Below are positions 1 through 34,411 of a stretch of DNA of 34,411 nucleotides, piece after piece. Within the stretch, counting starts at the first letter, position 1. The number at the start of each line of letters is the position of its first letter. Position numbers and translations under genes: made by a program. Origin of the DNA: Bacteroidales bacterium (GTDB lineage Bacteria > Bacteroidota > Bacteroidia > Bacteroidales > UBA12077). The notes below the pieces were generated by a model that was not told where the DNA came from, ran no database searches, and saw only the letters and a list, made by a program, of their open reading frames with translations. The DNA lies in assembly GCA_030156305.1 (NCBI GenBank), contig JASGMZ010000004.1:1-34411 (forward strand), in the 5' to 3' direction.

Positions 1-270
1 CTAATATCCGTAAGTTAGTTAAGTTTTTATTTGTAACACTAAGTCACTCAAAGTATAACACAAAGTTTCACTAAGTAGAATCTCACCTAACTTGGTGTAA
101 CTTTGTGATAAAACTTTGTGGTACATTGTGAAACTCTTAAAAGATATGCGGATTTTAGGATATCTATAATTTATTAACGCTGTGAATGCTTACAGGGTTT
201 ATTCATTCAAAATAAAAATATCAATAACTTTGTTTATAATTTTTTGCAAGAAAACAAAATTTTCGTAACA
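1..270. other. Intergenic stretch with CTTTGTG/CACAAAG heptamers
   Basis: No gene is visible. The stretch carries CACAAAG at 59-65 and CTTTGTG at 101-107 and 114-120, plus degenerate variants (CACTAAG, ATTGTG). Together they form a loose inverted array around position 80. The same heptamer, in the opposite arrangement, fills the gap before hsdS (28571-28647), so this looks like a dispersed non-coding repeat family. The rest is A+T-rich with no clear promoter or hairpin. Confidence 0.5.
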
Positions 271-921
271 TCAATGTAGTTTAATAGAGCCTTTCGTTTT
301 ATCCAAAACTTTAAAGAATATTCCATCCTCGTCTTCTGTAAATCCCAGTTTTTTTAAATATTCAACATATTTTTTACTATTCCCGGATGCTTTAACGATA
401 TCAAACCCATCCTGAATAAATCTTTTTCTTAATCTTAAATAGATGTATCGCCCGTTTTTAAAATCACGATATTCGGGAATCACATAATCAAGTCCAACCC
501 TTAGTATATTTCCATCCTCGCGTCGAGCCAAAAATAATCCGGCAACCGACATGTTTCGTAATATAAAAAAGCTAATGGTATTCATTTCAGGTTTATACTT
601 AAATCCGGGAAAGAATTTTTGTATTTCTTTATGATGAAATTCCAGAAATCGTAAAAGGTATTTGTTGTCAGCTCTTACTTCTAGTATTTCAAAAAGTTCT
701 TTTTTCCCATATATGGTTATTAAATAATAAATATCAACAACTACAATAAATCCGTTTAAAAAGCCAACCGGCAATGCGCCAATTAAAAAACCATAAGTAG
801 AAAAAGTAGTAGCTCCAATTAAATTAATCCATCTGAATTTTACGATGGAGCTCATGGTCATGGATAAGGCAATAATTACCGATGCAGCATAACCAATCCA
901 TTCGAGTATGTTTAGTTCCAT
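271..921 (-). CDS. Small membrane protein with C-terminal GNAT-like domain
   Basis: The 216-residue protein has about three hydrophobic segments in its first 70 residues (roughly 6-24, 30-48, 51-70), resembling a YgjV/PQ-loop-type membrane half. A soluble part of about 120 residues follows. That part contains features of a GNAT acetyltransferase fold: a strand near LDYVIPEYR, a basic stretch RLRKRF, an N-x-K-K-Y-V-E-Y helix and a terminal KLGF-type strand. The function is unknown and no substrate can be assigned. It lies downstream of ssnA on the same strand, but a 14-bp hairpin separates them, so it may be a separate transcriptional unit or receive read-through. The GNAT assignment rests on pattern only. 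Confidence 0.65.
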   Translation of the reverse strand: MELNILEWIGYAASVIIALSMTMSSIVKFRWINLIGATTFSTYGFLIGALPVGFLNGFIVVVDIYYLITIYGKKELFEILEVRADNKYLLRFLEFHHKEIQKFFPGFKYKPEMNTISFFILRNMSVAGLFLARREDGNILRVGLDYVIPEYRDFKNGRYIYLRLRKRFIQDGFDIVKASGNSKKYVEYLKKLGFTEDEDGIFFKVLDKTKGSIKLH

Positions 922-940
922 ACGATTTAGTTTCGAGTTT

Positions 941-974
941 AAAGTTCAAAGTTAATAATATAACTTTGAACTTT
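941..974 (-). terminator. Perfect 14-bp hairpin after ssnA
   Basis: AAAGTTCAAAGTTA (941-954) is the exact reverse complement of 961-974, with the 6-nt loop ATAATA. It sits between the ssnA stop and the next gene on the minus strand. The stem is A+T-rich and lacks a strong T-run, so it may be a weak terminator, an RNA-stability hairpin or a repeat remnant. Confidence 0.5.
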
Positions 975-984
975 TAATCTGGAG

Positions 985-2247
985 CTAATTCTTCATTTTT
1001 TCCCAAAGTCGAACTGATTGTTCTTTTGAGAATTCTAATATTTCGGATTCGTTTACCGTTTGCATTTTACGGCCTTTAACGATGATTTTTCCATTAGAAA
1101 TTACATCGTTGATATGATTTGAGTTAATACCAAAAACAAAATGCCCTAAAAAATTATCCTGATTGATTGGGGTAGGTGAGTCATAATCCAAAATGACCAG
1201 ATTATTTTCTCCATCGCCATCGAATTGATTAAGAGCAATATACTCATGCACCTTTCTAAAACGCTCATAAACAGAAGAAAAATCTATGGTATCAAATCCC
1301 TGGCCCACAAAAAATGCTGATTTAGCACTTTGTAGCATATCGCTGTGCATACCATCTGTTCCCAACATGATATTTTTTCCCAATCCTTTGGAATTGAAAT
1401 AACCCACATTGTTATTCAGGTTACTCTCCATATTCTGGACAATATATGCTTTTGATTGGCTAACCAATTTTCGTTCTTTATCATTCAAATGCAAACAATG
1501 TACGAGTATTGATTTTGATGAATCTAATGCTCCAAAGTTATTTAATCGTTCAATAACACTTTTGTTATGATGATTTTGGCAATGCTCCTGATCGTATTTC
1601 CCTTCGGCCACATGAATATGAAATCCTGAATTGTATTTTTGCATTAAGTTAACCGCTTTCTTCATGGTTTCATCACCTACGGTAAAAGATGCGTGTAACC
1701 CTACCAAACCCTGGTTTGATTGTAAATATTTTTCGGTCTCAGCAAGCCCTTTTTCTGCTTTATCCAAACCATCTCTGTCAGTAATTTCGTAGCACAATAA
1801 ATGACTAATGCCCACTTTATCAAAAGCGTTAGCAATAATTTCCAGCGAACCATTAATGTAATTAGGTGATGCATGATGGTCGATAACAAAGGTTGAACCG
1901 GCTTTTGCACAAGCCATCGCTGTATATAAAGCACTGGCTTCAATCATTTCTTTGTCAAGGGATTTATCTAATGTCCACCAAATATATTGAAGGATTTCGT
2001 AAAAATTTTCCGGATTTTTTTTGGGGGATCCCATACCACGAGACAATGCTGAGTACACGTGATGGTGCCCCACGGCAAAGGATTTGGTAACTAATTTACC
2101 TTGGCAATCAATTACCTTTGATGCATTTGAGTTTTCACTATTTGTAAAACTTATTTTTCCGTTTAAACCTTCTTCCACAAGAATGTTTGTGTTCAAAAAT
2201 TTAAGGGTTTTCCAATCGATGTATGTTGCGTTTTTAAGTAGAATCAT
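985..2247 (-). CDS. ssnA: SsnA-type aminohydrolase (amidohydrolase superfamily)
   Basis: This 420-residue metal-dependent amidohydrolase closely follows the SsnA family pattern. It has an N-terminal beta-sandwich segment, the metal motif GHHHVYSALSRGM (H61/H63), IDHHASP around residue 123, HIHVAE in the barrel, VHCLHL, and the late catalytic Asp in LGTDGMHSDM. The C-terminal segment YDSPTP...GHFVFG is also typical. In E. coli, ssnA lies with xdhD in the ygeW-ygfK region, and the family recurs in anaerobic purine-degradation clusters, where it is thought to hydrolyse an oxidised purine ring intermediate. Here it follows the XdhD-like hydroxylase after an 87-bp gap holding a REP-like repeat pair, so the two are probably co-transcribed. 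The exact substrate in this organism is inferred. Confidence 0.88.
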   Translation of the reverse strand: MILLKNATYIDWKTLKFLNTNILVEEGLNGKISFTNSENSNASKVIDCQGKLVTKSFAVGHHHVYSALSRGMGSPKKNPENFYEILQYIWWTLDKSLDKEMIEASALYTAMACAKAGSTFVIDHHASPNYINGSLEIIANAFDKVGISHLLCYEITDRDGLDKAEKGLAETEKYLQSNQGLVGLHASFTVGDETMKKAVNLMQKYNSGFHIHVAEGKYDQEHCQNHHNKSVIERLNNFGALDSSKSILVHCLHLNDKERKLVSQSKAYIVQNMESNLNNNVGYFNSKGLGKNIMLGTDGMHSDMLQSAKSAFFVGQGFDTIDFSSVYERFRKVHEYIALNQFDGDGENNLVILDYDSPTPINQDNFLGHFVFGINSNHINDVISNGKIIVKGRKMQTVNESEILEFSKEQSVRLWEKMKN

Positions 2248-2266
2248 AATAATAATTTTAAGTGAG

Positions 2267-2331
2267 ATTCGACATCAAGTGCGGAATGATATTTCGTTTA
2301 TTGTTTTTGTCATTCCCGTGAAAACGGGAAT
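2267..2331. repeat. REP-like pair of palindromes inside the operon
   Basis: Two hairpins lie in the gap between the hydroxylase and ssnA. The first, 2267-2287, is imperfect (ATTC...GAAT around CATCAAGTG). The second, 2312-2331, is a perfect 8-bp stem ATTCCCGT/ACGGGAAT closed by a GAAA tetraloop. The pair matches the widespread bacterial extragenic pattern of CATTCCCG and GTGCGGAAT palindromes. It may stabilise or attenuate the upstream transcript. Confidence 0.65.
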
Positions 2332-2334
2332 CTT

Positions 2335-4887
2335 TCATTTGTTTCTTAGCAAAGGTAACTTATATCTTCTTATTCCGTCAAATTTGGTTAAAGCGTTGCC
2401 TACTGCAGCTGCTGTGGGTACTAATCCGATTTCTCCAATTCCTTTGGCTCCGTAAGGCCCAACAGGATCTTTTACTTCAATCATTCTTACATCAATTTCT
2501 GGTGTTTCGTGAGCTCTTAAGATTTTCAAATCTTTCATCTTATCACTTATTAAAAATCCATCTTTCATGGGTAAATCTTCGGTTAATGCATAACCAAGTC
2601 CCATGTGTACCCCGCCTTCTACCTGGCCTTCAAAAAGCATTGGGTTCATTATTTTGCCACCATCGTGTGCAGCTATCATTTTCTTTATTTTTCCATTGTC
2701 ATCTAAGATACACACCTGTGCTGCATAACCGTAAGAATAATGGGTAATTTGTTCGTCAACATCTGTTCCTGGTTTAGTAGTCCAGTCGCAGACATATTGC
2801 CCTTTGTACGATTTGCCAACAATTTCTTTTAAAGATTTTGTTTTTAAATCTTTTTTTAATGCTTTGGCCGCATTAATCACGGCCAATCCAACCAATGCTG
2901 TTGCCCGCGATGATGTAGTCATTCCAGTTTTGATTTGTGCATCTGTATCAACAACCACTTCAATAATATCAGGAGAAAGGGATGTTTCCTGACACAATGT
3001 TTGTAAGGCCATATTATGTACCCCTTGTCCCATCTCGGTCCATCCGTGTTGTATACGGATATGATTTTCGGAAATAATATCTATCATTACTTTTGAATCA
3101 TCAATCATTCCATTCCCTACACCTGAATTTTTAATGGCGCAAGCCAGCCCTGCAAATTTTGCCTTTTTAAAGTCATCCTTAACGGCATCTAAACAAGCGC
3201 GAATTCCTACGCCAAAAACTTTTTGTCCGGTGGATGTTTTTAACCCATCAACCAGGGCATTGTCATATCTTATCTGCCATCTGTCGAAATTAGCCTGATT
3301 GCAAATGTCATCGATACAACTTTCCAGGGCAAAACATACCTGGTTGACGCCAAATCCTCGCATAGCTCCAGAAGGAATATTATTGGTATAAACTGTTTTG
3401 GCTTCAATATCAATTTCCGGAATAAAATAACCTCCGGATGCATGTCCCGCCACTCTTTCCAAAACTTTCATGCCAACCGAAGCATAAGCTCCGGTATCGC
3501 CCACAGCTCGTAACTTTAATGCTGTGAGTTTTCCTTTTTCGTCAGCACCCAACTCAATATCCATAAATACAGGATGACGCTTGGGATGCAGGCGTATTGA
3601 TTCTTCTCTTGTTAAGCTTAATTTTACAGGTTTTTGCATTAACCAGGCAAATAATGATGCATGGCCCTGTATGCTTAAATCTTCTTTTCCTCCAAATCCA
3701 CCCCCATTGGGGACAAGTGTTACATGCACTTTTTTTTCGGGTAATCCTAAGATCATAGCTACCTGGCGCCGGTCTTCATAAACACCCTGGCTCTGGCTAA
3801 ATAATTTTAGGCCATTTTTCCCATCCGGTTGTGCTACAGCAGCTTCTTTTTCTAAAAATGCATGTTCTATGCGTTGTGTTTCATATCTTCCTTTGGAAGT
3901 ATATGCTGATTTTTTTAATGTATCTTTGGCATTTCCAATGGTAAATTGAGTAGTATCAAAATGATTGGGCCTTTCATCATGCACCTGAGGGCCGTCAATT
4001 GCTTTAAATACATCGGTTACAGGTTCAAAAATTTCATATTCAACGTTAATTTTTTGAACTGCTTTGCGGGCAATATCTTCGGTTTCGGCAACTACACCTG
4101 CAATTACATCCCCAATATAATGCGTGGTTTCTCCTTCATCAATCATCACATTCCAATCCTGGAGTATTAATCCCACTTTTTTTTCGCCGGGAATATCCTT
4201 TGCTGTAAAAACACGGTGTACTCCGTTTAATTTTTCTGCCTGTGAGGTATCAATTTTTAAAACCCTGGCTTTGGGATGATCACTGAATTTTAGGGCAGCG
4301 AAAAGCATTCCGTCAAGAAAAATATCATCCACAAAATTGCGTTTTCCCAACGCTGTTTTATAGGCTTCGTATTTAGGATGAGCAACACCCACTTTTCCCG
4401 ATGTTTTGGTTATCTCCAGCTGTTTTGTGTTGCGAATTGCTTCACCGGCATACAGCATTGCCTGCTCAATTTTTTTGTATCCGGTGCACCGGCAAATATG
4501 AGGTTTTATTGCTTTTTGAATTTCTTCGATGGTGGGATTTGGGTTATTTTGTAAAAGGATTTTTGTGCGGGTTATAAAACCAGGAGTACAGAAACCACAT
4601 TGAACGGCTCCTTTATTAACAAAGGCTTTGGCAATCGTATCTTTAACATAATCAGGGAAACCTTCGGGAGTTAATATCACAGCACCATCAAGTTTGCCCA
4701 TTTTTGTTACACAAGCCAGTTTGGCTTTGCCATCAATTTCTACTGTACAAGCACCGCATGTTGCTTGTCCTGAGCATCCATCTTTAATCGATGTAATATG
4801 CTTTCCGGTGCGTAAATATTTTAATAATGTTTGATGGGCATCTCCCTTGTAAGTTTCTTTAACACCGTTTAAAGTAAATGTAATCAT
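2335..4887 (-). CDS. Fused 2Fe-2S/molybdopterin hydroxylase, XdhD-like
   Basis: This 850-residue molybdenum hydroxylase is of the xanthine dehydrogenase family. Residues 1-60 form a plant-type 2Fe-2S domain (C38, C44, C47, C59). Residues 90-140 form the second 2Fe-2S domain (C97-x2-C100 and C132-x-C134). The rest is the molybdopterin subunit, with GGGFGGKED, SGAMRGFGV and, near the C-terminus, GAKGIGEIGL carrying the presumed catalytic Glu. There is no FAD domain, as in E. coli XdhD and the 'selenium-dependent xanthine dehydrogenase' family, and no FAD-subunit gene adjoins it. Its start overlaps the stop of the upstream threonine-synthase-like gene by 4 nt (ATGA), implying translational coupling. 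The likely role is hydroxylation or reductive dehydroxylation of a purine or similar heterocycle in the cytoplasm. Family assignment is strong; the substrate is inferred. Confidence 0.87.
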   Translation of the reverse strand: MITFTLNGVKETYKGDAHQTLLKYLRTGKHITSIKDGCSGQATCGACTVEIDGKAKLACVTKMGKLDGAVILTPEGFPDYVKDTIAKAFVNKGAVQCGFCTPGFITRTKILLQNNPNPTIEEIQKAIKPHICRCTGYKKIEQAMLYAGEAIRNTKQLEITKTSGKVGVAHPKYEAYKTALGKRNFVDDIFLDGMLFAALKFSDHPKARVLKIDTSQAEKLNGVHRVFTAKDIPGEKKVGLILQDWNVMIDEGETTHYIGDVIAGVVAETEDIARKAVQKINVEYEIFEPVTDVFKAIDGPQVHDERPNHFDTTQFTIGNAKDTLKKSAYTSKGRYETQRIEHAFLEKEAAVAQPDGKNGLKLFSQSQGVYEDRRQVAMILGLPEKKVHVTLVPNGGGFGGKEDLSIQGHASLFAWLMQKPVKLSLTREESIRLHPKRHPVFMDIELGADEKGKLTALKLRAVGDTGAYASVGMKVLERVAGHASGGYFIPEIDIEAKTVYTNNIPSGAMRGFGVNQVCFALESCIDDICNQANFDRWQIRYDNALVDGLKTSTGQKVFGVGIRACLDAVKDDFKKAKFAGLACAIKNSGVGNGMIDDSKVMIDIISENHIRIQHGWTEMGQGVHNMALQTLCQETSLSPDIIEVVVDTDAQIKTGMTTSSRATALVGLAVINAAKALKKDLKTKSLKEIVGKSYKGQYVCDWTTKPGTDVDEQITHYSYGYAAQVCILDDNGKIKKMIAAHDGGKIMNPMLFEGQVEGGVHMGLGYALTEDLPMKDGFLISDKMKDLKILRAHETPEIDVRMIEVKDPVGPYGAKGIGEIGLVPTAAAVGNALTKFDGIRRYKLPLLRNK

Positions 4888-6134
4888 GAGAACATTTTTT
4901 TCAGATTTCCGATGTTGGGTTCGATTGAATCAGGTATTTTAAGCATGGATTGAACCGCATTAAGATCTTTTAATCCACTTCCGGTTAAAAGTACAACATT
5001 TTTTGATTTATTGTCAAGTTTCTGATGATGATAATAATTCAATAATCCTGCAAAACTTGTTGCAGCAGCAGGTTCTGCAAAAAGTCCTGTATTTTTTGAT
5101 AGGATAGAAGACGCTTTAAGTATTGATTGATCAGAAACGGTAATGTATTCTCCATTATATTTTTGGATAAAGTATTTTACCATATTAAAGTTACGAGGAA
5201 TATCGACCGAAATTGAATCGGCAATAGTATCACTTTTTCTGATTTTAAAATTCTTATGGTTTAGATTTCGGATTAAATTATCGCTTCCCTCTGATTGTAC
5301 GGCAACAATGATAGGTATTTTGTTGATGATTTTGAGGTTTAACAAATCTTCGAAACCCTTGTAAATGCCTGATATAATTACTCCATCACCCACAGGGACA
5401 AAGATTTTATCAGGGATGGTTTCATTTAATTGATCATAAATTTCGAAGGAAACTGTTTTTTTCCCTTCGATGGTTAATGGATTGTAAGCTGTGTTACGAT
5501 TATACCAGCCAAATTCTTTGGTTGCTTTAATACTTAATTCAAATGCATCGTCGTATGTTCCTTTTACAGGGATTATGGTTGCTCCATACATTAAAATTTG
5601 AGTGAGTTTTGCCCATGGAGCTTTTTCAGGTACCATGATAATAGCTTTTTGTTTTTGTGCAGCACAAATTCCAGCCAGTGATGATCCTGCATTTCCTGTT
5701 GATGCAGTAACCAATGTGTTTAATTTATTTTCTTTAGCGTATGCTGAAACTAAAGCTGATGCCCGGTCTTTAAACGAAAAGGTAGGATTTTGTGAATCAT
5801 CTTTTAAAAATAATTGGAAAGGTAATTTATTGTTATCCAGCTCATTGCATTCATATAAAGGTGTGTTTCCAACTTTTAATCTGGGCAAACTAACAATACT
5901 TCTAATAGGTAAAATTTGCAGAAAATTTTCCTTTCTCAAATCATTAAAAAGGATATTTTTCTCTGTATGATTAAAAAAGTTATAAACAATTCTAAGAACT
6001 CCTTTTGGAGGATTTAAATCGTTATTTTCCTTACTACATTTGGGACAAAGATATATTGTTTCAGATGCATTGTATTGTTTTCCACAATCAATACACTCAT
6101 AAATGAATTTTTCAGTAGTGGTTTTTTGTTTCAT
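4884..6134 (-). CDS. Threonine-synthase-like PLP enzyme with zinc ribbon
   Basis: This 416-residue fold-type II PLP enzyme begins with a zinc ribbon (C14-x2-C17, C30-x2-C33). The threonine-synthase core follows: the PLP lysine in SFKDRA (K122), TASTGNAGSSL for phosphate/substrate binding, VPVGDGVIISG and a C-terminal LLTGSGLKD. The architecture matches archaeal-type threonine synthase. However, the neighbours (an XdhD-like hydroxylase overlapping by 4 nt, and a second PLP enzyme upstream) place it in a catabolic block rather than a threonine operon; no thrA or thrB is nearby. It may act as a lyase on an amino-acid-like intermediate of heterocycle breakdown. It could still be a true threonine synthase. 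Confidence 0.8.
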   Translation of the reverse strand: MKQKTTTEKFIYECIDCGKQYNASETIYLCPKCSKENNDLNPPKGVLRIVYNFFNHTEKNILFNDLRKENFLQILPIRSIVSLPRLKVGNTPLYECNELDNNKLPFQLFLKDDSQNPTFSFKDRASALVSAYAKENKLNTLVTASTGNAGSSLAGICAAQKQKAIIMVPEKAPWAKLTQILMYGATIIPVKGTYDDAFELSIKATKEFGWYNRNTAYNPLTIEGKKTVSFEIYDQLNETIPDKIFVPVGDGVIISGIYKGFEDLLNLKIINKIPIIVAVQSEGSDNLIRNLNHKNFKIRKSDTIADSISVDIPRNFNMVKYFIQKYNGEYITVSDQSILKASSILSKNTGLFAEPAAATSFAGLLNYYHHQKLDNKSKNVVLLTGSGLKDLNAVQSMLKIPDSIEPNIGNLKKMFS

Positions 6135-6194
6135 AATATTTTAAACTACTGCGAATTTCTTATTTTTGTTAAAGAATAACAGTCTCTATATTTT

Positions 6195-6202
6195 CAAAAT
6201 TA
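6195..6202 (-). promoter_or_regulatory. Candidate -7 box for the PLP/hydroxylase genes
   Basis: Read on the minus strand, this is TAATTTTG, a perfect match to the Bacteroidota -7 consensus TAnnTTTG, about 60 nt before the threonine-synthase-like start. No convincing -33 TTTG is seen, so an internal promoter is only possible. Confidence 0.35.
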
Positions 6203-6300
6203 AAGGTGTCTGTGTAGTTTTTTAAGGTTTGGTATTCCTGATACTTAAATTTTGTATAAAATTAATTCAGGTTTTATTTTTACTACATCCAGGCACCTTT
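6202..6300. repeat. Inverted repeat between the two PLP genes
   Basis: AAAGGTGTCTGTGTAGT at 6202-6218 faces ACTACATCCAGGCACCTTT at 6282-6300. The arms are nearly complementary (a few mismatches and a short bulge) and enclose about 63 nt. The repeat fills most of the 173-bp gap between the PLP-enzyme stop and the next start. It may be a small palindromic element or an intra-operon RNA structure. Confidence 0.55.
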
Positions 6301-6307
6301 ATGTTTT

Positions 6308-7789
6308 TCAGATATTTTTTAACAACCCGGTTGCTTCGTTGAATTCATTAATCAGTTCATCCCATCGTTTAACCTGGGTAAATTGCTCCTTCCAGATATT
6401 TCTATCGTACCACAGCTTATTTAAATCATCTACTTCTTTTGCTTGTTGTTCAATCCATGTAAAATATTTCAGATTATGTATGGATTTTTTATCATAATAA
6501 CTTAGTTCTTTTGTATAATCAATGGTACAACCAAATATACATTTTTCAAAATCTTTTGCTGCCTGAATTTGATGATAAGAACCTCGCTCATCATTTAATT
6601 CTTTGATTCTTGATTGATACATATCGGCAGAGTCTGTAGCAACAGTAATTATGATGTCATCATCAGTCATTTCGTAATATTTTGCTGTTTTAATGGCTGA
6701 TAACAAGTTTCCTATTCCGGATATCCCAATTAAATGTAAATTATCAATCAATTCTTGATCAATACCCGATGACTTTAAATATTGATGGCCCTCTTTTTCA
6801 TTAAATAAGCGAAGAAGGCGCATACAATCTTCATCGTCTATTGCAGTTACCATATTGGTATTTTTAATATTATGAATCCATGGCACATGTTTGTCGCCAA
6901 TACCTTCAATTCTGTGACCGCCAAATCCGTTCAATAATAATGTTGGGCATTGCAGAGCCTCTGAAGCAACAACTTTGATATTAGGGATAAAAGTCCGTAA
7001 ATAATCTCCTGCTGCAATAGTGCCGGCCGATCCGGTAGCTGAAACATAAGCTGCGAAATTAGATTTTTCGGTTTTTAACTGATTATAAATTTCTGCTATG
7101 GCATTTCCTGTAATATTATAATGCCAGGCAGCATTTCCAAACTCATCAAATTGGTTAAATATGATAGAATCGGGTCGTGTTCGACGAATTTCCCAGCATT
7201 TATCATAAATTTCTTTTACGTTTGATTCACACCCTGGTGTAGCAATAACCTCCGAACCAATCTCATTTTTTAACCAGTTAAATCTTTCCTCGCTCATTTC
7301 TTTGGGTAAAATGGCTATGGATTCCGTTCCCATTAATTTAGAATCAAAAGCTCCGCCTCGACAATAGTTGCCCGTTGAAGGCCATACAGCCTTATGATAG
7401 GTTGGGTCATATTCGCCAGTAGTAATTCGTGGAGCTAAACATCCATAAGCAGCACCAACTTTATGCGATCCGGTTGGAAACCATTTACCTATAAGTAAAA
7501 CAATTCGTGCTTTAACACCTGTAATTTCTTTCGGTAGTTCAATATAATTAACATTCCCAAATAATCCACCTTTTTCTTTGGGCTCATTCTTCCAGGTTAT
7601 GCGGAAAAGATTTAAAGGGTTAATTTCCCATAGCCCTACATTTTTTAATTTATCCTTTATTTTATCAGGAATTAAATCCGGATTTTTTTGTTGTTCAAAT
7701 GTGGGTAGGATAATATTCCTTTCCTTAAATCTTTGTATTGCATTCTTTAATGCTGTTTTATCGGTGACTTTATCAATTATTTCAATCAT
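6308..7789 (-). CDS. PLP-dependent beta-subunit-like enzyme (fold type II)
   Basis: This 493-residue member of the tryptophan-synthase-beta/cysteine-synthase superfamily is distinct from ordinary CysK. Markers are FPTGSHKVGAAYG with the presumed Schiff-base lysine K110, WPSTGNYCRGGA near residues 137-147, SATGSAGTIAAGDYL as the phosphate-binding loop, and the block NGFGGHRIEGIGDKHVPWIHN. I recognise this as the family usually annotated 'pyridoxal-5-phosphate-dependent protein subunit beta', often found beside XdhD/SsnA-type genes in anaerobes. Its reaction is not known to me. It is the first gene of the minus-strand block, transcribed divergently from the Lrp-type regulator, which probably controls it. 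An inverted repeat separates it from the next gene, so polycistronic expression may be attenuated. Confidence 0.8.
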   Translation of the reverse strand: MIEIIDKVTDKTALKNAIQRFKERNIILPTFEQQKNPDLIPDKIKDKLKNVGLWEINPLNLFRITWKNEPKEKGGLFGNVNYIELPKEITGVKARIVLLIGKWFPTGSHKVGAAYGCLAPRITTGEYDPTYHKAVWPSTGNYCRGGAFDSKLMGTESIAILPKEMSEERFNWLKNEIGSEVIATPGCESNVKEIYDKCWEIRRTRPDSIIFNQFDEFGNAAWHYNITGNAIAEIYNQLKTEKSNFAAYVSATGSAGTIAAGDYLRTFIPNIKVVASEALQCPTLLLNGFGGHRIEGIGDKHVPWIHNIKNTNMVTAIDDEDCMRLLRLFNEKEGHQYLKSSGIDQELIDNLHLIGISGIGNLLSAIKTAKYYEMTDDDIIITVATDSADMYQSRIKELNDERGSYHQIQAAKDFEKCIFGCTIDYTKELSYYDKKSIHNLKYFTWIEQQAKEVDDLNKLWYDRNIWKEQFTQVKRWDELINEFNEATGLLKNI

Positions 7790-7830
7790 TATTATATAGT
7801 ATTAATTTGCTTTGTAAGGTATAAAAAATA

Positions 7831-7838
7831 CAAATATA
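7831..7838 (-). promoter_or_regulatory. -7 box of the PLP/hydroxylase/ssnA operon promoter
   Basis: On the minus strand this reads TATATTTG, a perfect TAnnTTTG box, 42 nt before the PLP-enzyme start codon. A matching -33 element is not obvious in the A+T-rich stretch upstream. Confidence 0.6.
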
Positions 7839-7859
7839 TTCTTTTATTTAAAAAATAAA

Positions 7860-7874
7860 TAGTAAAAATTACTA
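7860..7874. promoter_or_regulatory. Lrp/AsnC-type operator palindrome
   Basis: TAGTAAAAATTACTA is a 15-bp palindrome (TAGTAA-AAA-TTACTA). It agrees with the E. coli Lrp consensus YAGHAWATTWTDCTR at 13 of 15 positions, missing only the two central T's. It lies directly upstream of the -33 box of the regulator gene and about 21 bp behind the -7 box of the divergent operon, a natural position for autoregulation and control of the divergent genes. Binding is inferred. Confidence 0.6.
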
Positions 7875-7876
7875 AT

Positions 7877-7909
7877 TTTGTAAATTATTAAAGAAATATA
7901 TTATATTTG
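7877..7909 (+). promoter_or_regulatory. Promoter of the Lrp/AsnC regulator gene
   Basis: TTTG at 7877-7880 and TATATTTG at 7902-7909 are spaced 21 nt apart, matching the Bacteroidota sigma-ABfr pattern (TTTG / TAnnTTTG). The -7 box lies 40 nt before the regulator start codon. Confidence 0.7.
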
Positions 7910-7949
7910 TATTTCATTTAAGTATAATCAATAGAAAATATATCTCGCT

Positions 7950-8414
7950 ATGAAACCTCTTGACGAAATAGATAAAAAGCTACTAAATATTCTTCAAATG
8001 AATAGTCGAATTACTATTCGTGAATTATCAGAACAGCTTCATTTATCAACTACACCTATTCATGAAAGAATTAAAAAGCTTGAAAAAGAAGGATATATTC
8101 AACAATACATTACTTTAATTGATCCTAAAAAAATAGGGAAGAAGCTTATTGTTTATATTTCTGTTTCTTTAAATATTCATACAAAAGAGGCTATAGAGGA
8201 ATTTGAAAAACATATTTCTACTATGGAGGAAGTAATGGAAGCTTTTTATGTTTCCGGTAGCTCTGATTTTCTGTTAAAAGTTTACTGTAATGATATGGAC
8301 GATTTTCATCATTTTGTAACCAATAAATTTTCTGTTATTAGGAATATTAGCCAGTTTGTTAGTTCTTTTGTAATGTCGGAATCTAAAGTAAAGCGAAATT
8401 TTCACATAAGTTAA
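7950..8414 (+). CDS. Lrp/AsnC family transcriptional regulator
   Basis: This 154-residue protein has an N-terminal winged helix-turn-helix (LDEIDKKLLNILQ...TIRELSEQLHLSTTPIHERIKKLEKEGYIQQY, residues 4-53) and a C-terminal RAM/AsnC effector-binding domain (about 65-145, with the GSSDFLLKV core). Full length matches the family. It is transcribed divergently from the PLP/hydroxylase/ssnA block, with a Lrp-like palindrome between the promoters, so it very likely senses an amino acid or related metabolite and controls that block and itself. This fits the presence of two amino-acid-type PLP enzymes in the target operon. It is convergent with the AOR gene and separated from it by a bidirectional terminator. 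Confidence 0.9.
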   Translation: MKPLDEIDKKLLNILQMNSRITIRELSEQLHLSTTPIHERIKKLEKEGYIQQYITLIDPKKIGKKLIVYISVSLNIHTKEAIEEFEKHISTMEEVMEAFYVSGSSDFLLKVYCNDMDDFHHFVTNKFSVIRNISQFVSSFVMSESKVKRNFHIS

Positions 8415-8459
8415 TTTTATACGATATCAATATTATTAGTTAACAAGATATTATAATTA

Positions 8460-8500
8460 AAAAACCAGCTGGGTTAAAAATAAACTTCCAACTGGTTTTT
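8460..8500. terminator. Bidirectional terminator between regulator and AOR
   Basis: AAAAACCAG-C-TGG (8460-8472) pairs with CCA-A-CTGGTTTTT (8488-8500): a 12-bp stem with one mismatch, and A/T tracts at both ends. It serves the convergent regulator (+) and AOR (-) genes. Confidence 0.8.
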
Positions 8501-8518
8501 ATAGGTTATTTAAATCTA

Positions 8519-10273
8519 CTAATTTATTTGTTTTTGGGCATAATCCAATCCGGTTTGAATAAATTCCTTGGTAATCTGTCCGGTTGGATCTTCAGTTTCA
8601 TAAATTCGTTCAGGAATAGTTAGTTTGTCGAAGTTAAATCCTTCGCGAATTTTAAATTGATATTTATTAAGATGTATTTGTCGTCCAATTTCGTGCAATT
8701 GATTCTCATCCAGGTTAAAACCTAACAGTTTTAATCCCTGGCTTACTAATTTTAGATTATAAATTCCACGTGCAAAGAAACATACGGCAATACTCGAGAG
8801 GATTTGTCGAATTGCTTCTTCATCTAATAATTTATCTACAACCTTTTCGGGCGCTAAAGTATTATCGAGTAATTCTTTTTGATCTATCGAATAACCAGCA
8901 TTATCTAAGTGGCTATGTCTGGCTCCCAATAAAAAGCCTAAATATCCTGCAGGGCCTGTATGATACCCCGGCATTTCATTTTTTCCAAATTGCATAGCAA
9001 ATTCTTTTCCACCATATTTATTGGCTGCAAAGTCTACTCCTTTTGCACAAGCTTTAAGAAATGCTGTTTTTGGATGGGTAATTTTATCCACTAATTTGAT
9101 GTATGCATCTGCGTCGCCCCATTTAATTTGCAATTCTTCAATATCAGCTCCAGAGATTTTATTGCGTTCAAGCATTTCAGTAATCCATGCAAGGATAACA
9201 CCCATGCTCATAGCATCAACTCCAACTTCTTCTACCTTATCAATTAATTTAAGCATTTGCGTTGGATCATAAATTCCAACCATTGTCCCTAATGAATAAA
9301 TTAATTCAAAGTCGTAACCTACAGGAGTTGTTTTAAAAAAATAGGGGTCATCTTCATAAGGTTCACGCAAGTAGGCTAAATGAATACAAGCAACAGGGCA
9401 GTGTGCACAAGCCACTCTTCTGGCAAGATGATTTTTTGCCATTTCTTCACCTGTTAAGGGTTCTATAGATTCACTGGTACTTTTTTGCAGGTTTTTAATG
9501 GGTAAAGCTTTGAGTGTATTTAATGTTTTAATATTAACAGGCGTTCCAATATCGTGATATTTTTTCATTACCGGTGAGTCCGTAGCAATGTTGTAAATAT
9601 CATTGTATAATTTTCTATATTCTTTTTTATTGGTTACCTCAATCATCCGTTTACCTGAAACAATAAGCCCCTTTAATTTTTTACTTCCAAAAACAGCTCC
9701 TAAGCCTAATCTGCCAAAATGACGATAGGTTTCCGTAATAACATTAGAATAGGTTACAAGATTTTCTCCTGCCTGGCCAATACGGAATATGGCCCGGAGT
9801 CCTTCGCCTTTTTCGTTCTGTCTGATAACACGCGCTGGAATAGATCCATCTTTCATTCCCCATAAGGTTTCCGCATTTTTGAAAAATACTTTTCCATCAT
9901 GTATCGAAAGATAAACAGGTATTTCACTGGCTCCTTTGATAACAATAGCACCATAACCAGCCATACGGATAGCAATAGCGCTTCTTCCTCCTGCATGACT
10001 TTCGCCAAGATCACCGGTGTGAGGGGATTTAAACATAGCACAGGTTTTTGATGCTAAAGGAAATACACCGGTTAAAGGGCCTACTGCAAATATTATTGGA
10101 CTTTCCGGAGAGAATGGGTCAATTCCTTCAGGACATTCTTCCATTAATAGCTGAGTAGCTACACCTGTACCTCCCAAATATTTTTCAAAAAGTTCTTTTC
10201 GGCCTTTGACCCAAAATTTCTTTTTTGTCAGATCTATATATAATACTCTTGATAAAGTGTCATTTTCATTCAT
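8519..10273 (-). CDS. Aldehyde ferredoxin oxidoreductase (AOR) family
   Basis: This is a tungsten/molybdenum bis-pterin AOR. The N-terminal pterin domain runs LSRVLYIDLTKKK...YLGGTGVATQLL, with CAMFKSPHTG, ESHAGGRSAIAIRMAGY and GRLGLGAVFGSKKLK. The middle carries the 4Fe-4S motif C-x2-C-x3-C (residues 289, 292, 296), with a likely fourth Cys in AVCFFARG. I chose the start at 10273 (584 residues) because AAGGAAG lies 6 nt before that ATG, whose sequence overlaps the ferredoxin stop. The in-frame ATG 18 nt earlier has no such site. AORs oxidise aldehydes to acids, or run in reverse with reduced ferredoxin. The upstream four-cluster ferredoxin is the obvious electron partner. A link to the neighbouring purine-type block is possible but rests only on proximity. 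Confidence 0.9.
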   Translation of the reverse strand: MNENDTLSRVLYIDLTKKKFWVKGRKELFEKYLGGTGVATQLLMEECPEGIDPFSPESPIIFAVGPLTGVFPLASKTCAMFKSPHTGDLGESHAGGRSAIAIRMAGYGAIVIKGASEIPVYLSIHDGKVFFKNAETLWGMKDGSIPARVIRQNEKGEGLRAIFRIGQAGENLVTYSNVITETYRHFGRLGLGAVFGSKKLKGLIVSGKRMIEVTNKKEYRKLYNDIYNIATDSPVMKKYHDIGTPVNIKTLNTLKALPIKNLQKSTSESIEPLTGEEMAKNHLARRVACAHCPVACIHLAYLREPYEDDPYFFKTTPVGYDFELIYSLGTMVGIYDPTQMLKLIDKVEEVGVDAMSMGVILAWITEMLERNKISGADIEELQIKWGDADAYIKLVDKITHPKTAFLKACAKGVDFAANKYGGKEFAMQFGKNEMPGYHTGPAGYLGFLLGARHSHLDNAGYSIDQKELLDNTLAPEKVVDKLLDEEAIRQILSSIAVCFFARGIYNLKLVSQGLKLLGFNLDENQLHEIGRQIHLNKYQFKIREGFNFDKLTIPERIYETEDPTGQITKEFIQTGLDYAQKQIN

Positions 10274-10682
10274 AGCTAACTTCCTTTTCATCTTTGATTA
10301 ATTCTAAAACATCGTATGGGCAATATTCTGCACAAATTCCACATTGTACACAAATTACAGGTTTATTTTGCTCTTCATTCCAAAATACAGCATCAATAAT
10401 GCAAGCTTCTTTACAGAATCCACATCCGATACATTTGGAAGCTTTTAAACGTACTCCGCCATTTTTTTGAGGCACTAATGCCCCGGTAGGGCAAACATTG
10501 GCACAAGGAGGATTTTTGCATGAACGACAAACAATGACGGTATACCCTCTGGATATTCCTCCAGTGGATCGAACACCAATACAGGTGTTTGATAATCCGG
10601 CGTTACCGCTACGCCTCGAACATGCAAACATACAACTCTGACAGCCAACACATCGCATTGCATCTTTTACGGATAGTTTCAT
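10266..10682 (-). CDS. Four-cluster 4Fe-4S ferredoxin partner of AOR
   Basis: This 138-residue electron-transfer protein has four cysteine quartets: C11-x2-C14-x2-C17-x3-C21, C52-x2-C55-x4-C60-x3-C64, C84-x2-C87-x2-C90-x3-C94 and C111-x2-C114-x2-C117-x3-C121. Each can ligate a [4Fe-4S] cluster. The arrangement resembles HycB/CooF-type subunits that shuttle electrons for AOR and other oxidoreductases. Its last codons overlap the AOR start by 8 nt with a strong RBS inside its own coding end, so the two proteins are translationally coupled and probably form a complex. No signal peptide is present, so it is cytoplasmic. Confidence 0.9.
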   Translation of the reverse strand: MKLSVKDAMRCVGCQSCMFACSRRSGNAGLSNTCIGVRSTGGISRGYTVIVCRSCKNPPCANVCPTGALVPQKNGGVRLKASKCIGCGFCKEACIIDAVFWNEEQNKPVICVQCGICAEYCPYDVLELIKDEKEVSYE

Positions 10683-11023
10683 AACTTTATCATTTTATTT
10701 TTAATAGATATGCTAAATAATAAATTTATTTCTAATAAATACTAAAAAAAATCAAGGATTTAACAAGATAATAAAATGCTGATTCAGTTTTTTTTTATCT
10801 GATTTTCTGTTTTTATTTATTTAAAACGTTTGCGAAATATTTTTGAAAAGTTATTTTTATAAATGCCATAAGTTGTATTTTAAATATAATTGTTTTAAAA
10901 ATCAAGTAATTTATCGATTTATTTAGGATATCTATGAACTTTTATTATTCATAATTAAAAGTTTTAACTTGATAATTTTAATATATATACCATATTTCTT
11001 ACTTTTATCTAAAATGAAAAATC
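10683..11023. other. Divergent intergenic region, AOR operon / GPP34 gene
   Basis: This 341-bp A+T-rich gap lies between divergent genes. A plus-strand TATTTTTG (10838-10845) fits the -7 consensus but lies about 180 nt before the GPP34 gene. A closer near-match, TACTTTTA, is about 20 nt before it. AATAAATTTATT near 10719-10730 is a 12-bp palindrome on the AOR side. No gene or RNA is recognised. Confidence 0.4.
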
Positions 11024-11704
11024 ATGCAACTCAACCTGATTGAAAAATTTATAATAATAGCCCTGAATGCTAAAAAAGGAAAATTTGTAATTGATAGTTT
11101 ATCCCTACATTACGGTATTGCCGGAGCCATATTGCTGGAACTATCGGAAATGAATAAAATTGAAATCGAAAAAAAACGATTAATACTTATAGATGATAAA
11201 TTTACTAATGATGAAGTTATTAATGCGTCCTTAAAAATTATAAAAAAATCAACAAAAAAACGAACGGCTAAATATTGGGTAAATAAAATTGGGAATAGTG
11301 CTTCAAGGTATAAGAAGCAGATATTAAAAGATTTGTCTGAGAAAAATGTATTAAATATTCATCAAAAATCGTATTTTTTTGGCCTTTTTAACTTTTATTC
11401 TTACCCCCTTATTGATCGTAAATATAAAGATGAAATAGTTGATCATCTTCTCGAAATTGTTCTTGATAATAAAAAAACAGATTTAGAAAGTTTGTTATTG
11501 CTGAGCTTATTAAATAGCAGTAAATTAAGCCGTACCCTTTTTGCCAATAAAAAAGATTATAGAGTAGCTAATAAACGCATTAAAGAACTTACCAAGGATA
11601 TTGTAATTAGCGATGCTGTTCAAAAAACATTAAAAGAAATACAAACGGCAGTTTTGGTTGCCACAACGTCGGCTTTTTTAGCCGCTACATCGTCTTCAAC
11701 ATAG
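11024..11704 (+). CDS. GPP34 (GOLPH3/Vps74-like) domain protein
   Basis: The 226-residue protein matches the helical GPP34 fold: LNLIEKFIIIALNAKKGKFV at the N-terminus, SLHYGIAGAILLELSEMNKIEIEKKRLIL, a paired hairpin block, ESLLLLSLLNSSKLSRTLF and a C-terminal helix RIKELTKDIVISDAVQKTLKEIQ. In eukaryotes GOLPH3 binds PI4P and sorts Golgi glycosyltransferases. Bacterial homologues are common but mostly uncharacterised and may bind membranes or lipids. The C-terminus is a low-complexity Ala/Thr/Ser tail. Its 3' end overlaps the convergent MFS gene by 20 bp with no terminator between, so antisense overlap of the two mRNAs is likely. Confidence 0.75.
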   Translation: MQLNLIEKFIIIALNAKKGKFVIDSLSLHYGIAGAILLELSEMNKIEIEKKRLILIDDKFTNDEVINASLKIIKKSTKKRTAKYWVNKIGNSASRYKKQILKDLSEKNVLNIHQKSYFFGLFNFYSYPLIDRKYKDEIVDHLLEIVLDNKKTDLESLLLLSLLNSSKLSRTLFANKKDYRVANKRIKELTKDIVISDAVQKTLKEIQTAVLVATTSAFLAATSSST

Positions 11705-12872
11705 CTCTGTTTTTTAAATAGATTACTAAGGTTAATGCTGCCACTATAAAAAAGATTATTCCTGATAACAATAATGCGGCTTGTAAACTGAAAGTATCGG
11801 TATACCATCCAACGAATGGGCCAATTATGGCAAAGAATATTCGGATGACGAAGTTTCTTACCGATAATACGGTAGCCCGTATATTTGAATCGCATAATTT
11901 GTTGATATAGTCTTTTAATACTGGTGTAGCTACTCCACGAACAAAGTAAAAAATAAATAAAATACCTATGCCCCATAGTGCTTGAATTCTGCTAATAGCA
12001 ATATATCCTGCAGGGATTAATATCGTAATCCATAGCAACGTTTTGGTTTGTTTTAATTTGAATTCAATTTTATGTGCAAATATTGCACTAACTCCAACAA
12101 TGAGGTTTAACATAGTCCAGAATATTCCGAAGAGTGTTACGGGCAGGGCAATCATTTCAAAATAAGGTTGAACAAACCAGGCCATGGTTAAGGTAGCAGC
12201 TCCTATGACTGAAGAATAAATGATATTCCACTTTAGCTCTTTATGATCGTAAAGTGCATATTTAACAATTTTTAGAATATCATTTATTTTGAGCTTAATA
12301 ACTTCTCTTTGTTTTTTGGGTTCTATAAGAAGTATAGCTGCCGGTACACCTATGAATGATACGAGAGTTTGTGCATAATAGGGGTATCGTAAACTAACTC
12401 CTGCCAATAACCCACCCAAGACTCCGGCAATGGCTTCGGCAAAGTTTCCAATAGAAACCATTCGGCCTTCAAATTTAATATATTGCTCCTTTTTCCCAGA
12501 CTCCTGGAGGGTATCGTAAAGCATAGCCGAATCGGCTCCGGAAATTAAACTTTGTCCGATGCCTAATATAATTTCTGCAACTAAAAACCCTGCAAAACCA
12601 TAAGAAAAACTGTAAGTTAAAAATCCAAAAAAACCCATTATGGTTCCAATAACTAGCGTTGATTTTCGGCCTAATGCATCAGCAAAATAGCCTGAAGGGA
12701 TTTCTAAAATAACAATTGTCACGGAGTAAATGGCTTGTAACAGAAAAACATGCCGCATGGCCAATCCATTATCTTCATAAAAAAGAACAACAATGGGCAT
12801 AAATAGCATAAACCATTTGGCAATTTTAATTATATATAATTTTAAAATATTGCTATTTAGACTATGCTGCAT
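11685..12872 (-). CDS. MFS transporter
   Basis: The 395-residue protein has about 12 hydrophobic segments. The MFS signature loop between TM2 and TM3 reads GYFADALGRKSTLVIG. A central hydrophilic loop (EPKKQREVIKLKINDILKIVKYALYDHKELKW) separates the two six-helix halves. A glycine-rich region (FAEAIAGVLGGLLAG) follows TM4-5. It resembles drug/antiporter-type permeases, but the substrate cannot be read from the sequence. It is convergent with the GPP34 gene (20-bp overlap) and has its own promoter with a 16-bp palindrome over the predicted transcription start. Confidence 0.85.
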   Translation of the reverse strand: MQHSLNSNILKLYIIKIAKWFMLFMPIVVLFYEDNGLAMRHVFLLQAIYSVTIVILEIPSGYFADALGRKSTLVIGTIMGFFGFLTYSFSYGFAGFLVAEIILGIGQSLISGADSAMLYDTLQESGKKEQYIKFEGRMVSIGNFAEAIAGVLGGLLAGVSLRYPYYAQTLVSFIGVPAAILLIEPKKQREVIKLKINDILKIVKYALYDHKELKWNIIYSSVIGAATLTMAWFVQPYFEMIALPVTLFGIFWTMLNLIVGVSAIFAHKIEFKLKQTKTLLWITILIPAGYIAISRIQALWGIGILFIFYFVRGVATPVLKDYINKLCDSNIRATVLSVRNFVIRIFFAIIGPFVGWYTDTFSLQAALLLSGIIFFIVAALTLVIYLKNRAMLKTM

Positions 12873-12878
12873 GAGGAT

Positions 12879-12901
12879 GTATTTTTAAAAATACAAAAAT
12901 A
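12879..12901 (-). promoter_or_regulatory. MFS promoter with palindromic operator
   Basis: On the minus strand TATTTTTG (12894-12901) is a perfect -7 box, 22 nt before the MFS start codon. GTATTTTTAAAAATAC (12879-12894), a perfect 16-bp palindrome, covers the expected transcription start and could be a repressor site or a short 5' hairpin. Confidence 0.5.
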
Positions 12902-13022
12902 ACGGCATATTATTGATTTTAAAATTTATTACATGTTTTATTTGCTATATGCTTGCGGTTTTATTATGTCGAATTTTATAAAATCAATAACGATAAAATA
13001 TTTAACAATATGGTATTTATGT

Positions 13023-13030
13023 TAACTTTG
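13023..13030 (+). promoter_or_regulatory. -7 box upstream of the LeuD-like gene
   Basis: TAACTTTG matches TAnnTTTG and lies 30 nt before the start codon at 13061. A clear -33 TTTG is not seen. Confidence 0.5.
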
Positions 13031-13060
13031 TTACAGAGTTGATAAATACTTTAATGTAAA

Positions 13061-13567
13061 ATGGGAAACAATCTATTTGATAAGCCTAAAATTATTGAAG
13101 GACGTGCCTGGCTCATTTATAAAGATCATATTGATACAAGAAAGATTTTTCCGAATAAATATCTTTCCAAAAATGATTTTAATGAGTTGGGAAAGTATAC
13201 TTTTAAAGGATTTAAAAATTATGAAAATTTAGCACAACAATCAGTTCCCGGAGATATTTTAATTACCGGAAAAAAATTTGGGTGTGGAGCTTTTCATCAG
13301 CAAGCAATTGATTGTTTTATATCTATGGGTATTCAGGCAATACTTGCAGAGTCTTTTTGTGAAACCTACCAAAAAGAAGCAATAAATATAGGTTATCCTG
13401 TACTTACCTATGAAAATTTAGATAATATTAATTTGGAACGATGGGATAGAATACGTGTAAATTTTGTGAAAGGGCTTATTACTAATTTAAGAAATAATAG
13501 ATCAACCCAAATAAATTCTTTTTCAGAAAAGCAAATGAAGATATATTTAAAGCAAGCAGATATTTAA
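13061..13567 (+). CDS. LeuD-like aconitase swivel-domain protein, orphan
   Basis: The 168-residue protein aligns in pattern with the small (swivel) subunit of isopropylmalate/homoaconitate dehydratases: IIEGRAWLIYKDHIDTRKIFPNKYL, a PGDILITG strand, FGCGAFHQQAIDCFISMGIQAILAESF and EAINIGYPVL. Two catalytic segments are changed. The usual TD-x-I-x-P reads DTRKIFP, and the substrate-binding loop GCGSSREHA reads GCGAFHQQA (residues 75-82), losing the Ser-Arg pair. No large (LeuC) subunit is adjacent. It is therefore probably not a standard isopropylmalate isomerase subunit and may be a repurposed or degenerate swivel protein. It is transcribed alone, ahead of a tRNA on the opposite strand. Confidence 0.75.
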   Translation: MGNNLFDKPKIIEGRAWLIYKDHIDTRKIFPNKYLSKNDFNELGKYTFKGFKNYENLAQQSVPGDILITGKKFGCGAFHQQAIDCFISMGIQAILAESFCETYQKEAINIGYPVLTYENLDNINLERWDRIRVNFVKGLITNLRNNRSTQINSFSEKQMKIYLKQADI

Positions 13568-13596
13568 AATAATTTTTTTGAAAGTTTTTACAAATT

Positions 13597-13624
13597 AAAA
13601 AAGCCACATTTTTAAAGTGGCTTT
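13597..13624 (-). terminator. Terminator of tRNA-Arg
   Basis: AAAGCCAC (13600-13607) pairs with GTGGCTTT (13617-13624). On the minus strand the stem is followed by a run of six T's, directly downstream of the tRNA. Confidence 0.75.
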
Positions 13625-13626
13625 CG

Positions 13627-13700
13627 TGATCCCGGCAGGATTCGAACCTGCGACCCACAGCTTAGAAGGCTGTTGCTCTATCCAACTGAGCTACGAGACC
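13627..13700 (-). tRNA. tRNA-Arg (anticodon TCT)
   Basis: The 74-nt minus-strand sequence begins GGTCTCG and ends CGGGATC plus discriminator A. The 7-bp acceptor stem includes two G-U pairs. The D-arm is GCTC...GAGC, the anticodon loop is CTTCTAA (anticodon TCT, reading AGA), and the T-arm contains GGTTCGAATCC. CCA is not encoded. No att-like duplication of its 3' end is seen nearby, so there is no evidence that it hosts an integrated element. Confidence 0.95.
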
Positions 13701-13743
13701 ATGCAAATATTTAAGGACTTTTCTTGTTATTCGAAAAGCGTTG

Positions 13744-13751
13744 CAAAAATA
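13744..13751 (-). promoter_or_regulatory. Candidate -7 box of the tRNA-Arg gene
   Basis: On the minus strand this reads TATTTTTG, a perfect consensus, about 44 nt upstream of the mature tRNA 5' end. A nearer near-match (AATATTTG) lies just before the tRNA. Confidence 0.4.
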
Positions 13752-13961
13752 TAAAAATATCTTTAACCTCAAAAATAAAAAGTCTATAAATTGTATATTA
13801 CACTGGATGAAGAGTTTAAGATTATTATCAGTACTCATGGATTTTTTTTTTTTGAATATCTAACTATCTATTATTTCAATTCAGGGTATAAAGTTGAAAA
13901 AATCAATAAATTTTGATAACTTGTTACAATTAAATTAATTGTTAATTACAAATTTTTTATT

Positions 13962-14657
13962 ATGGCTAATATATTACTTAAATATCTGGAAGAAAGACAT
14001 AAAAAAGCTACTCAGAAAGTTGAAGAACCTAAAAAGGTTGGTCCGGTAATTACTATTTCAAGATCTTTTGGTTGTTCTGCAAACTTATGTGCTACTGAGC
14101 TTGCAAATATTTTAACCCAAATGGAAGGGAATCCTAATAATCCCTGGAAAGTAATTAGCAAAGAAATTCTTGAGGAGTCGGCTAAAGAGCTGGGCATCGA
14201 TTCAGAAAAAATTGAATATATTTTTCAGTTTGAAAGACGGAGTGCAATAGATGAAATTTTAGAAGCTTTATCGAGCAAATACTACAAAAGTGAACGAAAA
14301 ATAAAAAATACTATTAGAGAAGTGATTCATTCATTTGGCGAACAGGGACGTGTAATTATTGTTGGGAGGGCAGGATCTAGTATTTTATATGATATTAAAA
14401 ATGCATTACATGTTAGATTAATTGCTCCTTTAGATTATCGAATTGAAGGCGTAAGCCAAAGGCATAAAATTTCACATAAAGAAGCCAAAAAGCTTACCAT
14501 TGATATGGATAAAAAAAGAGCCATGTTAAGAAAAGATTTTGCAGGGAAAAGAACTTCTGATTTAGATTATGATTTGATATTTAATTGTAAAACAGTTAGT
14601 TCTGAAGAAATTGTACAACTGATTGTTAAAGCTGCAGAAATGCGGAAAATGGTTTAA
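13962..14657 (+). CDS. Cytidylate kinase-like family protein
   Basis: The 231-residue protein resembles the cytidylate-kinase-like NTPase family. VGPVITISRSFGCSANLCATELANIL (about 27-52) takes the place of the P-loop region. It is followed by a LID-like helical part (EKIEYIFQFERRS), GEQGRVIIVGRAGSSILYDI with the characteristic GRAG, a nucleoside-binding strand LHVRLIAPLDYRIEGV, and DYDLIFNCKTVSSEEIVQLI. In this family the strict GxxGxGK P-loop is replaced by S-x-S-F-G-C-S. True CMP kinase (Cmk) is normally a separate gene, so this is a paralogue of unknown substrate. It ends at a strong bidirectional terminator shared with the convergent protease gene. Confidence 0.8.
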   Translation: MANILLKYLEERHKKATQKVEEPKKVGPVITISRSFGCSANLCATELANILTQMEGNPNNPWKVISKEILEESAKELGIDSEKIEYIFQFERRSAIDEILEALSSKYYKSERKIKNTIREVIHSFGEQGRVIIVGRAGSSILYDIKNALHVRLIAPLDYRIEGVSQRHKISHKEAKKLTIDMDKKRAMLRKDFAGKRTSDLDYDLIFNCKTVSSEEIVQLIVKAAEMRKMV

Positions 14658-14710
14658 TTTTTTCAGCTATAAAAGTAAGAGAAATAATATAATTCAAGAA
14701 TTTATAAAAA

Positions 14711-14742
14711 AGAAAGCCACCGCGAGGTGGCTTTCTTTTTTT
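14711..14742. terminator. Strong bidirectional terminator
   Basis: AGAAAGCCACC (14711-14721) pairs perfectly with GGTGGCTTTCT (14726-14736) around the GCGA loop. A seven-T run follows on the plus strand and an A/T tract on the other side. It lies between convergent genes. Confidence 0.92.
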
Positions 14743-14755
14743 GGTAATTATTCGA

Positions 14756-17700
14756 TTACTGTTTTATTATTTGTTTCGTAAGGGGTTCTTTTTCATCTTC
14801 TACAGAGATGATGTATGAACCGGCAGGTAAGTCAGAAATATCAACTTCTTTCTCATTGCCATTGATTTCTTCCACTTTAACAAGCGATCCAATCATGTTG
14901 TAAATACTTATCGTTCCTACTCTTGATCCATTTTCTACTTCAACGGTAATATAATCGATCGCAGGATTAGGATAAACATTAACATCGGTTGGCATTTCGT
15001 TACCTAAGTTTTTAGCATTCGCATTAAAAGAAGCTAATGCATATGAACCGGTAGTAGTAACATTAATCGTATAATCCTCAACCTCGCCATAACTAAATGT
15101 TTCACAAGCCGTAGCTGCTGCATTATACTTCATGGTTACGCGCATTCGGGTAGTTCCCAATTGTGCATCAGAAGGCACGGTAAAAGTGGCTGATAGTGTG
15201 CCGGAACTACTTGATGAACCATAAACCATTCGTTCATCTGTATCAAAGGTACCACTGTGGTCCCAGTCAATCCATACATGCCAGTATTCAGTGTAACTGC
15301 TACTAGCAAATCCACAGCTGAAATATATGGTTTGTGATGATCCTGCGGTAACATTTGCGGTCATATTTGTAAAGTCTGCATAACCACCATTACTAACTGT
15401 TGAGTTGTCGATTTCATTTAATTGTACCAGATCAATCCATTCGTAATTAACATTGTTTCCTTTTGAGCTGCAATAAGTTAACTGTTCATCACTGGTTGTA
15501 ACATTTAATGTACTACTGGCAGCCGAAACATTTCCGGCAGCATCTTTGGCTTTTACATAGTAACTGTAAGTTGTTGCTGCGCTTAATCCGGTTACATTGT
15601 ATGATGTTCCGCTGGTTGATGCACGATAAGCACCATTCTGGTAAATATCATATTCTGTTACACCAACATTGTCACTAGAAGCATTCCAGCTTAAAGTAAA
15701 TGAATTATTGGTAATGCTTGAAGAGGCTAATCCTGTTGGAGCAGTTGGTGCCTCAGTATCAGGTATTGCTTCTTCGAAGCTTACGGTATAATCTTCTACT
15801 TCGCCATAGCTGAAGGTTTCACAAGCAGTCTGCTCTCCATTGTATTTCATCGAAACACGCATGCGGGTTGTTCCGCTGGCTGTTGAACGAACATTAATGG
15901 TTCCACTCACGGTTGTTTTACTTAGTGAACCGGCATCGAAGGCTAACTCATCACTGGCAAATTCTTTATCATTGTTATAGTCGATCCAGATTTTCCAGTA
16001 CTCGTTATATGTAGAACCGCTATATTCGGGAACTAATGAAACATTAACAGATGATCCTGCCTCAAGAGTGATAACCTCACTGGTAAAGTCGGTATATCCT
16101 GAAGCTCCTGATGTGTTGCTGTAATTTCCGATAGATACTTTACCGATCCACTCATAGCTGTAATTATTTCCTTTTGATTCGCAATATTCACCACCACTTT
16201 GTTCGCTTGTAGTAACCGATATCGTGTTACTTGCAGCTGAAACATTTCCGGCAGCATCTTTGGCTTTTACATAGAAAGAGTAAGTTGTAGCAGCCGTTAA
16301 TCCAGTTACATTATAGCTTGTATTGGCAGTAGAAGCCATTACCGAGCCATTTCTATAGATATCATAACCAGTAACACCTACATTATCAGTAGAAGCATTC
16401 CAGCTTAAATCAACAGTTGTTTCAGTAACATTCGATGATGTTAAGTTTGATGGAGCTGTGGGAGCTTCGGTGTCAGATGTTGATTGGCTTATGTTAATAT
16501 GATAATCTTCTACTTCACCATAATCAAAAGTTTCACATGCATCTTGAGCTCCGTTATATTTCATAGAAACACGCATCCTGCGAATGCCATTTACATTAGT
16601 TGGGATGGTAATAGTGCCTGATACAGCACTGGAACTTAATGCTCCTGCATCATAAGCTAACTCGTCTGAAGTAAATGTAGTGTCATTATTATAATCGATC
16701 CATATTTTCCAGTATTCGTTATATGTTGAACTGGCAAACCCGGGAGTTAGGGTAAGGTTATATGATTCACCTGCATTAACTTCTATTACAGAACTTGTGA
16801 AATCAGAATATCCTGCAGCAGATGAGGTTTTTGAAAAGTTTCCAAGCTGAACTTCAGCAATCCATTCATAGCTATAATCATTTCCTTTGGAAGTACAGTA
16901 TGAAGATGGGTCAGGTGTTGTTCCGCCTCCGTTGTATGCATCTCCAACACCAATTGCATACATGGCATTAGTAACAGAGATTTCCTCTTGAGAACCTTCT
17001 CCGTATAAATCCTGAGCTGCTTGAATTGCATAGGTTCTGGCGTCAGCATAATCAGAACCTGAGGTCATGTATACACTTTCGATGCGATAAGCAATTTTTT
17101 CAGCTTTTTCAACACCAATTCCGGTTACTTCATACGAGTCATTATTATCATTCGTTCCACTGCCTCCAACAGAGATTAAATAAAACCAATAGCAGAAAGG
17201 CCCGTTATTGGTATGAACTCCATAATTATCTGACGAACCTGTGGCCCAGTTTTCACCTAAATAGGTGTCGGGCAGGTTCCTGGATTTAGGATCACTAATA
17301 GAGCGAAGTACATATCCAATATCTTCGCCCATTAGCCATGTATCTTTTTCCGGAGCATAATGATATTCAACAGCACAACCCCATATGTCGCTAAAAGCTT
17401 CATTTAATGCACCGGATTCACTTGAATAGGTTAAGTCAGAGGTATAAGTACAAACAGCATGGCCAAATTCGTGAGCAAAAACATCCAGAGATGTTAAAAT
17501 ATCAAAGGTTGATGCACCATCACCAAAGGTAAAAACAGAACCATTCCAAAAGGCATTTTCGTATTGATAATCATAGTGCACATAGGTTTTAATTAAAGCC
17601 CCATTTCCATCAAAACTGTTTCTTCCGTGAATATTTTGAAAATAATCATAGGTTACCATTCCTGCCCAATGGGCGTCTAGAGCTCCATTATCTTTGGCAG

Positions 17701-18538
17701 AATTGTTATACTCTGCTGACGACCAGGTATTGTCGTTGTCGGTAAAATCAACAGCACTAGAATAGTTGGTAGATGTATTACAGTCATAAGTAATAATACC
17801 ATCACCTCTGCTGTAATCGCGTAACCGATACGAGCCGTTATAACTATCTGTAGATAAAGTTTTGGTTCCACTATACCTGGTATCAGCATTGCCTGTTGCA
17901 CTTGCATTTTTTATTCTTGCATTGACATGTACAATTTCTCCGGTATGTGCATCCACGTAAACCCAGTCTCTTCTTAATGGTTTTAGCGCATATACATCTA
18001 CTTTATAGGCTAATACCATTTCATGTTTTGCTTTTGGGTGTTTCCCGTAATCATTGGCAACAATAACCAGTTCCGGTTCGTTCGAATCCTTTTCATTGTT
18101 TTCCATGTATTTTTGGGCATCTACAAATGACTTAGCCAATGTAATGGCTTCGTTAGCTGAAATTGAAGGTGTAGTATTGATATTCTTAATAACTTTGTAC
18201 TCACCACTTAATGATTCTATGATATCATTTTGGCTATGTACAATGTAAACACCGTTTTCTACTTTGATTCCTTTATAATACTGTTGGAATCTTTCATGAG
18301 TAAAGCCTATCGGATCTTTTTCTGAGCGAAAAGATTTAAACTCATCATTTTTTGTCGCATTTAATAAATTTGACAAAACGTTTTTAGCTTCTGATTTAGA
18401 AATGGCTTTTGCTTTTGTATCAAATTCTACAAAAGTTGGATTCCCATTTCTATCCAGAATTTGTTTTTCTATTTGTTGTGCAAAAGATGTTGCACTTAGA
18501 AAAACGACAATAAAGAAAAGAGTAAAAAAATTTTTCAT
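14756..18538 (-). CDS. Secreted M4 metalloprotease with GEVED/FnIII and T9SS signal
   Basis: This 1260-residue modular exoenzyme opens with a signal peptide (1-20, FFIVVFLSATSFAQ) and an FTP/PepSY propeptide (about 35-205). The M4 (thermolysin-family) catalytic domain spans about 215-545, with zinc motif HEFGH (H356, E357, H360), third ligand E380 in GALNEAFSD, and H442 in GVHTNNGP matching the thermolysin transition-state His. The C-terminal part alternates three GEVED domains (about 548-686, 786-921, 1023-1160), each ending YGEVEDY, with two fibronectin-III domains (about 693-778, 929-1016). Residues 1186-1260 (VYPNPAIDYITVE...LPAGSYIISV) form a T9SS type A sorting domain, so it is exported across the outer membrane. 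The likely role is extracellular protein digestion. Confidence 0.96.
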   Translation of the reverse strand: MKNFFTLFFIVVFLSATSFAQQIEKQILDRNGNPTFVEFDTKAKAISKSEAKNVLSNLLNATKNDEFKSFRSEKDPIGFTHERFQQYYKGIKVENGVYIVHSQNDIIESLSGEYKVIKNINTTPSISANEAITLAKSFVDAQKYMENNEKDSNEPELVIVANDYGKHPKAKHEMVLAYKVDVYALKPLRRDWVYVDAHTGEIVHVNARIKNASATGNADTRYSGTKTLSTDSYNGSYRLRDYSRGDGIITYDCNTSTNYSSAVDFTDNDNTWSSAEYNNSAKDNGALDAHWAGMVTYDYFQNIHGRNSFDGNGALIKTYVHYDYQYENAFWNGSVFTFGDGASTFDILTSLDVFAHEFGHAVCTYTSDLTYSSESGALNEAFSDIWGCAVEYHYAPEKDTWLMGEDIGYVLRSISDPKSRNLPDTYLGENWATGSSDNYGVHTNNGPFCYWFYLISVGGSGTNDNNDSYEVTGIGVEKAEKIAYRIESVYMTSGSDYADARTYAIQAAQDLYGEGSQEEISVTNAMYAIGVGDAYNGGGTTPDPSSYCTSKGNDYSYEWIAEVQLGNFSKTSSAAGYSDFTSSVIEVNAGESYNLTLTPGFASSTYNEYWKIWIDYNNDTTFTSDELAYDAGALSSSAVSGTITIPTNVNGIRRMRVSMKYNGAQDACETFDYGEVEDYHINISQSTSDTEAPTAPSNLTSSNVTETTVDLSWNASTDNVGVTGYDIYRNGSVMASTANTSYNVTGLTAATTYSFYVKAKDAAGNVSAASNTISVTTSEQSGGEYCESKGNNYSYEWIGKVSIGNYSNTSGASGYTDFTSEVITLEAGSSVNVSLVPEYSGSTYNEYWKIWIDYNNDKEFASDELAFDAGSLSKTTVSGTINVRSTASGTTRMRVSMKYNGEQTACETFSYGEVEDYTVSFEEAIPDTEAPTAPTGLASSSITNNSFTLSWNASSDNVGVTEYDIYQNGAYRASTSGTSYNVTGLSAATTYSYYVKAKDAAGNVSAASSTLNVTTSDEQLTYCSSKGNNVNYEWIDLVQLNEIDNSTVSNGGYADFTNMTANVTAGSSQTIYFSCGFASSSYTEYWHVWIDWDHSGTFDTDERMVYGSSSSSGTLSATFTVPSDAQLGTTRMRVTMKYNAAATACETFSYGEVEDYTINVTTTGSYALASFNANAKNLGNEMPTDVNVYPNPAIDYITVEVENGSRVGTISIYNMIGSLVKVEEINGNEKEVDISDLPAGSYIISVEDEKEPLTKQIIKQ

Positions 18539-18856
18539 AATAAATTGTAAGTTTAGGTTAAAAAATAGTTAAATTTTAGTAATTTCGGGTCGAAATATAT
18601 AATATTTTTGAAAAGTATAAAGAGGATATCGACAGACAGCAATTTGCTACCCATAAAAGATTAGTTTCAACAGAATTTATATAGATATTAACAATACTTA
18701 TGTATTTTAAATAAATTTATTATAACTACTTGAAATATAGTCTCTTAATTTTAAAAGACGTATTTTGTTATTTGAATTGTTTTTACCAGGATTAAACGAT
18801 GTATTTGAAAGATCATCTAAATTAAAAATCAAACTAAAAATTAAACTTTAAGCTTT
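18539..18856. other. Divergent gap between the two secreted peptidase genes
   Basis: This 318-bp A+T-rich stretch contains both promoters. A plus-strand TATTTTTG at 18603-18610 matches the -7 consensus but is far from the C1 gene. TGTATTTG at 18800-18807, 50 nt before that gene, is a one-base variant and the likelier site. No minus-strand consensus box was found for the M4 gene. No ORF or RNA is recognised. Confidence 0.4.
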
Positions 18857-20050
18857 ATGATTAAAAAAGGAATACAATTAACTACGGTATTATTATTTGT
18901 TGCTGTTTTTTTAGTATCCGCACAGGATGATAAAGAAAAAGCCAATGGATATGAATTTGAAATTATTAAAGAGTTAGAAAATACTCCGGTTAAAAATCAG
19001 TTCCGTTCCGGAACCTGCTGGAGTTTTTCTGCGGTATCTTTTCTTGAATCGGAAATGTTAAACATGGGAAAACTTGAAGTTGACTTATCCGAAGCATGGA
19101 TAATCAGACATTCCTATTCGGATAAAGCAAAACGCTATGTAAGATGGCATGGATATCTGAATTTTGGCGGAGGAGGCGCCTTTCATGATGTAACCAATAC
19201 GATAAAAAAGTACGGTATAGTACCCGAAGAAATTTACGATGGATTGAATTATGGAACAGAGAAATATGTTCATGGTGAGTTTGATGCTGTATTAAAAGGA
19301 TACATGGATCAGGTAATTAAAAATAAAAATCGTGAGCTAAGTACAGCCTGGCATAGCGGGTTAGAAGGCATTCTGGATGCTTATTTGGGAGAAAAACCGG
19401 AAAAATTTACATTACAGGGTAAAGAATATACTCCTGAATCTTTTGCTGCCGAGTTTACCGGTATAAATCCTGAGGATTATATTGAAGTAACTTCGTTTAC
19501 TCATCATCCCTATTATTCAAAATTTATTCTTGAAGTTCCGGATAACTGGTCTTACGACGAGGTGTACAATGTAACGATGGATGATTTTATCGAGATTATC
19601 GATAACTCGTTAGAAATGGGACATACTGTTGCATGGGCCGGTGATGTAAGCGAAAAAGGATTCTCGTGGAAACACGGAATAGCCATTGTTCCGGATATTG
19701 AATATGAAGAAACCAGCGGAACAGATAAGGAGCGGTTAACCGGATTATCAACCGAAGAAAGGATTTATTCTTTCCAGCAGCCGGTAAAAGAGATGGAAAT
19801 AACTCCTGAAATGCGTCAAAAAGAGTTTGATAATTACAATACGACCGACGATCATGGAATGCATATCGTTGGGGTAGCCAAAGATCAAACCGGAAACAAA
19901 TTTTATATCGTAAAAAATAGCTGGGATGTTGATAATCCATACGATGGGTATATTTATATGTCCGAAGCATTTATTAAATATAAAGCCACAGATATAATGG
20001 TACATAAAGAGGTAGTACCTAAGAAAATTGCCAAAAAGTTAGATTTATAA
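18857..20050 (+). CDS. Secreted C1B peptidase, bleomycin-hydrolase/PepC-like
   Basis: This 397-residue papain-superfamily peptidase has an N-terminal signal peptide (KGIQLTTVLLFVAVFLVSAQ, 4-23). The active-site cysteine is C54 in NQFRSGTCWSFSA, the histidine H336 in DDHGMHIVG, and the asparagine N354 in VKNSWD. Spacing and the long insertion between Cys and His fit family C1B (aminopeptidase C/bleomycin hydrolase). Unlike cytosolic PepC, this copy carries an export signal, as is common in Bacteroidota. No T9SS sorting domain is present, so the protein probably stays periplasmic. It is divergent from the M4 protease, suggesting peptide trimming after extracellular proteolysis. Confidence 0.9.
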   Translation: MIKKGIQLTTVLLFVAVFLVSAQDDKEKANGYEFEIIKELENTPVKNQFRSGTCWSFSAVSFLESEMLNMGKLEVDLSEAWIIRHSYSDKAKRYVRWHGYLNFGGGGAFHDVTNTIKKYGIVPEEIYDGLNYGTEKYVHGEFDAVLKGYMDQVIKNKNRELSTAWHSGLEGILDAYLGEKPEKFTLQGKEYTPESFAAEFTGINPEDYIEVTSFTHHPYYSKFILEVPDNWSYDEVYNVTMDDFIEIIDNSLEMGHTVAWAGDVSEKGFSWKHGIAIVPDIEYEETSGTDKERLTGLSTEERIYSFQQPVKEMEITPEMRQKEFDNYNTTDDHGMHIVGVAKDQTGNKFYIVKNSWDVDNPYDGYIYMSEAFIKYKATDIMVHKEVVPKKIAKKLDL

Positions 20051-20074
20051 TAACAATTCTACATTTATAAGTAT

Positions 20075-20110
20075 AAATCCGCCAATGAAAATTTTCTTTG
20101 GCGGATTTTT
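20075..20110 (+). terminator. Rho-independent terminator of the C1 peptidase gene
   Basis: AAATCCGCCAA (20075-20085) pairs perfectly with TTGGCGGATTT (20098-20108), followed by a T-run. It lies 25 nt after the stop codon. Confidence 0.9.
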
Positions 20111-20160
20111 GGTTCAAACAAACAGGTCACTTTAAATGTTGTATTCATAAACATTAGATT

Positions 20161-20937
20161 ATGGATTTACAAATTAACCATCAAACATTTATTGTAACAG
20201 GGGTAACCAGCGGATTCGGCCGATCAGTTGCCCTGAGGTTATTAGAAGAAGGAGCGAACGTAATCGGCGTTGCCCGAAGGAAAGAACTCCTCAGCGAATT
20301 AAAATACACCTATGATTCTCGTTTTGAATATCTGGCAGCAGATATTACTGAAGAGGGTGCTGTGGATCAGTTGATAGAAATAGCAGGGGTTACCAAGATC
20401 TCGGGAATTTTTGTGAATGCCGGAGGCCCGCCGGCAAAATCATTTATGGAAACTGAAATCACCGACTGGGACGAGGCCTATCAAAAGCTTTTGCGTTGGA
20501 AGGTTGATTTGGTGCATAAAATTGTTCCACGGCTGATTGATCAGCACTATGGACGAATTGTATTTTTAGAAAGTAGTTCCGTGAAACAACCCATCGAAAA
20601 CCTTGTACTAAGTACATCATTACGTATGTCGGTGGTTGGAATGGCTAAAACACTATCGCAGGAAATTGCCGATAAAGGAGTAACCGTGAATGTGCTGGCT
20701 CCGGGAACGCATCATACGAATGCCATTGAACGGTTAATCAACAAAAAGACTGAAACGGATGGTATAACTCATGAAGAGGCCCGGGTGATGTTTGAGAAAA
20801 ATACCAGGGTAGGTTTTATGGGCGATCCTGAAGATCTGGCTTCGATAGCGGTTTGGTTATTGTCTCCCTTATCCAAATTTGTTACCGGACAAACGATCTC
20901 CGTATCCGGCGGATCAATTTTAGGGGTTTTTGGATAG
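20161..20937 (+). CDS. Atypical SDR lacking the catalytic Tyr/Lys
   Basis: This 258-residue short-chain dehydrogenase/reductase has the Rossmann motif TGVTSGFG (13-20), the AADIT acidic segment and NAGG (86-89), and ends with a GQTISVSGG block. The catalytic Y-x3-K is replaced: at the expected site the sequence is LVLSTSLRMS, giving S151 for Tyr and R155 for Lys. The upstream SSS (138-140) remains. This matches the 'beta-ketoacyl reductase-like' SDR subgroup that lacks the catalytic tetrad, whose activity is unknown. It heads a same-strand group with the DUF6485 and tag genes. Confidence 0.85.
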   Translation: MDLQINHQTFIVTGVTSGFGRSVALRLLEEGANVIGVARRKELLSELKYTYDSRFEYLAADITEEGAVDQLIEIAGVTKISGIFVNAGGPPAKSFMETEITDWDEAYQKLLRWKVDLVHKIVPRLIDQHYGRIVFLESSSVKQPIENLVLSTSLRMSVVGMAKTLSQEIADKGVTVNVLAPGTHHTNAIERLINKKTETDGITHEEARVMFEKNTRVGFMGDPEDLASIAVWLLSPLSKFVTGQTISVSGGSILGVFG

Positions 20938-21018
20938 GTTATGTTCAATAACTGGTTAAACTTTTTGTTCTCAACACTTAATTCATTTATTTTGTAGATG
21001 AAACAAAAGTTTAGAGCT

Positions 21019-21228
21019 ATGGAATGTAATAAAGATCAGAATAAAAAAAATTGTAATTGTTCATACCCTTGCAGCAGAAAAGGGGTTTGTTGTGAGTGTA
21101 TCGCTTATCACCGGGAGATGGGACAGTTGCCCGCCTGTTACTTCCCTGATGATGTGGAAAAAACATACGACCGTTCAATCAGTAAATTTTTAGAAACGGT
21201 TCAGGAACGCGGGCCTCACTGGAACTAA
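21019..21228 (+). CDS. DUF6485 cysteine-rich small protein
   Basis: This protein of about 69 residues has a conserved cysteine-rich N-terminus (C3, C13, C15, C20 and a CCECIAYH motif) and then LPACYFP. This matches the DUF6485 family, whose members are about 65-75 residues and begin MECxxxxN. I therefore prefer the ATG at 21019 over the one at 20998, which would add seven poorly conserved residues. The Cys pattern suggests metal or Fe-S binding; the function is unknown. The stop is 3 nt before the tag start, so they form an operon. Confidence 0.75.
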
Positions 21229-21231
21229 TGT

Positions 21232-21798
21232 ATGGATAAGATTAGATGTGGCTGGGCCAAAAAGCCCTTAGAAATTGAATACCACGATAATGAGTGGGGT
21301 GTTCCGGTGCATGATGACCGTAAACTTTTTGAATTTTTAGTTTTGGATGGTTTCCAGGCCGGATTAAGCTGGTCGGCCATTTTAGCAAAACGCGCTAATT
21401 TCAGCAAGGCATTTGATGATTTCGAATCCCGAAAAATAGCCCGGTACGATGAGAAGAAAATCGAATCTCTGTTGCAGGATGCCGGGATTATCCGTAATAA
21501 ACTAAAAATTAAGGCAGCCATCAGCAATGCCCGGGCATTTTTAAAGGTGCAGGAAGAATTCGGCTCTTTTGACCGCTATATTTGGTCGTTTACTAACGGG
21601 AAAACAATAGTTAACCACTGGAGAACGATGGATGAAGTTCCTGCCACATCCCAGGAATCGGATGCCATGAGTAAGGATCTGAAAAAGCGGGGATTTAAGT
21701 TTGTGGGTTCAACCATTTGTTATGCCTTTATGCAGGCCGCAGGGTTAGTGAATGATCACCTCGTAACCTGTTTCCGATATATGGAAGTTTTACAATAA
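21232..21798 (+). CDS. tag: DNA-3-methyladenine glycosylase I
   Basis: The 188-residue base-excision repair enzyme removes 3-methyladenine from alkylated DNA. The family pattern is clear: RCGWAKKPLEIEYHDNEWGVP at the N-terminus, FEFLVLDGFQAGLSWSAILAKR, and SKDLKKRGFKFVGSTICYAFMQAAGLVNDH followed by LVTCFRY. The TAG zinc site is conserved: C6 and H18 at the N-terminus, with the C-terminal His and Cys in NDHLVTCF. Length matches E. coli Tag (187). It follows the DUF6485 gene closely and is probably co-transcribed. Confidence 0.95.
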   Translation: MDKIRCGWAKKPLEIEYHDNEWGVPVHDDRKLFEFLVLDGFQAGLSWSAILAKRANFSKAFDDFESRKIARYDEKKIESLLQDAGIIRNKLKIKAAISNARAFLKVQEEFGSFDRYIWSFTNGKTIVNHWRTMDEVPATSQESDAMSKDLKKRGFKFVGSTICYAFMQAAGLVNDHLVTCFRYMEVLQ

Positions 21799-21870
21799 AA
21801 AATCAACGCAAATCGCGTTCTACAGTTGTAGATCAGTGCCATCTGCGTTCTATTTAATGAATTATGATGA

Positions 21871-21922
21871 AACATCCATGCACTGAAGTTTACAAAAATG
21901 GAATGAATATAACATGGATGTT
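21871..21922. repeat. Inverted repeat in the mnmE leader
   Basis: AACATCCATG (21871-21880) and CATGGATGTT (21913-21922) are perfect reverse complements separated by 32 nt, ending 35 nt before the mnmE start. Nearby, AACGC/GCGTT and CTACA/TGTAG short hairpins (about 21804-21832) may end the tag transcript. A role in mnmE expression is only possible. Confidence 0.45.
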
Positions 21923-21957
21923 CCACAAGGCCAATTAATTAACTAAAATATATTCTT

Positions 21958-23364
21958 GTGAATAACGATATTATATGTGCCATATCCACACCGCAGGGAA
22001 ACGGAGCCATTGCGGTTATTCGTTTAAGTGGTGATGAATCGATAGCCCTTACCGATAAGGTGTTCCAATCAGCAATCGATAAAAAACTGATTGACCAGCA
22101 GCCGAATACCCTGCATTTTGGCGTGTTAAAAGAGGGTGATAACATTATTGACGAGGTGGTTGTATCTCTTTTTAAAGCACCACGATCATACACCGGTGAA
22201 GATGTAGTAGAAATTTCCTGCCACGGATCAGTATATATTCAACAACAGATTCTTCAGTTGTTGATTAGAAAAGGAGCAAGGCTGGCCAAGCCCGGAGAGT
22301 TTACCCTGCGTGCTTTTGTCAATGGGAAAATGGATTTATCGCAGGCTGAAGCAGTAGCTGATCTTATCGCTTCTTCCTCTGCCACCTCACACAAAGTGGC
22401 TATCCAGCAAATGCGTGGTGGTTTTTCAAGCGAAATTGCAAACCTGCGCGACAGGCTGCTCCATTTTATTTCCTTACTTGAGCTGGAGCTCGATTTTAGC
22501 GAGGAAGATGTGGAATTTGCCGACCGTGGCCAGCTAAACGAACTATTGAATAACATCCAACATTTAATCCAAAAACTGCTTAAATCGTTCGAATTAGGAA
22601 ATGTAATCAAAAACGGTGTGCCTGTTGCCATTGTTGGGCATACCAATGTGGGAAAATCGACCCTGCTGAATAAAATACTAAACGAAGAAAAAGCCATCGT
22701 TTCCGAGATTGCCGGCACCACACGCGATGTAATCGAAGATGTGATAAATATCGAAGGAGTAACGTTCCGTTTTATCGATACCGCCGGTATCCGTGAAACA
22801 ACCGATACCATCGAAACCCTTGGCATTGAACGTACCTACGACCGCATCGCCAAATCATCCATAGTGCTGTTACTGGTGGATGCTACCGAAAAAGTTGCGG
22901 ACATTGCACAGGCGGTAAAAAAAGTAAAAGAAAAAATTGGCGCTACCGATAAAAAGCTGATTGTGATTGTAAATAAAATAGACCGTTTAAACGATTCGAC
23001 GATAGAGCAGGAGATCAATCAGTCGCTAAATAATCTACTCGATGAGCATGATGTGCACATAAAAATATCGGCCAAAACGGGCGAAAATATTGAGAAACTA
23101 ATTGAAGAACTGTTGTCGGTGGTTAACCTGGCTGCCCTGAACCAAAACGAAGTGATTGTAACCAATGCACGTCATTACGAAGCACTGGAAAAAGCATCGG
23201 TAGCGCTGCAACGCGCCATCGACGGACTAGACACTGGGATTACCGGCGACTTTCTGGCTATGGACATCCGCGAAGTACTCCATTACCTGGGTGAGATAAC
23301 CGGAGAAATCACTACTGATGAGGTACTTGGAAATATTTTTAAGAATTTCTGTATCGGAAAATAA
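21958..23364 (+). CDS. mnmE: tRNA modification GTPase MnmE
   Basis: The 468-residue MnmE/TrmE acts with MnmG to install the (carboxymethyl)aminomethyl group on U34 of certain tRNAs. It has an N-terminal folate-binding TrmE domain (DIICAISTPQGNGAIAVIRLSG...SYTGEDVVEISCHG...GEFTLRAFVNGKMDLSQAEAV, 1-120), a helical domain, and an inserted G domain with P-loop GHTNVGKST, the G2 motif GTTRD, DTAGIR and NKID. It ends in the diagnostic C-terminal CIGK. The start is GTG at 21958, set by the conserved N-terminus. Confidence 0.97.
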   Translation: MNNDIICAISTPQGNGAIAVIRLSGDESIALTDKVFQSAIDKKLIDQQPNTLHFGVLKEGDNIIDEVVVSLFKAPRSYTGEDVVEISCHGSVYIQQQILQLLIRKGARLAKPGEFTLRAFVNGKMDLSQAEAVADLIASSSATSHKVAIQQMRGGFSSEIANLRDRLLHFISLLELELDFSEEDVEFADRGQLNELLNNIQHLIQKLLKSFELGNVIKNGVPVAIVGHTNVGKSTLLNKILNEEKAIVSEIAGTTRDVIEDVINIEGVTFRFIDTAGIRETTDTIETLGIERTYDRIAKSSIVLLLVDATEKVADIAQAVKKVKEKIGATDKKLIVIVNKIDRLNDSTIEQEINQSLNNLLDEHDVHIKISAKTGENIEKLIEELLSVVNLAALNQNEVIVTNARHYEALEKASVALQRAIDGLDTGITGDFLAMDIREVLHYLGEITGEITTDEVLGNIFKNFCIGK

Positions 23365-23422
23365 TTGATAATAAGAATTTTGTATTTTTACATTACAGGC
23401 ATATCGTTAATTTGTAGCAGTT

Positions 23423-23443
23423 ATGCTGAACTTGTTTCAGCAT
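23423..23443. repeat. ATGCTGAA/TTCAGCAT hairpin upstream of the GIY-YIG gene
   Basis: A perfect 8-bp stem (23423-23430 and 23436-23443) surrounds the loop CTTGT. This is a familiar dispersed palindrome of Bacteroidota genomes, often beside small GIY-YIG genes. A degenerate relative, GATTCCGAAGCTAGTTCG, forms the last codons of the GIY-YIG gene, so repeat-like DNA flanks that gene on both sides. Confidence 0.6.
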
Positions 23444-23461
23444 CTGTTTAATTAACCAACC

Positions 23462-23812
23462 ATGATAAAACAAGGATACGTCTACATTATGTCAAATAAA
23501 AACAGAACAACCTTGTATATCGGTGTTACCAATAATCTGGAACGCCGGGTGCTCGAACATAAAGCTGCCTGTGGTTCAAAATTCACATCAAAATACAATC
23601 TTTTTTATTTGCTTTACTGGGAGAAAATTGATGGAATGCAGCGAGCGATAGGCCGGGAAAAACAATTAAAAAACTGGCATAGCGAATGGAAATGGAACAT
23701 CATTCAAGAAGAAAACCCTGCGTTGAAAGATTTAGCCGGGGATTGGTTCTCGGATGATGTGATAAAAGAATATAAAAGGAGCCATTTGGCAGATTCCGAA
23801 GCTAGTTCGTAA
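23462..23812 (+). CDS. Small GIY-YIG endonuclease-like protein (UvrC/YhbQ type)
   Basis: The 116-residue protein consists of one GIY-YIG domain: GYVYIMSN (the GIY strand), TLYIGVTNNLERRVLEHK (the YIG strand and catalytic helix with Arg), the FYLLYWEKIDGMQRAIGREKQLKNW helix with the metal-binding Glu, and a short tail. The family is abundant and multi-copy in Bacteroidota and its role is largely unknown; DNA nicking or repair is assumed. Palindromic repeat DNA flanks it, its C-terminus (SHLADSEASS) is encoded by a degenerate copy of that repeat, and a broken second copy starts just downstream. That suggests spread as a small mobile unit. Confidence 0.88.
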   Translation: MIKQGYVYIMSNKNRTTLYIGVTNNLERRVLEHKAACGSKFTSKYNLFYLLYWEKIDGMQRAIGREKQLKNWHSEWKWNIIQEENPALKDLAGDWFSDDVIKEYKRSHLADSEASS

Positions 23813-23829
23813 TGACTGCAAAACATCCG

Positions 23830-24047
23830 ATGAAACAAGAATATGTATATAGTGGCTATAAGAAAACGTCAATAACTGCGTTACGCTCGCATTGGCAACC
23901 AGTCATTTACGTCAGTAAACTCCTGGATGCCAATTCTTCGCAAGCCTTGTTCTTGACGTTTTTTATTACGCCACTAAAAAAACTGGCGTTTTCTAAGATG
24001 CACTATATATCTTATCTAACAAAAACAGAACAACACTTTATCCCGGA
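23830..24047 (+). pseudogene. GIY-YIG gene fragment split by a palindromic element
   Basis: The reading frame starts MKQEYVY (23830-23850), closely parallel to the intact neighbour's MIKQGYVY. It resumes at 24009 as ILSNKNRTTLYPG, parallel to IMSNKNRTTLYIG. Removing 23851-24008 restores a continuous frame, and the restored DNA aligns without gaps over 50 nt to the intact gene. The 158-bp insertion (element plus 4-bp duplication) is not a multiple of three, so it also shifts the frame. Beyond 24047 similarity stops, so the 3' part of the gene is missing as well. An 86-codon ORF crossing this stretch is a chimera of flank and element, not a gene. Confidence 0.85.
23851..24004. mobile_element. 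Palindromic MITE-like element, copy 1 (154 bp)
   Basis: The element begins AGTGGCTATAAGAAAACGTCAAT and ends with a sequence whose reverse complement begins AGTGCATCTTAGAAAACGCC. The imperfect terminal inverted repeats of about 23 bp lie at 23851-23873 and 23982-24004. ATAT flanks both sides (23847-23850, 24005-24008), an apparent target duplication. Inside is a nested palindrome: ATTGGCAACCAG (23891-23902) against CTGGATGCCAAT (23923-23934), around the perfect hairpin TTTAC-GTCA-GTAAA (23906-23919). There is no coding capacity. A second copy starts at 34319 in the same orientation. Confidence 0.85.
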
Positions 24048-24160
24048 TGCCCAAAGCTTTTTATCTGTATAATCTTAAAAATATTTTCCTAAACACCCTT
24101 GTTCTTTTTTGCTTTTTGTTTGTTTTTGTTAATTTTAGGTTCTGTTAAAATAATAAATGC

Positions 24161-26926
24161 ATGGGTAAAACACCTGAACAAATTGCACGTGAAAAGATTG
24201 ACCAAATGCTGATATCAGCGGGCTGGGTTGTTCAGGATATGAAAGATATCAACCTCGGGGCTTCGTTGGGTGTTATTGTCAGGGAATATCCTACCGAAAC
24301 AGGGCCGGCAGATTATATTATGTTTGTTAACCGTAATCCGGTGGGTGTGATCGAAGCTAAAAAAGAAGGAACTATATTAACTACTGTAGAAGAACAATCG
24401 GAGCGATATGCCACCAGCGGATTGAAATGGAATATCGATCAGCAAAAATTACCATTTATTTACGAAAGTACCGGAGTTATTACACGGTTTACAGATAATC
24501 GCGATCCGGTACCTCGTTCCAGGGAGATTTTTCATTTTCACAGGCCGGAAACACTGGAAGAATTAGTAAAACAAGAAAATTCCTTTCGCTACCGGTTAAG
24601 GAATGACATTCCGGTATTAAACCCTGAAGGGCTAAGAGCTTGCCAGGTAAATGCTATTACCAGGCTCGAAAAATCTTTTGCTGAAAATAAACCCAGGGCG
24701 CTCATTCAGATGGCCACCGGTTCGGGGAAAACATTTACAGCTATCACTTCGGTTTACCGGTTACTTAAATTTGCCCATGCAAAAAGAATTTTGTTTCTGG
24801 TGGATACCAAAAATCTGGGTGAACAAGCTGAACAGGAGTTTCAGGCATACAAGCCAAACGATGATAAACGTAAGTTTACCGAACTATATACAGTACAGCG
24901 GTTAAGCTCCTCATACATTAACCAAAGCTCGCAGGTTTGTATCAGTACGATACAGCGCATGTATTCTATTTTAAAAGGTGAAGAGCTTGACGAAACGGCC
25001 GAAGAACATTCGTTAAATGAAATAAAATTAAACAACGAAAATCCCAAAGAAGTGGTTTATAATCCGGATGTTCCGATAGAAACTTTCGATGTAATCATTA
25101 TTGATGAGTGCCACCGTTCTATTTATAATTTATGGAAACAGGTGCTCGATTATTTTGATGCTCTTCTGATTGGATTAACAGCTACACCCGATAATCGCAC
25201 TTTTGCTTTCTTTCACGAAAATGTGGTAAGCGAATATACCCATGAAGAAGCAATTGCCGACGGGGTAAATGTAGGATACGATATTTATACTATCGAAACG
25301 GAAATAACCCAAAATGGAGCAAAAATTGATGCCAAACAATTTGTGGATTTTCGCAGTAAGTTAACCCGTAAAAAACGTTGGGGGCAATTAGACGAAGAAG
25401 AAGAATATACGGGCAGGAATCTCGACCGTAATATTGTTAATCCAAGCCAGATAAGACAAGTTATACGCACATTTAAAGAAAAACTTTTAACTGAAATCTT
25501 TCCAAACCGCAAGGAAGTACCCAAAACCCTTATTTTTGCCAAAACCGACAGCCATGCCGATGATATTATTCAGATTGTGCGCGAAGAGTTTGGCGAAGGA
25601 AACCAGTTTTGTAAAAAAATCACCTATAAAATTGATGAGGATCCAAAATCCCTTTTAGCCTCGTTCCGAAATGCATACTATCCGCGTATTGCTGTTACGG
25701 TAGATATGATTGCCACCGGAACCGATGTAAAACCTTTAGAGGTGCTTTTGTTTATGCGCGATGTAAAGAGCAGAAACTACTTTGAGCAGATGAAAGGCCG
25801 CGGAACAAGAACCTACCGAAAGGATGACCTGCAAAAAGTAACGCCTTCGGCCGTTTCCAATAAAACACATTTTGTGATTGTGGATGCCATCGGCGTATGC
25901 AAATCGGTAAAAACCGAAAGCAGGGCACTGGAACGAAAAAAATCGGTCCCGCTTAAAGATCTGGTGATGAATGTAATGATGAATAACCGCGATGAAGATA
26001 CCTATACATCTCTTGCCGGGCGTTTGGGCCGAATAGAAAAGCAAATGACCCCTGAGGAAAAAAATCAATTTAAAGCTATTGCCGGTGGTAAAAGTATTCA
26101 CCAGGTAACCCATGAGCTCTTAAATGCCTACAATCCCGACTGTGCTATTGAAGAAACAAAAGCAAAATATCCCGAAACGGTTAATCTCGATGAGCAGGAA
26201 ATCCCGGCCGAAAGAGTAGAAGAAAGTAAGCAGGAATTGATAAATAAAGCAGGCAATGTATTTACCGGAGAGCTGTTGCAATATATCGAAAAAGTAAAAA
26301 CTGCACACGAGCAGATTATTGATACCGTAAACCTGGATAAAGTAAATTTTGCAGGTTTTTCGGACGATATGCAAGAGAAGGCCAAAGAAACCATCAAAAG
26401 CTTTGAGGCGTTTATTGAGGCGAATAAAGATGAAATTATTGCGCTTCGGATTTTTTACGATCAGCCTTATAAGCGCAGAAAGTTTTCTTATCAAATGATC
26501 AAAGAATTGCGCGGGAAATTGCTGCAAAGCAAACCCAATCTATCTATAATGACTGTTTGGGAAGCATATAAACGTTTGGAAAACAAACAAATATCGAACC
26601 CGGCCACCGAATTAACCGCATTGGTGGCTTTGGTAAGGCGTGCAATAGGGCTTGATACGGGCTTAACCCGGTTTGAAAGTACCGTAAATAATAATTTTAA
26701 ACAATGGGTGTTTACCAAAAATGCCGGTAATGTACAGTTTAGCAAAGAGCAAATGGAGTGGCTGCGGATGATGAAAGATTACATAGCCACCTCAATGAAT
26801 ATCGAAAAAGACGATTTTGACAACGAGCCCTTTGCCGAAAAAGGCGGGTTAATGAAAGTATGGAATATTTTTGGTGATCAACTGGAAGATATTGTAGAAG
26901 AATTAAATGTTGAATTAATTGCATAA
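24161..26926 (+). CDS. hsdR: Type I restriction enzyme, R subunit
   Basis: This 921-residue endonuclease/translocase is of the EcoAI/EcoEI (type IB-like) class. The N-terminal PD-(D/E)xK nuclease has D51 in GPADYIMF and E65-A-K67. The SF2 motor has Walker A ATGSGKT (185-191), DECH at 315-318, LTATP, TLIFAKT and the late helicase motif RGTRTYR. The C-terminal helical domain (about 690-921) matches EcoEI_R_C. HsdR forms an R2M2S complex that translocates and cleaves DNA unmodified at the target site. It is followed after 14 bp by tcmP, so it leads an unusual operon with hsdS and hsdM far downstream. A TTTG-rich stretch before the start probably holds the promoter, but no exact -7 box is present. 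Confidence 0.96.
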   Translation: MGKTPEQIAREKIDQMLISAGWVVQDMKDINLGASLGVIVREYPTETGPADYIMFVNRNPVGVIEAKKEGTILTTVEEQSERYATSGLKWNIDQQKLPFIYESTGVITRFTDNRDPVPRSREIFHFHRPETLEELVKQENSFRYRLRNDIPVLNPEGLRACQVNAITRLEKSFAENKPRALIQMATGSGKTFTAITSVYRLLKFAHAKRILFLVDTKNLGEQAEQEFQAYKPNDDKRKFTELYTVQRLSSSYINQSSQVCISTIQRMYSILKGEELDETAEEHSLNEIKLNNENPKEVVYNPDVPIETFDVIIIDECHRSIYNLWKQVLDYFDALLIGLTATPDNRTFAFFHENVVSEYTHEEAIADGVNVGYDIYTIETEITQNGAKIDAKQFVDFRSKLTRKKRWGQLDEEEEYTGRNLDRNIVNPSQIRQVIRTFKEKLLTEIFPNRKEVPKTLIFAKTDSHADDIIQIVREEFGEGNQFCKKITYKIDEDPKSLLASFRNAYYPRIAVTVDMIATGTDVKPLEVLLFMRDVKSRNYFEQMKGRGTRTYRKDDLQKVTPSAVSNKTHFVIVDAIGVCKSVKTESRALERKKSVPLKDLVMNVMMNNRDEDTYTSLAGRLGRIEKQMTPEEKNQFKAIAGGKSIHQVTHELLNAYNPDCAIEETKAKYPETVNLDEQEIPAERVEESKQELINKAGNVFTGELLQYIEKVKTAHEQIIDTVNLDKVNFAGFSDDMQEKAKETIKSFEAFIEANKDEIIALRIFYDQPYKRRKFSYQMIKELRGKLLQSKPNLSIMTVWEAYKRLENKQISNPATELTALVALVRRAIGLDTGLTRFESTVNNNFKQWVFTKNAGNVQFSKEQMEWLRMMKDYIATSMNIEKDDFDNEPFAEKGGLMKVWNIFGDQLEDIVEELNVELIA

Positions 26927-26940
26927 CTATATTCGTAAAA

Positions 26941-27846
26941 ATGAGTAGGAATAGCGAAAATATTCTTGAAAAACCTAAATCAGAATGGGGAGGGATTTGG
27001 ACTGAAAAGAAACTTGATGCATTTGCTAAATATGTTTCCGCCTATTTAAGAATAATGAATAGGAATAAGTATTGGAAAACTATTTATTTTGATGGTTTTG
27101 CAGGAAGCGGTACCAGAAAGTCAAATTGTAAATCTCCAATATACAGGCAGTTACTATTAACCGAACAGGAAGAAAGATTATATAAAGGTGCAGCTGAACG
27201 TGTACTTTCATTACCTGATAAATTAAAATTCGATTATCATTACTTCATTGATTCAAATGAAGAGTCTCTTAATAATTTAAAGGATAGATTATTAGATTTT
27301 CAGGAAAGTTATCAAAATCAATTTCAGTACAGGACAGGCGATTGTAATCAACACTTGTTGGATCTTTCTAAAGCTATGAAATCGAATAAAAATAAATACG
27401 CATCACTTGTTTTATTGGATCCGTTTGGTATGCAAATTAGTTGGGATTCTATTGAATCATTAAAAGAAACAAGAACAGATATTTGGATTTTGATTCCGAC
27501 AGGGGTAATTGTTAACCGATTGTTAGATAAATCTTGTCAGCTTAAAAATTCAAAGAAACTTCAATCTTTTTTTGGGCTAAGTAAAGATGAAATAATTGAG
27601 TATTTTTACCAGAAAGAAGTAAGGTCAACCTTATTCGGCGATGAAGAAGTTATAACAAAGGTTTCTAAACCAATTGAAAAAATTGCTGAATTATATTCGA
27701 AAAGATTAAAATCTATTTGGAAATTTGTGACAGATAAACCGTTAAGGTTAGAAAATTCAAGGGGTGTGCCGATTTTTCATTTTGTTTTTGCTTCAAATCA
27801 TCCGGCAGCAGTTAAAATTGCAAAAGAAATTATTAAAAGTTCATAA
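26941..27846 (+). CDS. tcmP: Three-Cys-motif partner protein TcmP
   Basis: The 301-residue protein matches the TcmP family. WTEKKLDAFAKYVSAYLRI opens the conserved region, followed by YFDGFAGSGTR (residues 49-59), YHYFIDSNEESLNNL, SLVLLDPFGMQISWDSI with DPFG at 160-163, and DIWILIPTGVIVNRLL. The DGFAGSG and DPFG motifs are placed like methyltransferase motifs I and IV, so a Rossmann methyltransferase-type fold is plausible; no activity is established. The defining partner, a three-Cys protein, begins 2 nt downstream. The pair sits between hsdR and hsdS and is visibly more A+T-rich than hsdR, which suggests later insertion into the R-M locus. Confidence 0.88.
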   Translation: MSRNSENILEKPKSEWGGIWTEKKLDAFAKYVSAYLRIMNRNKYWKTIYFDGFAGSGTRKSNCKSPIYRQLLLTEQEERLYKGAAERVLSLPDKLKFDYHYFIDSNEESLNNLKDRLLDFQESYQNQFQYRTGDCNQHLLDLSKAMKSNKNKYASLVLLDPFGMQISWDSIESLKETRTDIWILIPTGVIVNRLLDKSCQLKNSKKLQSFFGLSKDEIIEYFYQKEVRSTLFGDEEVITKVSKPIEKIAELYSKRLKSIWKFVTDKPLRLENSRGVPIFHFVFASNHPAAVKIAKEIIKSS

Positions 27847-27848
27847 TT

Positions 27849-28571
27849 ATGGCAACAACAAAAATAGAATGGACAGAAAGTACATGGAATCCTGTAACAG
27901 GATGCACTAAAATATCAGCAGGTTGTAAGTTTTGTTATGCAGAAGTTATGACCAGACGTTTAAAAGCCATGGGACAGGAAAAATATCGTTACGGGTTTGA
28001 TTTAACTTTACATCCCGAAACGTTAAAAGAACCCTATACCTGGAGAAAATCAAGAATGATTTTCGTAAATTCCATGAGCGATCTTTTTCATAAAGATATT
28101 CCTGTAGATTATATTCAAAAGGTTTTTAAAGTAATAAAGGATAACCCACAGCATGTTTTTCAGGTATTAACTAAAAGAGCTGATGTGTTAAAGTTTTATG
28201 ATAGTGAAGGATTGCTTGAGTGGCCTCATAACTTATGGATGGGAGTAACTGTTGAAAACAATGATGCTGTTGATCGAATAGATAACTTAAGAAATACAGG
28301 AGCAAGAGTTAAATTTCTTTCTTGCGAACCTTTATTAAGTGATTTACCTAGATTGAATTTGAGTCATATTGACTGGGTAATTGTTGGTGGAGAAAGCGGG
28401 CGAACACCACGTCCAATGAAAGAAGAATGGGTGATTGATATTAAAAAGCAATGCCAGCAAGCAAATGTTGCTTTTTACTTTAAACAATGGGGCGGTACAA
28501 ACAAAAAGAAAGCGGGTAGAAAGTTAGAAGGTAAAGTTTATGCTGAAATGCCTGTGTTAAACGATTTATAA
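27849..28571 (+). CDS. Phage Gp37/Gp68 family (DUF5131) three-Cys protein
   Basis: The 240-residue protein opens with IEWTESTWNPVTGCTKISAGCKFCYAE. Cys residues C19, C26 and C29 form the C-x6-C-x2-C 'three-Cys motif', resembling a radical-SAM-type [4Fe-4S] site although spaced unlike the canonical C-x3-C-x2-C. Other family blocks are MIFVNSMSDLFH, FQVLTKRADVL, LWMGVTVENNDAVDRID, FLSCEPLL, DWVIVGGESG and FYFKQWGG. Radical SAM chemistry with TcmP as partner is a family-level hypothesis. Start and spacing (2 nt after tcmP) show co-translation. The family is common in phages and accessory regions. Confidence 0.9.
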   Translation: MATTKIEWTESTWNPVTGCTKISAGCKFCYAEVMTRRLKAMGQEKYRYGFDLTLHPETLKEPYTWRKSRMIFVNSMSDLFHKDIPVDYIQKVFKVIKDNPQHVFQVLTKRADVLKFYDSEGLLEWPHNLWMGVTVENNDAVDRIDNLRNTGARVKFLSCEPLLSDLPRLNLSHIDWVIVGGESGRTPRPMKEEWVIDIKKQCQQANVAFYFKQWGGTNKKKAGRKLEGKVYAEMPVLNDL

Positions 28572-28670
28572 AAACTTTGTGTCTCTTTGTGATTTTCCTT
28601 TGTGAAACTTTGTAGTAAATTTTTTTAAACCACAAAGGCGCACAAAGTACACACGAAGGCTCACAACGAA
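28571..28670. repeat. CTTTGTG heptamer palindromic array before hsdS
   Basis: Three direct CTTTGTG copies (28575-28581, 28585-28591, 28598-28604), plus a variant CTTTGTA, face two inverted CACAAAG copies (28631-28637, 28641-28647). They form a large imperfect hairpin in the 117-bp gap between the Gp37/68 gene and hsdS. The same heptamers occur at 59-120. Spacing of 10-13 nt is irregular and there are no spacers of CRISPR type. Confidence 0.65.
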
Positions 28671-28688
28671 TAAACAGGAAAATATAAA

Positions 28689-29921
28689 ATGAAATTACCA
28701 AAAGGGTGGATAAAGTCGAAATTTAAGGGAGTTTTACATAATATTTCCATTAATAATTTAAAAGTAAAGAAAAAGGATTATTTACTCCAAGGGAAGTTGC
28801 CTGTTATTGATCAAGGACAGGAGTTAATAGGTGGTTATACAAATAATATTGAAAATAAAATTGATGAAGAGCCACCTTTTATCATATTTGGTGATCATAC
28901 TAGAATTTTAAAATTTATTAATTTCAGTTTTGCACCAGGTGCTGACGGTGTAAAAGTTTTGAAGGCTAAGAATAATATAGATTCTAAATTGTTATATTAT
29001 TTTTTAAAAGTTATTATAAATAAGGTTCCCAATAAGGGTTATGCTAGGCATTTTCAATATTTAACAAAGGAAAATATCCCACTCCCCCCACTTCCCGAAC
29101 AACACCGCATTGTAAAAAAAATTGAAGAGCTGTTTAGCGAACTCGATAATGGCATAGAAAACCTGCAAAAAGCCAAAGAGCAAATAAATACCTACCGGCA
29201 ATCCGTTTTAAAAGCCGCGTTTGAAGGGAAATTGACTAATGAAAATGTTAAAAATGACGAGTTGCCAAAAGGGTGGAAGTGGCTGTCAATTAAAGATATT
29301 TGTTCTAAGGTAGAATATGGTTCATCGAAGAAATCAGAAAAAGAAGGTAGAATTCCAGTTCTTAGGATGGGGAATATTCAACATTATTTCTTTGATTGGA
29401 CTGATTTGGTTTATTCAAATGATGATGAAGAAATTACTAAATACAGATTAAAAAAGGGAGATGTTTTATTTAATAGAACAAATAGTCCTGAATTGGTTGG
29501 AAAAACTGCTATATATTTAGGAGAAAGAGAAGCAATTTTTGCAGGTTATTTAATTAGAATACATTACAATTCAGATATTAATCCAAAGTATTTAAATTAT
29601 TATCTAAACTCTCTGAATGCTAAGGAGTACGGAAATACAGTAAAAACTGATGGCGTGAATCAGTCTAATATAAATGGGCAGAGATTAAAAGGCTATCCTT
29701 TTCCTTATTGTAAAAAAGAGGAACAAAATAAAGTAGTCTCAGAAATCGAACAACGTTTCTCGGTAGCCGATAAACTGGAAGAAAGCATCGATCAAAGCCT
29801 GCAACAAGCCGAAACGTTGCGGCAAAGTATTTTAAAAAAAGCCTTTGAAGGCAAACTAGTTCCGCAGGACCCAAATGACGAGCCGGCAGAGAAATTGTTA
29901 GAAAAGATAAAAACCCCGTAA
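28689..29921 (+). CDS. hsdS: Type I R-M specificity subunit
   Basis: The 410-residue protein has two target-recognition domains (TRDs; about 1-130 and 190-345), each followed by a conserved coiled-coil spacer: LPPLPEQHRIVKKIEELFSELDNGIENL...YRQSVLKAAFEGKL, then KKEEQNKVVSEIEQRFSVADKLEESIDQSL...LRQSILKKAFEGKL. The repeated xRQSxLKxAFEGKL marks the duplicated architecture typical of HsdS. The first TRD is short for the family. The TRDs are clearly A+T-richer than the spacers (for example near 29085 and 29735), as expected if TRDs are exchanged by recombination. AGGAAAA lies before the start. hsdM is not adjacent but 2.7 kb downstream. Confidence 0.94.
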   Translation: MKLPKGWIKSKFKGVLHNISINNLKVKKKDYLLQGKLPVIDQGQELIGGYTNNIENKIDEEPPFIIFGDHTRILKFINFSFAPGADGVKVLKAKNNIDSKLLYYFLKVIINKVPNKGYARHFQYLTKENIPLPPLPEQHRIVKKIEELFSELDNGIENLQKAKEQINTYRQSVLKAAFEGKLTNENVKNDELPKGWKWLSIKDICSKVEYGSSKKSEKEGRIPVLRMGNIQHYFFDWTDLVYSNDDEEITKYRLKKGDVLFNRTNSPELVGKTAIYLGEREAIFAGYLIRIHYNSDINPKYLNYYLNSLNAKEYGNTVKTDGVNQSNINGQRLKGYPFPYCKKEEQNKVVSEIEQRFSVADKLEESIDQSLQQAETLRQSILKKAFEGKLVPQDPNDEPAEKLLEKIKTP

Positions 29922-30149
29922 GAGTTTTCGGTTTGTAACCAGCAGTACAGATTGCAGTCAGAGCTCCGTAGATAAAGTAATATGTCAAAGAACAAAGATA
30001 TATTAAATCTAACTTAATGCCAGATGGCACAAAGAAAGGAGCGATCTGTTCCAAGCCCGCCACTACATGGCTCAATGGCTCATATTTTTAAACACTTTTG
30101 TTATAAACAGTACACTACTTCGTAGCTTTCTTTTTTATGTTTTTATCAG

Positions 30150-30157
30150 TAGTTTTG
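30150..30157 (+). promoter_or_regulatory. -7 box of the IS200-like transposase gene
   Basis: TAGTTTTG matches TAnnTTTG, 21 nt before the start codon. The rest of the 256-bp gap after hsdS (29922-30177) shows no gene. It contains a short tandem GGCTCA(AT)GGCTCA near 30070. Confidence 0.5.
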
Positions 30158-30177
30158 TATAAAATTTTGTAATAAAA

Positions 30178-30636
30178 ATGGCAAATACTTACACTCAGTT
30201 ATATATACAAATTGTATTTCCCGTAAAAAACAGGGAAAGTGTTATTCCACAAAAACATAAAGAAGAATTACATAAATATACTACTGGAATTATTCAAAAT
30301 CGTAATCATAAATTATTAGCTATTAATTATATGCCTTTTCATGCGCATATATTTATTGGCTATAAACCTGTTCAGGCACTACCTGATCTTGTTTGTGATA
30401 TAAAAGCAAATACCTCTAAATTTATAAATGATAAAAATTGGGTAATTGGACGTTTCAGCTGGCAGGAGGGCTATGGTGCTTTTTCATATTCCAGATCGCA
30501 CATCGATCATGTTATTCAGTACAAAATTAAACAGGAAGAACATCATAAAAAATCTTCATATAAAGACGAATACCTTAAATTATTAAAAAAATATGAGGTT
30601 AATTATGATGATAAATACCCGTTCAACTGGATATAA
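30178..30636 (+). CDS. IS200/IS605-like Y1 (HUH) transposase
   Basis: This 152-residue single-domain Y1 transposase has the HUH motif H55-A-H57 in YMPFHAHIFIG and the presumed nucleophile Y104 in GYGAFSYSRSHID. Length and motifs fit IS200-type TnpA, which moves single-stranded DNA between subterminal hairpins. No tnpB accompanies it. Only 14 nt separate its stop from the next ORF, and I could not find a convincing right-end hairpin, so this may be a truncated or domesticated copy. It sits between hsdS and hsdM and helps explain their separation. Confidence 0.88.
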   Translation: MANTYTQLYIQIVFPVKNRESVIPQKHKEELHKYTTGIIQNRNHKLLAINYMPFHAHIFIGYKPVQALPDLVCDIKANTSKFINDKNWVIGRFSWQEGYGAFSYSRSHIDHVIQYKIKQEEHHKKSSYKDEYLKLLKKYEVNYDDKYPFNWI

Positions 30637-30650
30637 ATATAAATATTACC

Positions 30651-30935
30651 ATGTACCAATTATCAAAAAAAAAAAATAAAATTACCAGCGAAATCAATGA
30701 AAAGAGGTTACAAACCGAATACAAAACCGGAATTTTACGCTGCAAAAAAATTTTGGATAACTGGAACCCCGATGCAATGGATAACTTTGAAACATACCAT
30801 AAACTTTATAAAACACTAACTGAATACGATAAACACTTTGCTTTTTGTTACGATTACATGAGTGGCTCAAAATATTTAAATGTTATAGCTTTACAGTTAG
30901 CCGATAAGGTTGGCTTAAAAGGCTTTTACCGATGA
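30651..30935 (+). CDS. Small hypothetical protein, possibly frameshifted
   Basis: The 94-residue product is not recognised. It is basic at the N-terminus (a run of 12 A's encodes a Lys-rich start) and helical after that (CKKILDNWNPDAMDNFETYHKLYKTLTEYDKHFAFCYDYMSGSKYL). The stop comes just after a TTTT tract at about 30924-30927. Removing one T continues the frame as [20 protein letters not shown] to a stop at 30984, only 14 nt before the next gene, giving about 111 residues. That end looks like genuine protein, so a one-base insertion, sequencing error or programmed slip is possible. Confidence 0.55.
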   Translation: MYQLSKKKNKITSEINEKRLQTEYKTGILRCKKILDNWNPDAMDNFETYHKLYKTLTEYDKHFAFCYDYMSGSKYLNVIALQLADKVGLKGFYR

Positions 30936-30998
30936 AACCAGGGATATAATTATTCGCTGGAGCAGAATAAATGAAAAAATCTAAATAATTTAAACAAG

Positions 30999-32588
30999 AT
31001 GGAAGAAAAAAGAGAAGAAACTTTTGAATTTTTAAATTACAAGCTAACAGATGATCCTGAACTTTTAGATAAAGATTCAAGAATTACACCAGAATTATCC
31101 GAACAAATGGAATCTTTGCATCATAAAGCCCTGAAAGGCGGCAAAAAAAATATCGATTATTTATTGCATAAAATTGAGCAATACCCGGATGTTCCGCAGC
31201 TTAAAAATTATTTATCGGTAGCTTATATGAATAGTGGTAAAACAAAAAAAAGTTTTGAAGTGAATGATTGGATTCTCAAGGAGCATCCTGATTATTTGTT
31301 TGGATTATTAAATAAAGGATACGAGTATTATATAAATGAGCAGTACGAGAAAATTCCGGAGTTGTTAGGCCATTTAATGGAAATAAAAGAGTTATATCCC
31401 GAACGGGATATTTTCCATTTTTCAGAAGTGATTTCTTTTAATAAATTAGCGGTCATGTATTTTTCGGTAATCGGCAATTTTGAAGCAGCCGAATCGAGAT
31501 TTGAGTTATTAGCGAAGCTGGCTCCCGATCACAGGGAAACGGAAATAGCATTTCAGGCACTTCTGAGTGCCCGCATGAAAGCAGGACACGAGAAATTCCT
31601 TGAAGAAGAAAAAATGCGAATTAGCCCTGAGCTTAAGGACTACAATAAATCGATACAAACCGATAAAGCACCAGAATTTGAGCATTTATTAATCAATGAA
31701 TTATATCAGAACGATGTTAAAATCAATCACGATATTTTAAAAGAAATTCTAAGCCTGCCCCGCCACTCAATTATTAGCGACCTGAAGAAAGTTTTAAACG
31801 ATTCGATTTGCCGTTTCGAATATTTTAAGGAGTTGTATAATGAGGGAAATATTAATGGAAAAGATATCACTTTTCCCATACATGCTTTGTTTTTGCTGGG
31901 TGAATTAAAGGCTTATGAAACGTTGGATGATATTTTAGAAAATTTAAGGCAGGGAAAAGAATTTATCGAATTCTGGTATGGAATTTTTATGACCGAAGCT
32001 TTATGGTTGCCTTTGTATCAATTAGCCGGGCCTAATCTGGATAATTTAAAAGATTTTATGCTTGAGACGGGAATATATACCTATGCCAAAACCGAAGTTT
32101 CAACAGCTATTATGCAATACTATTACAATAATCCTGAAAAAAGAGAGCTTATTGTAAACTGGTACCAAAGCATTCTGCACAATTTTTTAACCACAGAGAA
32201 AGACAACCTGATAGATTCCGAATTAATTAGTTTAATGATATGTGAGATAATGAAAGCTGATTTTAAAGAACTAATCCCTTTAATAGAAAAACTTTACGAA
32301 AAAGGGTATGTTAGCCAGGGTGTTTGTGGTACATTAGATGAAGTAAAAGAATATTTTGGAAAACATGAAATTGAGTACTGGAAAAACGATAAAAAATCAA
32401 TCTTTGAAATGTATGATTATATTGTAAAATATTGGTATTCATACAACAAAGAAAAGCAAAACGAAACATTTGATTCCTGGCACAAAAAGGAAGAAACATA
32501 TATACGCAACGAACCTAAAATTGGGCGAAACGACCCTTGTCCTTGTGGTAGCGGGAAAAAATACAAAAATTGCTGTTTAAATAAATAA
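30999..32588 (+). CDS. TPR / DUF1186 / SEC-C motif protein
   Basis: The 529-residue cytoplasmic protein has TPR-like helical repeats at about 40-210 ([42 protein letters not shown]). A DUF1186-type region spans about 240-450 ([15 protein letters not shown]..., [41 protein letters not shown]). The C-terminus is a SEC-C zinc-binding motif, [19 protein letters not shown] (508-526; ligands C514, C516, C525, C526). SEC-C tails occur on SecA and on many accessory proteins near mobile elements. The function here is unknown; the place within the R-M island suggests a defence-accessory or passenger gene. Confidence 0.78.
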
Positions 32589-32642
32589 ACCATAAAAAAA
32601 TTAAGTACAATTCTTGAAATTTTTAACTTTTATATTGAAAGA

Positions 32643-34109
32643 ATGACACAACAAATCATACAAAAAGTCTGGAATTATTGCAATACCTTACGGGATGACG
32701 GGGTAAGTTACGGCGATTATGTAACCCAACTGACCTACCTGCTGTTTTTAAAAATGGCCGATGAGTATTCCAAAAAACCTTACGAACGCAATATCGGAAT
32801 TCCTGAAAAGTATAACTGGGAATCGTTGAGAACAAAAACAGGAGCAGAGCTGGAAGCTCATTACATTACTATTTTAAATGAGCTGGGTAAACAAAAAGGC
32901 ATGCTGGGACAGATTTTTTTCAAAGCGCGAAACGAGATTTCCGACCCTTCCAAGTTGCATAAGCTGGTACAAATGATTGACCAGGAAACATGGGTAATGC
33001 TGGGTTCGGATGTGAAAGGCGATATTTACGAAGGGCTATTACAGAAAAATGCAGAAGATACCAAAAGCGGTGCCGGCCAATATTTCACACCACGCCCGTT
33101 AATACGTGCAATGGTTGAGTGTGTTCGGCCACAGCCTATGAAAACTATGGCCGATCCGGCATGTGGTACGGGTGGTTTCTTTTTGGCTTATTATGATTTT
33201 ATCAATCAGTTTTATAAAAAATCTTTAGATAAAGAGCAGCAGGAGTTTTTACGTAAGAAAACATTTAAAGGATGGGATATCGTACCCAACACCGTTCGTT
33301 TGGGATTAATGAACCTGGTTTTACACAATATTGGCGATTTGGATGATACCAATCCGCCTATTGTTCGCAACGATAGCCTTATTTCCGATACCGGCGAACG
33401 GTTCTATTATGTATTAACCAATCCTCCGTTTGGCAAAAAGAGTAGTTATACCATTACCAACGACGATGGTACGCAATCCAAAGAAGCTTTAACCTATAAC
33501 CGTCAGGATTTTTGGGCTACCACATCCAATAAGCAGTTAAATTTCATTCAGCATATCCGCACCATATTAAAAATTGATGGCAAGGCCGCTGTGGTGGTTC
33601 CCGATAATGTGTTGTTCGAAGGTGGAGCGGGAGAGACCGTGCGGAAAAAACTGCTGGAAACTACCGATTTACACACTATTCTACGGTTGCCTACCGGATT
33701 GTTTTATGCACAGGGAGTAAAAGCAAATGTGCTGTTTTTCGATAACAAACCGGCAAGTAAAAACCCGTGGACCAAAGACGTGTGGATTTACGACCTGCGT
33801 ACCAACAAGCATTTTACCTTAAAAACAAACCAGTTAAGTTACGAAGACCTTAAAGATTTTATCCGGTGTTATAATCCGGATAATCGATTTGAGCGTAAAG
33901 AAACAGAGCGGTTTAAAAAGTTTACTTACGAGGAGATTATTGCCCGCGATAAAACCAGCTTAGATATTTTCTGGTTAAAAGATGAAAGCTTAAGCGATTT
34001 GGAAAATTTACCGAAACCCAATGTACTGGCCGAGGAGATTATTCAAAATATTGAAGCCGGGCTAAATAGCTTTAAAGAAGTGCTGAATGGATTAAATGGG
34101 AGGGAATAA
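32643..34109 (+). CDS. hsdM: Type I R-M N6-adenine methyltransferase subunit
   Basis: The 488-residue HsdM has an N-terminal HsdM_N helical domain (1-125), then the adenine methyltransferase: AGQYFTPRPLI (144-154), SAM motif I ADPACGTGGFF (170-180), catalytic motif NPPF (260-263) and DGKAAVVVPDNVLFEGG. It transfers methyl from SAM to the adenine of the site chosen by HsdS, protecting self DNA and licensing HsdR. Base composition resembles hsdR rather than the A+T-rich genes between them, which supports one original hsd locus later expanded by insertions. It ends about 200 bp before the second palindromic element. Confidence 0.96.
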   Translation: MTQQIIQKVWNYCNTLRDDGVSYGDYVTQLTYLLFLKMADEYSKKPYERNIGIPEKYNWESLRTKTGAELEAHYITILNELGKQKGMLGQIFFKARNEISDPSKLHKLVQMIDQETWVMLGSDVKGDIYEGLLQKNAEDTKSGAGQYFTPRPLIRAMVECVRPQPMKTMADPACGTGGFFLAYYDFINQFYKKSLDKEQQEFLRKKTFKGWDIVPNTVRLGLMNLVLHNIGDLDDTNPPIVRNDSLISDTGERFYYVLTNPPFGKKSSYTITNDDGTQSKEALTYNRQDFWATTSNKQLNFIQHIRTILKIDGKAAVVVPDNVLFEGGAGETVRKKLLETTDLHTILRLPTGLFYAQGVKANVLFFDNKPASKNPWTKDVWIYDLRTNKHFTLKTNQLSYEDLKDFIRCYNPDNRFERKETERFKKFTYEEIIARDKTSLDIFWLKDESLSDLENLPKPNVLAEEIIQNIEAGLNSFKEVLNGLNGRE

Positions 34110-34216
34110 ATAGAATTGTTTTTTTATCATTGATTTGTTAAAAGAATATTTATAATTTTATTAAGCTATAGGTTAATTTTTTTTGAACTTTTTTTCAATA
34201 TTACCGTTTAATAGTC

Positions 34217-34238
34217 TACATTTGTGAAACGCAAATGT
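34217..34238 (+). promoter_or_regulatory. Promoter with operator-like inverted repeat
   Basis: TACATTTG (34217-34224) is a perfect -7 box. It overlaps an inverted repeat ACATTTG (34218-34224) / CAAATGT (34232-34238) with a 7-nt spacer, and the next start codon is at 34245. An operator over the -7/start region is typical of autoregulated small genes. Confidence 0.55.
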
Positions 34239-34244
34239 GAACAT

Positions 34245-34343
34245 ATGATTTCTGCAAAAGATGGTAAGAGAGCTATTTACATTGATGTGGATAACAAAGA
34301 AGAGATTTTGGCATATATAGTGGCTATAAGAAAACGTCAATAA
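34245..34343 (+). pseudogene. Small ORF interrupted by palindromic element copy 2
   Basis: The frame reads MISAKDGKRAIYIDVDNKEEILAY and then enters the element at 34319, adding IVAIRKRQ before a stop at 34341-34343. The last codons come from the element, so a longer gene was probably cut near its 5' end, as happened to the GIY-YIG copy. The product is not recognised, and the downstream part lies beyond the window. The intact promoter/operator upstream suggests a formerly regulated gene. Confidence 0.55.
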
Positions 34344-34411
34344 CTGCGTTACGCTCGCATTGGCAACCAGTCATTTACGTCAGTAAACTCCTGGCTGCCA
34401 ATTCTTCGCAA
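34319..34411. mobile_element. Palindromic MITE-like element, copy 2 (cut by window end)
   Basis: From 34314 to 34411 the sequence matches 23846-23943 without gaps and with one difference (34395 C versus 23927 A). It is in the same orientation as copy 1 and again preceded by ATAT. The single difference falls at the one unpaired position within the ATTGGCAACCAG/CTGGxTGCCAAT stem, so folding is unaffected. The right end is outside the window. Confidence 0.85.

Follow-up and report, generated by a model that had tools for sequence, protein, structure and literature searches.

A reductive urate cluster of Bacteroidales in which two adjacent fold-type II PLP enzymes probably replace YgeX

The anaerobic degradation of urate is relevant to gout and to nitrogen cycling in gut and sediment. 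The chemistry of the reductive urate pathway has been described for E. coli and C. difficile (Li et al. 2025, PMC12507026; PMC12990295). E. coli YgeX, a 2,3-diaminopropionate ammonia-lyase, is reported to be equally active on both isomers of its substrate, and HyuA is described as D-stereospecific (PMC12507026).

The window analyzed here, the whole stretch of 34,411 nucleotides of contig JASGMZ010000004.1, belongs to a metagenome-assembled genome (MAG) of a Bacteroidales bacterium. Compared with the E. coli and C. difficile pathway (PMC12507026), XdhD, YgfK, an SsnA-like protein, HyuA, YgeW and YgeY are common to both, being encoded in this genome or clustered in its relatives. In contrast, two PLP enzymes, termed ThrL and PLP493, are found where YgeX stands, XdhD lacks the Glu606 insertion and no ygfM is seen in the cluster. 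The published SsnA network (PMC12507026) names no Bacteroidota and colors any PF00291 protein as YgeX; it is therefore unable to separate ThrL and PLP493 from YgeX. The selenium-dependent molybdenum hydroxylase system (Haft 2008, PMC2276186) shares the TIGR03311 xanthine dehydrogenase and the YgfK, SsnA and YgeW neighbors with this locus, but its marker YqeB (TIGR03309) is missing from all ten Bacteroidales genomes tested (this one and nine others), whereas it was detected in the E. coli control.

Layout of the block

The block comprises the following genes:

271..921, minus strand: p216, predicted membrane protein with a cytoplasmic C-terminal part; conserved in the cluster, 0 Pfam or NCBIfam matches
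985..2247, minus strand: SsnA-like amidohydrolase; best NCBIfam matches are SsnA
2335..4887, minus strand: XdhD/XdhAC-type molybdenum hydroxylase, 850 residues; TIGR03311, fused 2Fe-2S and Mo domains
4884..6134, minus strand: ThrL, zinc-ribbon fold-type II PLP enzyme; PALP match, 9e-70
6308..7789, minus strand: PLP493, CysK-like fold-type II PLP enzyme of 493 residues with N- and C-terminal extensions; PALP match
7950..8414, plus strand: Lrp/AsnC-family regulator; Lrp/AsnC domains

The genes of the SsnA-like protein, XdhD, ThrL and PLP493 form a single operon with the Lrp gene divergent. The XdhD-like reading frame of the first-pass annotation is real (TIGR03311, 877.7 bits; cut-off 830), as are the 493-residue PALP enzyme and the zinc-ribbon PALP enzyme whose gene overlaps xdhD by 4 nt. 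The SsnA it had named is confirmed as an SsnA-like gene, which lies just beyond the range it had assigned to the block.

Among 80 retained relatives, ThrL is near PLP493 in 58 loci, and in 48 it is on the same strand and at most 400 nt downstream. XdhD is present in 47 and SsnA in 34 of these loci; the 4-nt overlap of ThrL and xdhD is found again in 34. Since these neighbors and the overlap recur across the relatives' loci, the gene order is not due to chance.

XdhD contains Fer2, Fer2_2, Ald_Xan_dh_C and MoCoBD domains and has kept the catalytic GAKGIGE motif. Glu606 of E. coli XdhD is uninformative as a test for urate reductases, because the segment is an insertion missing here and in E. coli XdhA. 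The SsnA-like protein has the SsnA families as its best full-length matches and a full-length identity of 31% with E. coli SsnA. Its scores are below both curated cut-offs (TIGR03314, 344.4 against 455.5 bits; NF005540, 386.7 against 444).

Remaining genes of the pathway

The ygeX, ygeY, ygeW and hyuA genes had been reported as absent. This holds for ygeX, which was not found in the 78% complete MAG; the other three are located on another contig (C84) of the same assembly. Their absence beside the block is not biological but results from the contig end, 270 bp past the final gene of the block. XdhA, XdhB, MocA and YgfK are encoded on a third contig (C97). The proteins of these two contigs are 36% (HyuA), 67% (YgeW), 49% (YgeY) and 39% (YgfK) identical to those of E. 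coli, and YgeW exceeds its curated cut-off. Thus, by comparison with the E. coli proteins, YgfK, SsnA, HyuA, YgeW and YgeY are all present in this genome, with SsnA divergent and below its cut-off. No YgeX-type PALP match was found in the MAG (78% complete), and neither the MAG nor the same-genus genomes have a TIGR01747 match to YgeX.

In one relative with a complete chromosome (G214), XdhA, XdhB, SsnA, XdhD, ThrL, PLP493, Lrp, YgfK, MocA, p216, HyuA, YgeW and YgeY lie within about 20 kb. The block belongs to the reductive pathway of urate degradation published in 2025, because ygeW, ygeY, hyuA, YgfK and XDH genes are present in the MAG and the whole set is clustered in relatives, with ygeX alone missing. 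The proposal of anaerobic purine degradation, with the PLP enzymes marking a variant, is borne out by the other urate-pathway genes in the same genome. The proposed replacement of ygeY, ygeW and hyuA by the PLP enzymes has to be given up, since these genes occur in the same genome and in the same cluster of relatives; ygeX alone is replaced. That the block serves another N-heterocycle, as had also been considered, is very improbable: XDH-family enzymes accept many heterocycles and one genome (G040) has PLP493 next to XDH and an 8-oxoguanine deaminase with YgeW absent, but that deaminase, too, belongs to a family of purine deaminases, this genome and its relatives carry the complete urate-pathway set apart from ygeX, and Bacillota clusters add an adenine deaminase.

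ThrL and PLP493 as the probable replacement of YgeX

The block is probably the central part of a reductive urate cluster in which two neighboring fold-type II PLP enzymes stand in for the terminal enzyme, YgeX. The substitution of ThrL and PLP493 for YgeX at the step from 2,3-diaminopropionate to pyruvate is well supported by genomics. Across 247 Bacteroidales genomes (Fisher tests, not tree-aware), YgeW and PLP493 occur together in 59, each occurs without the other in 4 and both are lacking in 180, which corresponds to 59 of 63 in either direction. ThrL is present in 56 of the 63 YgeW-positive genomes and in only 4 of the 184 YgeW-negative ones (7 have YgeW alone, 180 neither). Among the YgeW-positive genomes, 55 have ThrL alone, 4 YgeX alone, 1 both and 3 neither (p = 2.8e-4, shared ancestry ignored). 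YgeX takes the slot of ThrL in the orders YgfK-PLP493-YgeX (L122), PLP493-YgeX-XdhD (L123) and PLP493-YgeX-YgeY-YgeW (L136). Sequence and genomics show ThrL and YgeX as alternatives for one and the same slot that almost exclude each other, with PLP493 accompanying either.

A simple exchange of two enzymes for one fails to cover all genomes, as PLP493 is found beside YgeX in several. Four YgeW-positive genomes have no PLP493, two of them with YgeX. The three with neither ThrL nor YgeX are MAGs of 77–88% completeness. ThrL and YgeX are present together in G089, and G040 has PLP493 without YgeW.

In a sample of 295 Bacillota genomes the PLP493 family is present in 18, YgeX in 4 and both in 1. Of 16 clusters examined, 15 have ThrL and PLP493 side by side (−35 to +95 nt), together with YgeY (69–73% identity to the E. 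coli protein), SsnA, HyuA, XDH, DHO_dh and adenine deaminase. The Bacillota pair is placed within otherwise complete purine clusters. Of 18 PLP493-bearing genomes from various phyla and with differing gene contexts, 13 have YgeW over its cut-off; the neighbors in Chlorobi-type and other isolated contexts have no common partner.

Like YgeX (TIGR01747/TIGR03528), ThrL is a fold-type II PLP enzyme, and both occupy the slot between PLP493 and XdhD or YgeY. In contrast to YgeX, ThrL has a zinc ribbon, matches threonine synthases and is found on a separate branch of the tree; the alignment with E. coli YgeX is only local (26% identity over 127 residues). One Bacillota ThrL scores 63 against a threshold of 276 for NF006058 (YgeX/diaminopropionate ammonia-lyase). 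Cys14, Cys17, Cys30, Cys33 and Lys122 of ThrL are invariant in 35 homologues.

The fold of PLP493 resembles that of CysK and cyanoalanine synthases (Foldseek, E about 1e-15, TMt mostly 0.7–0.85), whereas its score for the cysteine synthase CysK equivalog is 104 against 351. The PLP lysine Lys110 and Asp299 are invariant. Fn1055, a CysK-family cysteine (hydroxyl) lyase (PDB 5b53; reaction in PMC9865163), shares the HRIEGIxD motif, and Asp299 aligns with its Asp232, the residue mutated in PDB 5b55. The two enzymes are about 22% identical when aligned by structure, and PLP493 differs by the lysine motif FPTGSHKVGA and by extensions of 70 N-terminal and about 100 C-terminal residues.

In the proposed route, XdhAB would oxidize purines to urate, and XdhD, YgfK, SsnA, HyuA, YgeW and YgeY would carry urate on to 2,3-diaminopropionate by the steps known from E. 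coli. Within this sequence XdhD would reduce urate to yanthine and the SsnA-like protein would open the ring of dihydro-yanthine, as in the described pathway. ThrL (or YgeX) is the candidate ammonia-lyase with pyruvate as the final product. PLP493 most likely performs a β-elimination or replacement on the same three-carbon amino acid, and Asp299 would position water or the β-amino group. A conversion of 2,3-diaminopropionate and water to serine by PLP493 is tentatively proposed. Somewhat doubtful is the full two-step scheme, in which PLP493 would act as a 'diaminopropionate hydroxyl-lyase' (2,3-diaminopropionate + H2O → serine + NH3), followed by ThrL, which would have arisen from threonine synthase and act as a serine/diaminopropionate ammonia-lyase.

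The handling of the D-isomer may be the other candidate reaction of PLP493. The enzyme would then racemize or specifically cleave D-2,3-diaminopropionate, with ThrL acting on the L form only and E. coli-type YgeX on both. The reported activity of E. coli YgeX on both isomers and the D-stereospecificity described for HyuA are in line with this. Furthermore, ThrL carries Thr at the position of Asp120 of YgeX, and G073, a genome with a YgeX that clusters with the E. coli enzyme in the tree, has neither ThrL nor PLP493. This stereochemical role is nevertheless unlikely, as the YgeX of three PLP493-bearing genomes (G026, G129, G246) keeps Lys77, Asp120 and Asp189, so that PLP493 would be superfluous there, and PLP493 resembles L-specific CysK enzymes.

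ThrL might also be the threonine synthase of these organisms, with a place in the cluster that is accidental or serves to reuse nitrogen. It passes TIGR00260 (184.1 bits; cut-off 167.1), matches threonine synthases structurally with the same overall fold and is about 30% identical to the B. subtilis, Aquifex and Thermus enzymes. Five near-complete genomes (G097, G198, G024, G138, G234) have no thrC match besides ThrL. The second TIGR00260 match that G214 and other genomes have does not represent a classical ThrC; three such sequences inspected (matches of 87–95 bits) are other zinc-ribbon PLP proteins. A homoserine kinase search (TIGR00191), used as a check on threonine synthesis, failed to detect the enzyme in the Bacteroides control genome itself. 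However, ThrL lacks the conserved Arg of the NPxRxEGQKT motif. The motif reads NSxNPxRxEGQKT in the bacterial enzymes of solved structure and NSLNSLRLEGQKT in Arabidopsis, and its Arg is kept in each of the five threonine synthase structures used for comparison; in ThrL it is replaced by Thr221, invariant in 35 of 35 aligned homologues, and by Leu or Met in 12 Bacillota homologues. The GNAGN loop is changed to GDGVI. Together with the rarity of ThrL in YgeW-negative genomes, its absence from four of the five YgeW-positive genomes with YgeX and a separate E. coli-type ThrC besides ThrL in G258, this makes a threonine synthase in the cluster quite improbable. The first-pass annotation had considered purine genes elsewhere and a tie of the block to threonine metabolism; the former are found, whereas the latter is disfavored by residues and co-occurrence. 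Since ThrL is over the TIGR00260 cut-off and several near-complete genomes have no classical ThrC, it may have a second role as threonine synthase.

The known urate pathway probably extends further and takes more forms than the literature describes, with a YgeX-less version in many Bacteroidales and some Bacillota. If ThrL and PLP493 replace YgeX, it reaches many Bacteroidales (YgeW in about a quarter of the 247) and Bacillota that a search for YgeX misses, and YgeX or Pfam PALP as a marker misjudges urate degraders. ThrL and PLP493 represent two enzyme families with a narrow candidate substrate range. If the two-step scheme were true, urate carbon would pass through serine, and in Bacteroidota, some Bacillota and other phyla this would connect the fermentation of purines with the central metabolism of amino acids.

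Flanking genes

The AOR/ferredoxin segment (8519–10682) was considered as electron donor of XdhD and ruled out, as it clusters with no gene of any relative. The Lrp/AsnC protein is likely a local regulator; its gene is divergent from PLP493 with a spacing of 56–266 nt in each of the 30 relatives' loci where it occurs. p216, whose membrane character is predicted from its sequence, is present in 13 of the 80 relative loci; in L109, L124 and L126 it is located between SsnA and HyuA or adjoins them.

Urate genes in the window and in the same genome

In the published pathway, XdhD converts urate to yanthine, as reconstituted by Li et al. 2025, YgfK performs the reductive dearomatisation and SsnA the ring opening. 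HyuA then opens the hydantoin, YgeW or UacY and YgeY remove the two ureido groups, and YgeX converts 2,3-diaminopropionate to pyruvate (PMC12507026). A commentary (PMC12990295) cites a second, independent study that gives the same general scheme. The window carries the following genes, in transcription order, with a divergent regulator gene listed last:

7789-6308 (-): PLP493, a 493-residue PLP enzyme, first gene
6134-4884 (-): ThrL, the threonine-synthase-like PLP enzyme, second, 3' of PLP493
4887-2335 (-): XdhD, third
2247-985 (-): SsnA-like protein, fourth
921-271 (-): p216, a predicted membrane protein, last of the block
7950-8414 (+): Lrp/AsnC gene, divergent from PLP493

The open reading frames at 985-7789 (-) bear out the XdhD/SsnA-like block with two PLP enzymes described in the first-pass annotation, including the 4-nt overlap of the ThrL and xdhD genes. 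The window is contig C117 in full and ends 270 bp past p216; its source MAG comprises 2.59 Mb, is 78% complete and, judged from the nearest relatives, belongs to Bacteroidales. The genes ygeW, ygeY and hyuA had been called absent, but all three lie on another contig of this MAG, C84, which encodes HyuA (36% to E. coli), YgeW (67%), YgeY (49%) and an XdhC-type factor. Contig C97 adds XdhA, XdhB, MocA and YgfK (39% to E. coli, truncated at the contig end). The block belongs to a urate gene set that is nearly complete. The gene ygeX, also called absent, was not found in this 78% complete MAG. Nor was YgeX found in two genomes of the same genus (98 and 100% complete), both of which contain YgeW, PLP493 and ThrL.

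XdhD matches a "selenium-dependent" model. None of ten Bacteroidales genomes searched, the MAG of the window among them, has YqeB, a marker of the selenium-dependent system (PMC2276186); it is present only in genome G477. This casts doubt on the selenium label in the present case.

Several neighboring features were observed. The p216 protein (271-921, -) has no Pfam or NCBIfam match and appears to combine a membrane and a soluble domain. It recurs in clusters of relatives with SsnA on one side and HyuA on the other; a role in transport or regulation is possible. Adjoining Lrp, genes for an aldehyde ferredoxin oxidoreductase and a polyferredoxin overlap by 26 nt (8519-10682, -). No relative locus has this pair beside Lrp, where YgfK is usual, so it is probably unrelated to the block. 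A GPP34 (Golgi phosphoprotein 3 family) domain protein (11024-11704, +) neighbors an MFS transporter. On C97, xdhB and mocA flank a 576-residue membrane and NTP-binding fusion (L099, 4032-5762, +); related pieces are close to the XDH genes of locus L127.

Gene order and co-occurrence in Bacteroidales

Open reading frames were called in the loci of the best 80 PLP493 relatives from named genomes (71-85% identity), then clustered and given NCBIfam labels. The gene order seen most often is XdhA-XdhB-MocA-YgfK-Lrp(divergent)-PLP493-ThrL-XdhD-SsnA-p216-HyuA-YgeW-YgeY. ThrL is present in 58 of these 80 loci, in 48 of them on the same strand and at most 400 nt downstream of PLP493, a count that leaves out L065, where ThrL is upstream. 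XdhD is found in 47 loci, YgfK in 49 and SsnA in 34. The 4-nt ThrL/xdhD overlap is kept in 34 loci; where Lrp is present (30 loci), it is always divergent. The complete chromosome of G214 (L126) holds the whole pathway gene set within ~20 kb.

Among 247 Bacteroidales genomes spread evenly over the order, YgeW occurs in 63, PLP493 in 63, ThrL in 60 and YgeX in 9. YgeW and PLP493 are found together in 59 genomes, YgeW and ThrL in 56; PLP493 is tied to the urate pathway. YgeW-positive genomes contain ThrL only (55), YgeX only (4), both (1) or neither (3), with a Fisher p of 2.8e-4 that takes no account of phylogeny, the positives nonetheless coming from dozens of families, and with single absences blurred by MAG incompleteness. 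ThrL and YgeX alternate. In L122 and L123, YgeX directly follows PLP493 in the usual place of ThrL. The G073 cluster (L124) is devoid of ThrL and PLP493, and a YgeX grouping with that of E. coli is encoded elsewhere in the genome.

The SsnA network of Li et al. names six phyla, Bacteroidota not among them, and takes the entire PF00291 family, to which ThrL and PLP493 also belong, as its mark of YgeX (PMC12507026). No description of the ThrL/PLP493 variant was found in the part of the open-access literature covered.

The two PLP enzymes

The AlphaFold2 model of ThrL (pLDDT 89) matches threonine synthases best. Four solved bacterial threonine synthases share the motif NSxNPxRxEGQKT and the Arabidopsis enzyme has NSLNSLRLEGQKT, whereas ThrL has NTAYNPLTIEGKKT. 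The motif Arg, which binds the substrate phosphate in the Thermus enzyme, is replaced by Thr in 35 of 35 aligned ThrL homologues and by Leu or Met in 12 from Bacillota, a count without three more Bacillota sequences that fall outside the search pattern. The position of YgeX Asp120 is occupied by Thr. We infer that ThrL catalyses what YgeX does, or the final half of that reaction. It may also make threonine, since no classical ThrC turned up in several near-complete genomes with ThrL. A separate zinc-ribbon PLP family of ~440 residues (L150, L151, L152) scores 87-95 bits against TIGR00260 and is not a classical threonine synthase.

The function of PLP493 is the least certain part of the interpretation. 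Its model (pLDDT 85, low confidence at residues 289-300) has the CysK/cyanoalanine-synthase fold, and 86 residues are invariant even when relatives from Bacillota, the majority of which are 34-42% identical, are included. D299 corresponds in the alignment to D232 of Fn1055, a residue located from the difference between the wild-type (5b53) and D232N (5b55) chains; in ordinary CysK enzymes this position is Ala. Fn1055 forms H2S and L-serine from L-cysteine and water (PMC9865163). A water-using β-replacement yielding serine would agree with D299 and the fold. Handling of the D-isomer by PLP493 would likewise fit the reported stereochemistry. PLP493 adjoins YgeX in G026, G246 and G477 and therefore does something that even a genome with YgeX can keep.

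Clusters in other phyla

YgeW exceeds the cut-off in 13 of 18 genomes, other phyla included, in which PLP493 mostly is without its usual neighbors. The order in UASB270 (L065) is YgeY-ThrL-YgeW-PLP493. Among 295 genomes of Bacillota, the phylum of Candidatus Izimaplasma (L021), 18 encode a PLP493-family protein, 4 YgeX and one both. ThrL adjoins PLP493 (-35 to +95 nt) in 15 of 16 fetched clusters; in the sixteenth (L136), YgeX fills the ThrL slot. Usual companions in the 15 clusters, not all in every one and judged within the fetched stretch, are YgeY (69-73% to E. coli), SsnA, HyuA, XDH subunits and a DHO_dh protein that resembles published UacX; adenine deaminase is often present.

The carbamoyltransferase encoded in L138 (11723-12733), which has counterparts in L137, L139-L144, L146 and L147, shares no more than 34-37% identity with YgeW of E. 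coli. Its closest models are ornithine carbamoyltransferase, and it is possibly a variant of the ureido-cleaving step. In L035 and L039, from genomes labelled Chlorobi, PLP493 has genes for prephenate dehydratase, an aminotransferase and prephenate dehydrogenase downstream of it, and YgeW is elsewhere in the genome. Genome G040 (L116) is devoid of YgeW, and its PLP493 (60%) neighbors XdhC, XDH subunits and an 8-oxoguanine deaminase that scores above its cut-off, perhaps another purine route with PLP493.
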